Shown one piece after another: positions 1-64,000 of a stretch of 64,000 nucleotides of DNA (position 1 is its first letter; each line of letters opens with the position of its first letter). The notes under the pieces were generated by a model. That model was given only the letters and a program-made list of their open reading frames with translations. It searched no databases and had not been told where the DNA came from. The position numbers and the translations under genes were made by a program. Source of the stretch: Sutcliffiella horikoshii. Its GTDB lineage: Bacteria > Bacillota > Bacilli > Bacillales > Bacillaceae_I. The stretch spans positions 2,460,001 through 2,524,000 of the forward strand of contig NZ_CP082918.1 of the NCBI RefSeq assembly GCF_019931755.1, in the 5' to 3' direction.

Positions 1-567
1 TTCGGTTTGCGCTTTTAAGTCATCAAGATTTTTGATAGGCTGGGGCTCTGCTTTCACGCCTCCTATTTCAGTTACATGGCCTGCTATCTTAATGCCTAGT
101 TCAGCGAGGAATTTTCTTGCAACAGCACCTGCTGCTACCCTAACGGTCGTTTCCCTTGCGGAAGAACGCTCCAGCACATTCCTCATATCACGGTGACCAT
201 ATTTAATCGCTCCATTTAGGTCAGCATGTCCGGGACGGGGCTTTGTCACCTTCCGTTTTACTTCTTCTTGATCTTCTTGGGAAAGAGGTTCAATCCCCAT
301 TATTTTCGTCCAATGCTTCCAATCATCGTTTGTTACCGCCAAGGTTATGGGAGAACCTAACGTTTGACCATGACGAACTCCACTTAGAATATCTACGGTA
401 TCCTTTTCAATTTGCATTCTTCTGCCACGGCCATGCCCCTTCTGTCTTCTTGCCAGATCATCATTAATATCCTCGACAGTCAGTGGCAGCCCAGCTGGGA
501 CACCTTCCAATATGGTTGTCAATTGCGGTCCATGCGACTCGCCAGCAGTCAAATATCTCATCGTCAT
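1..567 (-). CDS. aroC: Chorismate synthase (partial, 3' end beyond window)
   Basis: Converts 5-enolpyruvylshikimate-3-phosphate to chorismate, the last common step of aromatic amino acid synthesis, using reduced FMN. The 189 residues present begin with [10 protein letters not shown] and carry [21 protein letters not shown] and [11 protein letters not shown], the FMN and substrate-binding signatures of the family (usually about 390 residues). The reading frame is open to the window edge, so only the N-terminal half is seen. An ATG at 567 lies six bases after an AAGGAG site; a second ATG at 561 gives the MRYL start used in B. subtilis. It follows cheR, as in the Bacillus ndk-cheR-aroC order, so the aro/trp supraoperon probably continues to the left. 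Confidence 0.95.
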
Positions 568-689
568 CAGCCTCTCCTTTATCTCTTTAAAGCTTTTAAG
601 CGTGTAAGTGAAATTAATTATGTAATACTATAACACAAGTGTAGCGGATTGTTCTAGTAAAAAAAATGTTCGTGCATAAAGTTTGAACG

Positions 690-1472
<783 letters not shown>

Positions 1473-1556
1473 CTACTTTCTCTCTGTATCTGTAATTTTA
1501 GTATAGCTGATTTGAGATTGGAGATGGGAAGTAGCCTCAAAAAATTTTCCGATGTA

Positions 1557-1670
1557 CCTTCTACACTTAAATTTCACCCTTTTACCGTTTGGACTCCCAC
1601 CTTCTACATTTCCCATCATACCTTCTACATTTTCCAAACAACCTTCTACCTTTCAGCTCAAATGTTCTAC
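1557..1670. repeat. Six-fold 21-bp periodic repeat upstream of cheR
   Basis: CCTTCTAC, or a one- or two-base variant, starts at 1557, 1578 (CCTTTTAC), 1600, 1621, 1642 and 1663 (TGTTCTAC), with steps of 21, 22, 21, 21 and 21 bp. The three central copies also share the following AYWTTYC-type segment. The array fills the 327-bp ndk-cheR gap, downstream of the ndk terminator. It does not fit a convincing gene. A step of two DNA helical turns would put all boxes on one face of the helix. Confidence 0.8.
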
Positions 1671-1734
1671 AAATTACCCTTCCCACCTAAAAAACAGTCA
1701 CCGTAATTCGTCCTCACCATCAAAGAAAGCATCA

Positions 1735-1768
1735 AAAAACACCCCTCTCAATTTGAGAAGGGTGTCTT
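1735..1768 (-). terminator. Terminator after ndk
   Basis: On the minus strand ACACCCTTCTCAA/TTGAGAGGGGTGT forms a hairpin followed by a T run, about 30 bp after the ndk stop codon. Confidence 0.85.
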
Positions 1769-1799
1769 CAGATAAAGCGTTTTCAATTTATCGTAAATA

Positions 1800-2246
1800 T
1801 TAGTAGATCCAGTTGTTTACGTCTCTTTTGTACTCAACAAGACCTTCGCCTTTGAAGAAAAGACCGATTTCGCGCTCTGCACTCTCAGAAGAATCAGAAC
1901 CGTGAATGATGTTCTTGCCTACGATTACGCCGTACTCTCCGCGAATAGTTCCTGGAGCTGCATCTTTAGGGTTTGTAGCACCCATCATGTGACGCGCGGT
2001 AGCGATTACATTTTCACCTTGCCAAACCATTGCGAATACAGGACCAGAAGTGATGAATTCTACAAGTTCTCCGAAAAACGGACGCTCTTTATGTTCACCG
2101 TAGTGCTCTTCTGCCAATTCAGTTGGAATTTGCATTAATTTTGCACCAACAAGTTGGAAACCCTTTTTTTCGAAACGAGAAACGATTTCACCGATAAGGT
2201 TACGTTGTACGCCATCAGGCTTTACCATTAAAAATGTTTTTTCCAT
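1800..2246 (-). CDS. ndk: Nucleoside diphosphate kinase
   Basis: Transfers the gamma-phosphate of ATP to nucleoside diphosphates through a phosphohistidine, balancing NTP and dNTP pools. The 148 residues begin [14 protein letters not shown], contain [12 protein letters not shown], and have the active-site histidine in [15 protein letters not shown] near residue 115. Length is normal for the family. It lies between hepT and cheR as in B. subtilis and has its own downstream terminator. Confidence 0.97.
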
Positions 2247-2382
2247 AATAATTTCTCCACCCCATTACGATTATGTAAGGTCAGGTAAACCCTAACCTAC
2301 CAAAATATATCACGGTTTTTACAGTTTCGCAACAGAAGATGGAGAATTATCGTAATATTTTACAAAGTTCACGAAATTGGGC

Positions 2383-3345
2383 CTAATATTTACGTTTTCC
2401 AATATACTTTGCCACATTGTTGAAGGTTCTTTTAGCGACACCATTCGGAAGATTTTCCAGTTCCTTGAATGCTTTATTCAAATAACGATCACTTAGCGCA
2501 AAGGAACGGTCGATGGCATCTGACCCTTTAATCATATCAATAATCTCTTTTATCTCCTTAGAATCACTGTGTTCGTGAATGGTACGGATTTTTTCGTTCA
2601 ATACAGGTGATTCCATGGCATATAGAACCGGTAACGTAATATTCCCCTGCAGAAGATCACTTCCAGCAGGCTTTCCGAGCTGTTCTTCGGTGGAAGTAAA
2701 GTCTAGTATGTCATCTGTAATTTGGAAAGACATTCCGACATAATAGCCAAACCAATAAAGGCTCTGGTGAACAGACGCAGGGACTCCGGATGTGATGGCG
2801 CCAAGCTGGCAGCTGACTGCAATTAGGATAGCGGTCTTCCTTTTTATTCTTCGCAGGTATGTCCGCAAGTTTTGATCATAGTTATACTTATCCCGGATTT
2901 GTTCGATTTCGCCCTTACAGAGTTCTACAAGAGTATTGGAGAGGATGCGGTGTGCTTCGATGTCTTCTACTTTTGTCATCATTTCAAGGGATCTTGCAAA
3001 GATATAATCCCCAGTGTACATCGCAATGCGATTATCCCATTTTGCTTTAATCGTCGCTTTACCACGCCTTAACTCCGCGTCATCGATGACATCGTCGTGA
3101 ACAAGGGATGCCATATGCATGAGTTCGAGGGCGACCGCCACATTCTTGACTTTATGAATGTCGTACGTTCCTAGTTTTGCGGCCAATAGAACAAAGACTG
3201 GTCGAATCCTTTTCCCGCCAGCCTGAAGTAAATGTAACGAAGCCTCTTGCAACAAAGCTCGTTCCGTTTGAATTGTAGCTTCTAATTCATTTTCAATTAT
3301 TTGCAAATCGTTATTTAAAAAGGAATACATCATCTTTAATTTCAT
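2383..3345 (-). CDS. hepT: Heptaprenyl diphosphate synthase, catalytic subunit II
   Basis: Catalytic subunit of the two-component enzyme that extends farnesyl diphosphate to the C35 side chain of menaquinone-7. Both aspartate-rich motifs are present: LVHDDVIDD followed by RRGK, and QITDDILDF. ALELMHMASLVHDD and RRIKRKTAILI are typical of the Bacillus enzyme. I chose ATG 3345 (MKLKMMYSF, 320 residues), six bases after AAAGGTG; a GTG three codons upstream overlaps that ribosome site. It is the last gene of hepS-menG-hepT, 18 bp after menG. Confidence 0.95.
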   Translation of the reverse strand: MKLKMMYSFLNNDLQIIENELEATIQTERALLQEASLHLLQAGGKRIRPVFVLLAAKLGTYDIHKVKNVAVALELMHMASLVHDDVIDDAELRRGKATIKAKWDNRIAMYTGDYIFARSLEMMTKVEDIEAHRILSNTLVELCKGEIEQIRDKYNYDQNLRTYLRRIKRKTAILIAVSCQLGAITSGVPASVHQSLYWFGYYVGMSFQITDDILDFTSTEEQLGKPAGSDLLQGNITLPVLYAMESPVLNEKIRTIHEHSDSKEIKEIIDMIKGSDAIDRSFALSDRYLNKAFKELENLPNGVAKRTFNNVAKYIGKRKY

Positions 3346-3363
3346 GTAGGTCACCTTTACAAA

Positions 3364-4077
3364 CTATTTTCTAGGTTTAACTCCTAAATGCATGGCAGCG
3401 ACTCCACCTGTATATGCCTTTACCTCAACTGGTTGGAAACCTACTTTTTCATACATCTTTTTCAGTTCTTTCATTCCCGGGAAGTCCTTAGCCGATTCAT
3501 GTAACCAAGCGTACTCATTATAGCTTTTGGCGAAAACCTTTCCAAGCATCGGCATTACGTATTGAAAATAAAGAAAATAGACTTGACGGAAGCCTGGCAT
3601 GGTAGGTTGTGATGTTTCTAAACAAACAACCTTTCCGCCTGGCTTGACCACCCTGTACATCTCTTTCAAGACTTGGAAATAGTCAGGCACATTACGTAAC
3701 CCGAAACCAATCGTCACATAATCAAACGTATTATCTTCAAACGGAAGTGCCATCGCATTTCCATGAATCAATTCAATATTTTTCTTTCCAAGGTTTTTCA
3801 CTTTTTCTTTGCCGATAGAAAGCATGTTTTCACTAAAGTCCAGGCCAACCACTTTTCCACTCGTGCCGACCGCCTCTGCCATAGCGATGGTCCAGTCCGC
3901 TGTTCCGCAGCATACGTCCAATGCTGTAGCGCCATCTGCCACATTCATTCTTTTCATCGTATCTTTACGCCATGCTACATGACGTTGGAAACTGATGACT
4001 GAATTCATTTTGTCATAGTTTTTATATATTTTTTCAAAAACGTTATGAACACGCTCTTCTTTAGATGGATGTTGCAT
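3364..4077 (-). CDS. menG: Demethylmenaquinone methyltransferase
   Basis: SAM-dependent C-methyltransferase that finishes menaquinone by methylating demethylmenaquinone (MenG/UbiE family). The 237-residue protein has the SAM motif [17 protein letters not shown] near 47-63, FSENMLSIG, and the family signature near 118-125 ([12 protein letters not shown]). It lies between the two heptaprenyl diphosphate synthase subunit genes, so the side-chain enzyme and the final ring methylase are co-transcribed. Only three bases separate it from hepS. Confidence 0.96.
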
Positions 4078-4080
4078 GGC

Positions 4081-4899
4081 TTACCCTTCTTCCGCATACT
4101 TTTTCGATGAAAATGGGATTTCATAGAAAAGGTCTTGTATTCTTGTTTCTAATAGTTTGTTCATTGTTGGAATGGAATGCGTCAACTGTTCTATTCTTTG
4201 TTTGATATGATCGATATACCGGTCAATAAGGTATAACATATAGGTTTCCTGTTCTTTGGAAGCAACATCCTTTTCCCCTTTAGAAAAGGCAATTCTTCGC
4301 AAAGTGTCAAAAAGGAAAGTAGATCTTTCGTGACAGAAAAGTTTGCGTTCCTGAATTAAGCGCTTTAATAAAAGAAAGTTGCCGCTTAATTCTTTCAGAA
4401 CCGAGTTGGAGAAAAAGCCGGATACCGACTGAATAAGAGAGGATTCGATCTTTCCCAGACTGTCCATTAACGGTTCAATTCCTTCCAGCTCTTTATGATA
4501 ATAGGCAATTTTATGCTCATTTATTTGTTTTATGGAATGTGCGAGTGTTTTTATCATGGAAATGTCATTAACATCTGCCAGGAGCCTGTAATAAAGGCCA
4601 CTATAAAAATCCCCTGCCAAAACAGTCAATTGACGACTTTTTTCATCGCCGTCTTGTAGTTGACCCGCTTTCGCATTTGTCACCATATCATGGGTATCAA
4701 GGGCAATCTGGACAAGCATGGTCGATAATATGTATTGTTCTTTTTTTTCGTCAGATATATCAATGGATTCCAAGATGGAATAAAGTAGCAATAACTTATC
4801 CTCATCAATGGCAGGGTATTCAATATGTTTATTTAAATATGGATGTGTAATCAGATTATGTAGTTTCTCTTTTATTATGGATATATGTATATGACTCAC
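4081..4899 (-). CDS. hepS: Heptaprenyl diphosphate synthase, subunit I
   Basis: Non-catalytic partner of HepT that sets product length. It is recognised by HPYLNKHIEYPAIDEDKLLLLYSI near the N-terminus, LVQIALDTHDMVT and QLTVLAGDFYSGLYYRLLA, which match B. subtilis HepS. The frame is open further upstream, but GTG 4899 (VSHIHISIIKEKL, 272 residues) is preceded by AAGGGTGG at six bases and gives a length near the family value of about 250. The C-terminal half is less conserved, as usual for this subunit. It is the first gene of hepS-menG-hepT. Confidence 0.9.
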   Translation of the reverse strand: MSHIHISIIKEKLHNLITHPYLNKHIEYPAIDEDKLLLLYSILESIDISDEKKEQYILSTMLVQIALDTHDMVTNAKAGQLQDGDEKSRQLTVLAGDFYSGLYYRLLADVNDISMIKTLAHSIKQINEHKIAYYHKELEGIEPLMDSLGKIESSLIQSVSGFFSNSVLKELSGNFLLLKRLIQERKLFCHERSTFLFDTLRRIAFSKGEKDVASKEQETYMLYLIDRYIDHIKQRIEQLTHSIPTMNKLLETRIQDLFYEIPFSSKKYAEEG

Positions 4900-5071
4900 T
4901 AAAGACCACCCTTGTTCCCTTTTCTTGACTAGCATCGTCTGTTTCACAAAAGCTTTCAGACAATAAAGTCGAACTAAAATAGACAAAGTTAATTATAGCA
5001 CATTAGTGAAGCATATTGTTTAAAATGGGCTATCTTTCTTTAGTTTAACCCGCTATTGAATAGATAATAAG

Positions 5072-5103
5072 AAAAGCAGAGAAATATTTATTCGTCTGCT
5101 TTC
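5072..5103 (-). terminator. Terminator after mtrB
   Basis: Minus-strand AAGCAGA/TCTGCTT stem followed by TTCTTATT, about 25 bp after the mtrB stop codon. It would separate folE-mtrB from hepS. Confidence 0.75.
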
Positions 5104-5126
5104 TTACTCTAGGTTTATAATAGCTT

Positions 5127-5348
5127 TCAGTCTGTTTCCATTTCTCCATGGGAAGATTGGATGAGCGCTTTGCCTCTTATCTTGATCGCGGAGGTATGCT
5201 CTGTGAACTGGGCAATCATCACTTCTCCTCTGTCAAGCTTTTCGGAATGATGGAACCGCGTGTCTGTTCCTCGTGTAAGGCCAATGACACTTACGCCATC
5301 TTCCTTCGCTTTGATTACAATAAAGTCGTTCGAGTTTGTTTGACTCAT
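5127..5348 (-). CDS. mtrB: trp RNA-binding attenuation protein (TRAP)
   Basis: Forms an 11-mer ring that, with bound tryptophan, wraps around (G/U)AG repeats in trp leader RNA and causes termination. The 73 residues match B. subtilis TRAP closely. The RNA-contacting residues are all present at the usual positions: K37, K56 and R58 ([11 protein letters not shown]). It follows folE as in the B. subtilis mtrAB operon. Its trp targets are not in this window and probably lie left of aroC. Confidence 0.97.
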
Positions 5349-5379
5349 GACAATCCTCCTTCTAGTTTACAGTATTGGT

Positions 5380-5946
5380 TTATCCTTTAATTAAAGATAA
5401 AACTTCCGCTCTTGCTGCAGGATCATTTTCCAATACACCGCGAACTGCAGATGTAATGGTCATTGCACCTGGCTTTTTGACACCGCGCATGGTCATGCAC
5501 ATGTGCTCTGCTTCCACTACAACCATTACTCCATGTGGATCAAGGGATTCTACAATGGATTCTGCTATGGTAGAAGTAATTCTTTCTTGGAGTTGTGGTC
5601 TTTTTGCAACCGCCTCCACCGCACGGGCAAGTTTACTGAGTCCAGTAACTTTTCCGCCTTTAGGTATGTATGCCACATGGGCTTTTCCGAAGAAAGGAAC
5701 TAAGTGATGTTCACACATGGAGAAGAAAGAGATGTCTTTAACAAGTACCAATTCTTCATGCGCTTCCCCGAACACTGTCTTAAAATGCTCTTTAGGATCT
5801 TCATTTAGGCCGGCAAACACTTCCGTGTACATCTTTGCCACACGTTTAGGTGTATCTAGTAGTCCTTCGCGATTTGGGTCTTCCCCGATTGCTTCCAAAA
5901 TCATTCTTACTGCTTCTTCTATTTGAGCCTTATTTACTTCTGTCAT
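5380..5946 (-). CDS. folE: GTP cyclohydrolase I
   Basis: Opens GTP to 7,8-dihydroneopterin triphosphate, the first step of folate synthesis. The 188 residues have the zinc-site [18 protein letters not shown] near 78-95, [19 protein letters not shown], and the second zinc Cys in [14 protein letters not shown] near 148-161. Length is the family norm. It is the first gene of a folE-mtrB pair (31-bp gap). A clear GGAGG lies just upstream of the ATG. Confidence 0.97.
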
Positions 5947-6011
5947 TTATTTATCCTCCTACATTACCGCAAAATAGCTGTAATGTGATTCTAGCATATG
6001 TTTTTTTAAAA

Positions 6012-6046
6012 AAGCAAAAATAAAGAGGCGCAAACTATGCGCCTCT
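6012..6046 (-). terminator. Terminator between hbs and folE
   Basis: Minus-strand AGAGGCGC/GCGCCTCT hairpin followed by TTTATTTTTGC, 36 bp after the hbs stop. It separates hbs from folE. Confidence 0.85.
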
Positions 6047-6081
6047 TCAAGATGACATTCATTTGACTATGTAGCTGTCAA

Positions 6082-6354
6082 TTATTTCACAGCATCCTTA
6101 AGTGCTTTACCAGGTTTGAAAGCTGGTACTTTGCTTGCAGCGATTTCGATCTCTTCCCCAGTTTGTGGGTTACGACCTTTACGCGCAGCACGCTCACGTA
6201 CTTCAAAGTTACCAAAACCGATTAATTGTACTTTGTCACCGTTTTTAAGTGCGTCAAGAATTGTATCGAAAACAGCATCAACTGCTTTAGTAGCATCTTT
6301 CTTGGAAAGTTCACTAGCTTCAGCAACTGCATTGATTAAATCTGTCTTGTTCAT
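6082..6354 (-). CDS. hbs: HU-type DNA-binding protein
   Basis: Small basic dimer that bends and compacts DNA (HU/IHF family; HBsu of Bacillus). The 90 residues begin [25 protein letters not shown] and contain [21 protein letters not shown], the beta-arm and DNA-binding loop. ATG 6354 follows a strong GGAGGAGGTG; the GTG three codons upstream overlaps it and is less likely. It is monocistronic, with a terminator downstream and about 350 bp of AT-rich DNA upstream. Confidence 0.97.
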
Positions 6355-6647
6355 GCCATTCACCTCCTCCCAAAGGAGTTATCGCTATTCTAAACCAAAA
6401 TAGCATTTTAGTCTAGCAAAAGCCTTTAGTACTAACATTTGTTCACAATTTTGATTGATTCTATACATAGTAGAATCGCTTAATCTTGTAACTAGGCTTA
6501 TATTAACCCATTAAACACTAGATTTCAACAAATTTCTCACAAAAAAGTGCTTCTAGAGGAATATTTCGCCAATTTAGAGAAGATTTTCTGTTTGTAGATT
6601 AACATAAGAATCCCTTTATATCAAGCGTTTCTCTGTTTTAATACACA
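6355..6647. other. AT-rich gap upstream of hbs
   Basis: This stretch holds the hbs leader with its ribosome site at 6361-6380. Beyond that I see no gene and no promoter clear enough to assign, although hbs promoters must lie here. Confidence 0.5.
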
Positions 6648-6690
6648 AAATAAGCTTCCCATCTGTGTTATTTCCACAGTTGGGAAGCCT
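6648..6690 (-). terminator. Terminator after spoIVA
   Basis: Minus-strand GCTTCCCA/TGGGAAGC with an inner CTGTG/CACAG stem, then TTATTTTG, about 25 bp after the spoIVA stop. Confidence 0.85.
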
Positions 6691-6713
6691 TTAAACCTTT
6701 TTCGACAGAAGTC

Positions 6714-8192
6714 TTATAGAATTATTGCGATTAGGCCGCCGGAGCCTTCGTTGATGATTCGCTCTAGTGTTTCTTTCAGCTTGTATCTGGCGTTTTCAGG
6801 CATTAGCGATATCTTTGCATGGATTCCTTCTCTAACAATGGAGCTCAGGGAGCGTCCGAAGATATCGGAATTCCAGATAGATAGTGGGTCATCCTCAAAG
6901 TCTTGCATCAAGTAGCGGACAAGTTCCTCGCTCTGTTTTTCGGTACCGATAATCGGTGCGAATTCACTTTCCACATCAACCTTAATCATGTGAATAGATG
7001 GCGCCACAGCCTTTAATCTGACCCCAAAGCGAGATCCTTGGCGGATAATCTCTGGTTCTTCAAGACTCATATCTGTAAGAGCAGGAGAGGCAATGCCGTA
7101 TCCTGTCTGTTTCACCATTTTCAGTGCATCTGAAACTTGATCATACTCCGCTTTTGCATAAGCAAAATCTTGCATTAATTGCAGCAAGTGATCTTTTCCT
7201 CGGATCTCCACTCCCACTACTTCTTTGAGAATGTGATCGTACAGATCGTCTGGAGCATATAGATCGATTTCCGCAATCCCCTGCCCCATCTCTATTCCTG
7301 CAAGACCGGCCCTGTCAATGAATTCATACTCGCTGAATTGACCCACCACACGGTCCACGTCACGTAGACGCTTAATATCCTTTACCGTGTCTTTTACAGC
7401 CTCTTGGTAGCTTTCACGCAACCAGTGGTTATCTTTAAGCACCATAACCCAGCTTGGAAGATTAACATTCACTTCAAGTACCGGGAATTCAAATAGTGCT
7501 TCTCTTAACACATTGTAGACATCGGATTCCCTCATGCTTTCGACACTCATCGCAATTACCGGGATATCATATTTTTCACATAGCTCCCGCTTTAACGCCT
7601 CTGTTTCCGGATGATGCGGCTGTACGGTGTTGATAACCATGATGAATGGTTTACCAACTTCTTTTAACTCTTCGACAACCCTTTCCTCTGCTTCGATGTA
7701 ATCTCTGCGAGGAATTTCGCCTATTGAGCCATCTGTTGCAATGACAACACCAATGGTGGAATGCTCTTGAATTACTTTTCTGGTTCCAATCTCCGCTGCC
7801 TCATGGAATGGGATTGGCTCTTCATACCACGGAGTATTGATCATCCTCGGACCATTTTCATCCTCATACCCTTTTGCACCAGGCACAGTATAGCCCACAC
7901 AGTCTACAAGACGGATATTTACATCAAGGCCCTCATCTACTTTAACCTTAACTGCCTGGTTAGGAACAAATTTAGGCTCTGTTGTCATAATCGTTTTACC
8001 AGCTGCACTTTGCGGCAGCTCATCTTGAGCACGAGCTTTATCAGACTCGTTTCCTATATTCGGCAGAACCACTAACTCCATGAACCTTTTGATGAACGTT
8101 GATTTCCCTGTACGAACAGCTCCTACGACCCCTAAATATATATCGCCGCCCGTACGTTCAGCGATATCTTTGAAAATATCTACTTTTTCCAA
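6714..8192 (-). CDS. spoIVA: Stage IV sporulation protein A, spore coat ATPase
   Basis: Forms the basement layer of the spore coat by ATP-driven polymerisation on the forespore surface and is needed for cortex formation. The 492 residues are almost collinear with B. subtilis SpoIVA. Walker A GAVRTGKS lies near 24-31, followed by LVDCVGYTVPGAKGYEDENG and the conserved C-terminal end (RIINEGSGGLIAIIL). A TTG at 8192 gives the LEKVDIFKD start and follows GGGAGGG at seven bases; the ATG six codons upstream overlaps that site and is rejected. A sigma-E promoter matches at 8261-8291, fitting mother-cell expression. Confidence 0.98.
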   Translation of the reverse strand: MEKVDIFKDIAERTGGDIYLGVVGAVRTGKSTFIKRFMELVVLPNIGNESDKARAQDELPQSAAGKTIMTTEPKFVPNQAVKVKVDEGLDVNIRLVDCVGYTVPGAKGYEDENGPRMINTPWYEEPIPFHEAAEIGTRKVIQEHSTIGVVIATDGSIGEIPRRDYIEAEERVVEELKEVGKPFIMVINTVQPHHPETEALKRELCEKYDIPVIAMSVESMRESDVYNVLREALFEFPVLEVNVNLPSWVMVLKDNHWLRESYQEAVKDTVKDIKRLRDVDRVVGQFSEYEFIDRAGLAGIEMGQGIAEIDLYAPDDLYDHILKEVVGVEIRGKDHLLQLMQDFAYAKAEYDQVSDALKMVKQTGYGIASPALTDMSLEEPEIIRQGSRFGVRLKAVAPSIHMIKVDVESEFAPIIGTEKQSEELVRYLMQDFEDDPLSIWNSDIFGRSLSSIVREGIHAKISLMPENARYKLKETLERIINEGSGGLIAIIL

Positions 8193-8260
8193 GTGATTCC
8201 CTCCCGACATTTATCTTGGGATTTTCATTTTCTAGTAAGGATATAATCTATGACACTATA

Positions 8261-8291
8261 TGTGTATGATGTTGTCCTAATTAAATATGAC
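8261..8291 (-). promoter_or_regulatory. Predicted sigma-E promoter of spoIVA
   Basis: On the minus strand GTCATATT (8291-8284) and CATACACA (8268-8261) are separated by 15 bp and match the sigma-E consensus closely. The -10 is about 70 bp before the TTG start. B. subtilis spoIVA is known to be sigma-E dependent. Confidence 0.75.
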
Positions 8292-8383
8292 TACTTTAAT
8301 AGAAAATTCATCCCGTTTCCCTCTTTATTTTTATATATGGTTGATATCATGAATTAGGGGGGCATTATGTTTCATGTTAATAA

Positions 8384-8428
8384 AACAAAAAACCCTTCTT
8401 TAGAATGTATTCTCTAAAAAAGGGTTCA
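8384..8428 (-). terminator. Terminator after yphF-like gene
   Basis: Minus-strand AACCCTTTTTTAGAGAA/TTCTAAAGAAGGGTT hairpin followed by TTTTGTTTTATT, about 12 bp after the stop at 8440. Confidence 0.85.
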
Positions 8429-8439
8429 TGACAACTATT

Positions 8440-9171
8440 CTATTCTTTATTTAAAAACACTGGTTCATTGTTCTCATCTACCGTGTAGGCAAGCGAGAAA
8501 GCAGGTACAAACACGGAATGTTCCACTATGATGTCACGGATGTCATCCCCTGGTTTATACTTATGTTCATGTTCTTGCAGAAAATCGTACAAGTCAATAG
8601 AATAATCTAATTGAGCTTGTCCTGCGTTATTTAAAACAAATGGCAAGTTTTTACCAGAGATTGGACTTTCTGCAAAAGGCTCCGATTCATAGCCGAGTTT
8701 TTCCCAATCCAATTTGAACGCCTGATCATTAATTACTTCTTTTATCGGGGCATAACCGTTATTCGAGCGCTTGTACATATCAATTCTAATGTTAATATCG
8801 CGAATCTGCTCAGCCACCCGAAGGTCGATCAGCTTCACTTTAGGATCTTCTTCAACATCCACAAGCACATAAAGGTAGACTCCACCACTCTCAAAGGCCG
8901 TTCCAGGTGGTTCTTGTATGTATCGTGGAGATAGTTTATTAAAATCAATTGGATACTTTTGATAGATCGGTGTCTCCATATCCCTGTCTTTTATCGGTAA
9001 CAAGCCACCAGATGCCTCGCGGTATTGATCGACTGAGGACTGTACCGCTTCTAGTTGATCTAAATAAGGGACTTGGTTTTCCTTTAAACGATCTTGGGGG
9101 TATAAACAGCCAGTAAGTACGCTGCTTACCATCATAAGTCCTACTAGTAGAAAGAACCTATTTAATTTCAT
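8440..9171 (-). CDS. yphF: YphF-like lipoprotein of unknown function
   Basis: 243-residue predicted lipoprotein: a hydrophobic signal (residues 5-20) ends in the lipobox VLTGC with Cys22 as the lipidation site. The rest is hydrophilic, with no enzyme motif that I recognise. Length and position upstream of spoIVA, next to the YphE-like gene, match B. subtilis YphF. A GAAGGAA site precedes the ATG. Function is unknown; a sporulation-related envelope role is only suggested by the neighbourhood. Confidence 0.75.
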   Translation of the reverse strand: MKLNRFFLLVGLMMVSSVLTGCLYPQDRLKENQVPYLDQLEAVQSSVDQYREASGGLLPIKDRDMETPIYQKYPIDFNKLSPRYIQEPPGTAFESGGVYLYVLVDVEEDPKVKLIDLRVAEQIRDINIRIDMYKRSNNGYAPIKEVINDQAFKLDWEKLGYESEPFAESPISGKNLPFVLNNAGQAQLDYSIDLYDFLQEHEHKYKPGDDIRDIIVEHSVFVPAFSLAYTVDENNEPVFLNKE

Positions 9172-9192
9172 AAATTATTCCTTCCTTCATCA

Positions 9193-9399
9193 TTATTGCT
9201 CCGGTACAGGACCACTGAATACAACATAAAAAATTATTAGACCGGCAAATAGAATCAATAAAAAAGCAACCGTATTCAAAATACCTCTGATAATGGCGTT
9301 TTTCACCTTGAATCTAGTAAAATAAACCGTTAAAACGGATACAATCATGAATCCCATCGCTACAAACGATATCCACATCTTCATTAATGCAGGTGACAT
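9193..9399 (-). CDS. yphE: DUF2768 small membrane protein (YphE-like)
   Basis: 68-residue protein with two predicted transmembrane helices (about 6-28 and 38-62) joined by a short basic loop containing RFKVKNAIIRG. It matches the size and place of B. subtilis YphE. The frame is open upstream to 9537, but ATG 9399 has AAGGAG eight bases ahead and gives the family start MSPALMKMW. It forms a pair with the yphF-like lipoprotein (21-bp gap). Function unknown. Confidence 0.8.
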   Translation of the reverse strand: MSPALMKMWISFVAMGFMIVSVLTVYFTRFKVKNAIIRGILNTVAFLLILFAGLIIFYVVFSGPVPEQ

Positions 9400-9454
9400 C
9401 CTCATCTCTCCTTTTCCGTGAAACATTATAGCATAAGATATACATGAAGTGAAA

Positions 9455-9498
9455 CAACAAAAAAAAGCTGAAGTAAAAGGGGCCCTTTTTACTTCAGC
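9455..9498 (-). terminator. Strong terminator downstream of gpsA
   Basis: Minus-strand GCTGAAGTAAAA/TTTTACTTCAGC hairpin around GGGGCCC, followed by eight Ts. It lies about 245 bp after the gpsA stop and just upstream of the yphE start, so it separates der-gpsA from yphE-yphF. Confidence 0.9.
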
Positions 9499-9742
9499 GG
9501 TAAAAGAAAGACTAAATAATCCAATCCCACAGCTCAACCAGTGATATCCTCATACACATCTTATGCGGCACTTTACATACATGCATCGCCAAATGCCTAT
9601 TTATCGCAAAAAAGCTTGTAAAAATTATGGATTTCTTTCCTGAGCACCCTCCTATGGTTTCTTCCTTATAAGTTATGCACATCAAAAGGATGGGTGTTTG
9701 TTTATTTTATGCTTCTATTATTTTTAAAAGTGGCATTAAAGT

Positions 9743-10780
9743 TTACTGAACTCTGTCACCAAGTAGCTGTGCAAGATCATCCAATTCTGTGGTTTTGGAA
9801 CGGCTCATTAGCTCATCCACCGCATCCTTTGGGTCCACTCCGTCAAATAATACATGATAAAGTGCAGATGTCAGCGGCATTTTCACTTGCAGCTTCTGGG
9901 AGAGCTGATAAGCAGCCTTAGTTGTACGTACACCTTCTACTACCATTCCCATGCTATCTAATACCTCTTCAAGCTTCATGCCTTTCCCTAACATGTTTCC
10001 AGCTCTCCAGTTTCTACTGTGAACACTTGTACATGTTACGATAAGGTCTCCCATCCCTGTCAATCCCAGGAATGTAAGCGGATTGGCACCAAGACAACTT
10101 CCAAGGCGAGCAATTTCAGCCAGCCCTCTAGTAATCAAAGCAGCTTTCGCGTTATCCCCATAGCCAAGTCCATCTGTAATACCGGCAGCCAACGCAATGA
10201 TGTTCTTAAGAGAACCACCGATTTCGACTCCTACTACATCACTATTTGTATAGACACGGAAATGCTGGTTGATAAATAGGTCTTGTACCTTTTCAGCAGC
10301 AGCAACATTTAATGAAGCCGCTGTAACCGTCGTAGGTTGTCTCATGCTTACTTCTTCTGCATGGCTCGGTCCTGAAAGAACGACAACCGCCTCACGGATA
10401 GATTCTGGCAATTCATCTTCTATCACTTCCGACACTCTTAAGTGTGTATCAGGTTCAATTCCTTTACTTACGTGAACAAATAAAGCAGGTGCCTTCAAAT
10501 AACCTTTTAATTGTTGGCACACTTCCCTCATCGCTTTTGTAGGTACTGCCAGCACAATGGCTTCTACAGATTCAACAGCCTCTTCCATAGATGTGAATCC
10601 TACAATCTTTTCGGATAGCTTAATATTCTTTAAGTATTTTTCATTCGTATGACTTTGATTGATTTCATCAATTTGAGCTTGTTTATGCCCCCATAGACGT
10701 ACTTCATGATTATTGTCGGCAAGTACCATTGCAAGGGCAGTGCCCCAGCTTCCCGCTCCCAATACAGCAACCTTTTTCAC
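9743..10780 (-). CDS. gpsA: Glycerol-3-phosphate dehydrogenase [NAD(P)+]
   Basis: Reduces dihydroxyacetone phosphate to sn-glycerol-3-phosphate for phospholipid synthesis. The 345-residue protein has the N-terminal dinucleotide fold [15 protein letters not shown] (5-19), VSKGIEPDT near 108, [10 protein letters not shown], and [20 protein letters not shown] carrying the catalytic lysine. The start is a GTG at 10780 behind GGGAGGAG. It is 17 bp downstream of der, the order seen in B. subtilis. Confidence 0.97.
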
Positions 10781-10797
10781 TGACTCACTCCTCCCTT

Positions 10798-12108
10798 TTA
10801 CTTTCGTGGACGTGCGATTAGTTTAATAGGTGTTCCTTCAAAGCCAAACGCATCTCTGATACGGTTTTCCAAGAAACGTTTGTAAGAGAAGTGCAGAAGC
10901 TCTGGATCATTGACGAAAATAACAAAGGTAGGCGGTTTTACTGCAACCTGTGTCGCATAATAAATTTTCAATCGTTGCCCTTTATCTGTTGGCGTCGGGT
11001 TCATCGCAACTGCATCCATGATAACATCATTCAACACCGTTGTTACCACACGCATAGAGTGATTTTCACTTGCCATGTCAATTTTAGGAATAAGTGTATG
11101 AACTCGCTTCTTTGTTTTAGCAGACAAGAACACAATCGGTGCATAATCCAAGAACAAGAAGTGATCTCTGATTTTTTGCTCAAATTCCTTCATTGTCTTT
11201 TCATCTTTTTCTACGGCATCCCACTTGTTAACTACTATAACAATGGCTCTTCCCGCTTCATGTGCATATCCTGCGATTTTTTTGTCCTGTTCAATGATTC
11301 CTTCTTCTCCATTGATCACAACTAAAACAACGTCAGAGCGTTCAATCGCACGTAGCGCACGTAATACACTGTACTTTTCAGTCGTCTCGTATACTTTTCC
11401 TTTTTTCCGCATACCAGCTGTATCGATGATAACGTAATCTTTCCCGTCATAGGAGTAAGGAGTGTCGATTGCATCTCTTGTTGTACCTGCAATGTCACTT
11501 ACAATAACACGATCTTCGCCAAGCAACGCGTTTACAAGGGAAGATTTCCCGACGTTTGGACGGCCAATTAATGAAAATTTAATGATATCCTCATCATATT
11601 CCTCTTCTTCATCTTTCGGGAAGTTCTCGATTACAAAATCAAGTAAATCTCCCAACCCCAAGCCATGTGATCCCGAAATTGGAATCGGCTCACCAAAACC
11701 TAGTGCATAGAAGTCATATAATGTATCTCTCATGTCAGGATTGTCCACTTTATTAACAGCAACCACTACTGGCTTTTTAGAACGATAAAGGATTTTTGCT
11801 ACCTCTTCATCAGCTGATGTTAACCCTTCACGGCCGTTTGTCATGAAAATGATTACATCCGCTTCATCAATCGCAATTTCAGCTTGTTCACGAATTTGCG
11901 TCATGAACGGTGCATCACTAATTTCTATTCCACCTGTATCAATAATATTAAAATATTGGTTTAACCATTCTCCAGAGCTGTATATTCTATCTCTAGTAAC
12001 TCCTGGTACATCTTCTACGATGGAAATTCTCTCTCCAACGATTCTGTTAAATATTGTGGATTTTCCCACGTTTGGTCTTCCAACGATCGCTACGGTTGGT
12101 TTTGGCAT
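10798..12108 (-). CDS. der: Ribosome assembly GTPase Der (EngA)
   Basis: Essential tandem GTPase that helps mature the 50S subunit. Two G domains are visible: GRPNVGKST at 10-18 with DTGGIE and NKVD, and a second GRPNVGKSS near 182 with DTAGM and NKWD, followed by the KH-like C-terminal domain. ATG 12108 ([10 protein letters not shown], 436 residues, the B. subtilis length) follows GGGAGG at nine bases; a GTG three codons upstream is less likely. It is co-transcribed with gpsA. Confidence 0.97.
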
Positions 12109-12230
12109 GGTGACCACCCTCCCATTTTTCTATAAAATTTATGTAATATTTCTTTCATACTAATCATTCGATTTTCTTAGTCTTTACAAAAGAATGTTTT
12201 AGAATACTTTGTGGTATCTTCTAATAAAAG

Positions 12231-12256
12231 AAACCCTCCTGCAAAGGAAGGTCTAA
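12231..12256 (-). terminator. Terminator after the yphB operon
   Basis: Minus-strand ACCTTCC/GGAGGGT stem (one G-U pair) around TTTGCA, then TTTCTTTT. It lies about 70 bp after the stop at 12325 and separates it from der. Confidence 0.75.
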
Positions 12257-12324
12257 CTTGAATAGTTTAACATTATTCCCCGCAATAAGGAAGTCTGACT
12301 TTTTGCAAAGTCACAATGTTAGCT

Positions 12325-12510
12325 TTAATGTTTGACAATAATATATAATTCCTCACCCAACCCATGTGCAATTCCGTCTAGTATCGCCTCAAGATTTGCT
12401 GCAACAAACTCCATTTCCTCTTTTGTTTCACAAGTGAAAATAGGAGCTCCTCCTGCTATCTTGGCAGCATTGGTCGTAATTACAGCAAGTATATATTTCT
12501 CAACTTCCAT
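12325..12510 (-). CDS. Small partner protein of YIEGIA membrane protein
   Basis: 61-residue acidic protein (MEVEKYILAVITTNAAKIAG, ending GLGEELYIIVKH). Its start overlaps the 3' end of the YIEGIA-family gene by 11 bp, implying translational coupling. From memory this matches the short family described as the capping complex subunit for YIEGIA. No catalytic motif is visible. Role inferred only from pairing; likely sporulation-associated like its partner. Confidence 0.7.
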   Translation of the reverse strand: MEVEKYILAVITTNAAKIAGGAPIFTCETKEEMEFVAANLEAILDGIAHGLGEELYIIVKH

Positions 12511-13399
12511 CCTGCTTGTTCACCTTTTCCTTCAAGTTTTTCGTAGGCATTCTTATAGCATTTTCCAATGTTGGTACCCGTTCAAGGATTGCCATCCCTA
12601 TTTCCAAATCCTGTTCTTGCGGTAAAAGGAACACTCCCACACGTCCATCATCTAAGTCCCTTTTTGCCAAGGGGACAAGTGCTGGCGTTCCGGAATCACG
12701 GTAAACTCCAAGTGCAGTGGACATGTCATGGAGAATCGCCTGTCTCTGTCCCAGATTTGCTATCGTCGTTCTCGCATTAAAATTTTTCGGTTTTAAAATA
12801 AATCCCATCCCATATTGCAAAACTTCTTTTTGGCGCTCAGGTAATCCAATATTCATGATATAGATATTATCGACATACAAGCCTGCACCATCAAAATGAG
12901 GCTTCACATATTCAATATCTACAATATCTTTCAACTGCCCGCCAGTCATTAATTTATGGGAAATGAGAGCCGCAGAAATACCAACAACTAACCCTACCCA
13001 AATGTTTGCTGCCAAATAGGCAAGCGTGGCCAAAAAAGCAGTAATCATGACAAGATAGTTTCTTCCTTCAAAGGCAATGGCAATTCCCTCGATATATGTA
13101 CTTCCTCTTGGTACCAATTCAAATGCATCCAATTCAGTTAGCGTGTTCCTTTCCATATTTCTTACATCACGAAATTGGGACGCTGCCAGAGCTAGAAAGG
13201 TAATAGCCGCAAACTCCTCTTCCATGATGGCTGGAACAGCAATAGTACCTAAACCTGAAGCAATGAAAGCGAGCGATAAGTGTATGATTTTCCCATGCAA
13301 ATAGGTAGGATATTGACGATAATCCGTAACAAGCATATAAAGCCTTGTCGCTAAACCTATTAAAACCCCAAAAATAATGGGCAATGTATACTCATTCAT
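12500..13399 (-). CDS. yphB: YIEGIA family membrane protein (YphB)
   Basis: 299-residue integral membrane protein with hydrophobic segments at about 5-22, 38-57, 63-75, 113-130 and 133-150, then a soluble C-terminal half. It carries the family-naming motif YIEGIA at 102-107. The N-terminus MNEYTLPIIFGVLIGLATRLYML and the DYRQYPTYLHGKIIH segment match B. subtilis YphB. It overlaps its small partner downstream and yphA upstream by 4 bp, so the three form one operon. Molecular function unknown. Confidence 0.8.
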   Translation of the reverse strand: MNEYTLPIIFGVLIGLATRLYMLVTDYRQYPTYLHGKIIHLSLAFIASGLGTIAVPAIMEEEFAAITFLALAASQFRDVRNMERNTLTELDAFELVPRGSTYIEGIAIAFEGRNYLVMITAFLATLAYLAANIWVGLVVGISAALISHKLMTGGQLKDIVDIEYVKPHFDGAGLYVDNIYIMNIGLPERQKEVLQYGMGFILKPKNFNARTTIANLGQRQAILHDMSTALGVYRDSGTPALVPLAKRDLDDGRVGVFLLPQEQDLEIGMAILERVPTLENAIRMPTKNLKEKVNKQDGS

Positions 13400-14001
13400 C
13401 CTTGTCTCTCCCTTACGCGCTTTTGTATTAAAGAATCTAGTTGTATCGTCAACGTTTCAAACATCATCCATGTCGCCATCCCCGCTGAAGATAGAGCAAG
13501 AACCGCCAAAAACTCGAATGATCCAGTATCCGAATAGGAAAAGATTCGATCCGTTACTATACTTCGCAAAATCTCGCCCAGTAAGACCCCTGCAAGCATA
13601 TACACAAACCTTTCCCTTTTTGTTTTAAAAAGGAGCAATGATAAATATAAGATAATGACGGAAAGCATCCACGTCCTATCTAGAAAAATCCAGACCGGAT
13701 CATATATTTCAAATATGATAAAACATACATACGCCAACGCAACGGTACAGATGGAAAAATAATGTAAAATATATTTTTGCTTTAATGAAATCACTAATAA
13801 AATAAGAGCAGTAACTGCCAATACAAGAAATGAGGCGGTCATGGTGAAGCCGAACATTTGTACAGTGGTGGTTGATCCTGCTATTACTACTAACAAAAGA
13901 ATAGACAAAAATGTTCTGATTGTAGATTTAGGGAAGAAAAACGTAACGATGATCCAACCCATCCAACTTAAAAAATAAAAATATTGACCTGTTGTTTCCA
14001 T
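13396..14001 (-). CDS. yphA: YphA (SeaA)-like membrane protein
   Basis: 201 residues with about six closely spaced transmembrane helices and short loops, ending in a basic tail (QKRVRERQG). Position and size match B. subtilis YphA/SeaA, reported as involved in spore envelope assembly. ATG 14001 (METTGQYFYF) follows GGAGGGAG; a longer frame to 14022 lacks its own ribosome site. First gene of the yphA-yphB-small partner operon. Confidence 0.72.
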   Translation of the reverse strand: METTGQYFYFLSWMGWIIVTFFFPKSTIRTFLSILLLVVIAGSTTTVQMFGFTMTASFLVLAVTALILLVISLKQKYILHYFSICTVALAYVCFIIFEIYDPVWIFLDRTWMLSVIILYLSLLLFKTKRERFVYMLAGVLLGEILRSIVTDRIFSYSDTGSFEFLAVLALSSAGMATWMMFETLTIQLDSLIQKRVRERQG

Positions 14002-14124
14002 TTTTCTCCCTCCTCTCACCAAATCATTATGCCTAAAAAGAGAGAATACTAATCATGAAACACAGTATGTTTTTACCGATTACGCAAATAATATGAAACA
14101 GATTCTGAGAAAAGAGGTGATCAT

Positions 14125-14256
14125 ATGGGAAAAGATAGACAAGAACGAAAACTGAAAGCCCAAAAGAGAACGGAATCAGACCGCGATCAATCTCTGAAGT
14201 ATCCTGGAGCAACAAGTATGGAAGGCCCTGAGGGTGCAAGAGAGCGAAATAAATAA
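14125..14256 (+). CDS. ypzI: YpzI-like small hydrophilic protein
   Basis: A 43-codon gene on the plus strand: MGKDRQERKLKAQKRTESDR, then a segment with YPGATSMEGPEGAR, ending RERNK. AGAGGTGAT lies just before the ATG and an intrinsic terminator follows 6 bp after the stop, so it is a complete small transcription unit. It is highly charged and lacks a membrane segment. It resembles the YpzI family of Bacillus from memory. Function unknown; spore-associated expression is possible. Confidence 0.8.
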   Translation: MGKDRQERKLKAQKRTESDRDQSLKYPGATSMEGPEGARERNK

Positions 14257-14261
14257 CAAAA

Positions 14262-14290
14262 AACCGGGTAAAACCGCCCGGTTCTTTTTA
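14262..14290 (+). terminator. Terminator of the ypzI-like gene
   Basis: AACCGGG/CCCGGTT stem followed by CTTTTT, directly after the small plus-strand gene. Confidence 0.9.
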
Positions 14291-14305
14291 GGTGATTGGT
14301 TAGAA

Positions 14306-14446
14306 TCCGCTGTTCCTTTCCGCAAATGGCTTCGCTTTCCTAGGGGCGCTGCTGGAGCCTCCTCGGCTTCGCCTGTGGGGTCTCCACCTAGCGCTATCTC
14401 CCTCAGGAGTCTTCGCCATTTGCTCCAATCCACAGCTAGGAACTAC
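14306..14446. repeat. Dispersed palindromic element, copy A1 (part of composite A1-B1)
   Basis: About 140 bp, starting near TTCCTTTCCGCAAATGGCTT and ending near GCCATTTGCTCCAATCCACA, with GAGCCTCCTCGGCTTCGCCT in the middle. Outer arms are inverted repeats. The same sequence recurs at 42814, 51552, 59557 and 63765. It is non-coding and lies between the convergent ypzI-like gene and fni. Confidence 0.85.
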
Positions 14447-14508
14447 ATGAAACGAACCGTTACCGCTTTTTCAGTCAATATGGTGATATCGGTTAATGAG
14501 ATAACCTT

Positions 14509-14631
14509 GTTGATTGGAGTGGAAGTCGCGCAGACGCCCGCGGGAGGAAGGGACAGGTGAGACCCCGTAACGGAGTGAGGAAGCTCACGGACCGCCCGCA
14601 GGCAAGCGAAGCGCCTGAAACGGAAATCAAC
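14509..14631. repeat. Dispersed palindromic element, inverted copy B1
   Basis: Starts TTGATTGGAGTGGAAG and ends CGGAAATCAAC. Its reverse complement aligns with the A-type elements (GAGCCTCCT..., GGGGTCTCA...), so A1 and B1 form a long imperfect inverted repeat separated by 62 bp. A near-identical copy lies at 51769-51895 and a cut copy at 63979. Confidence 0.85.
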
Positions 14632-14653
14632 TGGATTTTTAACTTTCCCTCAT

Positions 14654-14694
14654 TTAAAAAACGCCTTCTTTCTATTATTGAGAAAGAAGGCGTT
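14654..14694 (-). terminator. Terminator downstream of fni
   Basis: Perfect AACGCCTTCTTTCT/AGAAAGAAGGCGTT hairpin with a seven-base loop and a T run on the minus strand, 14 bp after the fni stop. Confidence 0.9.
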
Positions 14695-14707
14695 GGTTTG
14701 TGGATTT

Positions 14708-15772
<1,065 letters not shown>

Positions 15773-15807
15773 TTATCACCTTGACATCATTATTTGTATA
15801 TCGTTTA

Positions 15808-16953
15808 TTATTTCTTAAGCTTGCTTAGTTTATCCCCTATCATTTCGCCCAATTGGAAACCGCCAGTGTCCTCTGATTGGTTATACTGACTGTAATCCTC
15901 TTCTTGTTCAGGCTCTTCCAACTCACGGATGCTTAAGGAGATTCTTTGATCCGCTTCGTTTACATCCAACACTTTTACTTGTACTTTATCGCCTTCTGTT
16001 AAGACTTCATGCGGCGTACCGATATGCTTGTTGGAGATTTGAGAGATATGAACCAAGCCTTCTACACCAGGAAGTACTTCAACAAAAGCTCCGAAGGAAA
16101 CCAGGCGTTTTACAACACCTTCTGTTACACTGCCTGCAGATAGCTTTTCTGATACTTGGGACCATGGTCCAGGTAATGTTTCTTTAATAGATAAAGAAAT
16201 TCTTTCATTGTCGCGATCTACAGAAAGGACTTTAACATTAACCTTTTGGCCTTCAGTCACAACATCTGAAGGTTTTCCAACATGTTCATATGACAGTTGA
16301 GAAATATGAACTAATCCATCTACTCCACCGATATCAACAAATGCCCCAAAGTCGGTAATTCGTTGTACGGTCCCTTCAAGCACTTGACCTGTTTCGATGG
16401 TATCTAATAATTGATGTTTTTTATTTTGCATCTCTTCCTCTACTACAGCACGATGAGAAAGGATCACACGATTCTTCTCTTTTTCAAGTTCTACCACTTT
16501 AAACGTTAATGTTTTCCCTTTATAATCGGAAAAGTCATCAACAAAGTAATTTTCAACTAGGGATGCAGGAACAAATCCTCTTACGCCAAGGTCAACTACA
16601 AGTCCACCTTTGACAACATCTTTGATTTCAGCTTCGAACACTTCTTTGGATTCGAATTTCTTTTGCAGATCTTCCCATGCCAAGTCAGCATCCACCGCTT
16701 TTTTAGATAGTACTAGTAATTCTTCTTCAACCTTTGTAACTTTAAGTTGAAGTTCCTGGCCTTCTGAAACGACATCTGTCGCTTTTTCAACATGAAGGCT
16801 GGATAGTTCACTTATTGGGATGATACCATCTAGCTTGCTGCCCTCAATTGATACAAGGACCTGTTTTTCTTCTACTTTTGTAACTGTTCCAGTCACTGTG
16901 TTGCCAACCTCTAAATTATTAACTTCTACTTGATTCATGTCTTCCACCATCAT
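15808..16953 (-). CDS. ypfD: S1-domain RNA-binding protein YpfD (ribosomal protein S1 homolog)
   Basis: 381 residues containing four S1 RNA-binding repeats, at about 15-85, 100-168, 185-257 and 270-342; repeats 3 and 4 have the strong [19 protein letters not shown] and [20 protein letters not shown] forms. An acidic Gln-rich tail follows. Gram-positive S1 homologs are shorter than the six-domain E. coli S1 and are not firmly ribosome-bound. ATG 16953 follows GGAGGAGG by five bases; a second ATG is adjacent. It sits between plsC and fni. Confidence 0.93.
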
Positions 16954-17244
16954 TATTACCTCCTCCATACAAACCAGCTAATCCATTATTTATGTAAGTA
17001 ACGGTAGACGTTACGTAAGCATGCCGGCATTTGCCTATGCATGCGAACTTAACAAAAGTTGCATTTGTTTCGTGTAATAATTCATAAATTAACGGATGTT
17101 AACTTACTTGATTGATCGGACAGATCAATTAGAACTGCCAGGTGATAAATTAGCAGAAATAGCCTTAACAAATTCCTACATAATTTAGCTTCCTTCTACT
17201 AACTTCTAATAAATAGGACATTTTGTCAAGTCAAAACTCTTAAA
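16954..17244. other. Gap upstream of ypfD without a recognised gene
   Basis: About 290 bp of AT-rich DNA. It contains the short palindrome TTGATTGATC...GATCAATT near 17110-17132 and a G/C-richer patch around 17025-17045, but no convincing promoter or gene. Confidence 0.4.
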
Positions 17245-17826
17245 CTATCTGTTTTTTTCGATAAGTTCTTTTATGGAATCCATTACCACTAAAGTTGCTT
17301 CTTCTGCCGAGATTTTCTCCAGACGGTGTTGGGTAAAATCGATAGGCTTTCCATACACCACTTTCAGGGGTTGAAACTTCTTGTAAGGTCCGATGACCGC
17401 ACACGGTACTATTGTTGCTTCGGAACGGAGTGCAAAAAATCCTGCACCTGCCAAACCCTTGCCCAACTCACCTGTTTTACTTCTCGTACCCTCAGGAAAA
17501 AGTCCTAAAACATGCCCCTCTTTCAGCACTTTCAAAGCTTTTCTCAATGCTTCCCTATCACTCATTCCTCTTTTTACTGGAAAAGCATGCAGCTTTGGAA
17601 GAATAGTTTTCAAAATAGGTACATGGAAGATCTCTTCTTTTGCCATAAAGTGAACGGTTCTAGGTGAAGTAATTCCGACTACTGGAGGGTCCAAATTATC
17701 TATATGATTGGAACAAATTAATACGGAACCTTCTTTAGGTATATTTTCACTGCCCACCACCTTAATGCGGTACAGTGGCTTAAGCACAACAGAAACGATG
17801 AACTTGGCAAATGAGTAAAATGTCAT
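17245..17826 (-). CDS. plsC: 1-acyl-sn-glycerol-3-phosphate acyltransferase
   Basis: Acylates lysophosphatidic acid to phosphatidic acid at the membrane. The 193-residue protein has the catalytic motif SNHIDNLDPP (NHxxxxD, near 39-48), FMAKEEIFHVPILKTILP, and FPEGTRSKTGELGKGLAG near 115-132. It starts 2 bp downstream of the cmk stop, as in many Bacillus genomes, so the two are co-transcribed. Length fits short bacterial PlsC proteins. Confidence 0.93.
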   Translation of the reverse strand: MTFYSFAKFIVSVVLKPLYRIKVVGSENIPKEGSVLICSNHIDNLDPPVVGITSPRTVHFMAKEEIFHVPILKTILPKLHAFPVKRGMSDREALRKALKVLKEGHVLGLFPEGTRSKTGELGKGLAGAGFFALRSEATIVPCAVIGPYKKFQPLKVVYGKPIDFTQHRLEKISAEEATLVVMDSIKELIEKNR

Positions 17827-17828
17827 GG

Positions 17829-18512
17829 TTATCTAGTCTCCTCATTCTGATGAACCAAATCCATGATTTTTTCCACAACTTGTTCAATGTTCAAGGAAGT
17901 GGTATCAATTTCTTTAGCATCCTCTGCCTTTTGTAATGGGGCAATTTCGCGCTCGGAATCAAGTTTATCTCTTCTAGCAATTTCTTCTTTCAGTTTTTCA
18001 AGGTCTGAGTCAAAGCCCTTAGAAAGATTTTCAGCATGTCTTCTATGTGCTCTTTCGTCTACAGAAGCCAAAAGGAATACTTTTATTTCAGCATCAGGAA
18101 GTACATGGGTTCCGATGTCTCTTCCGTCCATCACCACTCCGCCTCTTTTTGCTAGTACTCTTTGTCTTGCAACCATTTCTTCACGTACATGTTTATGCTT
18201 GGCAACAATGGATACATTATTTGTCACCTCATGTGTACGGATTTGCTCTGTTACATCTTCATCATTTATGTAGACATGTTGCGTCTGGTTGTTTGCAATT
18301 CGAAGGTCGATATCCATCTTTTCTACTAGTTGTTGTAAAGATACCTCGTCTTCTAGGTTAACATCCTCTCTAATTGCCTGGAATGTCACCGCTCTGTACA
18401 TGGCGCCTGTATCAATGTATAGATACCCTAGTTTGTCTGCTACAATTTTTGCTACCGTACTTTTACCTGCCGCTGCAGGGCCATCAATTGCTATAGATAA
18501 TTGTTGTTTCAT
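17829..18512 (-). CDS. cmk: Cytidylate kinase
   Basis: Phosphorylates CMP and dCMP using ATP. The 227 residues have the P-loop [16 protein letters not shown] at 7-22, [12 protein letters not shown] near 32-43, [14 protein letters not shown] near 153-166 and the lid segment [13 protein letters not shown]. Length is normal for the family. It is followed by plsC at a 2-bp gap. A GGAGGAAC site precedes the ATG. Confidence 0.97.
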
Positions 18513-18550
18513 AGTTCCTCCTGAATGTACCTTTTATCATTTTTTTACAT

Positions 18551-18577
18551 GAAAAAAGCAGGTCACCCTGCATATTT
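18551..18577 (-). terminator. Terminator after ypfB
   Basis: Minus-strand GCAGG/CCTGC stem with a GTGA loop followed by six Ts, about 40 bp after the ypfB stop; separates it from cmk. Confidence 0.8.
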
Positions 18578-18610
18578 TCTTAGACTTATTTCATGTATAT
18601 TTTATCATAC

Positions 18611-18793
18611 TCATCTACTATGGTCGAATGTTTCTATATGTTCTATTATCTTCATGCCGCCTACTCCCTCATACTGAATGACCTTGCTTAAAAAAGGGGC
18701 CGAGTCAGTATATAACAAGAGTCCTTGTGCACAAATTAAACAGATTAATTGAATGACGATCAGTTTGATGATAATCCTTTCCACTCTTTTCAT
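18611..18793 (-). CDS. ypfB: YpfB-like small membrane protein (DUF5359)
   Basis: 60 residues with one N-terminal transmembrane helix (about 8-28, KLIVIQLICLICAQGLLLY) and a hydrophilic tail ending IETFDHSR. Place between cmk and the PilZ gene, and size, match B. subtilis YpfB. Function unknown. Confidence 0.78.
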   Translation of the reverse strand: MKRVERIIIKLIVIQLICLICAQGLLLYTDSAPFLSKVIQYEGVGGMKIIEHIETFDHSR

Positions 18794-18856
18794 ATTATAC
18801 TCCTTCTATTCCATCATTCTCTATACTACTTACAGTATGGATGGAATTGGAAGTGT

Positions 18857-19519
18857 TTATGCTAAAGAATGCGTTTTTCTTAACAAGAGTTGCTGTTCAA
18901 AGCAATACTTCATAATGATTTGTCTTTGTATTTCATTAATGGGATCAAATTGCAATGATGCTTTCCACCTATTCTTTGCCTTATCCTCCACTAATCTAAT
19001 TATCTTACTTTTGAGTTTTAAATAGTGCGTTTCTCCATTATTTAAATGGATAACAAAGGTGGTGAAAATGTGACCTTTTTCAGGTAGACTGGCGTTTTCA
19101 GGCAAAATAATTGCTGTACCCCCTGCACTAATATCGTGTGTGACGGTAATGAAAGGAGTAAAATGACAGGATAGAGGATGAACCGATACATCAATATTAC
19201 TTTCGACCCTCACATACTGCCTCCTTTGAACTTTCAACACCTGGTGGTAGCCAGGAAAGGACAGTTGTACCATTGGAATTGCCTGTTTCATTCTTCCGAG
19301 TACTTCACTTTCAAATGTATATGCCACACCTTCCTCTGTCACATATGTGATGAGTAGTTGCGTACCGTTCAATATGTATGTCGTTCTCCCGTTCTCAATA
19401 TGTGATGGATAGTCCACATAAAATTCTTTCTCTTTTACTTCCTGTACTTTACATCTATATTTCTCAACTTGATCATCGTTTCTCACTTGCAGCGTTAATA
19501 CGACCCCTGGCTTTAACAA
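18857..19519 (-). CDS. motI: PilZ-domain flagellar brake protein (MotI/YpfA)
   Basis: Cyclic-di-GMP receptor that in B. subtilis binds the flagellar stator and slows motility. The 220 residues comprise an N-terminal YcgR-like beta domain (about 1-90) and a C-terminal PilZ domain with the c-di-GMP motif RRQYVR (99-104) and the downstream DISAGG near 130. Both binding motifs are intact. The start is a TTG at 19519, six bases after AGGGAGG. It lies between ypeB and ypfB, as in B. subtilis. Together with cheR it is one of two motility-related genes here. Confidence 0.9.
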   Translation of the reverse strand: MLKPGVVLTLQVRNDDQVEKYRCKVQEVKEKEFYVDYPSHIENGRTTYILNGTQLLITYVTEEGVAYTFESEVLGRMKQAIPMVQLSFPGYHQVLKVQRRQYVRVESNIDVSVHPLSCHFTPFITVTHDISAGGTAIILPENASLPEKGHIFTTFVIHLNNGETHYLKLKSKIIRLVEDKAKNRWKASLQFDPINEIQRQIIMKYCFEQQLLLRKTHSLA

Positions 19520-19574
19520 AAAACTGCCTCCCTTGAATACCCGTTCTCTCTATATACTTATTAAACCATTTTAC

Positions 19575-19607
19575 GAAAAAAAGGAAAAGCCAAATTTGAC
19601 TTTTCCT
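19575..19607 (-). terminator. Terminator after ypeB
   Basis: Minus-strand GGAAAAG/CTTTTCC stem followed by seven Ts, 10 bp after the ypeB stop. Confidence 0.88.
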
Positions 19608-19615
19608 CCATATAA

Positions 19616-20956
19616 TTACAAATCATATAGCAGTTCCGGATTTTTTAATTTTTCCACCTTTTCTTCACGTCCATCATTGGCATTGATGAAAATCTGATAG
19701 GTGTCATTATCAATTGTCCCCAGAAACTCATAACACAGTACCTCTTCGCCGAGATCGTTGTTAATGATGGCAAGGGAATCTTCCATGATCATTACCTTTT
19801 CGTTGATTCTCTGAGTTGCTTCATCAAGCGAAATCCCAGGTTCAGGTATTTCTCTGAGATGGTGGGACATTAAGTAATCTTTAGCAGAAAATCCTACAAT
19901 TTCACCTGTTTCAAGGCTTACTTTCATTTTGATGGAATCTGGATATATCCTCACTCCATCCACATTTGACACAAATGTAAAGATACCAAGTTTGTTGTAT
20001 TCTACACTCTCGTATAAATCCAATGTGTCAAATTTATTCTGTTTCAAAAAGTTTCTAGCTTTCTCAGTTGCTTCGTTTAAGCTGATGTTCTTCTTTTTTG
20101 CTTCTTTATTTTGGACCAGGTAAATAGGTATACCACCCTTTTTGGCAATATCCATGTAAGTGTCCTGCTGATTTTTATCGACAATTTTTAAACTGTAGAA
20201 GCCAAACTTCGAACCTTCCCCATTTTCAGTAATGGTGATCTTTTCATTTCCTTCAAGTTCTAAGTATTTATCGGCAATTTTTTTTGCCTCTTCTTCCGTG
20301 ATTGTTTTTCCTGAAAGCTGGCTGAAATTCTTATCCTCCTGATTCATGGAGGTAAATGTCGGCCCGAAGTCTGCTTCATCATATCCTTCTACGTTTTTCT
20401 CGACCGTTTTAAAACCATCAATGATTGTATTATCCTGCGGCTGGTCTTTTGCAGAAAGCGCCAGTTCTACATCCATCCAGCGCAAATTGTTGCTCATAAC
20501 CATGCTCTGAACTCTTCGCAGCTCTTGTTTAATTTCATCCGACTTTTGATAAAGTGCTTGAAGTGTACTATATTCTTCATCTGTTAAAGGATTTTTGTCC
20601 AAGTCCCTGACTGCGACTTGATACGTATAGTCCCCCGTATTCGTCAAGAACTCTTCCGTTTTGTTAAATGGCAAGAGTGTCAATGGTAACTGACCTACGT
20701 CATTCTGAGCTTCTGATGTGATTCTCCACACCTCGGCAAAGGATGGGGAAAGTTGCTCTCTTGAACTCATTGCCAAGGTCGTTCCTATTTTGTCATGCAA
20801 CAGATCTACATGATAGACAAGGTCATGAAAAGCACGCTGATAATTGTTTTCCGCATTAATGAGGACTGCGTTTTTATCTTGATGCTCTTGATAACCCCAA
20901 TAGCCTGTTCCTGCTACTGCAATTGCTAAAACAGCGATGATAACAAGTCTCAACAT
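19616..20956 (-). CDS. ypeB: Germination protein YpeB
   Basis: Partner of SleB in the spore; each protein stabilises the other until germination. The 446 residues have an N-terminal membrane anchor (4-21), a helical N-terminal domain to about 200, and repeated PepSY-type modules in the C-terminal half (around EEEAKKIADKYLEL, LNEATEKARNFLKQ and LDEATQRINEK). Length matches B. subtilis YpeB (450). It follows sleB by 18 bp and ends at a terminator, giving the usual two-gene forespore operon. Confidence 0.95.
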   Translation of the reverse strand: MLRLVIIAVLAIAVAGTGYWGYQEHQDKNAVLINAENNYQRAFHDLVYHVDLLHDKIGTTLAMSSREQLSPSFAEVWRITSEAQNDVGQLPLTLLPFNKTEEFLTNTGDYTYQVAVRDLDKNPLTDEEYSTLQALYQKSDEIKQELRRVQSMVMSNNLRWMDVELALSAKDQPQDNTIIDGFKTVEKNVEGYDEADFGPTFTSMNQEDKNFSQLSGKTITEEEAKKIADKYLELEGNEKITITENGEGSKFGFYSLKIVDKNQQDTYMDIAKKGGIPIYLVQNKEAKKKNISLNEATEKARNFLKQNKFDTLDLYESVEYNKLGIFTFVSNVDGVRIYPDSIKMKVSLETGEIVGFSAKDYLMSHHLREIPEPGISLDEATQRINEKVMIMEDSLAIINNDLGEEVLCYEFLGTIDNDTYQIFINANDGREEKVEKLKNPELLYDL

Positions 20957-20974
20957 AATTCTTCACCCTCTTCT

Positions 20975-22045
20975 TTAGTCACAGAAAATGTGCTTTCCAA
21001 TTCGCTTAATTTGCGGACGTCCCCAAATCCAACCACTTGTTGCCGTATCAGGATTAAAATAATACGTTGCTCCCTCGGATGGGTCCATTCCGTTGATCGC
21101 ATCGACGACCGCTCTTTTCGCCGTTTCATTTGGAGTTAGCCAAATTTGACCGTCAGCAACAGCTGTAAACGCAAGCGGTTCAAAGATTACCCCTGATACT
21201 GTATTTGGAAAAGTCGGTGAATTGATACGGTTTAGGATTACTGCAGCTACCGCAATTTGACCCTCATACGGTTCCCCGCGCGCTTCCCCGTAAACGGCAT
21301 TTGCCATCAATTGAATATCATTTTCCGAAAATCCACCAGGCATATTGGTTGCACTCTGTGCTTCTCCTTCATCTTCTGCCGGTTGATCTTCAGGAGCTGC
21401 CTGTTCTTCAGGAGCTGGTTCTGGTTGTTGTTGTTCCGGCGCTGGTTGCTGCTCTGGCGCTGGCTGCTGTTCCGGTGCTGGTTGCTCCGGAGCTGGCTGC
21501 TCTTGTTGTTGTCCTGGAGCAGGTTGTTGTTGATTAGGTGCAGGTTTCGCTTGATCCTTTTGCGGAGCAGGGGTTTGCTTTTGATATTGAGTTTTTTGCT
21601 TTGCCCACTGATTTGTTGCTCCTTGCTTAGCCTTATCAACCGTTGCTTGGGATGGTTCTACTTGATACTTTAGTTCCATACCGCCGTAATGCGTGAATTT
21701 TTTACCGGAATTAATCTGTTGATGTACCCAATCTTTATAGAATTTTGTAGACTTATGAAGCATTTCTTTCGTTTTAGGCCCAACCAGTCCATCCACTTGA
21801 TCTAGACCAAATTCCTGCTGAAAGTTTTTTACAGCCCAATATGTGGTCCATCCATATACCCCATCAATCCTTGCATGGTAATAACCGTTATATTGGAGGC
21901 GTGCTTGCAATTCGACAACATCATTACCTGTCGCGCCTTTTTGAATGATTTGTTCAGAAAAGGCACTGGCTGAGTTTTGATTTATCGAAAATAACATACA
22001 TGTGCTAAAAAGAAACATACATGAAATTATTAGTAACCGTTTCAC
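20975..22045 (-). CDS. sleB: Spore cortex-lytic enzyme SleB with expanded low-complexity linker
   Basis: Lytic transglycosylase that degrades muramic-lactam cortex during germination. Order: signal peptide (1-28, ending NSASA), peptidoglycan-binding domain (about 36-97), Pro/Gln/Glu/Ala linker (about 158-230), catalytic hydrolase domain (about 240-356) with the catalytic Glu in VYGEARGEPYEGQIA (E254). At 356 residues it is about 50 longer than B. subtilis SleB (305), mainly because of repeated PAPEQQ units in the linker. GTG start at 22045 behind AAAGGAGG. It forms an operon with ypeB. Confidence 0.95.
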   Translation of the reverse strand: MKRLLIISCMFLFSTCMLFSINQNSASAFSEQIIQKGATGNDVVELQARLQYNGYYHARIDGVYGWTTYWAVKNFQQEFGLDQVDGLVGPKTKEMLHKSTKFYKDWVHQQINSGKKFTHYGGMELKYQVEPSQATVDKAKQGATNQWAKQKTQYQKQTPAPQKDQAKPAPNQQQPAPGQQQEQPAPEQPAPEQQPAPEQQPAPEQQQPEPAPEEQAAPEDQPAEDEGEAQSATNMPGGFSENDIQLMANAVYGEARGEPYEGQIAVAAVILNRINSPTFPNTVSGVIFEPLAFTAVADGQIWLTPNETAKRAVVDAINGMDPSEGATYYFNPDTATSGWIWGRPQIKRIGKHIFCD

Positions 22046-22167
22046 CTTACATTTCCTCCTTTGTCTTCTTTAAACAATTGTTACAATGTATTTTCTGTAG
22101 ATATTGGTATTTTATACAGATTCATTTGGAGAAAAGAGGTATTCCATAATATGGATGAACCCTCCAT

Positions 22168-22220
22168 AAAAAATAGCCCGACACATACGTTAGTGTATTA
22201 AACGTTTGTGCGGGCTATAT
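22168..22220 (-). terminator. Terminator after prsW
   Basis: Minus-strand ATAGCCCGCACA/TGTGTCGGGCTAT hairpin followed by six Ts; it overlaps the last codons of prsW. Confidence 0.85.
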
Positions 22221-22865
22221 TTCTACGGTATTTGCGAGCTTTACTTTTCTTAGGCCAAGCCACCATAAAAAAATCATAAATGGAACCATATATAATCCCC
22301 AATATTTCTGAGAGAGGATAATCATGTCATACATTCCGTGCAAGAAGATCGGAGTCAATAAAGACAACGTAAGGCATATCCGTTTATGCTTGCTATTGGT
22401 GTTAAATTTCCCTTTCCCAAGATAATAGCCCATAATCACACCGAATAAAGCATGACTGGAAACAGGGAGAATGGCTCTGCCCAAGGCGAGTTCCACTCCA
22501 TTTGCAATCAAGAAGAGAATATTCTCAGCTGTAGCGAAGCCTAAAGATACGGCTACACCATATACAATTCCGTCATAATGTTCATCAAAATGGAGATTTT
22601 GATAGACAAGATAAATGAGGATAAACCACTTGAAGAATTCTTCAAGAAGACCTGACATAAGGAAAGCTTTTACTAAGTGTGAGGTGACCCCAAGCTCGAG
22701 TTCAATTACGTACTGCATGAACATGAGCGGAAACACAAGCAGTGCACCAAATATAAATATTTTAAATACATAGGTGATTGGTTCTTTTTCAAAAGTATCC
22801 TTTAAATAAAAATAAGACAACAATGCTAAGCCTGGAGCAATCCCGGCGGATACAACTGCCAGCAT
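22215..22865 (-). CDS. prsW: Glutamic-type intramembrane protease PrsW
   Basis: In B. subtilis this makes the site-1 cut in anti-sigma factor RsiW, activating sigma-W. The 216-residue protein has about five transmembrane helices. The three conserved motifs are intact: EExxK as LLEEFFKW (E75, E76, K79), ENxxxxL-type ATAENILFL, and HGMYD near the end, plus HALFGVIMGYYLGK. ATG 22865 gives the family start MLAVVSAGIAPG; a TTG six codons upstream has no ribosome site. No rsiW/sigW pair is present in this window. Confidence 0.94.
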   Translation of the reverse strand: MLAVVSAGIAPGLALLSYFYLKDTFEKEPITYVFKIFIFGALLVFPLMFMQYVIELELGVTSHLVKAFLMSGLLEEFFKWFILIYLVYQNLHFDEHYDGIVYGVAVSLGFATAENILFLIANGVELALGRAILPVSSHALFGVIMGYYLGKGKFNTNSKHKRICLTLSLLTPIFLHGMYDMIILSQKYWGLYMVPFMIFLWWLGLRKVKLANTVEI

Positions 22866-23009
22866 AAAAAAGCCTCGTTTCAATCTGTTTTTTTTTATCG
22901 TATCATGTTATCGTAATTAATGAAATAAGATGTCTAAACTTTTGGAAATTGTTTGTAAAATAAAGCAAAGGTTCACAAATTAGCCTAAATTAATGAGGTG
23001 CTTGCGATA

Positions 23010-23984
23010 ATGAAAAAGAAAATCATGATTATTCACACAGGTGGGACCATCTCGATGTCAGAAGACGAACAAACCGGCGCAGTAACGCCCGGTGAACGAA
23101 ATCCTTTAACGACAATTCCGTTAGTCGTCGACTCTAACATTCATATAGAAAGTCATGAACTATTCAATCTTCCTTCCCCACATATTACATCACAACATAT
23201 GCTTTTGCTTTCCAAATTTATTGATCAACAGGCCATGGAACACGGTATCGAGGGTTTTGTAGTTACCCACGGAACGGATACTTTAGAGGAAACCGCCTTT
23301 TTTCTGGATTTAACGGTCCAGACTCGGGTACCAATCGTGCTGACCGGAGCAATGCGTTCAAGCAACGAAATTGGTTCTGACGGCCCTTATAATCTTCTTT
23401 CTTCCGTAAAGGTTGCAGCAAGCGAAGAAGCCAAGAATAAAGGCGTGCTAGTTGTGCTGAATGATGAAGTACATACCGCCAAGAATGTAACAAAGACACA
23501 CACATCTAATATCGCAACATTTCAGAGCCCTCAATACGGTCCAATTGGGATTGTGACAAAACGAGGAGCATTTTTTCACCACTCGCCCGTTTCCGAAGAC
23601 AAATACCAGGTAGATTCCGTCACAAAGAATGTCATGCTTTTAAAAGCATATGCCGGTATGGATTCAAGTATTTTTCATGCTTTAAAAGACATGCAAGTTG
23701 ATGGTGTCATATTAGAAGCTCTCGGACAAGGTAATATTCCTCCAACAGCTGTGGAAGGAATTAAGTCTTTAAGAGAAGCAAACATCCCCGTTGTGATGGT
23801 ATCACGTTGCTTTAACGGAATAGTCCAAGACATCTATGGCTATGAAGGAGGCGGGCGCAGGTTAAAAGAGCTTGGCGTAATATTCTCGAATGGACTTAAC
23901 GGACAAAAAGCCCGAATTAAACTGATGGTTGCACTAGAAAGTACGATTGACCCTGATAAACTGCAGGAATTATTTTTAAGATAA
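23010..23984 (+). CDS. ansA: L-asparaginase, type I
   Basis: Hydrolyses asparagine to aspartate and ammonia. The 324 residues contain both active-site threonine motifs: HTGGTISM (nucleophile region, near 10-17) and VTHGTDTLEETAFFLDL near 85-101, plus the lysine region near 158. I chose ATG 23010 with GAGGTG upstream rather than the GTG four codons earlier. It is monocistronic, on the plus strand, convergent with ypdA through a shared terminator. This insertion between prsW and ypdA is not in B. subtilis. Confidence 0.94.
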   Translation: MKKKIMIIHTGGTISMSEDEQTGAVTPGERNPLTTIPLVVDSNIHIESHELFNLPSPHITSQHMLLLSKFIDQQAMEHGIEGFVVTHGTDTLEETAFFLDLTVQTRVPIVLTGAMRSSNEIGSDGPYNLLSSVKVAASEEAKNKGVLVVLNDEVHTAKNVTKTHTSNIATFQSPQYGPIGIVTKRGAFFHHSPVSEDKYQVDSVTKNVMLLKAYAGMDSSIFHALKDMQVDGVILEALGQGNIPPTAVEGIKSLREANIPVVMVSRCFNGIVQDIYGYEGGGRRLKELGVIFSNGLNGQKARIKLMVALESTIDPDKLQELFLR

Positions 23985-23989
23985 AATGG

Positions 23990-24022
23990 AATGCCAGTTT
24001 CCACAATTGGAAACTGGCACTT
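23990..24022. terminator. Bidirectional terminator between ansA and ypdA
   Basis: TGCCAGTTTCC/GGAAACTGGCA stem with a six-base loop, with TTTTATTT on the plus side, lying between the two convergent stop codons. Confidence 0.88.
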
Positions 24023-24028
24023 TTATTT

Positions 24029-24997
24029 CTATGCACGTGCCTTAATACATTCGGCGATCATGCCGCCGTGAAAGCGACCGTTTTCAATAAAGATTTCGTT
24101 AGCATTATTGCCTGCTGCAATAACACCTGCAATGAAAATCCCTGAAACGTTTGTTTCCATCGTTTCTTCGTTAAATGTTGGACGTCCTGTCTCATCATCT
24201 ATCCCGACACCCATCTTAGTTAAAAAGGAATGGTCTGGATGGTAACCAATCATGGCAAACACGTGATCATTATAGATCGTTTGCTCTTCGCCATCTTTAT
24301 TAACGAATGAAATCTCTTTCTCCGTAATGCTAGTCACATTAGATTCAAACTCCATGCGGATGGTGCCGTTACGTACCAACGCATCAAATTCGGGAAGGAT
24401 CCAAGGCTTCACACTTGGTGAATATGTCTCTCCTCGGTAGATGACGGTTACATGTGCATCTGCTTTTACTAATTCCAAAGCTGCATCGACACTGGAGTTT
24501 TTACCTCCAAGTACAGCAACATGCTTATCAAAATAAGGATGCCCTTCCTTGAAATAATGCGATACTTTATCCAAGTCAGCACCAGGCACATCCAGTTTAT
24601 TGTGATTATCATAATAGCCCGTTGCAATGATGACATACTTTGTGGAGTAGGAATGTTTGGAGGTATGTACGATAAATGAATCGTCCTGAACTTTTTCCAC
24701 ATGCTCTACTAATTCAAACGCGTTCACTTCAATTTTCTTTCTCTTCACTACTTCCCGATAGTAAGTCAGGGCTTGGATTCTAACAGGTTTTCTATTTTCT
24801 GTAATAAAAGGCACTTCGCCTATCTCCAGCTTCTCGCTTGAGCTGAAGAATGTTTGGTGCGTTGGGTAATTGTAGATGGCATTTACAATGTTTCCTTTTT
24901 CTATGACAAGCGGGGATAGCCCTGCATCTTTTAGTGCAATGGCTGCTGCCAAGCCGCATGGACCACCGCCGACAATGATGGCATCTCTGTTTATCAC
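24029..24997 (-). CDS. ypdA: Bacillithiol disulfide reductase (YpdA/Bdr)
   Basis: FAD/NADPH flavoprotein that reduces oxidised bacillithiol in Firmicutes. The 322 residues begin with the FAD fold IIVGGGPCGLAAA, including Cys14 of GGGPCG that is proposed to be catalytic. The NADPH fold is VAVLGGKNSSVDAALEL near 165-181, and the C-terminal GIFIAGVIAAGNNANEIFIENGR contacts FAD. GTG start at 24997 behind GGAG. It lies downstream of the glutamate dehydrogenase gene as in B. subtilis (ypdA-rocG/gudB), with a terminator between. Confidence 0.93.
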   Translation of the reverse strand: MINRDAIIVGGGPCGLAAAIALKDAGLSPLVIEKGNIVNAIYNYPTHQTFFSSSEKLEIGEVPFITENRKPVRIQALTYYREVVKRKKIEVNAFELVEHVEKVQDDSFIVHTSKHSYSTKYVIIATGYYDNHNKLDVPGADLDKVSHYFKEGHPYFDKHVAVLGGKNSSVDAALELVKADAHVTVIYRGETYSPSVKPWILPEFDALVRNGTIRMEFESNVTSITEKEISFVNKDGEEQTIYNDHVFAMIGYHPDHSFLTKMGVGIDDETGRPTFNEETMETNVSGIFIAGVIAAGNNANEIFIENGRFHGGMIAECIKARA

Positions 24998-25060
24998 CGT
25001 TGTTCAACTCCGTATTCAGTATTTGAGTATTATGAAAATCTAAGGGTTTTCTCCAAAATG

Positions 25061-25092
25061 AAAATCCCCCATCACTATATGATAGGGGATTG
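25061..25092 (-). terminator. Terminator after glutamate dehydrogenase gene
   Basis: Minus-strand AATCCCCTATC/GATGGGGGATT stem followed by TTCATTTT, about 20 bp after the stop. Confidence 0.82.
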
Positions 25093-25110
25093 TGAAAGCT
25101 TAAGCAAATA

Positions 25111-26391
25111 TTAAATCCAGCCTCTAAAGCGGGAAGCTTCCGCCATTTTACGTGCACCGACCATGTAAGCGGATAAACGCATGTCAACACGACGGCTTTG
25201 TGATGTTTCGTACACATTGTTGAACGATTTCACCATTACTTTTTCAAGCTTTTCTTCTACTTCTTCTTCTGTCCAGTAATAACCCTGGTTGTTTTGTACC
25301 CATTCAAAGTAAGATACCGTCACTCCACCTGCACTTGCTAGCACATCCGGAACCAGAAGGATGCCACGGTCTGTTAGGATTTGTGTACCTTCAATAGTTG
25401 TAGGTCCATTCGCTGCTTCTACAACAATTTTAGCACGAATATTGTGTGCGTTCTCTTCTGTGATTTGGTTTTCGATAGCTGCCGGAACCAAAATATCACA
25501 TTCAAGCTCAAGCAATTCTTTGTTGGTAATAGTGTTGTTGAAAAGTTTTGTCACCGTTCCGAAACTGTCACGACGATCCAACAAATAGTCGATGTCCAAT
25601 CCGTTTGGATCATATAGTCCACCGTAAGCATCAGAAATACCTACAACTTTTGCGCCTGCATCATGCATGAACTTGGAAAGGTAACTACCCGCATTACCGA
25701 AACCTTGTACAACCACGCGAGCACCTTCAATGTTAATACCTTTTTTCTTCGCTGCTTCACGAATGCAGATGGTAACCCCTTTGGCAGTAGCTGATTCACG
25801 GCCATGGGAACCACCTAGTACTAGAGGTTTTCCAGTAATAAATCCTGGAGAGTTGAATTCATCTATTCTGCTATATTCATCCATCATCCAAGCCATAATT
25901 TGGGAGTTGGTGAAGACGTCTGGAGCAGGGATATCTTTTGTTGGTCCTACAATTTGACTGATTGCGCGAACATAGCCACGGCTTAGTCTTTCTAGTTCTC
26001 TAAAAGACATTTCACGAGGATCGCAGACAATCCCGCCTTTACCTCCACCGTATGGAAGATCCACTATTCCACATTTTAAGCTCATCCAAATGGATAGTGC
26101 TTTTACTTCTTTTTCAGAGACATTTGGATGGAAACGAATTCCACCTTTAGTTGGTCCAACTGCATCATTATGTTGTGCGCGATATCCAGTAAAGATCTTC
26201 ACAGATCCGTCATCCATGCGGACAGGGATCTTCACCGTAAGCATGCGCATAGGTTCTTTTAGTAATTCATAGACTTCTTCGGGATAGCCTAGCCTTTCTA
26301 ATGCTTTATGTATAACAACTTGTGTCGATTTTAATACATCTAACTTGTCTTCGTTAGAACTTTTTTTATCATTGCTTTTCTCGGCTACCAT
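25111..26391 (-). CDS. gudB: NAD-specific glutamate dehydrogenase (GudB/RocG type)
   Basis: Oxidatively deaminates glutamate to 2-oxoglutarate, mainly catabolic in Bacillus. The 426 residues show VRMDDGSVKIFTGYRAQHND, LPYGGGKGGIVCDPREMS with the catalytic lysine region near 108-125, GSHGRESATAKGV, the NAD fold VVVQGFGNAGSYLSKF, and the C-terminal RLSAYMVGARKMAEAS. No three-codon duplication as in the inactive B. subtilis 168 gudB allele was noticed. A sigma-A-like promoter lies 60-90 bp upstream. I cannot decide between the GudB and RocG paralogs from sequence alone. Confidence 0.93.
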   Translation of the reverse strand: MVAEKSNDKKSSNEDKLDVLKSTQVVIHKALERLGYPEEVYELLKEPMRMLTVKIPVRMDDGSVKIFTGYRAQHNDAVGPTKGGIRFHPNVSEKEVKALSIWMSLKCGIVDLPYGGGKGGIVCDPREMSFRELERLSRGYVRAISQIVGPTKDIPAPDVFTNSQIMAWMMDEYSRIDEFNSPGFITGKPLVLGGSHGRESATAKGVTICIREAAKKKGINIEGARVVVQGFGNAGSYLSKFMHDAGAKVVGISDAYGGLYDPNGLDIDYLLDRRDSFGTVTKLFNNTITNKELLELECDILVPAAIENQITEENAHNIRAKIVVEAANGPTTIEGTQILTDRGILLVPDVLASAGGVTVSYFEWVQNNQGYYWTEEEVEEKLEKVMVKSFNNVYETSQSRRVDMRLSAYMVGARKMAEASRFRGWI

Positions 26392-26450
26392 AAGTAAACC
26401 TCCTAGATTGTCTCACATAATAAGATTGAAATAGTCCATCTTCATGACAT

Positions 26451-26479
26451 AGTATACACCTTACTTCAACTTATGCAAA
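26451..26479 (-). promoter_or_regulatory. Predicted sigma-A promoter of gudB
   Basis: On the minus strand TTTGCA (26479-26474) and TATACT (26456-26451) are 17 bp apart, about 60 bp ahead of the start codon. Confidence 0.6.
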
Positions 26480-26591
26480 GATAGAAAATAAACTTTTATT
26501 AAAAAAATGTAACCGATTTCAAAACGTAAGAAATATCAGAAAATACTTACAGCCTACACTACAAAATGATTTATGTAGAATAGGCTGCTTT

Positions 26592-27182
26592 CTAATTAAA
26601 ATACGAATTTATTTGCTTCATAGCTGAATGGTTCATAATCAATTTCCCATATTCTTCTATTCGGTGTATCGTCATGGTCGATGGTGTGCCGTATTCAGAC
26701 AATAGTGCAATTAAGGTGTCGATATCCATGTCTGCATCCACATCTTCTTCCATCAGGAGAAGATAGAACATTTGATCATGCGAATAGATAATACCGCCAT
26801 TTATATTGAGGCATTGAAGCCTTTTGGCTAAATCGATTAAGTGGTCAAAAGATTGAAACACATAAAACAGTTCTTGGCATTCATCTACTGTCACTTGCAT
26901 TTCTATATAATCATCATTGAACTCTTCTTCTATTTCCTCATGTTCTGTTGATGTTACAATTACCACCATACCCTGAGCTTGAAGAGCATATACTTCTACA
27001 TTCAATGATCCGCTCACTTCAAAACCCAGCTCCGCACTAGCTTCATCAATCATGTCACGAAACAGCTGATGAACCTTTTGCGAATCTTTCCATAAATCCT
27101 CTTTTGTTAACCCGCGATCTTCCAAGTCATCAAAAGTGAGGAATATCTTTATCTTGTTGTAGTTTAAACGTTCCAGCCGCAT
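26592..27182 (-). CDS. ypbH: MecA-family adaptor protein YpbH (MecB)
   Basis: Adaptor that hands substrates to the ClpC ATPase; paralog of MecA with a role in competence and sporulation control in B. subtilis. The 196 residues begin MRLERLNYNKIKIFLTFDDLEDRGLTKEDLW, the MecA N-terminal substrate domain, followed by an acidic linker (EHEEIEEEFNDD near 80-91) and the ClpC-binding C-terminal domain. Length matches YpbH (194) better than MecA (218). It follows glutamate dehydrogenase in the genome, as in B. subtilis. Confidence 0.92.
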   Translation of the reverse strand: MRLERLNYNKIKIFLTFDDLEDRGLTKEDLWKDSQKVHQLFRDMIDEASAELGFEVSGSLNVEVYALQAQGMVVIVTSTEHEEIEEEFNDDYIEMQVTVDECQELFYVFQSFDHLIDLAKRLQCLNINGGIIYSHDQMFYLLLMEEDVDADMDIDTLIALLSEYGTPSTMTIHRIEEYGKLIMNHSAMKQINSYFN

Positions 27183-27281
27183 GAAAGACTCCTCCCAACC
27201 TTTAACACCATAGAACTTCTTACATTTTATGATAAAAGGTGTAAGTTGGTTCGTGAGTAATTCTTATTATTGAGCATGAAA

Positions 27282-28196
27282 TCAGTTCATTCTGACCCTT
27301 AGCCAATCTTCCCATTCTTTCATGGAGTTTCCGATCATATGATCAGCATATTGCCTTTTTTTATTTTCTGGCATTTTATCCACTGCGGTACCACCCAAAC
27401 CAATGATGAGGGCCGGATATTGTTCTTTAAGCGCTGTCACCATTTCCAATGTTTTGGGCAGGTTGATGGACAGTGTACATGACAGGAATAAAAATTTAGG
27501 CTGGACTTCTTTTAAAACAATATGAATATCTTCATCGGCAATACTAGTACCTAAGTATATGGTTTCAAAACCTTTTCTACGCACAAACAGTGTATATATC
27601 AATAACCCCAGTTCATGCCATTCACCCGGGCCGCATACTGACACGGTTTTAGGTAGGAATCCATTCACTGGTAACCCATGAAGAATCATTCCAATTCGAG
27701 AACGCAAAAATGCAGACGCAAAGTGTTCATGTGCGCTTGATATTTCATCATTTTCCCACATGTCGCCAACCTTCACCAATAGCGTACCCAAAATATCTAT
27801 CAACACTTTTTCTACAGAATATAAGCTGAAAATTTTATCCATTAATTCATGAGCTTGACCTTCATTGAACTCCAATAGAGCTTCTAGCAATTGGTTTAGC
27901 AAATCAGTAGATAAATCCTCTTGATCCGTATGTTGTGGGGAATCTGATTCCAAAAGAGCCTGAGTGTTTTTTTCAAAGAGTGAAACAGCTTGACTGATGG
28001 TAAAGCCTTTATTTACCCTCTGTATCAGCCACTTCAGTATTTTGATATGCTCTTCCGTGTATAAGCGGTGCCCGGACTCATTCCTTACGGGAGCGATGAT
28101 CTGATATCTTCTTTCCCAGGCCCTTAATGTACCCGGTTGGATACCCAGCATTTTGGATGCTGCCTTAATATTGTATTTACCTTCATTATTTGCCAT
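27282..28196 (-). CDS. CarH-like MerR-family regulator with B12-binding domain
   Basis: 304 residues: an N-terminal MerR helix-turn-helix (about 8-75, YNIKAASKMLGIQPGTLRAWERRYQ, SGHRLYTEEHI), a four-helix B12-cap domain (about 95-175) and a C-terminal Rossmann-type cobalamin-binding domain (about 183-300). The cap has Wx9EH (W147...E157-H158) and the cobalamin domain has ExHxxG (E192, H194, G197), the two signatures of CarH/CarA photoreceptor repressors that use adenosylcobalamin. The residue after the Trp is E148, where Thermus CarH has the light-state ligand His. ATG 28196 has a weak AAAGGGAT site. No carotenoid gene is nearby; target genes are unknown apart from likely autoregulation. Confidence 0.88.
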   Translation of the reverse strand: MANNEGKYNIKAASKMLGIQPGTLRAWERRYQIIAPVRNESGHRLYTEEHIKILKWLIQRVNKGFTISQAVSLFEKNTQALLESDSPQHTDQEDLSTDLLNQLLEALLEFNEGQAHELMDKIFSLYSVEKVLIDILGTLLVKVGDMWENDEISSAHEHFASAFLRSRIGMILHGLPVNGFLPKTVSVCGPGEWHELGLLIYTLFVRRKGFETIYLGTSIADEDIHIVLKEVQPKFLFLSCTLSINLPKTLEMVTALKEQYPALIIGLGGTAVDKMPENKKRQYADHMIGNSMKEWEDWLRVRMN

Positions 28197-28233
28197 ACAG
28201 ATCCCTTTCTCTCTTTTCAAAATCATTACTTGC

Positions 28234-28262
28234 ATTATATAGCACGAATGTTACTGTGTAAA
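28234..28262 (-). promoter_or_regulatory. Predicted sigma-A promoter of the CarH-like gene
   Basis: Minus-strand TTTACA (28262-28257), 17-bp spacer, TATAAT (28239-28234): a near-perfect sigma-A promoter about 38 bp before the chosen ATG. Confidence 0.8.
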
Positions 28263-28284
28263 CTTTGTATAGGTTTTGAACAGG
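28256..28284 (-). promoter_or_regulatory. Possible operator boxes for the CarH-like regulator
   Basis: Reading the minus strand, TGTTCA (28282-28277), TATACA (28271-28266) and TTTACA (28262-28257) recur as boxes of the form nTnTACAn, with steps of 11 and 9 bp. The last is also the -35 element. From memory, Thermus CarH binds such boxes as direct repeats over its promoter. Inference only. Confidence 0.4.
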
Positions 28285-28328
28285 TTACATCTTTTCTGCA
28301 AGACCTAAGAAAGTTATGCCAACAAAGT

Positions 28329-28358
28329 AAAAAGCGGCACCTGAAAATCAGGCCTCCG
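28329..28358 (-). terminator. Terminator overlapping the end of ypbG
   Basis: Minus-strand AGCGG...CCGCT stem containing an inner GGCCTGA/TCAGGT stem, followed by five Ts; it begins within the last ypbG codons. Confidence 0.75.
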
Positions 28359-29124
28359 CTCGTGTAGTAACGGTCAATATATGTGTTTCAGACGGGGCAC
28401 CAAGCCTAAGCGGTACTAAGGACGTCCCAAAGCCATTACTGATTAACTGTGTTGTATGAGGCAAATGAGTCAGCCTTCCTTTTTCATGAGGGCCGAAACC
28501 AAAAATCCTAATTTGCCCGCCGTGGGTATGCCCGCTTAATACCAGACTGATTTTTTCAGCAGCTGTAAACTTGTCAACAATTTCGGGTTCATGACTGATT
28601 AAGATTTTAAAACTTTCGCTCTTCGTTTCTTCTAGAGCGGTCTTAAGTTCGTCCCGTTCATGGACCAAGTCGTCCACCCCAACTAATTCCAGCCGATCTC
28701 CATGTTCGCTTTCAAATAAGTAGCTAGTGTTATCTAGTATTTTTACACCATGTTGAAGAAGAAGGGAATCTAATTCGTGATAATCGACCTCATAGTCATT
28801 ATTTCCCCATACGAAAAAAACAATGCCCAGCTTCTTTAGTTGTTCAATATTTTCAGATACTTGTGTTAGAGGCACTTTCTTTTCCATCAAGTCTCCACCT
28901 ATAATCACCAAATCTATGTTGTTTATTTTGCTTATGAACTCAGGGCTGATTTTCCGTTTATGAATATCTGAAATAAAGAAGATTCTTATTTCACCAAAGC
29001 TTTGCGGAAAATCTGGAAATGCAAGAGTTTGCTCGATAATATTTTCTTGCATTGCTTGCTTATACATATAGAAAAGAAGTGATACTCCAAGAAGAGCTAC
29101 CACTCCAAGTATGATCCATATCAT
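28348..29124 (-). CDS. ypbG: Membrane-anchored metallophosphoesterase YpbG
   Basis: 258-residue calcineurin-like phosphoesterase with one N-terminal membrane anchor (about 3-20). Metal-site motifs are in order: DIHKRK near 46, GGDLMEKK near 69 (GDxxE variant), WGNNDYEVD near 98 (GNxD/H) and SGHTHGGQIRIFG near 205. ATG 29124 follows GGGGAA at eight bases. Fourth gene below ypbE-ypbF in the conserved ypb cluster. Substrate unknown; UDP-diacylglucosamine or cyclic-nucleotide activity cannot be told from sequence. Confidence 0.86.
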   Translation of the reverse strand: MIWIILGVVALLGVSLLFYMYKQAMQENIIEQTLAFPDFPQSFGEIRIFFISDIHKRKISPEFISKINNIDLVIIGGDLMEKKVPLTQVSENIEQLKKLGIVFFVWGNNDYEVDYHELDSLLLQHGVKILDNTSYLFESEHGDRLELVGVDDLVHERDELKTALEETKSESFKILISHEPEIVDKFTAAEKISLVLSGHTHGGQIRIFGFGPHEKGRLTHLPHTTQLISNGFGTSLVPLRLGAPSETHILTVTTRAEA

Positions 29125-29192
29125 CTCGAACTTCCCCTTTTGTGCATAGTTGTAATCCAACTATATCATACAAGCCAAACTTTGTATCAAAC

Positions 29193-29654
29193 TCACTTTG
29201 TCTCATGATATAAATTGATATCAAACTCTTTTTTCATAAGATCAAACACTTGGTGTCTTTGCTTCCAGTCTACAGGCTTTGACCAATAGTCATCACTGCG
29301 TTTTACCATTTCTTTTCTAAGGTCATGGTACTCTTTTTCCGCCTTATCTTTTTTATACAGCAGGTACTTAATCATCCCAATCTGATAGGCAATAAACATG
29401 ACAATCCAAAAATGAATGGAGCGATCAAAGAAATAGGAAATGCTTGCTGAATAAGAAGAAGATTGCTTGAAAATAAAGAAGTAAATGTAGATTAAAAATA
29501 ACCCTAAAGTAATGCAGCAGGATATTCTCCATCTCCATTCCCTTTTTTTGAATGTATCTTGTTTTCGTTTTTTGTCCACTAAGAGTTGTAGTGTTTGTTT
29601 TGTTGCTTCGTCTGTATGATGATTGAGCGTTTTGATTACATGTTCCACTGTCAT
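29193..29654 (-). CDS. ypbF: YpbF membrane protein (DUF2663)
   Basis: 153 residues with two transmembrane helices (about 43-62 and 78-97) flanked by basic segments (KKRKQDTFKKREWRWR) and a charged C-terminal region. The MTVEHVIKTLNHHTDEATKQTL start and the place between ypbE and ypbG match B. subtilis YpbF. Function unknown. Confidence 0.82.
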   Translation of the reverse strand: MTVEHVIKTLNHHTDEATKQTLQLLVDKKRKQDTFKKREWRWRISCCITLGLFLIYIYFFIFKQSSSYSASISYFFDRSIHFWIVMFIAYQIGMIKYLLYKKDKAEKEYHDLRKEMVKRSDDYWSKPVDWKQRHQVFDLMKKEFDINLYHETK

Positions 29655-29737
29655 CCCCTCTTTCCAACCTGTCCTACTAGAAAACTATGCAGAACAAGCC
29701 CACTCTATGATTTACTAATGGAAAGACTGAGAATAAA

Positions 29738-29764
29738 AGAAAAAACACAGAGAGATTCTGTGCT
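29738..29764 (-). terminator. Terminator after ypbE
   Basis: Minus-strand GCACAG/CTGTGT stem followed by six Ts, about 22 bp after the ypbE stop. Confidence 0.85.
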
Positions 29765-29784
29765 TTCAGGTTGTTACATAAATT

Positions 29785-30489
29785 TTATCTATTAACTGGT
29801 ATGAGAAGCTTTTGGCCGACGTTTACTTGGCCGTTTACAAGGTTATTGTGGTCGCTGATGATTCTTTCTCCATCTCTGCTGCTGAAGTATTTCATCGAAA
29901 TGCGGTAAAGAGTTTCACTTTCTTGGACGATATGCTCTATATATGTCACATTGGATGATTCCTCTTCCACTTCCTCTTCGGTTACATCCACTTCTTCGGT
30001 TTCAGGTTGTGATGCAGGAGCGGAGTCACTTTGCTCAGTAGTACTTTTACTCTCTTCCTTCTCTGCAGTTTTCCCTGGACCATCTGCTGTTTCATTTCCT
30101 TGGTCTGTAACCTCTTCCGCTTCATTGTCTCGGGTAGACATCTGTTCAGCAGCAACAGGCGTTTCCTCGTCATTCTTATCAGCTTTGTCTACAGTACTTG
30201 CAGAAACATTCTTAGGAATGGATATTTGTTCCACGTTTTTAACTGCCGGCGTAAACATTTTGTCCAAGAAGTTGGTCTCCTGATTATTAAAATGTATAGC
30301 CATAATACTGATAGGAATTAGCAAAAATAATACACCTATCAGCCTGACGAACGGAAAGTTTACTTTCCATTTTGTTTTTTTGCTTCGTTTTTGTGCGTGA
30401 AGCTCACTTCTGGATGGTAGTTTATTCGATTCTTTTTCAACTTCTTCCCGTAACCCGTCTGCTTGATCTAACCCTTTATTGTTCTCCAT
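29785..30489 (-). CDS. ypbE: LysM-domain membrane protein YpbE
   Basis: 234 residues: cytoplasmic basic N-terminus (1-45), one transmembrane helix (about 47-65), a long acidic, Thr/Ser/Glu-rich extracytoplasmic linker (about 90-180) and a C-terminal LysM domain (about 184-233, HIVQESETLYRISMKYFSS to LLIPVNR), which normally binds peptidoglycan glycans. It is an N-in/C-out wall-contacting protein. Its start overlaps the end of ypbD by 14 bp. Size and context match B. subtilis YpbE. Confidence 0.87.
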   Translation of the reverse strand: MENNKGLDQADGLREEVEKESNKLPSRSELHAQKRSKKTKWKVNFPFVRLIGVLFLLIPISIMAIHFNNQETNFLDKMFTPAVKNVEQISIPKNVSASTVDKADKNDEETPVAAEQMSTRDNEAEEVTDQGNETADGPGKTAEKEESKSTTEQSDSAPASQPETEEVDVTEEEVEEESSNVTYIEHIVQESETLYRISMKYFSSRDGERIISDHNNLVNGQVNVGQKLLIPVNR

Positions 30490-31099
30490 CGCTCACCACT
30501 CCCGTCTTCCACTTGTTTTTAGTTTTCAAATAGTCTGCTCTAATCTTGCAAGCAAGCAACATATCAATCAGGAAATGGGCCCAAATGGTAACCCATAAAC
30601 TGCTTGTGACTTCATAGGTGTATCCTAATATAAAGCTGATAATGACAACCGAGATGAACAATACCCATTTATGTAAGTACCTGATATGAAGTACTGCAAA
30701 CAAAATACTGGCAACCCAAATTCCAAAATGGGTTTGTAACACTCCTCGAAAAAGGAATTCCTCTGCAAAGGATATAATGAATGCCAAAATAATGATGTGC
30801 GGGAATGATCTTGTCTGAAACATTTTCTCATTAATACCGCCATCATCCAAAAGGCTTTTAGGCACCCTTTTCATAAGTAAAAGATCCGCGCCTACCACAA
30901 TAAGTGCGACGACTGTCCCAATGACAAAAATGTCTACTGGCTGCCATGCAAATATTTCTTTAAAGGATCCGAAACTGTTAAACAAAAAATAGGCTAGTAC
31001 GAGTCCGATTGCGAAAAAAGCTATTTGAGAAAGATAGAGATGATATAAAAGCTCTCTAGGATTCATATGTTTAATAATTTCTGCTTGTCTGTTTTTCAA
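30476..31099 (-). CDS. ypbD: CPBP-family intramembrane protease YpbD
   Basis: 207 residues with about six transmembrane helices and the CAAX-protease/bacteriocin-processing motifs: [13 protein letters not shown] (EExxxR) near 120, [10 protein letters not shown], and [12 protein letters not shown] near 180. A TTG at 31099 overlaps the recQ stop codon, so translation is probably coupled; an internal ATG 11 codons in (MNPREL) is an alternative. Between recQ and ypbE as in B. subtilis. Substrate unknown. Confidence 0.87.
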
Positions 31100-32628
31100 T
31101 TCTCATCTTCCTGCCAAAATATTTTTTTCAAAACCTTCTCCCAGGTTACAGGTTCATCTTCATTACTTTTTGAAGTGATTTTAATTTCCCTACTATAACT
31201 ATCCAAATTCAATCCACAGTTATCACAACATTGTTGAATAGGGGTGAACATATCTTCATCAAAATAATGAAGCAATTCTTTTCTCCTGCAAAAAGCTGTG
31301 GTAGTCCAATTATTAAATTCCTCAAGCTTCGAACGTTTCATGGAAGTTCTTTTATCAATTCTTCCCTGTATCATTTCTATGCATTGTTCAAGAGTGGTGA
31401 TATTGAGTTTCCCGTGTCTGTTTAAGAACTCGCTTAGTTGAAAAAAGAGATATCTCCAATGGGACTCCTGCTCTGGATATTGTTCTACCCATTCTTTCAT
31501 TTGTTTCTTTGATAAAGAATCTATTTCAACGTATTTATTCACCAGATTCTGAAGGATAAATGACACCCACGCCTGATCAGGTAATTCATTGCCTATTATG
31601 AATTCTGGGAGCATCGCATCTTCCTTACTTTTCAGCAAGATTGCAATACTTTGGTTTCCCCCTCTTCCTGCACGACCAATTTCCTGGACATAAGACTCCA
31701 TTTGAGTTGGTTGGTGGTAGTGAAGAACGTATCGTACATTACTTTTATTAATGCCCATCCCAAAAGCACTTGTACAGCAGATAATATCAATCTGGTCCAT
31801 CAAAAACTGTTGTTGAATTAAAATTCGTTGTTCTTGTGATAATCCAGCATGATAATACGCGACCTTATCTACTCCATTTTCTGTTAGGTATTCATAAAGT
31901 TCTTCCGTCTTTGTTCTGCTTGAAAAATAGATGATACCTGGGGGTTGCAAGTCTGTTACCAATTCCAGTAACCGTTCCCTTTTTTCTTGGTTATTGATTA
32001 CTTCCTCCACCTTCAAGGCTATGTTTGGCCTGTCCAATGAATTGATGTGAAACACAGGTTCTGACATACTTAAAAATGCTTGAATATCTTGTATGACCGC
32101 TTTTGTTGCTGTAGCAGTCAAGGCCAATGTTGGCGGTTCTCCAAGCATTTTTTTGACCGTTCCCAATTTCAAATAATCAGTCCGGAAGTCATGGCCCCAT
32201 TGGGATACACAATGCGCTTCATCTACTACGAACAAATCGATACGTACTGTTTGGAGTTTCTTGATCCATTTATCTACCTGTAGCATTTCTGGTGAAATGA
32301 ATAGGAATTTATAAGTATTCAAGTCAACGGACAACAGCTTTTCTTTTTCCGAGAAGGTTAAAAATGAGTTTAAGGCGACGACGCTTTTTTCTCCATTTGA
32401 CCTTAGTTGTTGTACCTGGTCTTCCATTAAGGATAATAAAGGGGAAACAATGACAACTGTGCCCCTAAGAGCGTAACCTGGAAGTTGATAACATAGGGAT
32501 TTACCTCCTCCTGTAGGAAGCAACGCAATGACATCTTTCTTTGAGAGGACATCCTCAATAATTTCTTTTTGTCCCGGTCTAAAAGAAGAAAATCCTGTTT
32601 TAACTTCCAGCAGGTTGTTTAGATTCAT
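31096..32628 (-). CDS. recS: ATP-dependent DNA helicase RecQ/RecS family
   Basis: 3'-5' superfamily 2 helicase for recombination and fork repair. The 510 residues include Walker [17 protein letters not shown] near 35-50, the DEAH box [15 protein letters not shown] near 137-151, motif [12 protein letters not shown], and a zinc-binding cluster ([15 protein letters not shown]) near 450-475. There is no HRDC domain, so it resembles the shorter B. subtilis RecS (YpbC, 496) rather than full-length RecQ. It overlaps ypbB by 29 bp and abuts ypbD. GGGGGAT site precedes the ATG. Confidence 0.92.
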
Positions 32629-33691
32629 CGCTATCCCCCATCCTTGTCAGCACTAACCTTATTTGAAAATAGCTGATATCCAGATTGTTCAACTTCTCTT
32701 TTATTCTTCGAAGTTGATGTGTTTGCAAATCATGAATAACAGCCTTGATTACTTCTACGTCGTCCTCTTTCACATAAGGAGTTATCGAAAAATCATGAAT
32801 CTGCATAGCAATCTCTACAACGTGATCTTCAATGGTACTTTCCTTCAATCTCCGGATATTGGCGATCTCAGGTAGACTGAGTCCTTGATGGAGCAGCTTC
32901 AAACTTTTTTGTGTCGTTTCAGTAAGCAGTGGTCTCACCAGCAAATCACGACAAATTAAAAAAAGACTTTTGTAGTTTGAAGCTGCACCTTTTTCCTCTA
33001 AGCTTTGAATGATAAAGTGCAGAGCTGATTGGAACTCTACGTGAATCCAGGCGGAGTCTTTTTTTAAGGTTTTGGCTATTTGCTCATCTGTATTTCCTGT
33101 ATGCCGATAACCGGACAGTTTAAGTGCAAAGACAGTTGCCTGATTGGTCGGCAATTGAGAAAGCATACTGTTTGTTTCATTGAATAAATCGTTTAACAAC
33201 TGTTTCTTTGAACTGCCTTTTTGACTCAATAAATAATTTTTTACCCACCCTTGGATATTATCGTCATATTGTATAGGGATAAAGGTATTATCCTTCCCTG
33301 CCAGATTAGATAAAGTTTGAATAAGCAGTGAATATCTCTTCCAAAAAGTCAAACTTTTATCTTTGTATGCATATCCATTTAAGTAGGGAGCAAAATAATA
33401 AAGTTTTTCGCCATCTGACAACTGCTTTTTACCTTTGTCTGTAACTTCGCAATGGTCGCTATGTACTTCACGAATAAGTTGTTCCGCCTGTAAATAATGT
33501 ATTGTTTGTTGAAGAAAGTTTCTGTTTAGATCGGGAAAAAGTCCATATACATTCACCAATGAGAAGATATTGGCATCCTGTATAGTTTGAGAAGATTTCT
33601 TTCCTCTAAATAAATGGTATATCGCTGAAATGCTCCGTTCTCCTCTAAATGATTCCAGGCATTTCAGACACAAATATTCGAATGATTTCAT
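32600..33691 (-). CDS. ypbB: YpbB, helix-turn-helix protein paired with RecS
   Basis: 363 residues, mostly helical, beginning [20 protein letters not shown] with a CxxC-type pair, and having a C-terminal helix-turn-helix (about 280-315, [26 protein letters not shown]) of the kind found at the end of RecQ-associated proteins. Length near B. subtilis YpbB (352). The 29-bp overlap with recS suggests the two act together. ATG 33691 has AAAGGTG ten bases ahead; an ATG 11 codons upstream is possible. Confidence 0.85.
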
Positions 33692-33841
33692 CAAATTTCT
33701 ACACCTTTCTTCCCCTACAGTCATTTTATCAAAATTTTGTAAAGGATGACATGTTTATCACATCTTTTCGTCGGGTAATCTAACAATATGTTTCAAAACC
33801 CTTGTGTGATAAGCATTCTCATTGAGTTTTCTATTGAAAAG

Positions 33842-33869
33842 TTGGGAAAACAGTTTTACAATATATAAT
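33842..33869 (+). promoter_or_regulatory. Possible sigma-A promoter of fer
   Basis: TTGGGA (33842-33847), 16-bp spacer, TATAAT (33864-33869), about 75 bp ahead of the fer ATG. Confidence 0.5.
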
Positions 33870-33918
33870 ATAAGGAATTGGTTTCCATCTAGATATTGGA
33901 AATCATTTAATTGACTAG

Positions 33919-34191
<273 letters not shown>

Positions 34192-34199
34192 TTATAATA

Positions 34200-34245
34200 A
34201 AGAAGAAGCCCCGAATCCTTATGGAATTGGGGCTTCTTCTTTATT
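34200..34245. terminator. Bidirectional terminator between fer and ribU
   Basis: AGAAGAAGCCCCGAATCC/GGAATTGGGGCTTCTTCT hairpin between the two convergent genes, with TTTATT on the plus side and TTTATTATAAC on the minus side. Confidence 0.9.
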
Positions 34246-34253
34246 GCTTCTAT

Positions 34254-34838
34254 TTAGACATTCTTTATTTCTAACTGACGGTCGAGCCAAATTGCAAGCT
34301 TCTTATATAACAATAAGAACAAGAAAGTGACAATCAACCCTTTGATTATATTAAATGGAAGGATACCCTTCACTATTCCTTCAATCATCTGAGCAGAAGA
34401 CCCTGATGGGACATTAAGAAAATATGTGAATGCAGGCAAGAAAATATAGTAGTTGAGCACACTCATGATTACTGCCATGGAAACTGTACCCGCTACCAAA
34501 CCTAATCCTAAACCTTTTGTTGTACGGATTTTATTAAAGATAAAATAAGTTGGCAGGATAAACAATACACCTGCAGTGAAATTAGCCAACTGACCAACAG
34601 GAACTCCTGTCATACTTCCTTGCACAATATAATGCAGGATATTTTTAATTGCTTCGACTGTGATACCTGCTACTGGTCCGAAAATAATGGCTGCCAGCAA
34701 TGCTGGGACGTCACTGAAGTCCACAGATAAAAATGGTGGCAACAAAGGCAGTGGAAAGCTTAGCCACATAAGCAGGTAAGAAATACCGCTTAACATACCG
34801 ACTGTTACCATTTTTTTGACGCGTTTTGATTGATTCAT
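34254..34838 (-). CDS. ribU: Riboflavin transporter, ECF S component
   Basis: 194-residue membrane protein with about six helices; the substrate-binding (S) subunit that takes up riboflavin with the shared energy-coupling module. Typical features: SGISYLLMWLSFPLPLLPPFLSVDFSDVP near 15-43, IFGPVAGITVEAIKN, and GVPVGQLANFTAG. Residue content and length match B. subtilis YpaA/RibU (190). An FMN riboswitch lies upstream (35021-35151), so uptake is switched off by FMN. The energising EcfA/EcfT genes are not in the window. Confidence 0.95.
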   Translation of the reverse strand: MNQSKRVKKMVTVGMLSGISYLLMWLSFPLPLLPPFLSVDFSDVPALLAAIIFGPVAGITVEAIKNILHYIVQGSMTGVPVGQLANFTAGVLFILPTYFIFNKIRTTKGLGLGLVAGTVSMAVIMSVLNYYIFLPAFTYFLNVPSGSSAQMIEGIVKGILPFNIIKGLIVTFLFLLLYKKLAIWLDRQLEIKNV

Positions 34839-34841
34839 TTT

Positions 34842-34890
34842 TCTTCTCTCCTTTTCAAATGGAGATCCACCTCGTACGAAAAGAGAGAAT
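34842..34890 (-). promoter_or_regulatory. Ribosome-site sequestering hairpin in the ribU leader
   Basis: The ribU ribosome site (AAAAGGAGAGAA on the minus strand, 34855-34844) is complementary, with a two-base bulge, to TTCTCTCTTTTC at 34889-34878 just upstream. The loop is about 21 bases. No intrinsic terminator with a U tract was seen between the aptamer and the start codon, suggesting translational control. Confidence 0.6.
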
Positions 34891-35020
34891 TCAAAGATGT
34901 GTGTTTATTTCTTGATGCCAAACCACGCAAATAACCGCTTGTCAAAGTAACAAACGGGAGTACGAAGGCATCAGGAAATAAGCATCGAAAAAAATAGAAA
35001 TTTCGACAACTTTGAACCTC

Positions 35021-35151
35021 CATCTTCTCCCATCCAGACTATACTGTCGGCTTTGGAATCGCACCAAATCCTGCCCCAACATCAGGCTCGCGGGCTTAGA
35101 GAATTTCTCTCATCACCGCCGATCGGGAATTTCACCCTGCCCCGAAGATAG
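35021..35151 (-). promoter_or_regulatory. FMN riboswitch (RFN element) of ribU
   Basis: The minus strand shows the conserved blocks in order: CTTCGGGGCAGGGTGAAATT, GGCGGTGAT, AAGCCCGCGAGC, GGCAGGATTTGGTG, CCAAAGCCGACAGTATAGTC and GGATGGGAGAAGATG. It lies about 180 bp upstream of ribU. A -10-like TATAAT lies at 35181-35176. Confidence 0.97.
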
Positions 35152-35284
35152 ATCATATTATTAACTTACGAGTTTATTATACTCAAAAAATAGTAAAAAG
35201 GGAAGAGAAATGAACTGGTATTCATTTTTTATAGGAATTTTGAAACAATAAGCGCTTACATAGGTTCGACCTGTTGTAAAGTCA

Positions 35285-35313
35285 TTGACAGGCTTCCTGA
35301 TAGATGATAAATT
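35285..35313 (+). promoter_or_regulatory. Possible sigma-A promoter of serA
   Basis: TTGACA (35285-35290), 17-bp spacer, TAAATT (35308-35313), about 40 bp upstream of the serA ATG. Confidence 0.5.
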
Positions 35314-35353
35314 ATCAGAAATTTTATTATATTTTTTTGGAGGGATTGCATTT

Positions 35354-36928
35354 ATGTTTCATGTGCTCGTTGCAGATTCTATAAGTTCAGAAGGACTGAC
35401 TCCGCTATTAGAAGCGGAAAATGTTAAAGTATATCGGAAAGATCGTGAAGGAGACGAATACAAACCAGAAGACATTGATGCGCTACTCGTTCGAAGTGCC
35501 ACCCAGGTGGATGATGCCCTTCTCTCTTCTCTTTCCAATCTCCAAGTAGTCGCTAGAGCCGGAGTAGGCGTGGACAATATTGATATAACCGCTGCAACCA
35601 AAAGAGGCGTAGTCGTCATAAATGCACCCGATGGGAATACCATATCCACTGCAGAGCATACTTTTGCCATGATTTCTTCATTAGTGCGCCATATACCTCA
35701 AGCAAATATGAATGTGAAAGGCGCCGAATGGAGCAGAAAGAAGTTTATAGGTACAGAGTTATTCGGAAAAACGCTTGGAATTGTGGGATTTGGCCGTATT
35801 GGCGGCGAAATTGCCAAGCGTGCTAAAGCTTTTCAAATGAAAGTAGTAGTATACGATCCGTTTTTAACAGACACGAGGGCTGAGAAATTAAGTGTCACCT
35901 CGTTACCTTTAGATGAAGTGATGAAGCAAGCGGATATCATTACCGTACATACCCCTCTCACAAAGGAAACGAAAGGTTTGTTCAATAAAGATAATATCCC
36001 TCAATTAAAGAAAGGTGTTTATCTTGTTAACTGTGCCCGTGGTGGAATCATTGACGAAGAAGCATTGCTATACCATTTAAACACAGGCCATGTTGCTGGT
36101 GCTGCTCTAGATGTATTTGAGGTGGAGCCTCCAACCAACCGTGATCTTGTACAGCATGAGCATGTAATTGTTACACCTCATCTTGGGGCATCCACCAAAG
36201 AAGCACAATACAATGTTGCTTTCCAAGTTTCAAAAGATGTGCTGGCATATTTAAATGGCCAATCTGTTAATACAAGCATCAACCTGCCTACTATTCCAAA
36301 AGAAATTTACAAAAAGATTCAACCATTTTATCAACTTGGAAAAACCTTGGGATCCATTCTTTCTCAATCTGCCAAAACACCTATCGAAGAGATTACCGCA
36401 ACGTACGCAGGTGTTATAACGGAGTGGGAAACATCTATTTTGACTAAAAGTATTATTGCAGGATTTTTACGGAATCGTGTCGATACGACTGTCAATGAAG
36501 TGAATGCTGCTACCATTGCAAAAGAACGTGGCATCAGTTATGGAGAAAAACATCAAACAGATAGTTATGGATACTCCAATATTATTCAAGTCGAGGCACG
36601 GGGAAATGATGTTAACTTAGTAGTAAGGGCGACATTCATTGAAGGTTTTGGCGCTAGAATTGTGCATATGAATGGATTTGACATCGACTTTGCACCTAGC
36701 GGCCATTTGCTTTATGTGCAGCATACGGATCGCCCTGGTGTAATCGGACAACTCGGGCTCATATTCGGTAAACACGAAACAAATATCGCAACCATGCATG
36801 TAGGACGGATGCTTCAAGGCGGAAAAGCCATTATGATGCTTTCTTTTGACCAGCCGCTTGAAAAAGTGCTCGTAGATGAAATCCTTCTCATACCGGATAT
36901 TTCTTCTGCGATTATTTTAGAGTTGTAG
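35354..36928 (+). CDS. serA: D-3-phosphoglycerate dehydrogenase
   Basis: Oxidises 3-phosphoglycerate to 3-phosphohydroxypyruvate, the first committed step of serine synthesis. The 524 residues have the NAD fold GIVGFGRIGGEIAKRAKAF near 143-161, NCARGGIIDEEAL with the catalytic Arg, the catalytic His in TPHLGASTKEAQ near 278, an intervening domain, and a C-terminal ACT domain (GVIGQLGLIFGKHETNIA). ATG 35354 (MFHVLVADSIS) follows GGAGGG; the open frame further upstream is not coding. Plus strand, monocistronic. Confidence 0.96.
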   Translation: MFHVLVADSISSEGLTPLLEAENVKVYRKDREGDEYKPEDIDALLVRSATQVDDALLSSLSNLQVVARAGVGVDNIDITAATKRGVVVINAPDGNTISTAEHTFAMISSLVRHIPQANMNVKGAEWSRKKFIGTELFGKTLGIVGFGRIGGEIAKRAKAFQMKVVVYDPFLTDTRAEKLSVTSLPLDEVMKQADIITVHTPLTKETKGLFNKDNIPQLKKGVYLVNCARGGIIDEEALLYHLNTGHVAGAALDVFEVEPPTNRDLVQHEHVIVTPHLGASTKEAQYNVAFQVSKDVLAYLNGQSVNTSINLPTIPKEIYKKIQPFYQLGKTLGSILSQSAKTPIEEITATYAGVITEWETSILTKSIIAGFLRNRVDTTVNEVNAATIAKERGISYGEKHQTDSYGYSNIIQVEARGNDVNLVVRATFIEGFGARIVHMNGFDIDFAPSGHLLYVQHTDRPGVIGQLGLIFGKHETNIATMHVGRMLQGGKAIMMLSFDQPLEKVLVDEILLIPDISSAIILEL

Positions 36929-36940
36929 GCTACCATAAAT

Positions 36941-36974
36941 GATCCCCTTACTTTTTGGTAAGGGGATTTCGTTT
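36941..36974 (+). terminator. Terminator after serA
   Basis: ATCCCCTTAC/GTAAGGGGAT stem with a short T-rich loop followed by TTCGTTT, 12 bp after the serA stop. Confidence 0.88.
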
Positions 36975-36998
36975 GTCATTATTTTAGTAAGGAAATAA

Positions 36999-37811
36999 TT
37001 AACCTAATTCTACTTCTCTGCGTTCTCCTCTTTTAAAGGTCATAATCGTTTTGTATCCTACTTCTTTAGCAAGCTGAACAGCCTGGTCATAATCGGCACC
37101 TACATGTTCAGGCACATGGGCATCCGAGGAGAGCACAATCGGCACCCCTTTGTCATGACACATTTTCAGCAAGCGTTTATCCGGATATAGCTCCCCTACC
37201 GGTTTCCTCAGTCCCGCAGTACTGATTTCCACACAAGTCTTAGAGTTGGCAAGTGCGGAAGCTGCTCGTTCATACTGCTCTAATAGAAATTCTTCATCCT
37301 TTGGTACGTATTTGAAAATCTTTACTAGATCTAGATGTCCGATTATATCGAACATATTTGACTCAGCAAGAGTAACAACCTGGTCAAAATATTTCGTATA
37401 TACGTCATTGGTATCACGGCGATCCCACTCTTTACGAAACTCGGCCAAGTCAATCCCAAAGTCTCCAACCCAATGTATGGAACCGATCACATAGTCAAAA
37501 GGATAAGCATCAATAAATTTTTTCATCTCGGCATGCTTGCCAGGTGTATAGTCCATTTCAATGGACATTTTCACATTAATATTTTCATTCCAGGCCTGTT
37601 GGAAAAGTTGATAATACTTGGCCATATCATAATATCTTCGTTCCTCCACCCAGGGGTTGCTGAGAATATCTTTTGTTTGATAGAAATGATAGGCATGTTC
37701 TGAGACACCAAACTCTTCTATCCCTTTTTGTTGAGCTACTTTTGTAAATTGTTTCAAATAATCTAAAGTTAATGTCCCTCTCTCCAAATGGTTATGATAA
37801 TCAGTCAGCAT
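36999..37811 (-). CDS. PHP-domain phosphatase, histidinol-phosphatase HisJ-like
   Basis: 270 residues of the polymerase-and-histidinol-phosphatase fold. Metal ligands appear as DYHNHLERG (4-12), EFGVSEHAYHF near 33-43, IGSIHWVGDFG, IIGHLDLVKIF and LSSDAHVPEHVG near 235-246. This suits a divalent-metal phosphomonoesterase of the HisJ family acting on histidinol phosphate. Other PHP esterases look similar and no his genes are nearby, so the substrate is an inference. Confidence 0.75.
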   Translation of the reverse strand: MLTDYHNHLERGTLTLDYLKQFTKVAQQKGIEEFGVSEHAYHFYQTKDILSNPWVEERRYYDMAKYYQLFQQAWNENINVKMSIEMDYTPGKHAEMKKFIDAYPFDYVIGSIHWVGDFGIDLAEFRKEWDRRDTNDVYTKYFDQVVTLAESNMFDIIGHLDLVKIFKYVPKDEEFLLEQYERAASALANSKTCVEISTAGLRKPVGELYPDKRLLKMCHDKGVPIVLSSDAHVPEHVGADYDQAVQLAKEVGYKTIMTFKRGERREVELG

Positions 37812-37889
37812 CGTATCATATCCTCTCTCTTCTATTTTTGCTTATTATACTATTTATCATAGAGAGATGGGTTATATTTTCAAAAAATT

Positions 37890-37912
37890 CATAAAGAAAA
37901 AAGATGCTTAAT
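37890..37912 (-). terminator. Terminator overlapping the end of the 55-residue gene
   Basis: Minus-strand GGTGCT/AGCATC stem (one G-U pair) with a five-base loop followed by six Ts, starting within the last codons of the small gene. Confidence 0.7.
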
Positions 37913-38075
37913 CAGCACCTTTTTCCTCATCATTTAATAGCGGGGTACTATCTCCCAAATTGTATAAGCTTCCGTCCTGATGGCCCGAATCATGATAGAA
38001 CTCCTGCTCAAGCTTGAGATTTGTAGCCGTTGCTTCCTCTTGTGCTCTCAGCTTTTCTTTTGAAACCTTCTTCAT
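37908..38075 (-). CDS. Small hydrophilic protein of unknown function
   Basis: 55 residues (MKKVSKEKLRAQEEATATNL ... ending LLNDEEKGAD), charged, without a membrane segment or Cys. A GGAGAGGTG site precedes the ATG at 38075, 17 bp after the 3-hydroxybutyrate dehydrogenase stop, so it is likely co-transcribed with that gene. The frame is open upstream, but the longer version overlaps the dehydrogenase and lacks a ribosome site. I do not recognise the family. Confidence 0.65.
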   Translation of the reverse strand: MKKVSKEKLRAQEEATATNLKLEQEFYHDSGHQDGSLYNLGDSTPLLNDEEKGAD

Positions 38076-38091
38076 CCCTTCACCTCTCCAA

Positions 38092-38868
38092 TTATTGTGC
38101 AGTGTACCCACCGTCCATGACAACTGCTTGACCAGTAACACCTTTCGCCTTATCGCTTGCTAAAAAGAGCGCATAATCAGCAATTTCATCTACTGATAAT
38201 AAACGCTTTTGAGGTACAAGCGGGTAAATGACCAATTCCAAGGCCTTTTCCAATGGAATGTTTCTAGTGTTTGCAAGATCTTGCAGCTGATTTCTAACAA
38301 GTGGGGTATCAACATAACCGGGACATAATGCATTCACTGTTATGCCGTGCTCTGCTCCTTCTAATGCAGCCACTTTCGTTAGTCCGACCACACCATGTTT
38401 CGCACTGTTATAACCAGCTTTCCCGGCAAAACCAATTAAACCGTTGATGGATGCCATGTTAAGAATACGACCAAAGCCGTTCTTTTTCATTAATGGAAAG
38501 ACATGCTTGGTAGCCATGAATGGTGCGATAAGCATTATTTTCAGCAATAATTCGTACTTTTCAGTAGAGAACTCTTCGATAGGCGCAACGTGTTGCATCC
38601 CTGCATTATTGATCAGGATATCTAGGGACCCAAAATGTTCATATGTCTGGTCCAATGCACTTTTTACTTCTTCTTCTTTTGTCACATCACATTTAACCCC
38701 AAACACTTCATGCCCTTTGTCCTTCAATTGTTTGACCGCTTTTTCAATTCCTTCTTCGTTAATATCGGAAATAGCGACTTTCGCTCCATTCTCAGCAAAA
38801 CGTTCCCCGATCTCATACCCTATTCCTTGTGCTGCCCCTGTGATAAATACAACTTTATTCTCAACCAT
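38092..38868 (-). CDS. 3-hydroxybutyrate dehydrogenase
   Basis: Short-chain dehydrogenase interconverting D-3-hydroxybutyrate and acetoacetate with NAD. The 258 residues have GAAQGIG at 11-17, NNAGMQHVAPIEEF (88-100), catalytic Ser140, Tyr153 and Lys157 (YNSAKHG), and the family-typical CPGYVDTPLVRNQ. The match to B. subtilis YxjF-type enzymes is strong. It follows a GntP-type permease by about 20 bp, as yxjC and yxjF do in B. subtilis, but the CoA-transferase genes scoAB are absent. Confidence 0.85.
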   Translation of the reverse strand: MVENKVVFITGAAQGIGYEIGERFAENGAKVAISDINEEGIEKAVKQLKDKGHEVFGVKCDVTKEEEVKSALDQTYEHFGSLDILINNAGMQHVAPIEEFSTEKYELLLKIMLIAPFMATKHVFPLMKKNGFGRILNMASINGLIGFAGKAGYNSAKHGVVGLTKVAALEGAEHGITVNALCPGYVDTPLVRNQLQDLANTRNIPLEKALELVIYPLVPQKRLLSVDEIADYALFLASDKAKGVTGQAVVMDGGYTAQ

Positions 38869-38889
38869 CTTATTTCCTCCATTCCATTT

Positions 38890-40176
38890 TTACATAATTC
38901 CGATGCTTGCCATAATAATAGCCACCACAACAGCTACAGTTGGAATCAATAATGCTACCACTGCGATGTCCTTATAAGAATCTTTATGGGTTAGACCCGT
39001 TACCGCAAAAAGCGTAAGTAATGCGCCATTATGAGGTAAAATTGAAGCCCCTGAGGCAATGGCAGCAATACGGTGAAAGGCATCTGGATTCATTCCGGTA
39101 GATTGCGCCAATTGATAATATTGGTCTCCCAAAGCTTCCAGGGCGATACCCATACCTCCTGATGCAGAACCTGTAATCATCGCCATTAACTGAACGGACA
39201 ATGCCTCGGAAATTAAGGGGTTCCCTTTTATCCCAAGTAGAATATCCGTTAACGTTTCAAAACCAGGAGCAGCAGTAACGACAGCACCGAAACCTACTGC
39301 TGCACTCGTATTGATGATGGCCATTACAGAACCAGATGCACCGCCATTAATTGCTCCAATAAACGATTTGTATTTTTTTATATTAAAAAGCATGATAGCC
39401 AATGTTCCCACAATCAGGGATGGAATGATGTCCCACTTAAAACCATTTAGTGTGATTACCACAATTAATAATGGCAGGAAGGACAATATCCAGTTAGGTA
39501 ATTCTTCAGCTTTGATTTGTTTTACTTCCTGGCCCCCTTTTGGCTCATCAAATGTGTCACCCACTTTGGTTAATCGTCCTTCTCTCCACTTTAAATAGAA
39601 ATAACCTCCAACAGCCATAATCAACCCGGCTACGATTCCCATAATAGGTGCTGAGAGCGGAGTAGTTTTAAAATAAGGAATAGGAATCAGGTTTTGGATT
39701 TGAGGCGTACCTGGCAAGGCAGTCATCGTAAACGTGAATGCTCCTAAAGCAAACGTACCCGGCAGCAGTTTTCTAGAAATATCCGCTTCTCTGAATAGTG
39801 CGATCGCAAGCGGATAGATGGCAAATACCACCACAAATAAACTCACCCCACCATATGTCAACACTGCTGCAGCAATTAACACTCCGAGAATGGCTCTCTT
39901 CTTGCCTAATAATTGAGTGATCTTAAATGCGACAGCTTGAGCTGCACCAGTGTCTTCCATCAATTTTCCAAAAATGGCCCCAAGTAAAAATACTGGAAAC
40001 CATTGTTTTGCAAAGTCGACAAAGCCAGTCATATACGTTTGGGTATAGGCTGGTAAGAGATCTAGACCGCTTAATAACGCTACTACCGCAGAAACAAGTG
40101 GAGCTATCCAGATAATGGACCAGCCGAGGTATGCTAATAACATTAAAAGCACCAGCCCGACAATAATACTGAACAT
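38890..40176 (-). CDS. GntP-family permease, probable 3-hydroxybutyrate transporter (YxjC-like)
   Basis: 428 residues with about 12 transmembrane helices. Family features include LLGAIFGKLMEDTGAAQAVA near 60-80, the loop after GTPQIQNLIPI, and SGGMGIALEALGDQY near 340. GntP members carry gluconate, lactate or hydroxy acids. The adjacent hydroxybutyrate dehydrogenase and the YxjC-like pairing point to hydroxybutyrate. It is the first gene of a permease-dehydrogenase-small protein operon, which follows a long repeat-filled gap. Confidence 0.8.
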   Translation of the reverse strand: MFSIIVGLVLLMLLAYLGWSIIWIAPLVSAVVALLSGLDLLPAYTQTYMTGFVDFAKQWFPVFLLGAIFGKLMEDTGAAQAVAFKITQLLGKKRAILGVLIAAAVLTYGGVSLFVVVFAIYPLAIALFREADISRKLLPGTFALGAFTFTMTALPGTPQIQNLIPIPYFKTTPLSAPIMGIVAGLIMAVGGYFYLKWREGRLTKVGDTFDEPKGGQEVKQIKAEELPNWILSFLPLLIVVITLNGFKWDIIPSLIVGTLAIMLFNIKKYKSFIGAINGGASGSVMAIINTSAAVGFGAVVTAAPGFETLTDILLGIKGNPLISEALSVQLMAMITGSASGGMGIALEALGDQYYQLAQSTGMNPDAFHRIAAIASGASILPHNGALLTLFAVTGLTHKDSYKDIAVVALLIPTVAVVVAIIMASIGIM

Positions 40177-40350
40177 ATGTACCCTCCTTTATGTGGGAGA
40201 AATGGGAATCTTCCATATATGGAGGTAGTATCCTCTTTTGGGGTTGGAAATATGTATATAGGTAGACGGGATGGGGGTTGAGGTTTTTGTAGAGGAGGTT
40301 GAGAGCGATTAAAAGGATCTACTTTCAAAATTAGGTAACTAGGGAGGGTT

Positions 40351-40609
40351 CTATTTGACCGAAGCAACTTGCTTTGCACCTTAAGAGTCTTATAGAAGCG
40401 GTCTATACGACCGAAGCTTTGGCAAGAGCTGCTCTTAAGTCTTATAGAGCCCTTCTATACGACCGAAGCTCTGGCAAAAGCTGCTCTTAAGTCTTATAGA
40501 GCCCTTCTATACGACCGAAGCTTTTGGAAAAACTACTCTTAAGTCTTATAGAACCCTCCTATACGACCGAAGCTTTGGCAAGAGTTGCTCTTAAGTCTTA
40601 TAGAACTCT
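40351..40609. repeat. Tandem 52-bp hairpin units (about five copies)
   Basis: Units start near 40351, 40402, 40454, 40506 and 40558, a period of 51 then 52, 52 and 52 bp. Each runs TCTATACGACCGAAGCTTTG, then GCAAGAGCTGCTCTTAAGTC, then TTATAGA, so TCTATA and TATAGA close the unit and AAGAGCTGCTCTT forms an inner inverted repeat. The first unit is divergent. Non-coding. Confidence 0.88.
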
Positions 40610-40610
40610 T

Positions 40611-40755
40611 CTCTCTTACCGTTTTTGCTTTTCTGAAAGAATTTCGGGCGGAGAGAACCCTTCCGTTTTTGCTTTTCCGAAAGAGTTTCGGGCGGAGAGA
40701 CACCTTCTCTGTTACCATTTTAGCTTTCCCGTAGAAGTTTCGGGCAGAGATACCC
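40611..40755. repeat. Second tandem hairpin family, three copies
   Basis: Three units around 40611-40656, 40657-40700 and 40704-40750 share TACCGTTTTTGCTTTTC, GAAAGARTTTCGGGC and GGAGAGA. Each begins TCTCT or TTCCG and ends GAGAGA, so the closing stem is again complementary although its sequence differs from the 52-bp family next to it. Spacing is 44 then 52 bp. Confidence 0.8.
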
Positions 40756-40765
40756 CCAAAAAGTA

Positions 40766-40796
40766 AAAAAGCGTGCTCATCTGCACGCTTTTTAAA
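40766..40796 (-). terminator. Terminator after rsiX
   Basis: Minus-strand AGCGTGC/GCACGCT stem with a six-base loop followed by six Ts, just after the rsiX stop. Confidence 0.9.
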
Positions 40797-40798
40797 CT

Positions 40799-42070
40799 TT
40801 ACTCGCTATATGGAATTGGGTTCGGAGAGTAAGGCACGCTTACTTCTTCATTGAGTGTGATAGTTCCTATCGTTCCATCTTGTGAAGATTCAAACACCAC
40901 ACCTCTAACTCCAAATTCTTTTGCTACCATCATCATCGCTTCAAGGGCAAAGATTGTTTCGTCGTTATTTTCAAGTACGCTGCCATCCCCTAGCTTAATC
41001 CTAACCACTGTACCATCACTTTCTAGCCCCAATCCCTCCACTTGCACCGTAACAGGAATGGATGGCTCTAGTTTACTGTTCTCAGCTTGCTCTGGTACAC
41101 TTGTCATCGCTTTGAGAGCATCACCAATGGAAGTATACCGTTCATGACCTGGGACAAGTAAAGGCAGGCTACCTGTGTGATATTTGAAATAAGCCCTCTT
41201 GTTTTTAGTCTGGTATTCTACCGGTCCATCATATACATCATTGCCAACTTGCACACCTTTGGTTGATCCGTTATCACTAAATAAGAAATGAGTATATTGA
41301 TTGCTGAAAGTATCACTAAGTTCTTTAGAGAAAAGATTATCTTGATAGGTTGTTAAACCTTTAGCCATATCAGTTACATCTAAGATTGGCATCGGTCTAT
41401 CTAACCCTATGTCGCCTTCTGATATTTTTACATTGTCATTAATAGTCGGCACCATGACCCCATAATCCTCGTATGCAATCCCCCCTCGCACCTTATTGAG
41501 AGCATCTACATATGTTTCATTTTCACCACGAGGAACAATCACCGTCAGTGGAGTGGTAGAACCACCATGTTCATAATTATCTGCCTCCAACAAGGACACC
41601 CCAATGGTAACAGCGTACTCGGATTCTACATTATAGGAAGGTGTAACAAAACTTTTACCATCTGCTGAACTGATCTCCGCTGCAGCAAAGTCATTGGATT
41701 CCTCATCACCTTCTGCCTTTAGTGAAGTTTCTTCCTCTTCTTCGATGGCTTCTCTGCTGGTGTCTGCGGCAGAATCATCTGAGTTTTCATCTGAATTCAT
41801 TGTTGCGATGTCCATACTTTCTTCTGAACTGCTATCAGAGCCACTTAAGCTCATATCGAACTGCATGTTGTTTACGAACATAGGTGCAACCAGGGCGAAA
41901 AGGACTAAAGCCGCAACCAATGCAAAAGCAGGTACTATTTTAGACCGGCGAGGGGAATGGGCTAGTTTTGGTTGTATATCTCTATATATTTGTTTCGGGT
42001 CACGATCATCTTTAAGTTTAGGCATTTGCCTTAACAACTTTTCCATTTGTTCTTCGTCATTATGACGCAT
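40799..42070 (-). CDS. rsiX: Anti-sigma-X factor RsiX-like
   Basis: Holds sigma-X inactive at the membrane. The 423 residues have a cytoplasmic N-terminus with the anti-sigma region (LLRQMPKLKDDRDPKQIY near 12-29), one transmembrane helix (about 45-66), an acidic Ser/Asp/Glu-rich stretch (about 75-135) and a large extracytoplasmic domain. B. subtilis RsiX is shorter (about 370); the acidic stretch accounts for part of the difference. The start overlaps sigX by 11 bp, which supports the pairing. The C-terminal domain has GerMN-like features, but I am not certain. Confidence 0.85.
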   Translation of the reverse strand: MRHNDEEQMEKLLRQMPKLKDDRDPKQIYRDIQPKLAHSPRRSKIVPAFALVAALVLFALVAPMFVNNMQFDMSLSGSDSSSEESMDIATMNSDENSDDSAADTSREAIEEEEETSLKAEGDEESNDFAAAEISSADGKSFVTPSYNVESEYAVTIGVSLLEADNYEHGGSTTPLTVIVPRGENETYVDALNKVRGGIAYEDYGVMVPTINDNVKISEGDIGLDRPMPILDVTDMAKGLTTYQDNLFSKELSDTFSNQYTHFLFSDNGSTKGVQVGNDVYDGPVEYQTKNKRAYFKYHTGSLPLLVPGHERYTSIGDALKAMTSVPEQAENSKLEPSIPVTVQVEGLGLESDGTVVRIKLGDGSVLENNDETIFALEAMMMVAKEFGVRGVVFESSQDGTIGTITLNEEVSVPYSPNPIPYSE

Positions 42071-42596
42071 TGCTGTTTCCTCCTTTCTCTTGAAGTTCTT
42101 CCATATATGCCTTCAAGACCTTTAAGGCTCTATGTTGAGTTGTTTTCACCTTACTTTCCGTCCAGCCAAGAATTTGGGCTGTTTCTTGAATAGTAAGGGC
42201 TTGTATGTACCGCAGGATAAGGACTAGTCGGTGATCGACTTTACATTTATCCAAACACCGGTACATTTGTTGGACTTGTTCATTTTGTACGGCTATCTCT
42301 TCAGGAAGTGGAGCGTGATCTCTGACTTGTTGTTTATTCCAGTCGAAAGTTTCAAGTAGTTTGTTTTTCCATCCTTTTTGTTTGCGAAAGGAATCAATGG
42401 CAACGTGCTTGGCAATCGAAAACAGCCAGGTCTTTTCACTGCTTTTCCCTTCAAAACGATCATAGGAACGCAAAACTTTTATATAAACTTCTTGAACGAG
42501 GTCTTCCGCTTGCTCCTTGTTGTTCACCATGTAATATAAGAACTGATAAACATCCTGGTGATATTTTTCATAGAGCTCTTGAAAAACGGTATTCAT
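42060..42596 (-). CDS. sigX: ECF sigma factor SigX
   Basis: 178-residue extracytoplasmic-function sigma factor. Region 2 (YQFLYYMVNNKEQAEDLVQEVYIKVL near 15-40, KTWLFSIAKHVAIDSFRKQKG near 60-80) and region 4 (RLVLILRYIQALTIQETAQILGWTESKVKTTQHRALK near 122-158) are complete. B. subtilis SigX modifies cell-surface charge and envelope composition. It follows the resABCDE block, now separated from it by the B12 cassette. Its own promoter matches an ECF consensus, suggesting autoregulation. Confidence 0.92.
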   Translation of the reverse strand: MNTVFQELYEKYHQDVYQFLYYMVNNKEQAEDLVQEVYIKVLRSYDRFEGKSSEKTWLFSIAKHVAIDSFRKQKGWKNKLLETFDWNKQQVRDHAPLPEEIAVQNEQVQQMYRCLDKCKVDHRLVLILRYIQALTIQETAQILGWTESKVKTTQHRALKVLKAYMEELQEKGGNSNAS

Positions 42597-42618
42597 AGTT
42601 TCCCTCCGTTCATTTCAT

Positions 42619-42647
42619 TAGTCGTATATTATAGTAAGAAAGTTACA
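42619..42647 (-). promoter_or_regulatory. Predicted autoregulatory sigma-X promoter
   Basis: On the minus strand TGTAAC (42647-42642), 17-bp spacer, CGACTA (42624-42619), about 22 bp before the sigX ATG. It matches the B. subtilis sigma-X pattern TGTAAC/CGAC. Confidence 0.8.
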
Positions 42648-42813
42648 TTACAAATATATTAAAAAAATTACAATTTGACTAGGGTTATTTGGTAATTATT
42701 TCTTTTGTTTTTTGTGTGTAATATAAGTATAAGGGATGTCCGTATAGGATTGTAGGGATTTTTGTAGGCTTTTCCAAAGAGGTTATATACATATTTCGAC
42801 CTATTTTGATTAC

Positions 42814-42950
42814 GCCGCTGTTGATTTCCGCAAATGGCTTCGCTTTCCGCGGGCGACCTTGAGCCTCCTCACTTCGTTGGAGGGTCTCAACAATGTCGCT
42901 ACTCTCCCGCAGGAGTCTTCGCCAACTGCTCCAATCACCAGCTAGAAATT
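42814..42950. repeat. Dispersed palindromic element, solo copy A2
   Basis: Starts CGCTGTTGATTTCCGCAAAT and ends near CCAATCACCAGCTAGAAATT. The outer arms pair (TTGATT with AATCA, GGC with GCC). It lacks an inverted B partner nearby. It lies between the ECF S gene and sigX; the remaining DNA from 42650 to 42813 shows nothing recognisable. Confidence 0.85.
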
Positions 42951-42982
42951 CCTAGTAACTCTGCTTCAATTTTTTACATAGT

Positions 42983-43012
42983 AAAGCGCCAACCCAATTG
43001 GATTGGCGCTCC
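42983..43012 (-). terminator. Terminator after the ECF S component gene
   Basis: Minus-strand AGCGCCAA/TTGGCGCT stem followed by TTACTATG; the T tract is weak. Confidence 0.65.
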
Positions 43013-43016
43013 TCTT

Positions 43017-43574
43017 TTATTTCTTGTAGGTGCTGCTCATTTGATATTGTGCTAGGCTCTCTTTTCTTTTGATGATAAAGGGTGCTCTTTCGTTTAAGAG
43101 TTTGGAAAGGATCGGATACAACACGATAAAAAATACGACATTTCCAACTGCATGGTTTATATCAAATGGTAGTCCAGCAAGATAATATGGCCAAAATGGA
43201 AATCCTCCGACAATCATGTTTTGGATCGAGAAAACAAAACCGAAAAACAGCCCGCAAAGTCCAGCATAGATGGAAAGGATAAATACTGGAATTCTTTTAA
43301 ACCATATCCCAATTGCTCCACTTAATAATCCAATAATGGACCATGCAAAGATTTGTGTGAATGTCCACATGCCAGTACCAAGGACCAGGTTCGTTGCAAA
43401 GGTAGTACCTACTGCAAGAATCACACCTGAAACCGGCCCCATCCAGAAAGCACATATAATGATGATTGCTGTCACTGGCTGGACGTTAGGTACGGAGGCG
43501 AAAACGATTCTCCCCACTACACAAAGGGCTATTAATACACCAAGTAGCGCTATTTTTCTGGTTGTCATCATCAT
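43017..43574 (-). CDS. ECF transporter S component, predicted cobalamin uptake
   Basis: 185-residue membrane protein with about five or six helices, beginning TTRKIALLGVLIALCVVGRIVF, and with AIIIICAFWMGPVSGVILAVG typical of ECF S subunits. Three consecutive ATGs occur at 43574-43568; the third has the best spacing from AAAGGTGG. The start overlaps the DUF4430 lipoprotein gene (last base pairs of its stop), and the leader upstream is a cobalamin riboswitch, so I predict cobalamin or a corrinoid precursor as substrate (CbrT-like). EcfA/EcfT would be supplied from elsewhere. Confidence 0.85.
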   Translation of the reverse strand: MMMTTRKIALLGVLIALCVVGRIVFASVPNVQPVTAIIIICAFWMGPVSGVILAVGTTFATNLVLGTGMWTFTQIFAWSIIGLLSGAIGIWFKRIPVFILSIYAGLCGLFFGFVFSIQNMIVGGFPFWPYYLAGLPFDINHAVGNVVFFIVLYPILSKLLNERAPFIIKRKESLAQYQMSSTYKK

Positions 43575-43993
43575 TCCACCTTTTGATAATCAAAATGAAC
43601 TTCGTCGTTCTCCTCTAGCGTATAATCACTTGCACCGACCATTAAGCTTTCACCGTTGACGGAGATGTTCCAATAATAATCAGATTCTTCCTCAGAGCCC
43701 AGGCCGTCAATTCCGACGATGAAATCTCCTCCAAATCCTGTAGTAAGCTCAAAATTGCGGTCCATGACTTCCATCAAAGACTCCCCTTCCTCAAACTCTA
43801 CAGTCTCCTCACTGATGACTTCTTCGCCTTCTTTCGTTAGTTTGATCGTGGTGGAAAGTTGGCTTTCTTGTTGTTCTTGAGTTTCAGCAGGTGTTTCATT
43901 ATTAGCTGTATGATTTGTTTCATTTCCTGCATTAGCACAGCCTGTAATGGCAAGAGTTAATGATAGTAAAAGTGTTAGTAAAAGTTTTTTCAT
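43571..43993 (-). CDS. DUF4430 (transcobalamin-like) lipoprotein
   Basis: 140-residue lipoprotein: signal sequence ending AITGC with Cys19 as the lipidation site, an Asn/Thr/Glu/Gln spacer to about residue 45, then a DUF4430 domain (about 48-138) containing EEGESLMEVMDRNFEL, GIDGL and SDYYWNISVNGESLMVGASDYTL. The domain resembles the C-terminal part of eukaryotic transcobalamin/intrinsic factor. Placed directly behind a B12 riboswitch and coupled to an ECF S subunit, it is probably a surface corrinoid-capturing protein. Role inferred. Confidence 0.85.
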   Translation of the reverse strand: MKKLLLTLLLSLTLAITGCANAGNETNHTANNETPAETQEQQESQLSTTIKLTKEGEEVISEETVEFEEGESLMEVMDRNFELTTGFGGDFIVGIDGLGSEEESDYYWNISVNGESLMVGASDYTLEENDEVHFDYQKVE

Positions 43994-44100
43994 ATGTTTT
44001 TTCCCCTTATGTAATTAATTTGCAGTGCAAGTTGTAAAACCGTATCTTTTCTCCTCCTATCTTTACCCCTAATGTCCCAATCGATCTGTGATGAGCAAAA

Positions 44101-44131
44101 CAAAAAACCTCATCCAATTTCAGGATGAGGC
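44101..44131 (-). terminator. Riboswitch-linked terminator ahead of the DUF4430 gene
   Basis: Minus-strand CCTCATCC/GGATGAGG stem with a seven-base loop followed by TTTTTTG, between the cobalamin aptamer and the coding start. It fits an off-switch on B12 binding. Confidence 0.88.
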
Positions 44132-44205
44132 GATAACGGCAATGTCATAATACGACAAATAAAGACAGATTTCTGCCGTCTCTCCTACTCAACCCCCGAA
44201 GTATT

Positions 44206-44400
44206 GAAACTGGTATAATAATTGGCAGGTCTACTGACTTATGCTTCTTCCTACTTTGAGCCTTCCCATATGAGGACCTAATTTCTTAAGCCCGTTCATA
44301 CAGTGGTCATCTCATTTCGTCCACATTTACAGTTGCGGGGACAGTTTTGGCATTTCACCAAATTCCCTATTAAGTCACCATCGTGACACCAACTATTTCG
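44206..44400 (-). promoter_or_regulatory. Cobalamin riboswitch
   Basis: On the minus strand: GGGAATTTGGTGAAATGCC, then AACTGTCCCCGCAACTGTAA, then the B12 box AGTCAGTAGACCTGCC near 44239-44224. The ends pair loosely as GAAA..TGGT with ACCA.TTTC (P1). Order and spacing match the Rfam-type cobalamin aptamer. Confidence 0.95.
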
Positions 44401-44486
44401 TATTGCTATTCAATTAACTATGTTTCATATTACAAGATATGTCTGGTCTTGACAAGATAATGTTTCATAGAAAACAAGATTTTTCG

Positions 44487-46271
44487 CTACACATCTCCAT
44501 TTTGAGAGTGTTTTTGCGGAATATACATGGAAAATGTCGTTCCCTCGTTCTCTTTTGAATGAACGGATATGGTACCCCGGTGTGCTTCTATGATGTTTTT
44601 CACAATGGCAAGTCCCAGTCCTGTACCTGCACGCCCTCTTGTACGCGCTTTGTCCGCCTTATAGAAGCGTTCAAAAACAAAAGGCAGATCTTCTTCAGGT
44701 ATGCCGTGCCCAGAATCTTTTACATCTATTTTGACACCGTTGTTTATTAATTTTGCATGGATGATTATGGTCCCATCGTCTGCTGTATGGCGAATGGCGT
44801 TGTCCACCAGGTTTGTCATTACCTGTTCCATACGGTCTACATCCATTTGGATGGCCCCATCACCTTCTACATGTGATTGCAACACGATAGACTTTTCTTT
44901 TGCAAGGCCCTGAAACTTTCTTGTTATCTTTTCGACAAAGGCGACAATATTGGCATTTTCATAATTCAATGAAATATGACCGGCTTCCATTCTCGCAAGA
45001 TCTAATAAGTCATTTACGAGGCGCCCCATTCTTAAAGATTCATCATAAATAACGGAAGCAAGTTCTTTTTTCTCTTCATCCGTTCCGGCAATATCATCGA
45101 CAATTGCTTCACTGTAGCCTTGCAGCATGGAAATTGGTGTACGCAATTCATGGGACACATTGGCAATGAAATCTTTACGAAGTTTGTCCAACCTTCTCTC
45201 TTCCGTCATATCCCGTATTACTGCAACAGCGCCGCGGATATGGGTTTGCGTATATAGTGGACTCATTACGATTACCCACGTACGTCCTTGATAGGTTAAT
45301 TCTATACTTTGTTCTTTTTCAACAGAAATAGCCCGTTGGAACATTTCCATTACCTCACCTGGCAAGTCTTCCCCGCTGGCATTGCCTTCTTGATAGTACC
45401 AGGCTTGTAAAAATTTCTCCGCCGGTGGATTCGTTACAAGAATGGTGCCATCTCGGTTTAAGGTGATAACCCCATCTGCCATACTGCTGAGAATGTTGGC
45501 TAAATGTTCCTTCTCTTGATTCAAAGCGTTAATATTAAACTTGAGTTGTCTGCCCATTTGATTAAAGGCCATCCCAAGTTCCCCAATTTCGTCCGATGTT
45601 AAAATTGGAACCTTAGTATCGAACTTCCCTCTTGCGACTTCAAAAGCAGCCTCTCTCATATTACGCAGAGGTGCTGTAATTCTTGTAGACAAGAAGAATG
45701 CGAAAATGGTCGTTAAAAAGATTGCAAAACCTGCAGCAAGCAGAATAAGTTTTGTTGTTTGTTTGGTTGTTTCTTTTACGGCAAGCAGGGACTGATAAAC
45801 GAAAACAGCTCCATCTTTATCCTCATTAATATGCAAAGGAATTCCGACGATCATCACTTCGCCTTGCATTTCATCTGTAATTTGGAAATCGGGCAAATAA
45901 GTCTTTTTCGTTACAATCGGCTGATCTTCAAAGACGAGGGAAAGGTCCGGGTCGTTTAGGAAGAATTCAGCAGGTAAATGGTCGATTTGAGATGTCGGAG
46001 AATGAGAGTACTCTCCCTTGTCTGTAAAAATAACCACCTGAGACACTTCATCAACAAGCTCCCAAGCTATTGATTTCGATTGTTCCATGTCTTCATGCTG
46101 TTCCAAAATTAATGAAATCTTACTCGCTGCCTGGGTCAAATCCTTTTCTGCTTCCTGTACATGGTAATTCTCAAAGAATTCTAGTAAAAGAATGGTTAAA
46201 ACAAATAATACAAATGAAACTAAAAGTAACACAGTAAGCCAGAGCTTACCAACTACACTTCTCCAAATCAT
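44487..46271 (-). CDS. resE: Sensor histidine kinase ResE
   Basis: Membrane sensor kinase for oxygen limitation and nitric oxide, partner of ResD. The 594 residues: TM1 (about 9-30), extracytoplasmic sensing domain (to about 165), TM2 (about 172-193), HAMP ([19 protein letters not shown]), a PAS-like domain (about 255-360), the H-box [19 protein letters not shown], then the ATPase domain with [29 protein letters not shown] and GTGLGLAI. It overlaps resD by 4 bp (ATGA). Confidence 0.96.
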
Positions 46272-46987
46272 GATTCATTGCCAACCTCGAATTTATAGCC
46301 TACGCCCCATACTGTTACAATCATTTTAGAGGCTGGTTCTGACACTTTGTTCAATTTCTCGCGTAGACGTTTCACATGCGTATCAACTGTTCGTAAATCC
46401 CCAAAGAACTCGTATTGCCATACTTCTTTCAACAGTTGCTCGCGGTCGAAAACTTTATCAGGAGATTTTGCAAGGAAGTAAAGTAGTTCATATTCTTTAG
46501 GGGTAAGATTTATTTCTTTCCCTTCAGATGTCACTCTGTGTGCATCATTATCGATGGTCAAATGAGGAAATACGATGACATCCTTTGTTGTCGTTTCAGT
46601 AGTCAGGAACGTTGTGCTAGAGGAGCGACGTAATAACGCTTTCACTCTAAGCACTACTTCTCTTGGACTGAACGGTTTTACAATATAGTCGTCTGTTCCC
46701 ATTTCAAACCCTTGCACTCGGTTCGTTTCTTCCCCTTTAGCTGTCAGCATGATAATAGGTGTCGCCTTTTTCTCCCTGATTTCTTTACACACTTCCATAC
46801 CGTCCATGCCAGGCATCATAACATCCAGCAGTATGACATCATATTCTTTTTCAAGCGCCATCTCCAGAGCTGTGTTGCCGTTATCTGCTTCTTCAATGAC
46901 GTAATTTTCTCTTTCAAGGTACATTTTCAATAACCTTCTAATACGGTCCTCATCATCCACTACAAGGATTCTCACTTCTTTTTCCAT
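46268..46987 (-). CDS. resD: Response regulator ResD
   Basis: OmpR/PhoB-type activator of aerobic/anaerobic respiration genes, including cytochrome c biogenesis. The 239 residues comprise a receiver domain ([12 protein letters not shown] with the acidic pocket, [13 protein letters not shown] with the phosphorylated Asp near 56, [19 protein letters not shown]) and a winged-helix domain ([23 protein letters not shown]). ATG 46987 (MEKEVRIL) follows GGGGG; the longer frame upstream lacks support. Confidence 0.96.
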
Positions 46988-47021
46988 ATTTCTTAAACCC
47001 CCTTTAATTATCTGCAAGAAA

Positions 47022-47048
47022 AGCCCCCACAATATTGTGAAGGCCGGT
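47022..47048 (-). terminator. Possible terminator between resC and resD
   Basis: Minus-strand GCCTTCACAA/TTGTGGGGGC hairpin followed by TTTTCTTG, 10-35 bp after the resC stop. It would let resDE be partly independent of resABC. Confidence 0.65.
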
Positions 47049-47056
47049 TATCTGTA

Positions 47057-48220
47057 TTACATCGCGTAGGAATGAAGCCCTGCAATGATTAAGTTAACGC
47101 CAATTAAGTTAAACAGGATGATCGCAAAACCAACAAGCGTGAGCCATGCGGATTTTTCGCCTTCCCATCCTTTAGAAAGACGGAGATGAAGATATCCTGC
47201 ATAGAATAACCATGTGATAAACGCCCATACTTCTTTTGGATCCCAAGCCCAGAATCTTGACCAGGCTATTTGAGCCCAAATGGCGGCAAAGATAAGTCCA
47301 CCAAGTGTGAAAACAGGGAAGCCTATTGTTACTGCTCGATAGCCAATTTCATCTACCACATCAAGATTCACCTTAGCAACTGCAGGCTTTAACGCTTTTC
47401 CGATAGGTTTTCTAATAATAACTCTTATTAAAAGATATAATATTGCTCCACCAAGTAGAGACCATATTACCGTGTTTAGTTTTACCGTGTTAATCCATGG
47501 CGAAAGATTAACAAGGGAATCCATTCTGTTTTCGGTCAATAATTCCCCTTCATTTGGGCCAACAATGGGATACAAGTTATATACCACCTGTTCTTCTGCC
47601 CCATCTTTATTGATGTAAGAGAATTGTGCCTCGTAATCCACTGCGCCAAACCCAATGGAGATGAATATAAAACCAAGGAAAGAAATTAACACATAAAGGG
47701 TAAATTCAACCCAGAAAGGCTTCTTGCCCTTTTTACTATAATCTACCACTTTCACCAAATAAATCAAACCTGCTGCAAAACTGACAGACAGAATAGCTAT
47801 GCCTAGTGCTACCGTTGATACGTGAATCGCAAGCCAATGACTTTGCAATGCAGGTATCAAAGGAGAAATATCACTTGGAAACATAGCTGCATATGCAATC
47901 AACAGCAAGGCTATTGGGAGGGTGAAAACTCCCAGTGTACTAGTTTTATATATGAAATAAATAACGATAAAAGCTAAGACCATCATCATACCGAAGAAAG
48001 TTGTAAATTCAAATAGATTACTTACAGGTGCATGTCCTCCAGCAATCCAACGGGTAATAAAATAGCCTAGTTGAGCTGTAAACCCTAGGATTGTGATGAA
48101 AATCCCTATTTTCGCGGCTTTATTTCCTTGCTTACCGCGAATGGCCCCACCGAAGAAGGCTGTACCAATCAGATAAAGAATAAATGCAATATAAAGCAAA
48201 TTACCACTTAGCTGAGCCAT
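47057..48220 (-). CDS. resC: Cytochrome c biogenesis protein ResC (CcsA-type)
   Basis: Membrane component that, with ResB, delivers and attaches heme to apocytochrome c outside the membrane (System II). The 387 residues have about eight transmembrane helices, the heme-handling tryptophan-rich motif [20 protein letters not shown] near 318-337, and conserved histidines ([14 protein letters not shown]). Adjacent to resB (2-bp gap). Confidence 0.95.
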
Positions 48221-48222
48221 TT

Positions 48223-49884
48223 TTAAGCCTCCTCTTTCTTTTCTATCTTTTGTTCCTGCGTTTTTTCGGCTTCCACTTGATCTACAGGAATAGAAATAGA
48301 AGTATTTTCTAGCGCTTTATTAATTTCATTTTTTAATCCAAACCAGTTCTTGTTCGTATGACCCGCCACCATAATCTCATTGCCGTTCCTTCTGATCCAA
48401 ACACGACGGTGGTTCCAATACATTCCTTGAATGACACCAATCATAAAGATCGCTCCGCCTGCGCCGAGAATCCATAATGTCAGGTCTTTTCGAACAGTCA
48501 ATCCTGATACATTGCGCGTTTCTACCCCGGCAAATGTCATCTTGTTCTGGTTTGTACCATTAGGTTCTATGTTTTGTCGTATTGCTACGAGTGCAATTTC
48601 CCCCTCAGGCGTTTCAGGTGTAACCATTCTGAAAACGAATGCAGGATTATTAGGCACCCTGGTCTTGGTTGCAGGTTCTCCACCTTCTAAAGTGAAATCC
48701 GGAAAGTAATTTACGAGTTCCGCAGACACGCCTTCACCAAGGTCATATGTTTCTTGCGGATTTAGCAAGTCCACTTTTATTGTACCAAAACTGTCACCAG
48801 TATCCTTGTTTTCCAAGTTGAATGACATGCTCTTAAATTCATTCAATTTATAGTCTACTTGATAAAGAGCATAATTATCATGCTTCAAAGGCTTGTTCAC
48901 TTGAACGGCATGCTCTTTTACTTTTTCTAATTCCGGTTCAGCCCCAACGATGTACTCCCCTTTACGCTCATATAAAACCGCGTTTGTTTGGAAATTACTC
49001 GCAATGGCATCTTCTCCAACTCTCGAAATAGCGGAATTGAATATTTCGTCGGAAGATTCACTATTATAAGTTTCATAAATAAAGCCTTCATTTTTTAAGT
49101 AGTATTGACCACCGGTACCCGGAATAAGCTGAGTTTCCCCTTCACGGACCCAAACTGTTTCATCCACATACATACCCGGGAAAAATCTAAGCATAGCACC
49201 AATAAGGAAAATGATGATTCCTATATGATTTACATAAGGACCCCATCTGGAGAATCGATTTTTCTCAGCAAGAATATTTCCATCTTCTTCTCGAACGTTA
49301 AATTTACGTTTCAGTAAACCTTGCTTAGCTTTTTCGATTTCTGAGCTTGGATCTTCGTCCACCACCGTCGTTCCATAAACCCTTTGGCGTTTCATGAAGC
49401 TCTCATGCCTTGTCACCCTTTGAGTTTTCAACGATTTATGTAAAGGGATAAATCGGTCTAAACTGGCGATGACTAAAGAAATACCTAAGGCAGCGATTAA
49501 TAGCATGTACCACCAGGACCCATATAAATCATGGAAACCTAACGCATAATACATTTCTCCTGCAAACCCGTACTCTTGCTCATAATACATTTCAGCTGGG
49601 ATTGCCTGATTGATATAATCTTTTTGAGGAAAAATAGTTCCGATGGAAGAGGTAACAAGAATAATGAAGATGATCCAGATACCAACTTTAACGGATGAAA
49701 AGAAATTCCATACTTTATCTATTATCGTCTTGTTATAGGTTTGTGAACGTCTCGCACTACCTTCATAGCGCATATCCAAAAGTTTTTCTTTACTTTGATC
49801 GTTTTCCGTTGGTTTTCCGCACGCTTCACAAAGTATGGTACCCTCTGGATTTAGGTGTCCACATTCACATTTTATTTCACTCAT
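48223..49884 (-). CDS. resB: Cytochrome c biogenesis protein ResB (Ccs1-type)
   Basis: Partner of ResC in System II cytochrome c maturation. The 553 residues begin with a zinc-ribbon-like segment ([20 protein letters not shown], 4-23), then three transmembrane helices (about 70-90, 125-145, 220-240), a large extracytoplasmic domain and a fourth helix near 475-495 ([18 protein letters not shown]). The C-terminus is charged. It lies between resA (12-bp gap) and resC, as in B. subtilis. Confidence 0.95.
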
Positions 49885-49896
49885 ACGTAAAACTCC

Positions 49897-50427
49897 CTAT
49901 TGTTTAGGTTTGATCATTTCCATGAATTCTTTGACGTCTTCCTCTGTTAATTCACCTGAATGCTTTTTCACGACCTTGCCGTTTTCATCCAGAAGGATAG
50001 TAGTAGGCAATGGTAGAATTCCATAGGCCTGTCTTACTTGGTCACGTTTATCCATCGGGATGGGAAAGGTTAATCCATGGCGATCTCTGAATGTTTTAAC
50101 TGCCAAATCTGTTTCTTGGATATTTACAGCAATTACTTCTACACCCTTTTCTTTAAAGGCTTGATATTGATTTTCCATATAAGGCATTTCTCGTTCACAC
50201 GGCTTACACCATGTACCCCAGAAATTAAGAAATACACCTTTTCCACGGTAATCTGAAAGCATCACTTCATTGCCTTCAAGATCCGTAAGTACAAAATTTG
50301 GTGCCTCATCCCCCACATCCACAATCTCTTTGGACTGGAAGAAGTTTGTATACATGGTATATCCGATTGCGACTAAAAGAAGCAGTAGTATGCTTGTCCG
50401 CATCAGTAAACGTTTCTTTTTGTTCAT
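49897..50427 (-). CDS. resA: Thiol-disulfide oxidoreductase ResA
   Basis: Membrane-anchored thioredoxin-like protein that reduces the heme-binding cysteines of apocytochrome c. The 176 residues have an N-terminal anchor (about 10-28), then GDEAPNFVLTDLEG, and the active site WGTWCKPCEREMPYME; the Cys-Lys-Pro-Cys differs from the Cys-Glu-Pro-Cys of B. subtilis ResA. ATG 50427 sits nine bases after AGGAG; the ATG two codons earlier is too close to that site. It is the first gene of resABC. Confidence 0.94.
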   Translation of the reverse strand: MNKKKRLLMRTSILLLLLVAIGYTMYTNFFQSKEIVDVGDEAPNFVLTDLEGNEVMLSDYRGKGVFLNFWGTWCKPCEREMPYMENQYQAFKEKGVEVIAVNIQETDLAVKTFRDRHGLTFPIPMDKRDQVRQAYGILPLPTTILLDENGKVVKKHSGELTEEDVKEFMEMIKPKQ

Positions 50428-50559
50428 ATACATACTCTCCTAAAACTGAGACATTTCATCCTTGTTATTATAACATTTACTACTTTTTGCATAGATAATA
50501 GAATATGAAGGTTTTGTGACCGAAAAACAGACGATCCTAAACACAGGAGACAGACACAA

Positions 50560-50602
50560 ACAAAAGCGGAAGCTGCCTTGTAAGCTTCCTCCGCTTTTAC
50601 TA
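50560..50602 (-). terminator. Terminator after rluB
   Basis: Minus-strand AAAGCGG..AAGCT/AGCTT..CCGCTTT hairpin followed by TGTTTGTG, 12 bp after the rluB stop; separates it from resA. Confidence 0.82.
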
Positions 50603-50613
50603 GTTTTTTACTA

Positions 50614-51342
50614 TTATTTCTTCGGTTTTGTCGCCATCACACGAAGCTGTTTCACTTCATGCGGAGTCAACTCTCTTGCTTCCCCTGCAGACAGTCCATG
50701 CAGGTTTAGGAAACCATAACGTTCCCTTTTTAATTTCATGACCGGATGGCCGATCGCTTCAAACATACGGCGAACCTGTCTGTTACGACCTTCATGAATG
50801 CTAATTTCAAAGATAGACGTGTTCTTCGTTCTTTCCATGGATAGCAGTTTTATGCGAGCTGGTGCCGTTTTACCGTCCTCAAGCTTAATACCTCTTTCCA
50901 AGCTTTTGATTGCTTCTCTTGAAGGAATTCCTTTTAGCTTTGCAACATAGACCTTTTCTACTTCTGATGTCGGATGCATAAGCGCATTTGCGAACTCACC
51001 GTCATTGGTCATGAGCAACAACCCGGAAGTATCATAGTCTAATCTACCAACAGGATAAATACGCTCCTCAATGTATGGGAAGAAATCTGTTGCTACTTTT
51101 CTACCTTTGTCGTCACTTACACTAGAAATGACGCCTCGCGGTTTGTATAGTAAGAAGTAAACTGGTTTCTCGCGTTCAACGGGAATCCCTTCTACCTCAA
51201 TTTTGTCATTTGGGTTAACTTTTACCCCTAATTCTTTTACCACTTTATCATTAACTCTTACTTTGCCTTCTTTTATTAATTCTTCTGCTTTTCTTCTTGA
51301 CGCAATCCCTGCGTGTGCAATAACTTTTTGTAACCGTTCCAT
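50614..51342 (-). CDS. rluB: 23S rRNA pseudouridine synthase RluB family
   Basis: Isomerises a uridine near position 2605 (E. coli numbering) of 23S rRNA. The 242 residues have an N-terminal S4 RNA-binding domain (about 1-60, ERLQKVIAHAGIASRRKAEELI) and the RsuA/RluB catalytic domain with GRLDYDTSGLLLMTNDG (catalytic Asp) and EGRNRQVRRMFEAIGHPV. ATG 51342 follows GAGGTG. Corresponds to B. subtilis YpuL between spmB and resA. Confidence 0.94.
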   Translation of the reverse strand: MERLQKVIAHAGIASRRKAEELIKEGKVRVNDKVVKELGVKVNPNDKIEVEGIPVEREKPVYFLLYKPRGVISSVSDDKGRKVATDFFPYIEERIYPVGRLDYDTSGLLLMTNDGEFANALMHPTSEVEKVYVAKLKGIPSREAIKSLERGIKLEDGKTAPARIKLLSMERTKNTSIFEISIHEGRNRQVRRMFEAIGHPVMKLKRERYGFLNLHGLSAGEARELTPHEVKQLRVMATKPKK

Positions 51343-51551
51343 ATCTTTCACCTCATTCAACATCTTACCCGACTTTCACAATAAAAGCCAAGATTTCTCT
51401 ACTTCTATGATTCCCAATGTTTGCAAACTCTAATTATACCTGTTGTTATTTGTAAAAAGAAAGAGGAAATAATAGATAACCTTAATTGGCTCAATATAAT
51501 AAGAAAAACCGAGCAAAAATCTCCCGGTCCATTTTTAGTTGCTTGGTTATG

Positions 51552-51690
51552 CACCGCTGTTCCTTTCCGCAAATGGCTTCGCTTTCCGCGGGACGGCGCT
51601 TGAGCCTCCTCACTTCGTTGCGGGGTCTCAACCTACCGTTACTCCCCCGCTGGAGTCTTCGCCATTTGCTCCAATTCACAGCTAGAAATT
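51552..51690. repeat. Dispersed palindromic element, copy A3 (part of composite A3-B2)
   Basis: Starts CGCTGTTCCTTTCCGCAAAT and ends GCCATTTGCTCCAATTCACAG. The middle GAGCCTCCTCACTTCGTTGC is a small hairpin. It lies in the 611-bp gap between spmB and rluB. Confidence 0.88.
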
Positions 51691-51768
51691 ACGTTGAAAA
51701 ACGTTCCTGTTTTTCAGACAATTTGATTAGATTATTTTTCATTAACCATAGTTGAATGAAGTCATCTT

Positions 51769-51895
51769 GTTGATTGTAGTGGAAGGCGCGTAGACGCCCG
51801 CGGGAGGAAGGGACAGGTGAGACCCCGGAAGGCGAAGCCTGAGGAGGCTCACGGACCGCCCGCAGGCAAGCGAAGCGCCTGGAACGGAAATCAAC
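51769..51895. repeat. Dispersed palindromic element, inverted copy B2
   Basis: Starts TTGTTGATTGTAGTGGAAGG and ends ACGGAAATCAAC; nearly identical to B1. It is 78 bp from A3 in inverted orientation, and the spacer shares ACGTT, TTTTCAG and TGAAGT words with the A1-B1 and A5-B3 spacers. Confidence 0.88.
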
Positions 51896-51912
51896 GGTAA
51901 TATAGTTTTCTA

Positions 51913-51947
51913 AACTAAAATAAAAACGCCGAGATTTCTCTCGACGA
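51913..51947 (-). terminator. Terminator after spmB
   Basis: Minus-strand CGTCGAGA/TCTCGGCG stem with a GAAA loop followed by TTTTTATTTTAG. Confidence 0.88.
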
Positions 51948-51953
51948 AAAAAC

Positions 51954-52487
51954 TTACATGGCAAAGAATATAGTAACGACCAGAATGGATACAATGATCC
52001 CCACTACATCCGCCAACAAACCTACTTTCAACGCATCTCCCATTTTCTTAATACCAACTGCCCCAAAGTAAACCGTAATGACATACAGCGTGGTATCCGT
52101 ACTTCCTTGGAGGACAGAAGCAAGTCTCCCCATAAAGGAATCCGGCCCGTAGGTTGCTATCATGTCTGTCGTCATTCCAAGTGCTGCTGTTCCTGAGATC
52201 GGCCTGATAATGGATAGCGGAACGATTTCGGCGGGAATGCCTATTGCCTGCATAGCAGGTCTGACAAACTCCACCAGAAAGTCTAAGGCGCCTGAAGCCC
52301 TGAAGATCGAGATGGCAACGAGCATCCCTACCAAGAACGGGATGATGGATATCGCTATCTTGATGCCTTCTTTTCCGCCCTCCACAAAAGTCTCGTATGT
52401 GGGAACTTTTTTAAACGTTGCGTATAAAAGAATGAACCCAATAATGATAGGTATCATCCATAACGATATGAGTGAAATGAGTTGCAT
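51954..52487 (-). CDS. spmB: Spore maturation protein SpmB
   Basis: Membrane protein that with SpmA promotes dehydration of the spore core. The 177 residues have about five helices and a nucleoside-transporter gate-like region (GGKEGIKIAISIIPFLVGMLVAI, RPISGTAALGMTTDMIATYGPDSF). Length matches B. subtilis SpmB (178). Last gene of dacB-spmA-spmB. Confidence 0.95.
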   Translation of the reverse strand: MQLISLISLWMIPIIIGFILLYATFKKVPTYETFVEGGKEGIKIAISIIPFLVGMLVAISIFRASGALDFLVEFVRPAMQAIGIPAEIVPLSIIRPISGTAALGMTTDMIATYGPDSFMGRLASVLQGSTDTTLYVITVYFGAVGIKKMGDALKVGLLADVVGIIVSILVVTIFFAM

Positions 52488-52490
52488 GGA

Positions 52491-53081
52491 CTACCTCCTT
52501 TTCGCCATACGCCTGTAATAGAATAAGCGGTCTATTGTAATAGCAGCGATAGTGGAGCAAAGGGTGGCAACAAGGGTGGGACCGACTATTTCTGTAGGAG
52601 AAGCAGATCCATAATTCATCCTGATCGCAATGACCGTTGTTGGGATCAGAGTAAGGCTTGAAGTGTTGATTGCAAGAAACGTTATCATGGAACGGCTTGC
52701 TTCTATTTTCCCTCCGTTCAGTTCTCTCAGTTGTTCCATCGCTTTAATTCCCATGGGGGTTGCAGCATTTCCAAGGCCGAACATGTTCGCAATCATATTA
52801 GAGAGCATATATCCCATTGCAGGATGATCTGGCGGTACCTCCGGAAAGATCCTACGAACGATAGGTTTAAAAAGGGAAGCCAACTTCTCTAGTAGTCCAG
52901 CTTCCTGAGCTATCCTCATTAGTCCAAGCCAAAAGACTAGTATACTGATAAAACCGATGCAAATCGTTACCGCATCCTTTGCACCAGTAAATATTGCCTC
53001 GTTCACTTTATCCATCGTTCCATTAATCATCGCGAACAAGATTCCGATAATTGTCATGGCCACCCAGATAATGTTTACCAT
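52491..53081 (-). CDS. spmA: Spore maturation protein SpmA
   Basis: Partner of SpmB in spore core dehydration. The 196 residues begin MVNIIWVAMTIIGILFAMING, with about five helices and the conserved PPDHPAMGYMLSNMIANMFGLGNAATPMG near 93-121. Exactly the B. subtilis length. It overlaps dacB by 7 bp and is 3 bp from spmB, so the three genes are one operon. Confidence 0.95.
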   Translation of the reverse strand: MVNIIWVAMTIIGILFAMINGTMDKVNEAIFTGAKDAVTICIGFISILVFWLGLMRIAQEAGLLEKLASLFKPIVRRIFPEVPPDHPAMGYMLSNMIANMFGLGNAATPMGIKAMEQLRELNGGKIEASRSMITFLAINTSSLTLIPTTVIAIRMNYGSASPTEIVGPTLVATLCSTIAAITIDRLFYYRRMAKRR

Positions 53082-54229
53082 GAAATCTTTCCTGCCATGA
53101 TGAAAAAGATATCTTTGAAGATACTCCAGAAACCGCCTTTCTTTTCTTGTTTCCGTTCGAAATAGATCGGTGTTTCCACTACAGCCTCATCATGGACAAT
53201 CAGTGTGTACTCCCCCACCACTTCCGGAACATTTTCCCCGTCTTTCCATTCCTTTTTCGGGGTTTCAAGTGTCACCTTAATTCGTACATTTTCTCTTTCC
53301 TTTTTTGTCATAGGATATTTTACATCACGGGAGAGGGAGACTTTTCCTTTGTAAAAATCATCTTTCACATTGTCTAATTCTCCCTTTTCGGCTATATCAT
53401 ATAATTTATAGTCGACAAATGCCCTGTTGAACATATAGATATGATCTTTCCAATCATCCGGACCATTCAATGTCACGGCAATAACATCTAAACCTTCTTT
53501 AGAAGCAGTGGTAATAAGGGTGCGCTTTGCCCGTTTTGTATATCCTGTTTTACCACCTGTTGCGTATTGGTACATACCTGTTACCAAGCGGTGTTTATTA
53601 GTCCAACTCCTGTCCCATGATTCACCAGGGGCAGCTGGCGCACGGTAAACTTTTGTACCTGTAACCTCTTTGAACTTATCATTTTCCATTGCATATCTAG
53701 TCAATAGTGCCATGTCGTATGCAGTAGAGTAATGGTTCTCATGGTCATCCAATCCATGTGGATTTGCAAACTCTGTGTTAGTCATGCCAAGCTCTGCCGC
53801 TTTATCATTCATCATGAAGACAAAGCCTTCCAAACTGCCTCCAACATGTTCGGCTATCGCAACCGCAGAGTCATTTCCAGAGCGGAGCATCAAACCATAC
53901 ACTAGATGCTCAAGTTTGATTTTTTCCCCTGGTTTCAGGTAAAGGGATGAGCCTTCTGCCCGGACGGCCTTGTCACTGACCTTCACAATCTCATCCAGTT
54001 TTCCCGATTCAATTGCCAAGATAGCGGTCATCACCTTAGTGATACTGGCAATCCTCTGCTTGTCATGTGCATCTTTTTCGTAAATGATTCTGCCGCTTTC
54101 CTGTTCAATCAAGACCGCATTTCGAGAACTGACACCTACTTGTTCTGCATGTACATTATATGGAATGCATATGGAGAAAATCAGCAGCGAAACTATCGCG
54201 ATGCTGAGCATTTTTCTTATGAGAGACAT
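53075..54229 (-). CDS. dacB: Sporulation D-alanyl-D-alanine carboxypeptidase DacB (PBP5*)
   Basis: Trims peptidoglycan cross-links in the spore cortex. The 384 residues have a signal peptide (1-28, ending NVHA), the active-site SxxK (S62-K65, ASITKVMT), SGN (RSGNDSAVA near 118) and KTG (GGKTGYTKRAKR near 230), then the C-terminal beta domain and a terminal hydrophobic anchor. A sigma-E-like promoter lies 30-60 bp upstream, fitting mother-cell expression as in B. subtilis. Confidence 0.95.
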   Translation of the reverse strand: MSLIRKMLSIAIVSLLIFSICIPYNVHAEQVGVSSRNAVLIEQESGRIIYEKDAHDKQRIASITKVMTAILAIESGKLDEIVKVSDKAVRAEGSSLYLKPGEKIKLEHLVYGLMLRSGNDSAVAIAEHVGGSLEGFVFMMNDKAAELGMTNTEFANPHGLDDHENHYSTAYDMALLTRYAMENDKFKEVTGTKVYRAPAAPGESWDRSWTNKHRLVTGMYQYATGGKTGYTKRAKRTLITTASKEGLDVIAVTLNGPDDWKDHIYMFNRAFVDYKLYDIAEKGELDNVKDDFYKGKVSLSRDVKYPMTKKERENVRIKVTLETPKKEWKDGENVPEVVGEYTLIVHDEAVVETPIYFERKQEKKGGFWSIFKDIFFIMAGKISW

Positions 54230-54259
54230 CCAATCCCATCCCTTATCTATTTTTGTACA

Positions 54260-54290
54260 AGTTTATGCGTGACCTGTCCTAGATTATGAA
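54260..54290 (-). promoter_or_regulatory. Predicted sigma-E promoter of dacB-spmA-spmB
   Basis: On the minus strand TTCATAAT (54290-54283), 15-bp spacer, CATAAACT (54267-54260), about 30 bp upstream of dacB. Both boxes fit sigma-E with one or two mismatches. Confidence 0.65.
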
Positions 54291-54317
54291 TGGTTTTTAT
54301 GTCGAATGAATGGAAAC

Positions 54318-54342
54318 GAAAAAAGAGAGGCATAGGCCTCCC
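54318..54342 (-). terminator. Terminator after sodF
   Basis: Minus-strand GAGGC/GCCTC stem with a CTAT loop, followed by TCTTTTTTCG. Confidence 0.82.
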
Positions 54343-54349
54343 ACACAAA

Positions 54350-55240
54350 TCAAGATGGTTTCCATTTCAATCTTGACGCTTCTTGGTAGCGCTTTTCAAC
54401 GTCTTTCCAATTGACAAGATTCCACCACTTATCGATATAATCTTTGCGGTTATTTTTATATTGAAGATAATAAGCATGCTCCCAAACATCTAACCCAAGT
54501 AGAGGAATCGTATCCCACTGCGTAAACAGCTGTTGCTTTTCCGTTTGTAAAATTTCCAATCGGTGTGCACGCGGAGACCAAACAAGCAAAGCCCAACCGA
54601 CACCTTCCACTTTGTCAGCAGCTTCTGAAAAATGTTTTTTGAATTTTTCATAACTACCAAAGTCCTGGACTATCTGCTGCATTAGTCTTCCGCTTGGCTG
54701 CCCCCCGCCATTTGGTGACATGTTATCCCAAAACATCGTATGCAAATAATGGCCGGATCCATGAAACGCCGCTTCCCGTTCCCAGTGTTTGATAAGATCA
54801 AAGTCACCTGTTTCGCGCGCCTCGAGCATTTTCATTTCCGCTTTATTTAAACCGTCTACATAGCTTTTATGATGCTTTTGGTGATGCAGCTCCATTATCT
54901 CTCTTGAAATGTATGGTTCAAGGGCGTTGTATGGATATGGTAGTGGTGGCAGGGTATGCTGTCCTATCGGCACCCTCCCATTATTCACACGTCTTCCTGA
55001 AACATTACGCATCCCTTCTTCCGTCTCTTCCACACATCTTTTAATATCTAATATGTCAGACTCGTAGAGATACTGTTGTTCTTGTGTATGTTGAACTCTT
55101 TTAAGTATCCCCCTTACTTCGGCTAACCAACTGCTGCGAAAATCTTCTTTGCCACCTTGGTTGGAGGTCAATATTTCCAAACACCAGTCTTCCACATCGC
55201 TTAAAAATTGTTTAAAAACAAACTGATTTTGTTTGATCAT
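54350..55240 (-). CDS. sodF: Fe/Mn superoxide dismutase with N-terminal extension (SodF-like)
   Basis: 296 residues. The C-terminal two-thirds (about 93-293) is a Fe/Mn SOD: LPYPYNALEPYISREIMELHHQKHH (ligand His119), FHGSGHYLHTMFWDN (ligand His167), and GLDVWEHAYYLQYKN carrying the Asp and His ligands. Residues 1-90 are a helical extension not found in normal SodA (about 200 residues) but similar in size to B. subtilis SodF. ATG 55240 follows GGAGG at six bases. Its position between dacB and ypuI is not the B. subtilis order. Confidence 0.9.
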   Translation of the reverse strand: MIKQNQFVFKQFLSDVEDWCLEILTSNQGGKEDFRSSWLAEVRGILKRVQHTQEQQYLYESDILDIKRCVEETEEGMRNVSGRRVNNGRVPIGQHTLPPLPYPYNALEPYISREIMELHHQKHHKSYVDGLNKAEMKMLEARETGDFDLIKHWEREAAFHGSGHYLHTMFWDNMSPNGGGQPSGRLMQQIVQDFGSYEKFKKHFSEAADKVEGVGWALLVWSPRAHRLEILQTEKQQLFTQWDTIPLLGLDVWEHAYYLQYKNNRKDYIDKWWNLVNWKDVEKRYQEASRLKWKPS

Positions 55241-55315
55241 CCTCACCCTCCCCTGCACTCATCGTTTTATTGTATGCACCATCTGGGCGATATGGAACAA
55301 TGGTACAGGGATATA

Positions 55316-55352
55316 AAAATAAAAACACCAACCCAAGAGAATGGGCTGGTGC
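55316..55352 (-). terminator. Terminator after ypuI
   Basis: Minus-strand CACCAGCCCA/TGGGTTGGTG stem followed by TTTTTATTTTT, just after the ypuI stop. Confidence 0.9.
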
Positions 55353-55359
55353 TGTAGTA

Positions 55360-55848
55360 TTAATTGCTTTGCATCATTTTTGTCCGGTAGTCGGTTTCAT
55401 AATACTCTAACTCTTCACGAACTGCTTGAAAATCGCCCTCCAAGCCTCGAATCACCAACTTCAATGATTCTGGAGGCGCCTCATGGAACTGAATGGAATT
55501 TTTTCCGGTATAAGCAGAACGGCTGTCCTCATACCAAGCATCGTTTCTTGGAGCAAAGAACTCTTCAATACATTGATGGTAAATGTTATATAAAACTTTT
55601 TCAGCAGCTGACTTTCTAAACGGTTCACTTTTCAGGATAACTTGACAAGCATTCAACCCTTCGTCACAGAATACAGCAAGTCGACGAGTATTCAATAAAA
55701 GAAGTTCTACATACTCCTGTTTTGTAGAAGACTCTTCCATTAATGTGGAAAGTGTAGCTTCATTTAAGAACGCATTCAATTGATGTACTGTATTTCCTAA
55801 AAAGCTCTCAACCTGTTCTGTTTGTGATTTTACAATTGTATTTGCCAT
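55360..55848 (-). CDS. ypuI: YpuI-like protein (DUF3907)
   Basis: 162-residue soluble helical protein (MANTIVKSQTEQVESFLGNT start, ELEYYETDYRTKMMQSN end). It contains NTRRLAVFCDEGLNAC near 48-63 and a conserved C-terminal region with EAPPESLKLVIRGLEG. Position between scpB and dacB and length match B. subtilis YpuI. ATG 55848 has GGAGGG about 11 bases upstream. Function unknown. Confidence 0.82.
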   Translation of the reverse strand: MANTIVKSQTEQVESFLGNTVHQLNAFLNEATLSTLMEESSTKQEYVELLLLNTRRLAVFCDEGLNACQVILKSEPFRKSAAEKVLYNIYHQCIEEFFAPRNDAWYEDSRSAYTGKNSIQFHEAPPESLKLVIRGLEGDFQAVREELEYYETDYRTKMMQSN

Positions 55849-55964
55849 TGAAAAATGACCCTCCAAGTATTAGTTTTTTCTCATTGTCAGTTTCTACTAC
55901 GTTACGTCTCTAATGTTAAAAGTATTACTAGCAATGCTAGAATGTACTTCTAGCTTGGCCTACT

Positions 55965-56396
55965 TCATGAAGAAGGTTGTGCTAAAAATTGAAGCGGCGA
56001 GGAAAGTTTATAGTCACCTTGATTGTGAATGCCTTCAAAGATATCTCTTACTTTAGGGATATTCACTCCTTCAAAATAACCCGCCAACTCTTCTTGCGTA
56101 TTAATATAGATTCGTTTTCTTTGACGAAAACTCGGGTTTTTAATTAAACAAATAATGGCTACCAAATCTTTAAAGGTAATTTTCTTTTCACCAATCTCGA
56201 AAATAGGATCTGCCTCTCCACTCAATGTGGGGATGAACTCTGCAAAGGTTTCGTCATAATACCGAATATACAGCACATGTAATGTTTTTTCTTGTCCATC
56301 ATCTTCAAAAGTCACTTCAGAGCGGTTGAAAAAATCCTCAGAAGTGTTGGGTTGCGCCTTTTCTAATTCATACCCTCTACAATTTATTATACGCAT
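55965..56396 (-). CDS. Unrecognised 143-residue protein
   Basis: MRIINCRGYELEKAQPNTSE start; mixed acidic protein without signal or membrane segment. It has an aromatic stretch (LYIRYYDETFAEFIPTL near 41-57) and a basic RQRKRIYINTQEELAGYF near 91-108. I do not recognise the family. It lies between ypuI and scpB on the same strand, a place that is empty in B. subtilis. The ATG follows AGGAGTGA. Length, ribosome site and codon usage like its neighbours support a real gene. Confidence 0.7.
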   Translation of the reverse strand: MRIINCRGYELEKAQPNTSEDFFNRSEVTFEDDGQEKTLHVLYIRYYDETFAEFIPTLSGEADPIFEIGEKKITFKDLVAIICLIKNPSFRQRKRIYINTQEELAGYFEGVNIPKVRDIFEGIHNQGDYKLSSPLQFLAQPSS

Positions 56397-56486
56397 ACAG
56401 TCACTCCTACCTGCTAATCTGTCATAGGGGCTTACTTATTAATAGCCTCCCATACTACTATTTTACCATAAGAGGATTAAATAATC

Positions 56487-57065
56487 TTAAGATTCAAATG
56501 TTTCTTGAAACTTTTCAAAGAACAAATCAGCTTCTTCGTCTGTTTCTTCCATATTTACAGATAGCGGCGGCAGTTCTTTAATATCTTTAAGCCCGAAATA
56601 ATCCAGGAATTCCTTGGTAGTTCCATATAGAATGGCCCTTCCTGTTCCTTCCGCCCTGCCAACTTCTTTCACTAAGGCCTTTGCTGCCAATGTTTGTAGC
56701 GGCCTTTCACTTTTCACACCACGAATACTCTCCACTTCTGTCCGCGTAATCGGCTGCTTATATGCAACAATCGCCAATGTTTCAAGTGCTGCCTGTGAAA
56801 GTGTTTGGGAAGAAGGCGATTCTACCAGCTTTTTCAGATAGGCAGAATGCTCTTTTTTAGTAGTCAATTGATACGTACCTGCAAGTTCTATGAGGGTGAT
56901 ACCCCTCTCTTTCTTTTGATAACCTTTTTTCAACTCATCTAAAATATCCATTGCGACATGTTCCTCGACTTCTAGAACATTTGTAAGTTCCTTAAGCGTG
57001 AGGCCTTCGTCTCCTGCTGCAAAAAGGAGGCTTTCTACAATTGCTTTCCAATTAATAATAGCCAC
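56487..57065 (-). CDS. scpB: Segregation and condensation protein ScpB
   Basis: Winged-helix subunit of the SMC-ScpAB condensin. The 192 residues begin [22 protein letters not shown] and contain [23 protein letters not shown] near 95-117, [18 protein letters not shown] and [18 protein letters not shown] 57065 gives the family start and lies inside the 3' end of scpA (14-bp overlap), so translation is coupled; the AGGAG site is about 12 bases upstream. Confidence 0.94.
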
Positions 57066-57834
57066 TTTCTTCGTTTTCTCCTTCCTTGTAAGACACATAT
57101 ATATCCGAAAAATTGTTATCCTGTTCCAAAAGAATACTATTCTTTTTCAAAAGCTCAAGTATCGCCAAAAATGTCACAACAATATACTCTTTGCTAGATT
57201 CTGGGAAAAGCTCATAAAAGTGTTTACGCCCCTTGAATTGTCGGAGGTCTCGGATTAGTTCTTCCATTCTCTTTTCAATCGGAATCTCCTGGCGTGTAAT
57301 CCTCGTTTGCATTGGCTTCTGTATTTTCTTTCTTCGCATTAGTTTCTGCAATGCGCCGAGCATATCATATAAGGAAACATCCAGGTTCACTTCTTCAGGT
57401 TTTACTTCCTTCATCAGACCAGTTAAATCACTTGGGGGCTTCGTAAAAAGATGGCTTCGTTCCTCTTCCATCTCTTTTAAATCATCCGCCGCCTCTTTAT
57501 ACTTTCGATACTCAATTAGCCGATTCATCAATTCTTCACGAGGATCCTCTTCATATTCGGTAAATTCATCTTCCTCGTCCAGGATTTCCTCATCATGCTT
57601 TGGAAGCAGCATTTTGCTTTTAATTTCAATAAGGGTAGCCGCCATGACTAGATACTCACTTGCAACATCTAACTGAAGTTCTTTCATCGTATGTATGTAT
57701 AATAAGTATTGCTCGGTAATTTGAGCAACCGGAATATCATATATATCAATTTCCAACCTGTTTATTAAATGTAATAATAAGTCCAAAGGGCCTTCAAAGG
57801 CCTCTACTTTCACATTGTATTCCTGCACAATCAT
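57052..57834 (-). CDS. scpA: Segregation and condensation protein ScpA
   Basis: Kleisin subunit that bridges SMC heads in the condensin complex. The 260 residues have the N-terminal SMC-neck-binding helix region ([30 protein letters not shown] near 8-37), [15 protein letters not shown], a charged middle and a C-terminal winged helix ([14 protein letters not shown]). Length equals B. subtilis ScpA (251) within a few residues. First gene of scpA-scpB, divergent from ypuF. Confidence 0.95.
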
Positions 57835-57952
57835 TCATCCACCTAACATAAACATCAAACTATACAATAGTATAGAGTATTGTAGCAAGATTTTATAGGG
57901 TTTTCATGATTATGTTAAAATATTATTAGATTTGTATTGAGGAGGAAATCCT

Positions 57953-58471
57953 TTGTATCCAAAAGCTTACCTTGATTATTTATATCATTTTCATTGTGAT
58001 AGAGACTATTTTGAATGCCATGAAGTACTAGAAGAATATTGGAAGGAAAAAGAAGCGATTGATCGCGAAATTCATTGGGTCGGCCTTATCCAAATTGCCG
58101 TGGGTCTCTACCATCAACGACGGGGGAATTTCAAGGGATCATTGCGGATGCTTCAAAATGCCTGTAGGATCATCGGCAAGGAGTCGTCAGCGATTAATGC
58201 GTTGGGGCTTGATAGTGGACGATTGGTTAAAATGCTAGATGAGCGGATTGTATGTGTGACTAAACAAGAACCCTATGTGAGTATGAATTTGCCGATTGCA
58301 GACCCTGATCTGCAACTTTCTTGTGACGCTTTGGCTAAAAGTGCGAGTAAGGTTTGGGGAGCACCCAGTGATTTGCTTGATGGTTCATTGGTGAACAGAC
58401 ATACACTAAGGGATCGATCTGATGTGATTGAGGAAAGACGGAAGCAGCTGGAATTGCGGAGGAAGGGGTAG
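57953..58471 (+). CDS. ypuF: DUF309 protein YpuF
   Basis: 172-residue soluble helical protein with the DUF309 core FHCDRDYFECHEVLEEYWKEKE near 13-34 and IHWVGLIQIAVGLYHQRRGNFKGSLRML near 42-69; the conserved His and Glu suggest a metal site. Start is a TTG at 57953 behind GAGGAGG. It is on the plus strand between scpA and ribT as in B. subtilis. Function unknown. Confidence 0.88.
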   Translation: MYPKAYLDYLYHFHCDRDYFECHEVLEEYWKEKEAIDREIHWVGLIQIAVGLYHQRRGNFKGSLRMLQNACRIIGKESSAINALGLDSGRLVKMLDERIVCVTKQEPYVSMNLPIADPDLQLSCDALAKSASKVWGAPSDLLDGSLVNRHTLRDRSDVIEERRKQLELRRKG

Positions 58472-58492
58472 AACGAACACCTCCACAACATA

Positions 58493-58538
58493 AAAACGAC
58501 GTGCTTTCATAAAGAAAGCCGTCGTTTTTCTCATATAT
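58493..58538. terminator. Bidirectional terminator between ypuF and ribT
   Basis: AAAAACGACG...GCTTTC/GAAAGC...CGTCGTTTTT hairpin between the convergent genes, with T runs on both strands. Confidence 0.9.
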
Positions 58539-58542
58539 GCAG

Positions 58543-58905
58543 TTATTCACTGCATTCATTTTCATTTAAATCACATTTTTCAATAAATGCAGTAGTATAT
58601 TGTGTTGTTTTGACTGCTTTGTTTGGATAAGTCTGCGTGAGCGCTACAACCATTCTTTTACCAAATCCTTGCCCACGATGGGAAGGAATTACACTGATGT
58701 GTTGAATGGTGAAGCTTTCCTCTTCCAACTCGATACCAATCAAACCGATAATATCGTCTTCCTTCCAAAGGAAAAGCTGCCAGTTTTCTTTCTCTTCGTA
58801 GTCTCTCATCGATTGCTGTAATTTCTTCAGCTCTTTTTCAGTTGGCATAAAGGACATAAGACCCATAGCAATTTTCTCAAAGCTCTTCTTATAACGAATT
58901 AACAT
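58543..58905 (-). CDS. ribT: GNAT acetyltransferase RibT
   Basis: 120-residue GCN5-type acetyltransferase with the acetyl-CoA loop ISVIPSHRGQGFGKRMVVAL near 70-89 and the preceding IIGLIGIELEEES strand. It is the last gene of the riboflavin operon, as in B. subtilis, about 155 bp after ribH. Its substrate is unknown. Confidence 0.9.
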   Translation of the reverse strand: MLIRYKKSFEKIAMGLMSFMPTEKELKKLQQSMRDYEEKENWQLFLWKEDDIIGLIGIELEEESFTIQHISVIPSHRGQGFGKRMVVALTQTYPNKAVKTTQYTTAFIEKCDLNENECSE

Positions 58906-59060
58906 AAATTACCCCTCATTATCGAAAAAACTTTCATAAGTATAACTACAAGTAGTATAGGAAATTAGATGAAAAATGTTCCTATCTGAAAGATTTTCTT
59001 ACTCTTAAGTATACATTCTATCCAAACAAAGCTTTAAAGTACACCTTTTTAAAATAAATC

Positions 59061-59525
59061 TTAAAATTCGCGTAATAAATTTGCCATTTCAATGGCAGCC
59101 GCAGCAGCTTCCCAGCCTTTATTTCCTGCTTTCGTACCTGCTCTTTCGATAGCTTGTTCAATCGTTTCTGTTGTCAGTACCCCGAAGATCACCGGAATAC
59201 CAGATTGCATAGAAGCTTGAGATACTCCTTTTGCCGCTTCGTTACATACATAGTCGAAGTGTGGAGTAGATCCACGGATTACAGTTCCGAGGGTAATTAC
59301 TGCATCGTACTTACCGGAGTCGGCCATTCTTTTTGCTACCAATGGGATTTCGAATGCACCCGGTACCCATGCTACGTCCACTTGGTCTTCTTCTACGCCG
59401 TGTCGTTTTAGTGCGTCTTGTGCTCCGCCTAGAAGCTTGCTTGTGATGAATTCATTGAATCTGCCAACTACGATTCCAACTTTAAGTCCTGTACCTACTA
59501 AATTACCTTCAAATACTTTTGCCAT
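59061..59525 (-). CDS. ribH: 6,7-dimethyl-8-ribityllumazine synthase
   Basis: Condenses the ribityl-pyrimidine with dihydroxybutanone phosphate to form lumazine; assembles into a 60-mer shell in Bacillus. The 154 residues have [15 protein letters not shown] near 21-35, [15 protein letters not shown] near 54-68, [22 protein letters not shown] near 80-101 and [17 protein letters not shown] repeat element (59557-59690) sits between it and ribBA; GGAGGAAC precedes the ATG. Confidence 0.97.
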
Positions 59526-59556
59526 GTTAAGTTCCTCCTAATGTTTATCTTTTAAT

Positions 59557-59690
59557 ACCGTTGTTACTTTCCGCAAAATGCTTCGCTTTCCGCGGGGCGA
59601 CCTTGAGCCTCCTCGGCTTCGCCTGCGGGGTCTCAACATTGCCGCTTCTCCCCCGCTGGAGTCTCCGCATTTTGCTCCAAGTAACAACTA
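59557..59690. repeat. Dispersed palindromic element, copy A4 inside the rib operon
   Basis: Starts ACCGTTGTTACTTTCCGCAA and ends CATTTTGCTCCAAGTAACAACT. Compared with other copies both outer arms have changed together (GTTGTTACTT with AAGTAACAAC, GCAAAATGC with GCATTTTGC), keeping the hairpin. It lies 15 bp after the ribBA stop, so it is transcribed within the operon mRNA. Confidence 0.88.
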
Positions 59691-59704
59691 TCGTACTGGA
59701 CTAT

Positions 59705-60907
59705 TTAAAAATGCAACATATGCCCTAATTTTGAATGCTTGGTTTTTAAGTAACTTTCATTTGCTTCTTTGGTGGGCATTTGAAGTGGGACGCGGTCCAC
59801 TACTTCCAACTCATAGCCCTTCAACCCTGCAATCTTTCGAGGGTTATTGGTGAGAAGTTTCATTTTAGATACGCCAAGGTCTCTTAAGATTTGCGCGCCA
59901 ATTCCGTAATCTCGCAAGTCTGCTCCAAAACCCAGCTTTTCGTTAGCTTCGACCGTGTCGTACCCTTCTTCTTGCAACTTATAGGCACGCATCTTATTTA
60001 ACAAGCCGATCCCGCGTCCTTCTTGTCTCATGTAAAGAAGCACGCCATTACCTTCCTTCTCAATTTGTGCAAGTGCTGCATGAAGTTGCGGGCCGCAATC
60101 ACATCGATTCGAACCAAACACATCACCCGTCAAGCATTCAGAGTGAACGCGGACAAGCGTTGGAGCGGCGGAATCAACTTCACCTTTTACCAAAGCAATA
60201 TGTTCTTTTCCATCCACTACATTAGAGTAGCCGACAGCACGGAAATCACCGAATTCAGTTGGAAGTTTTATTTCCACTTCCCTCTGGACCAATTTATCTT
60301 TCCGGTTACGGTATTGAATCATATCTTTAATAGTAATCATTTTCAGATCAAATTTGTCTGCGATTTTTCTCAGCTCCGGCACACGTGCCATAGAGCCGTC
60401 TTCGTTCATAATTTCACAGATGACACCTGCTGGGTAGGAGCCGCTCATTAACGCTAAGTCGACTGCTGCCTCTGTATGACCTGCTCTTCTTAACACCCCG
60501 CCTTTTTTGGCGACAAGCGGAAAAATATGGCCTGGTCGTTTAAAGTCTCCTGCTTTGGATGTTGGTGATAAGAGTTCCAGTATGGTAGTGGAACGCTCAA
60601 ATGCAGAGATGCCAGTTGTGGTGGATTTATGATCAATACTGACAGTAAAGGCAGTTCCATGTGAATCAGTATTATGATTTACCATTGGCACAAGGTCCAG
60701 TTTCTCCGCCAACTCTTCTTGTACAGGGACACAAATCAGTCCGCGACCATGGGTTGCCATAAAATTCACTACAGCAGGTGTTGCCTTTTCCGCTAGAGCT
60801 ACGAAATCTCCCTCGTTCTCTCTGTCCTCATCATCACAAACGATGATAACTTTGCCCTGTTGTAAATCTTCCAATGCTTCTTCTATCGAATTAAATAATT
60901 CACTCAT
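59705..60907 (-). CDS. ribBA: Bifunctional 3,4-dihydroxybutanone-4-phosphate synthase / GTP cyclohydrolase II
   Basis: Supplies both riboflavin precursors. The 400 residues: an N-terminal DHBP synthase domain (about 1-200; [45 protein letters not shown]) and a C-terminal GTP cyclohydrolase II domain (about 205-400; [20 protein letters not shown] with the zinc Cys residues, [27 protein letters not shown]). ATG 60907 follows AAGGTGG. Known as ribA in B. subtilis. Confidence 0.97.
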
Positions 60908-60921
60908 CTTTCTCACCCACC

Positions 60922-61575
60922 TTATTTAAATCCATGCTCTTCTAAAAATGATGCAGACATACTCGATTTACTTGAAGGAGTTCTATCCTGTTGCTTTAAA
61001 AGATGCTCCATATATTTTGCCAACATGTCCACTTCAATATTGACGGTATCACCTTTACCTTTTCCACCTAGAATCGTTTCATTTAAGGTGTGGGGAATGA
61101 GGGAAATAGTAAAGCTGTTATCTGACACCCCAAATATGGTTAGGCTTGTGCCATCGACTGTTACCGACCCTTTAAGCATAAAGTATCGTGATAAAGTATC
61201 ATCTACAGAGATGGTATAATAGACCGCGTTGCCCATTCTTTTTTTATCTTGAATGGTTCCTATTCCGTCCACGTGCCCACTGACAAAGTGTCCACCGAAC
61301 CTCCCGTTTGCGATCATTGCTCTTTCTAGGTTCACCTTGGAGCCGGCATTTAATGTCTTCAGCGAGGTTGCACGGATCGTTTCAGGCATAACATCTACTG
61401 TAAAACGGTTAGAAGCAAACGTTGTAACAGTAAGGCAAACACCATTGACTGCTATACTGTCTCCTAGCTTTACATCCTCTAAAACTTTTTCCGCTTCGAT
61501 TTCTAGAATAATTGCTTGATCGCCTCGAATGATTTGTATAATCGTTCCTATCTCTTCAATGATTCCTGTAAACAA
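60922..61575 (-). CDS. ribE: Riboflavin synthase alpha chain
   Basis: Dismutates two lumazines into riboflavin and a pyrimidine. The 217 residues consist of two homologous lumazine-binding barrels: [12 protein letters not shown] to about 95 and [17 protein letters not shown] to about 195, each with a [13 protein letters not shown] or [12 protein letters not shown] motif. The start is a TTG at 61575 behind GGGGGTGA. Second gene of the operon, 4 bp after ribD. Confidence 0.96.
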
Positions 61576-61579
61576 GTGC

Positions 61580-62683
61580 TCACCCCCGTTCTTCTAGTTT
61601 CGGTGTTGAAACAATCTTCAGGTCCGAACCAATCTTGGTGACCTCTTTGATTTCAAGCTCCATCACTTCATCCATTGTTGCAAACCCCTCCCCGCCAACA
61701 AGCGTAGGGGCACCTTTTCCACCTATCAATTTAGGAGCGATATACGTTATTACTTGTTGAATAGCCTTCTCCTTAAGAAAACTGCCATTTACCGTGGCTC
61801 CACCTTCTACGAATAAAGAAGTGATTCCTTCTTCTCCAAGCAACGCAAGGAGGGAGTTGACCTCTACTTTTTCCATAGGAAGAGTTAAGACTTTAATTCC
61901 TTCTTCTCCCTCTAAAGCAGCCACTTTCTCCAAATCGGGTTTAGAGCCTGTGATGATCCATGTAGGCGCCTTGCCATCTGTAAGCACCTTTGAGCTGAGC
62001 GGTGTTCTAAGGTGAGAGTCAAGGATGATTCTTATTGGGTTTTTCCCGCCATTTGGCAGCCTGGTGTCTAGACTTGGATCATCAGCAAGTACCGTCCCAA
62101 CTCCCACTAAGATCGCATCATGCTGATGACGATATTGATGAACATCCATACGCGCGTCCGGACCAGTTATCCACTTACTCTCATTAGTGTGAGTTGCTGT
62201 TTTGCCATCCAGACTGGCAGCGGTTTTTAATGTGACATAAGGTTTTCCTGTTTTTATGTAATGAAAGAATACTTGATTTAACGCCAAAGCTTCTTCCTTA
62301 CATACCTCTAGGTCCACTTCTATTCCTGCCTTACGAAGCTTTTCCACTCCTTTTCCCGCAACTAAAGGATTTGGATCTGTGGAAGCGATAACCACTCTGC
62401 TAACCTGAGATTGAATGAGAAGATCTGAACATGGAGGCGTTTTGCCGAAATGACTGCAAGGTTCCAGTGTTACATAAACGGTTGAGTCTCTTGCTTTGTC
62501 CTCGCCTGCCATTTGGATCGCGTTCACTTCTGCATGAGCTTCTCCCGCTCGTAAGTGTGCACCAAAGCCAACAATTTCTCCATATTTTACTACTACACAG
62601 CCGACAACCGGGTTTGGAGAGGTTTGACCTGTTGCACGTTTGGCCAGATCAATGGCAAATTTCATATAATACTGATCTTCCAA
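61580..62683 (-). CDS. ribD: Riboflavin-specific deaminase/reductase RibD
   Basis: Deaminates and then reduces the first riboflavin intermediates. The 367 residues have an N-terminal zinc deaminase domain (H50-A-E52, PCSHFGKTPPC with C76 and C85) and a C-terminal NADPH reductase domain (KTAASLDGKTATHTNESKWITG, VGVGTVLADDPSLDTRLP, LFVEGGATVNGSF). TTG 62683 follows GGAGGGGG and gives the family N-terminus; the ATGs further up the frame lie in the riboswitch leader and are rejected. First gene of ribD-E-BA-H-T. Confidence 0.95.
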   Translation of the reverse strand: MEDQYYMKFAIDLAKRATGQTSPNPVVGCVVVKYGEIVGFGAHLRAGEAHAEVNAIQMAGEDKARDSTVYVTLEPCSHFGKTPPCSDLLIQSQVSRVVIASTDPNPLVAGKGVEKLRKAGIEVDLEVCKEEALALNQVFFHYIKTGKPYVTLKTAASLDGKTATHTNESKWITGPDARMDVHQYRHQHDAILVGVGTVLADDPSLDTRLPNGGKNPIRIILDSHLRTPLSSKVLTDGKAPTWIITGSKPDLEKVAALEGEEGIKVLTLPMEKVEVNSLLALLGEEGITSLFVEGGATVNGSFLKEKAIQQVITYIAPKLIGGKGAPTLVGGEGFATMDEVMELEIKEVTKIGSDLKIVSTPKLEERG

Positions 62684-62721
62684 AGCAAATCCCCCTCCTG
62701 AACTTCTATCGATAAAAATAA

Positions 62722-62756
62722 TAAAAACCTCTAAGAATATAGCCTTAGAGGTTTGG
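62722..62756 (-). terminator. FMN-responsive terminator in the ribD leader
   Basis: Minus-strand AAACCTCTAAG/CTTAGAGGTTT stem followed by TTATTATTTTTATC, between the FMN aptamer and ribD. It is the expected off-switch of the operon. Confidence 0.92.
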
Positions 62757-62829
62757 TTTGGATTAAAATTGCGTATAGGAAAATAAACAGTGTTCATACA
62801 TGAATTTTTCACTGCTTGCAATCTATAAT

Positions 62830-62972
62830 CCTTCTCCCATCCAGACTTTCACTGTCGGCCCTGGAGTTACACCAGATCCACCGCTTTTCTTTTTCAAGAA
62901 AACCGGGTCACGGACTAAGAAACAAAAAGTTTCATCACCGCCGGTAGGGAATTTCACCCACCCCCGAAGGAC
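62830..62972 (-). promoter_or_regulatory. FMN riboswitch (RFN element) of the rib operon
   Basis: Minus-strand conserved blocks in order: CCTTCGGGGGTGGGTGAAATT, CCGGCGGTGATGAAAC, a variable hairpin (AAACTTTTTGTTT region), GACCCGG, GGATCTGGTGTAACTCCAGG, GCCGACAGTGAAAGTCTGG and ATGGGAGAAGG. Followed by a terminator and ribD. Confidence 0.97.
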
Positions 62973-62998
62973 ATTCATATGTAGTTGTATACCGTTAT

Positions 62999-63027
62999 TA
63001 TTTTAGCATATCTTCCTGATAAGTAAA
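62999..63027 (-). promoter_or_regulatory. Possible sigma-A promoter of the rib operon
   Basis: Minus-strand TTTACT (63027-63022), 16-bp spacer, TAAAAT (63005-63000), about 28 bp before the riboswitch begins. Confidence 0.5.
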
Positions 63028-63050
63028 ATTTAAAGTTTCAGATAAGTTTG

Positions 63051-63137
63051 TTAAACGATCAAAAACCAGTAAATTATGCCCCAAACCAGGGACATGGCGA
63101 GCAACACGCCTAGTAAGATCCAATTCTTTTTATTCAT
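63051..63137 (-). CDS. 28-residue membrane peptide between ppiB and ribD
   Basis: A short frame on the minus strand: MNKKNWILLGVLLAMSLVWG then IIYWFLIV and a stop. Two lysines and an Asn lead into a single transmembrane helix (about 6-28). A weak AGGTAA site lies eight to ten bases ahead of the ATG. The composition is very unlike a random AT-rich frame. It lies downstream of the ppiB terminator and just upstream of the rib promoter. Family unknown. Confidence 0.6.
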   Translation of the reverse strand: MNKKNWILLGVLLAMSLVWGIIYWFLIV

Positions 63138-63164
63138 GCTAGTTACCTGCTTTCTTTTCTCGTA

Positions 63165-63196
63165 AAAAAAGAGAGAGCATCTCTGCTCCCGCTTTT
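63165..63196 (-). terminator. Terminator after ppiB
   Basis: Minus-strand GGAGCA/TGCTCT stem with a GAGA loop followed by CTCTTTTTTTACG, 10 bp after the ppiB stop. Confidence 0.8.
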
Positions 63197-63203
63197 AAAA
63201 CTA

Positions 63204-63644
63204 TTATTCAGCGTCTGTTACTTCTACTTTCTCCATAACGTCGCCATTTTTCATGTTTCTAGCTGTTTCAAGTCCAGAAGTCACTTTACCAAACACAGTG
63301 TGAACACCATTTAAGTGTGGTTGTGGCTGATGTACGATAAAGAATTGGCTAGAACCAGTATCTCTTCCAGCGTGAGCCATGGAAAGGCTTCCTGCTTCAT
63401 GATTATGTGGGTTACCTTCTGTTTCACATTTGATCGTAGTGCCGCTACCGCCTGCACCAGTACCAGTTGGGTCTCCACCTTGGCTTACGAAACCAGGGAT
63501 GACACGGTGGAATGTTACACCGTTGTAGAAGCCTTCGTTTGCTAATTTTTCAAAGTTAGCAACTGTGTTAGGCGCTTCGTTTGGGTAAAGTTCGAATTCG
63601 ATTTTTTCTCCGTTTTCCATAAGTATGTATCCTGTTTTTGCCAT
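63204..63644 (-). CDS. ppiB: Cyclophilin-type peptidyl-prolyl cis-trans isomerase
   Basis: Speeds proline isomerisation during folding in the cytoplasm. The 147 residues have [30 protein letters not shown] near 32-61 with the catalytic Arg in [28 protein letters not shown] near 90-109 and [13 protein letters not shown]. No signal peptide. ATG 63644 has AAGGAG nine bases upstream; an ATG three codons earlier abuts it. Monocistronic. Confidence 0.96.
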
Positions 63645-63764
63645 TATGAACATCTCCTTGTATCTAAAAATTAAAAGAACCAGTTATAATCATACATGAT
63701 TATAGTACGAAAAGGAAGTCAGATGGCCGGTAAAGCCGCTTTTTCATTTTTATATCTCATAACC

Positions 63765-63904
63765 ACCGCAGTTGATTTCCGCAAATGGCTTCGATTTCCA
63801 CGGGGCGACCTTGAGCCTCCTCGGCAAGCCTGCGGGGTCTCAACATTGCCGCTACTCCCCCGTAGGAGTCTTCGCCATTTGCTCCAATCCACAGCTAGAA
63901 ATTA
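63765..63904. repeat. Dispersed palindromic element, copy A5 (part of composite A5-B3)
   Basis: Starts CGCAGTTGATTTCCGCAAAT and ends GCCATTTGCTCCAATCCACA, with GAGCCTCCTCGGCAAGCCTG in the middle. It lies upstream of ppiB; no gene is seen from 63645 to the window end. Confidence 0.88.
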
Positions 63905-63978
63905 CGTTAAATTAGCGTTAATGGATTTTCAGGTTGCTAGGTCAAATAACCTTTTGCCTTTTAGTGAATGAAGTTCCC

Positions 63979-64000
63979 TTGTTGATTGTAGTGGAAGGCG
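63979..64000. repeat. Start of inverted element copy B3, cut by window end
   Basis: TTGTTGATTGTAGTGGAAGG matches the first bases of B2 exactly, 74 bp after A5. The copy runs off the window, so its full extent is not visible. Confidence 0.7.

Follow-up and report, generated by a model that had tools for sequence, protein, structure and literature searches.

REP and BIME elements sit at the 3′ ends of genes. The mycobacterial minisatellites known as MIRU are dispersed tandem intergenic repeats of ~50–80 bp, with copy number differing between strains; their units are homologous across loci, and they are not known to form arrays of dyads whose cores vary from locus to locus and whose arms can be exchanged. 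REP/BIME elements are short dispersed palindromes, at times in tandem (PMC3733652, PMC2267715), and REPs carry a GTAG or CGTC tag, have partners mostly 20–100 bp apart, and in many cases are tied to RAYT transposases (PMC3733652). PMC2267715 also covers stem-loop repeats of Bacillaceae, namely Bant-1, Bhal-1 and, in the Bacillus cereus group, bcr1, a MITE-type element of 147–167 bp.

Here, we examine an intergenic array in a stretch of 64,000 nucleotides from Sutcliffiella horikoshii (the window, meaning this whole stretch). The array is real but not local; it is one locus of a dispersed intergenic family, whose unit of 47 bp consists of self-complementary arms and a free core and is followed by a 5-bp G+C-rich linker. 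Like REP/BIME elements, these are short dispersed palindromes that can stand in tandem, but they differ in their nearly fixed 52-bp pitch and in having no RAYT link. They differ from MIRU, as generally described, in their dyad units, interchangeable arms and cores that differ between loci. The Bacillaceae repeats are set apart by description rather than by sequence, no 52-bp tandem dyads being described in the available part of PMC2267715. With regard to MITEs, the arms are inverted and empty sites exist, and flanking linkers are weaker than internal ones. Regular repetition recalls CRISPR, which we rejected: unique spacers are absent and core sequences recur within the arrays printed. The sequence-only reading had likewise set CRISPR aside and had named no fitting repeat class, and indeed none of the named classes compared here fits. 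No title or abstract opening among the literature matches listed describes such arrays, a provisional absence given the thin coverage of subscription journals.

Results

The array in the window

Tandem repeat detection with TRF gives period 52 at 40386–40612 and period 44 at 40619–40707. Arm scoring resolves the array, at 40350–40752, into eight units (Table 1). The first five belong to class A and lie on the minus strand, the other three to class B and lie on the plus strand, so that the two classes are oppositely oriented. Unit length is 47 bp in 7/8 cases and 39 bp in one B unit, and all linkers are 5 bp long. Allowing up to three mismatches, arm GCTTCGGTCGTATAGA matches five times in the window, where shuffled sequence averages 0.25 matches.

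Table 1. Units of the array and neighbouring features (window coordinates)
Feature	Position	Strand	Remarks
GntP family permease gene	38890..40176	-	start codon 174 bp from array end; array lies upstream
Class A terminal ('cap') unit	40350..40396	-	47 bp; right arm degenerate (TCGGTCAAATAGA); end AAATAGA leaves TCTAT/ATAGA
Class A unit	40402..40448	-	47 bp; perfect TCTATA...TATAGA
Class A unit	40454..40500	-	47 bp; perfect TCTATA...TATAGA
Class A unit	40506..40552	-	47 bp; perfect TCTATA...TATAGA
Class A unit	40558..40604	-	47 bp; final stem base lost, end is TATAGG
Class B unit	40610..40656	+	47 bp; TCTCTC...GAGAGA
Class B middle unit	40662..40700	+	39 bp; left arm 8 nt short; without own TCTCT/AGAGA stem
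Class B terminal unit	40706..40752	+	47 bp; closes TCTCTG/CAGAGA, with TA behind
Intrinsic terminator of rsiX-like gene	40759..40800	-	inverted repeat with T-run; adjoins array
rsiX-like gene	40799..42070	-	423 aa; named by position only, as neighbour of ECF-type sigma gene
ECF-type sigma gene	42060-42596		neighbour of rsiX-like gene

These assignments refine the sequence-only reading, which saw five 52-bp units closed by TCTATA/TATAGA and three closed by TCTCT/GAGAGA. The unit counts hold, and both families do follow one plan. The 52 bp, however, comprises a 47-bp unit and a linker; the perfect TCTATA/TATAGA pair occurs only in the units starting at 40402, 40454 and 40506, and among the B units the middle one has no stem of its own and the third closes with a different pair. 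The 'trailing CCC' once counted as part of the unit is the linker, which varies (CCGCT, AGGGC, AGGGT, AGAGT). The switch from A to B falls at a junction and units stay paired. Closing stems do change as matched pairs; the A/B stem difference by itself amounts to one base pair. A 'cap' unit like that of the window array ends the A part of an array elsewhere in the genome (G000:C1:309429-309475), and the likeness extends to the orthologues of this 309-kb array.

The array lies, as originally placed, between the rsiX-like terminator and gntP. The rsiX-like product has no Pfam match. A matching terminator stands at the same place in 9/9 orthologous gntP loci examined. In six genomes the array follows directly behind it; three others (G001, G009 and G004) keep the terminator and have an empty site, too diverged for any target duplication to be read. 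The gntP DNA of array carriers is 84.5–87.8% identical to that of S. horikoshii, and the gntP tree leaves the position of G001 open.

Distribution of the family

Further units occur well beyond the window locus. Compared by BLAST with its own genome (4.5 Mb, four contigs), the array gave 60 matches at E ≤10, the weak ones not meaningful, and the right-arm pattern gave 42 matches versus 2 for its reversed control. Lag analysis of 24 merged loci found period-52 stretches in 22, and none at loci 84312 and 1149770. Among 142 units scored at loci obtained by BLAST or by the right-arm pattern, 132 are exactly 47 bp; the remaining ten include some evident misfits. Additional units were recovered with a unit pattern, for example at 2750468, 3742357 and 4105566. 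The class A consensus is TCTATTNGAC - 23 nt - TTCGGKCGTATAGA and that of class B is TCTCTNTTACC - 22 nt - TTCGGGCGKAGAGA.

The class A junction pattern (≤3 mismatches) is present in 9/61 genomes, with its reversed control at zero throughout. Within the genus it occurs in 7/16 genomes, at 30 to 342 sites each; the other nine lack a junction match, three of them having one or two unit-pattern matches, which implies that class A is dispensable. Exact class A matches (40 stretches) fall in named records of Sutcliffiella horikoshii, Bacillus sp. RO1, RO2 and CHD6a, and Allobacillus salarius, saliphilus and halotolerans. The two Allobacillus genomes searched have 47 and 81 unit matches, and period 52 with class A arms occurs in that genus. 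Across 101 relatives the unit pattern matched 14, seven of them by only one or two matches, with four control matches overall; lone matches of this kind are no proof of arrays. TRF places period-52 arrays around pattern matches in G022 (loci L061 and L241), G035 and G090, and finds none at a third G022 locus (L228).

There is a third arm class, C (ATGAAGAC/GTCTTCAT); the symmetric patterns used to collect it may have biased the set towards paired arms. The ATGAAGAC-type pattern (≤3 mismatches) matched 13/16 genus genomes, class A-poor ones included; G004 is weak (4 sites, control 1), and in G010 only the control matched. A second class C variant (≤2 mismatches) matched 19/101 relatives, many outside the genus with 1–5 sites, with control matches in four genomes. 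Among 299 genomes of the taxonomic class it matched 8, with controls matching in 5; G234 shows 52-bp spacing, and the six others besides S. horikoshii have single matches. A TGGTC variant matched 13/299 genomes of the class with no control matches, at 12 sites in S. horikoshii, 70 in G234, and one or two in each of eleven further genomes. TRF also reports period-52 loci in G068, G071 and G234. These three genomes, like G022, G035 and G090, have loci where the period goes with other arms. The arms of G035 (TCTATTGGACA/TGTCCAATAGA) and G090 (TCTATGTGACC/GGTCACATAGA) are paired, and both were fetched with asymmetric patterns. In G022, array L061 switches from TCTAT arms to ATGAAGG...CCTTCAT arms, to which the ATGAAGAC type is related; this switch falls inside a unit, and both junctions stay paired. 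The recurrence of one design in other letters, elsewhere on the chromosome and in other genera, suggests a kind of element so far unrecognised rather than a local oddity.

Several identities for the repeats were considered and rejected. A viral or plasmid origin finds no counterpart in viral contigs (exact junction pattern) or in plasmids (blastn). Coding repeats are discounted in that 52 is not a multiple of 3 and arrays lie between larger ORFs; ORFs of 90–111 aa overlap 3/22 array groups. As for a RAYT/REP identity, Y1 transposase matches (PF01797) occur in 16/16 genus genomes, one or two each regardless of class A (G005 has just a short fragment that contains a stop), and the ten PF01797 loci examined (among L158 and L151–L160) have no 52-bp repeats around them. 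Neither class A nor class C has the GTAG/CGTC end tag in its consensus arms. In class B, many right arms have the sequence GCGTAGAGA, where GTAG stands internally rather than terminally.

Pitch, linkers and cores

The pitch is the strictest feature of the arrays. Arm-to-arm distance is exactly 52 bp in 457/524 same-strand right-arm intervals and within 1 bp of that in 495/524; the scoring counted intervals of 15–130 bp and fixed neither unit nor linker length, but many of the loci came from searches whose patterns did fix the length of the linker or the unit. Deviations of about 10 bp are seen repeatedly (42 at L129, 62 at L012, 63 at L017 and 114 at L095), but helical steps are only hinted at, as values of 44, 47–50 and 55–57 occur too. 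Linkers are G+C-rich: of 356 linkers internal to A and B arrays, 237 have G or C in each of the three central positions, and the G+C fraction there is 0.88 inside arrays versus 0.65 before and 0.63 after them.

Most core columns, the T-rich centre of class A excepted, hold little information, and the arms are nearly fixed, a conservation inflated by the arms having formed part of the search pattern. Classes A and C have an A+T-rich core centre (0/5000 shuffles as high); class B does not (3742/5000). The 10.4-bp harmonic of the A+T profile is the largest of harmonics 1–12 in A (22% of power) and C (20%), and not in B; the core columns fit other harmonics as well or better. Aligned on the dyad, the A and C profiles correlate at r 0.16 (rank 12 of 52 shifts) and those of B and C at r 0.19 (rank 3 of 52). 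A common phase of this harmonic is weak evidence, because symmetric profiles permit only two phases. Predicted curvature, computed from wedge values, exceeds shuffles in class C only, and we therefore rejected intrinsic curvature as a common cause.

Arrays of period 21 or 42 bp (two or four helical turns) were also seen in Sutcliffiella and Allobacillus, some with a TTCGG motif: L009 (G000:C1:670463-670566), L098:5908-5999, L118:3126-3266, L121:7925-7979 and L129:3268-3318. They are possibly a shorter-pitch relative of the 52-bp arrays.

Covariation of the arms

The covariation test suggested by the sequence-only reading gives a divided answer. Within class A (71 array consensus sequences) or class B (23) there is no arm covariation, since arms hardly vary there. 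Two-sided changes become frequent once class C and other genera are added. In class C (30 arrays), 85.6% of cells are paired versus 80.6% in shuffles, two-sided cells number 25 versus 13.3, and the covariation score is 0.183 versus 0.106, with 0/500 shuffles as high in each case; seven pairs show two-sided change (8/500 shuffles), and further pair types stand at 124/500. Fourteen rows of all classes, taken across genera, are 86.9% paired versus 58.3%, with a score of 0.702 versus 0.224 (0/500), although the rows were hand-picked, relatedness and row choice inflate the pairing, and the A-to-C block change supplies a large share of it. Here 11/12 pairs changed on both sides (19/500 shuffles), and further pair types stand at 45/500. 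Inside the class A core, pair 21–27 beats most shuffles (6/500 as high), uncorrected for the many pairs tested; core pairing in this class was rejected.

Stem class agrees within 425/434 units and across 363/368 junctions. The mixed-class units form 9 rows, one stretch being counted on both strands, and 5 junctions are mixed. The true dyad could lie at the junction or in the unit, and the discordant cells of class C, in a comparison that accepts only spacings of 51–53, point both ways: position 10 has 14 junction-only, 6 unit-only and 5 neither, and position 7 has 2 junction-only and 8 unit-only.

Covariation had earlier been taken to mean that secondary structure matters. That conclusion is insecure: a dyad site for a dimeric protein predicts the same covariation, and template-switch correction of inverted repeats may give it too. 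Classes A and B also fold weakly as RNA, A units lie in both orientations, and the strictest feature is a pitch that independent RNA hairpins do not need.

RNA folding

Folding of single units, another check proposed at the outset, shows correctly phased window units to be modestly better than shuffles (z −0.8 to −2.1), the range for units mostly cut in other phases being +0.8 to −2.1. The whole window array, minus strand, folds better than 97/100 shuffles. Over the family, folding is weak in classes A and B, with a mean z of −0.7 to −1.1 in units and −1.4 to −1.6 in junctions; in class C it is strong for units and junctions alike, whichever strand is folded (mean z −3.2 to −4.5). An Rfam search of 39600–41400 returned seven matches up to E 5, the best at 19.1 bits against a gathering score of 100; with no match near its cut-off there, an Rfam family for the class A/B array was rejected.

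Genomic context and persistence

Arrays lie mainly behind genes. With simple ORF calls at 40 loci, 19/25 arrays in gaps are in codirectional, 5 in convergent and 1 in divergent gaps, compared with 85, 25 and 24 of 134 control gaps. For codirectional arrays, the median distance from the upstream stop is 81 bp and that from the downstream start is 162 bp. Terminator-like hairpins with T-runs, identified by eye, separate gene from array at 835 kb, at 1.33, 1.94, 2.87 and 4.17 Mb, and in the window; five arrays begin 24–35 bp past a stop codon with no terminator seen between. Class A units are found pointing either way with respect to the upstream gene. Next to array L021, left of G000:C1:1643995, lies a G+C-rich element (GGAGGCTC...GGAAAGCGAAGCC), presumably of a type widespread in Bacillus genomes.

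Arrays are retained at orthologous places, where flanks are mostly 82–93% identical, and copy number differs between species. At the 219- and 309-kb loci, first and last units match between species and inner units are homogenised within each species; the other four of the six orthologous loci fit this pattern less clearly. Most arrays printed start and end without a partner arm outside.

Discussion

We tentatively prefer to read the arrays at the DNA level, as rows of dyad sites set in helical phase for a putative DNA-binding protein. The nearly fixed pitch combined with free cores, the changeable yet paired arms, the occurrence in either orientation and the 3′ location favour this reading. 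Against it stand the poor correlation of the A and C profiles, a class B that has neither the leading 10.4-bp harmonic nor the A+T-rich centre, core columns that suit other harmonics at least as well, curvature above shuffles in class C alone, and the dispensability of class A. The window array would then be one locus of a superfamily of tandem dyad sites, its 52-bp pitch corresponding to about five helical turns, such that all sites would face the same side of the helix. We infer a dimeric DNA-binding or architectural protein that would recognise the arms and occupy the row cooperatively on the 3′ side of genes, with the resulting nucleoprotein block possibly working as a local transcription or supercoiling insulator. 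Arm classes A, B and C would mark diverged binding specificities, and units would be gained, lost and homogenised through unequal exchange inside each array. A wider proposal, possible but on the doubtful side, is that these elements form an undescribed superfamily in Bacilli defined by geometry, in which arms switch class while symmetry and pitch are kept, and that they are platforms for a co-diverging nucleoid or boundary protein.

A neutral or selfish minisatellite could produce much of the same picture. Slippage and unequal crossing-over behind genes, with arms corrected by template switching and the 52-bp period inherited from a founder, would account for inner units homogenised within species, for edge units that are degenerate and, at the clearest loci, orthologous, for variable copy number, for the lack of the class A junction in 9/16 genus genomes and for the rarity of arrays in divergent gaps (1/25 versus 24/134). 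Amplification can carry a fixed period along. On the other hand, cores diverged widely while unit length did not, arrays persist at orthologous sites, and the same period with different arms in several genera is hard to obtain by inheritance alone. We consider this explanation somewhat unlikely, yet it stays a strong rival, the binding protein being putative and the profile evidence mixed.

Less probable still is a common function in RNA, whereby read-through transcripts would form hairpins in series and these would terminate, stabilise or process the 3′ end of the mRNA. The position at the 3′ side of genes, the covarying arms, the strong folding of class C, the minus-strand folding of the whole window array and the arrays that closely follow a stop codon all accord with it; the weak folding of classes A and B disfavours it, several arrays sit behind an intrinsic terminator, A units occur in both orientations, and hairpins have no use for a constant pitch. 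Tyrosine-recombinase core sites have the format of arms around a short variable spacer, and the 10–14 bp arms around 5–7 bp of variable spacer seen here would suit junctions acting as such sites, or units acting as MITE-like elements with a 5-bp target duplication. We regard service to a recombinase or transposase as very improbable, given that linker-like G+C content is weaker outside the array, that no clear target duplication is apparent, that most arrays printed have no partner arm beyond their ends, and that PF01797 occurs with or without class A and, at the ten loci examined, away from the repeats.

Sequence is the usual basis for defining dispersed bacterial repeats, which tend to be interpreted as mobile debris. 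In the arrays described here, sequence is largely free and geometry nearly fixed across several arm classes and genera. If the pitch is selected, they indicate a phased nucleoprotein structure behind genes in Bacilli; if it is not, they show to what extent geometry and symmetry can be maintained by nothing more than amplification and template switching. The length of an array varies from one species to another and may be of use in typing.

Other features of the window

TRF also detects an imperfect 18/36-bp repeat (GTTGCTGTTCCGGCGCTG) at 21427–21502, perhaps a coding linker, and a 21-bp tandem repeat of 2.7 copies at 1599–1654. At 43017–43993, an ECF transporter substrate component lies beside a DUF4430 protein.
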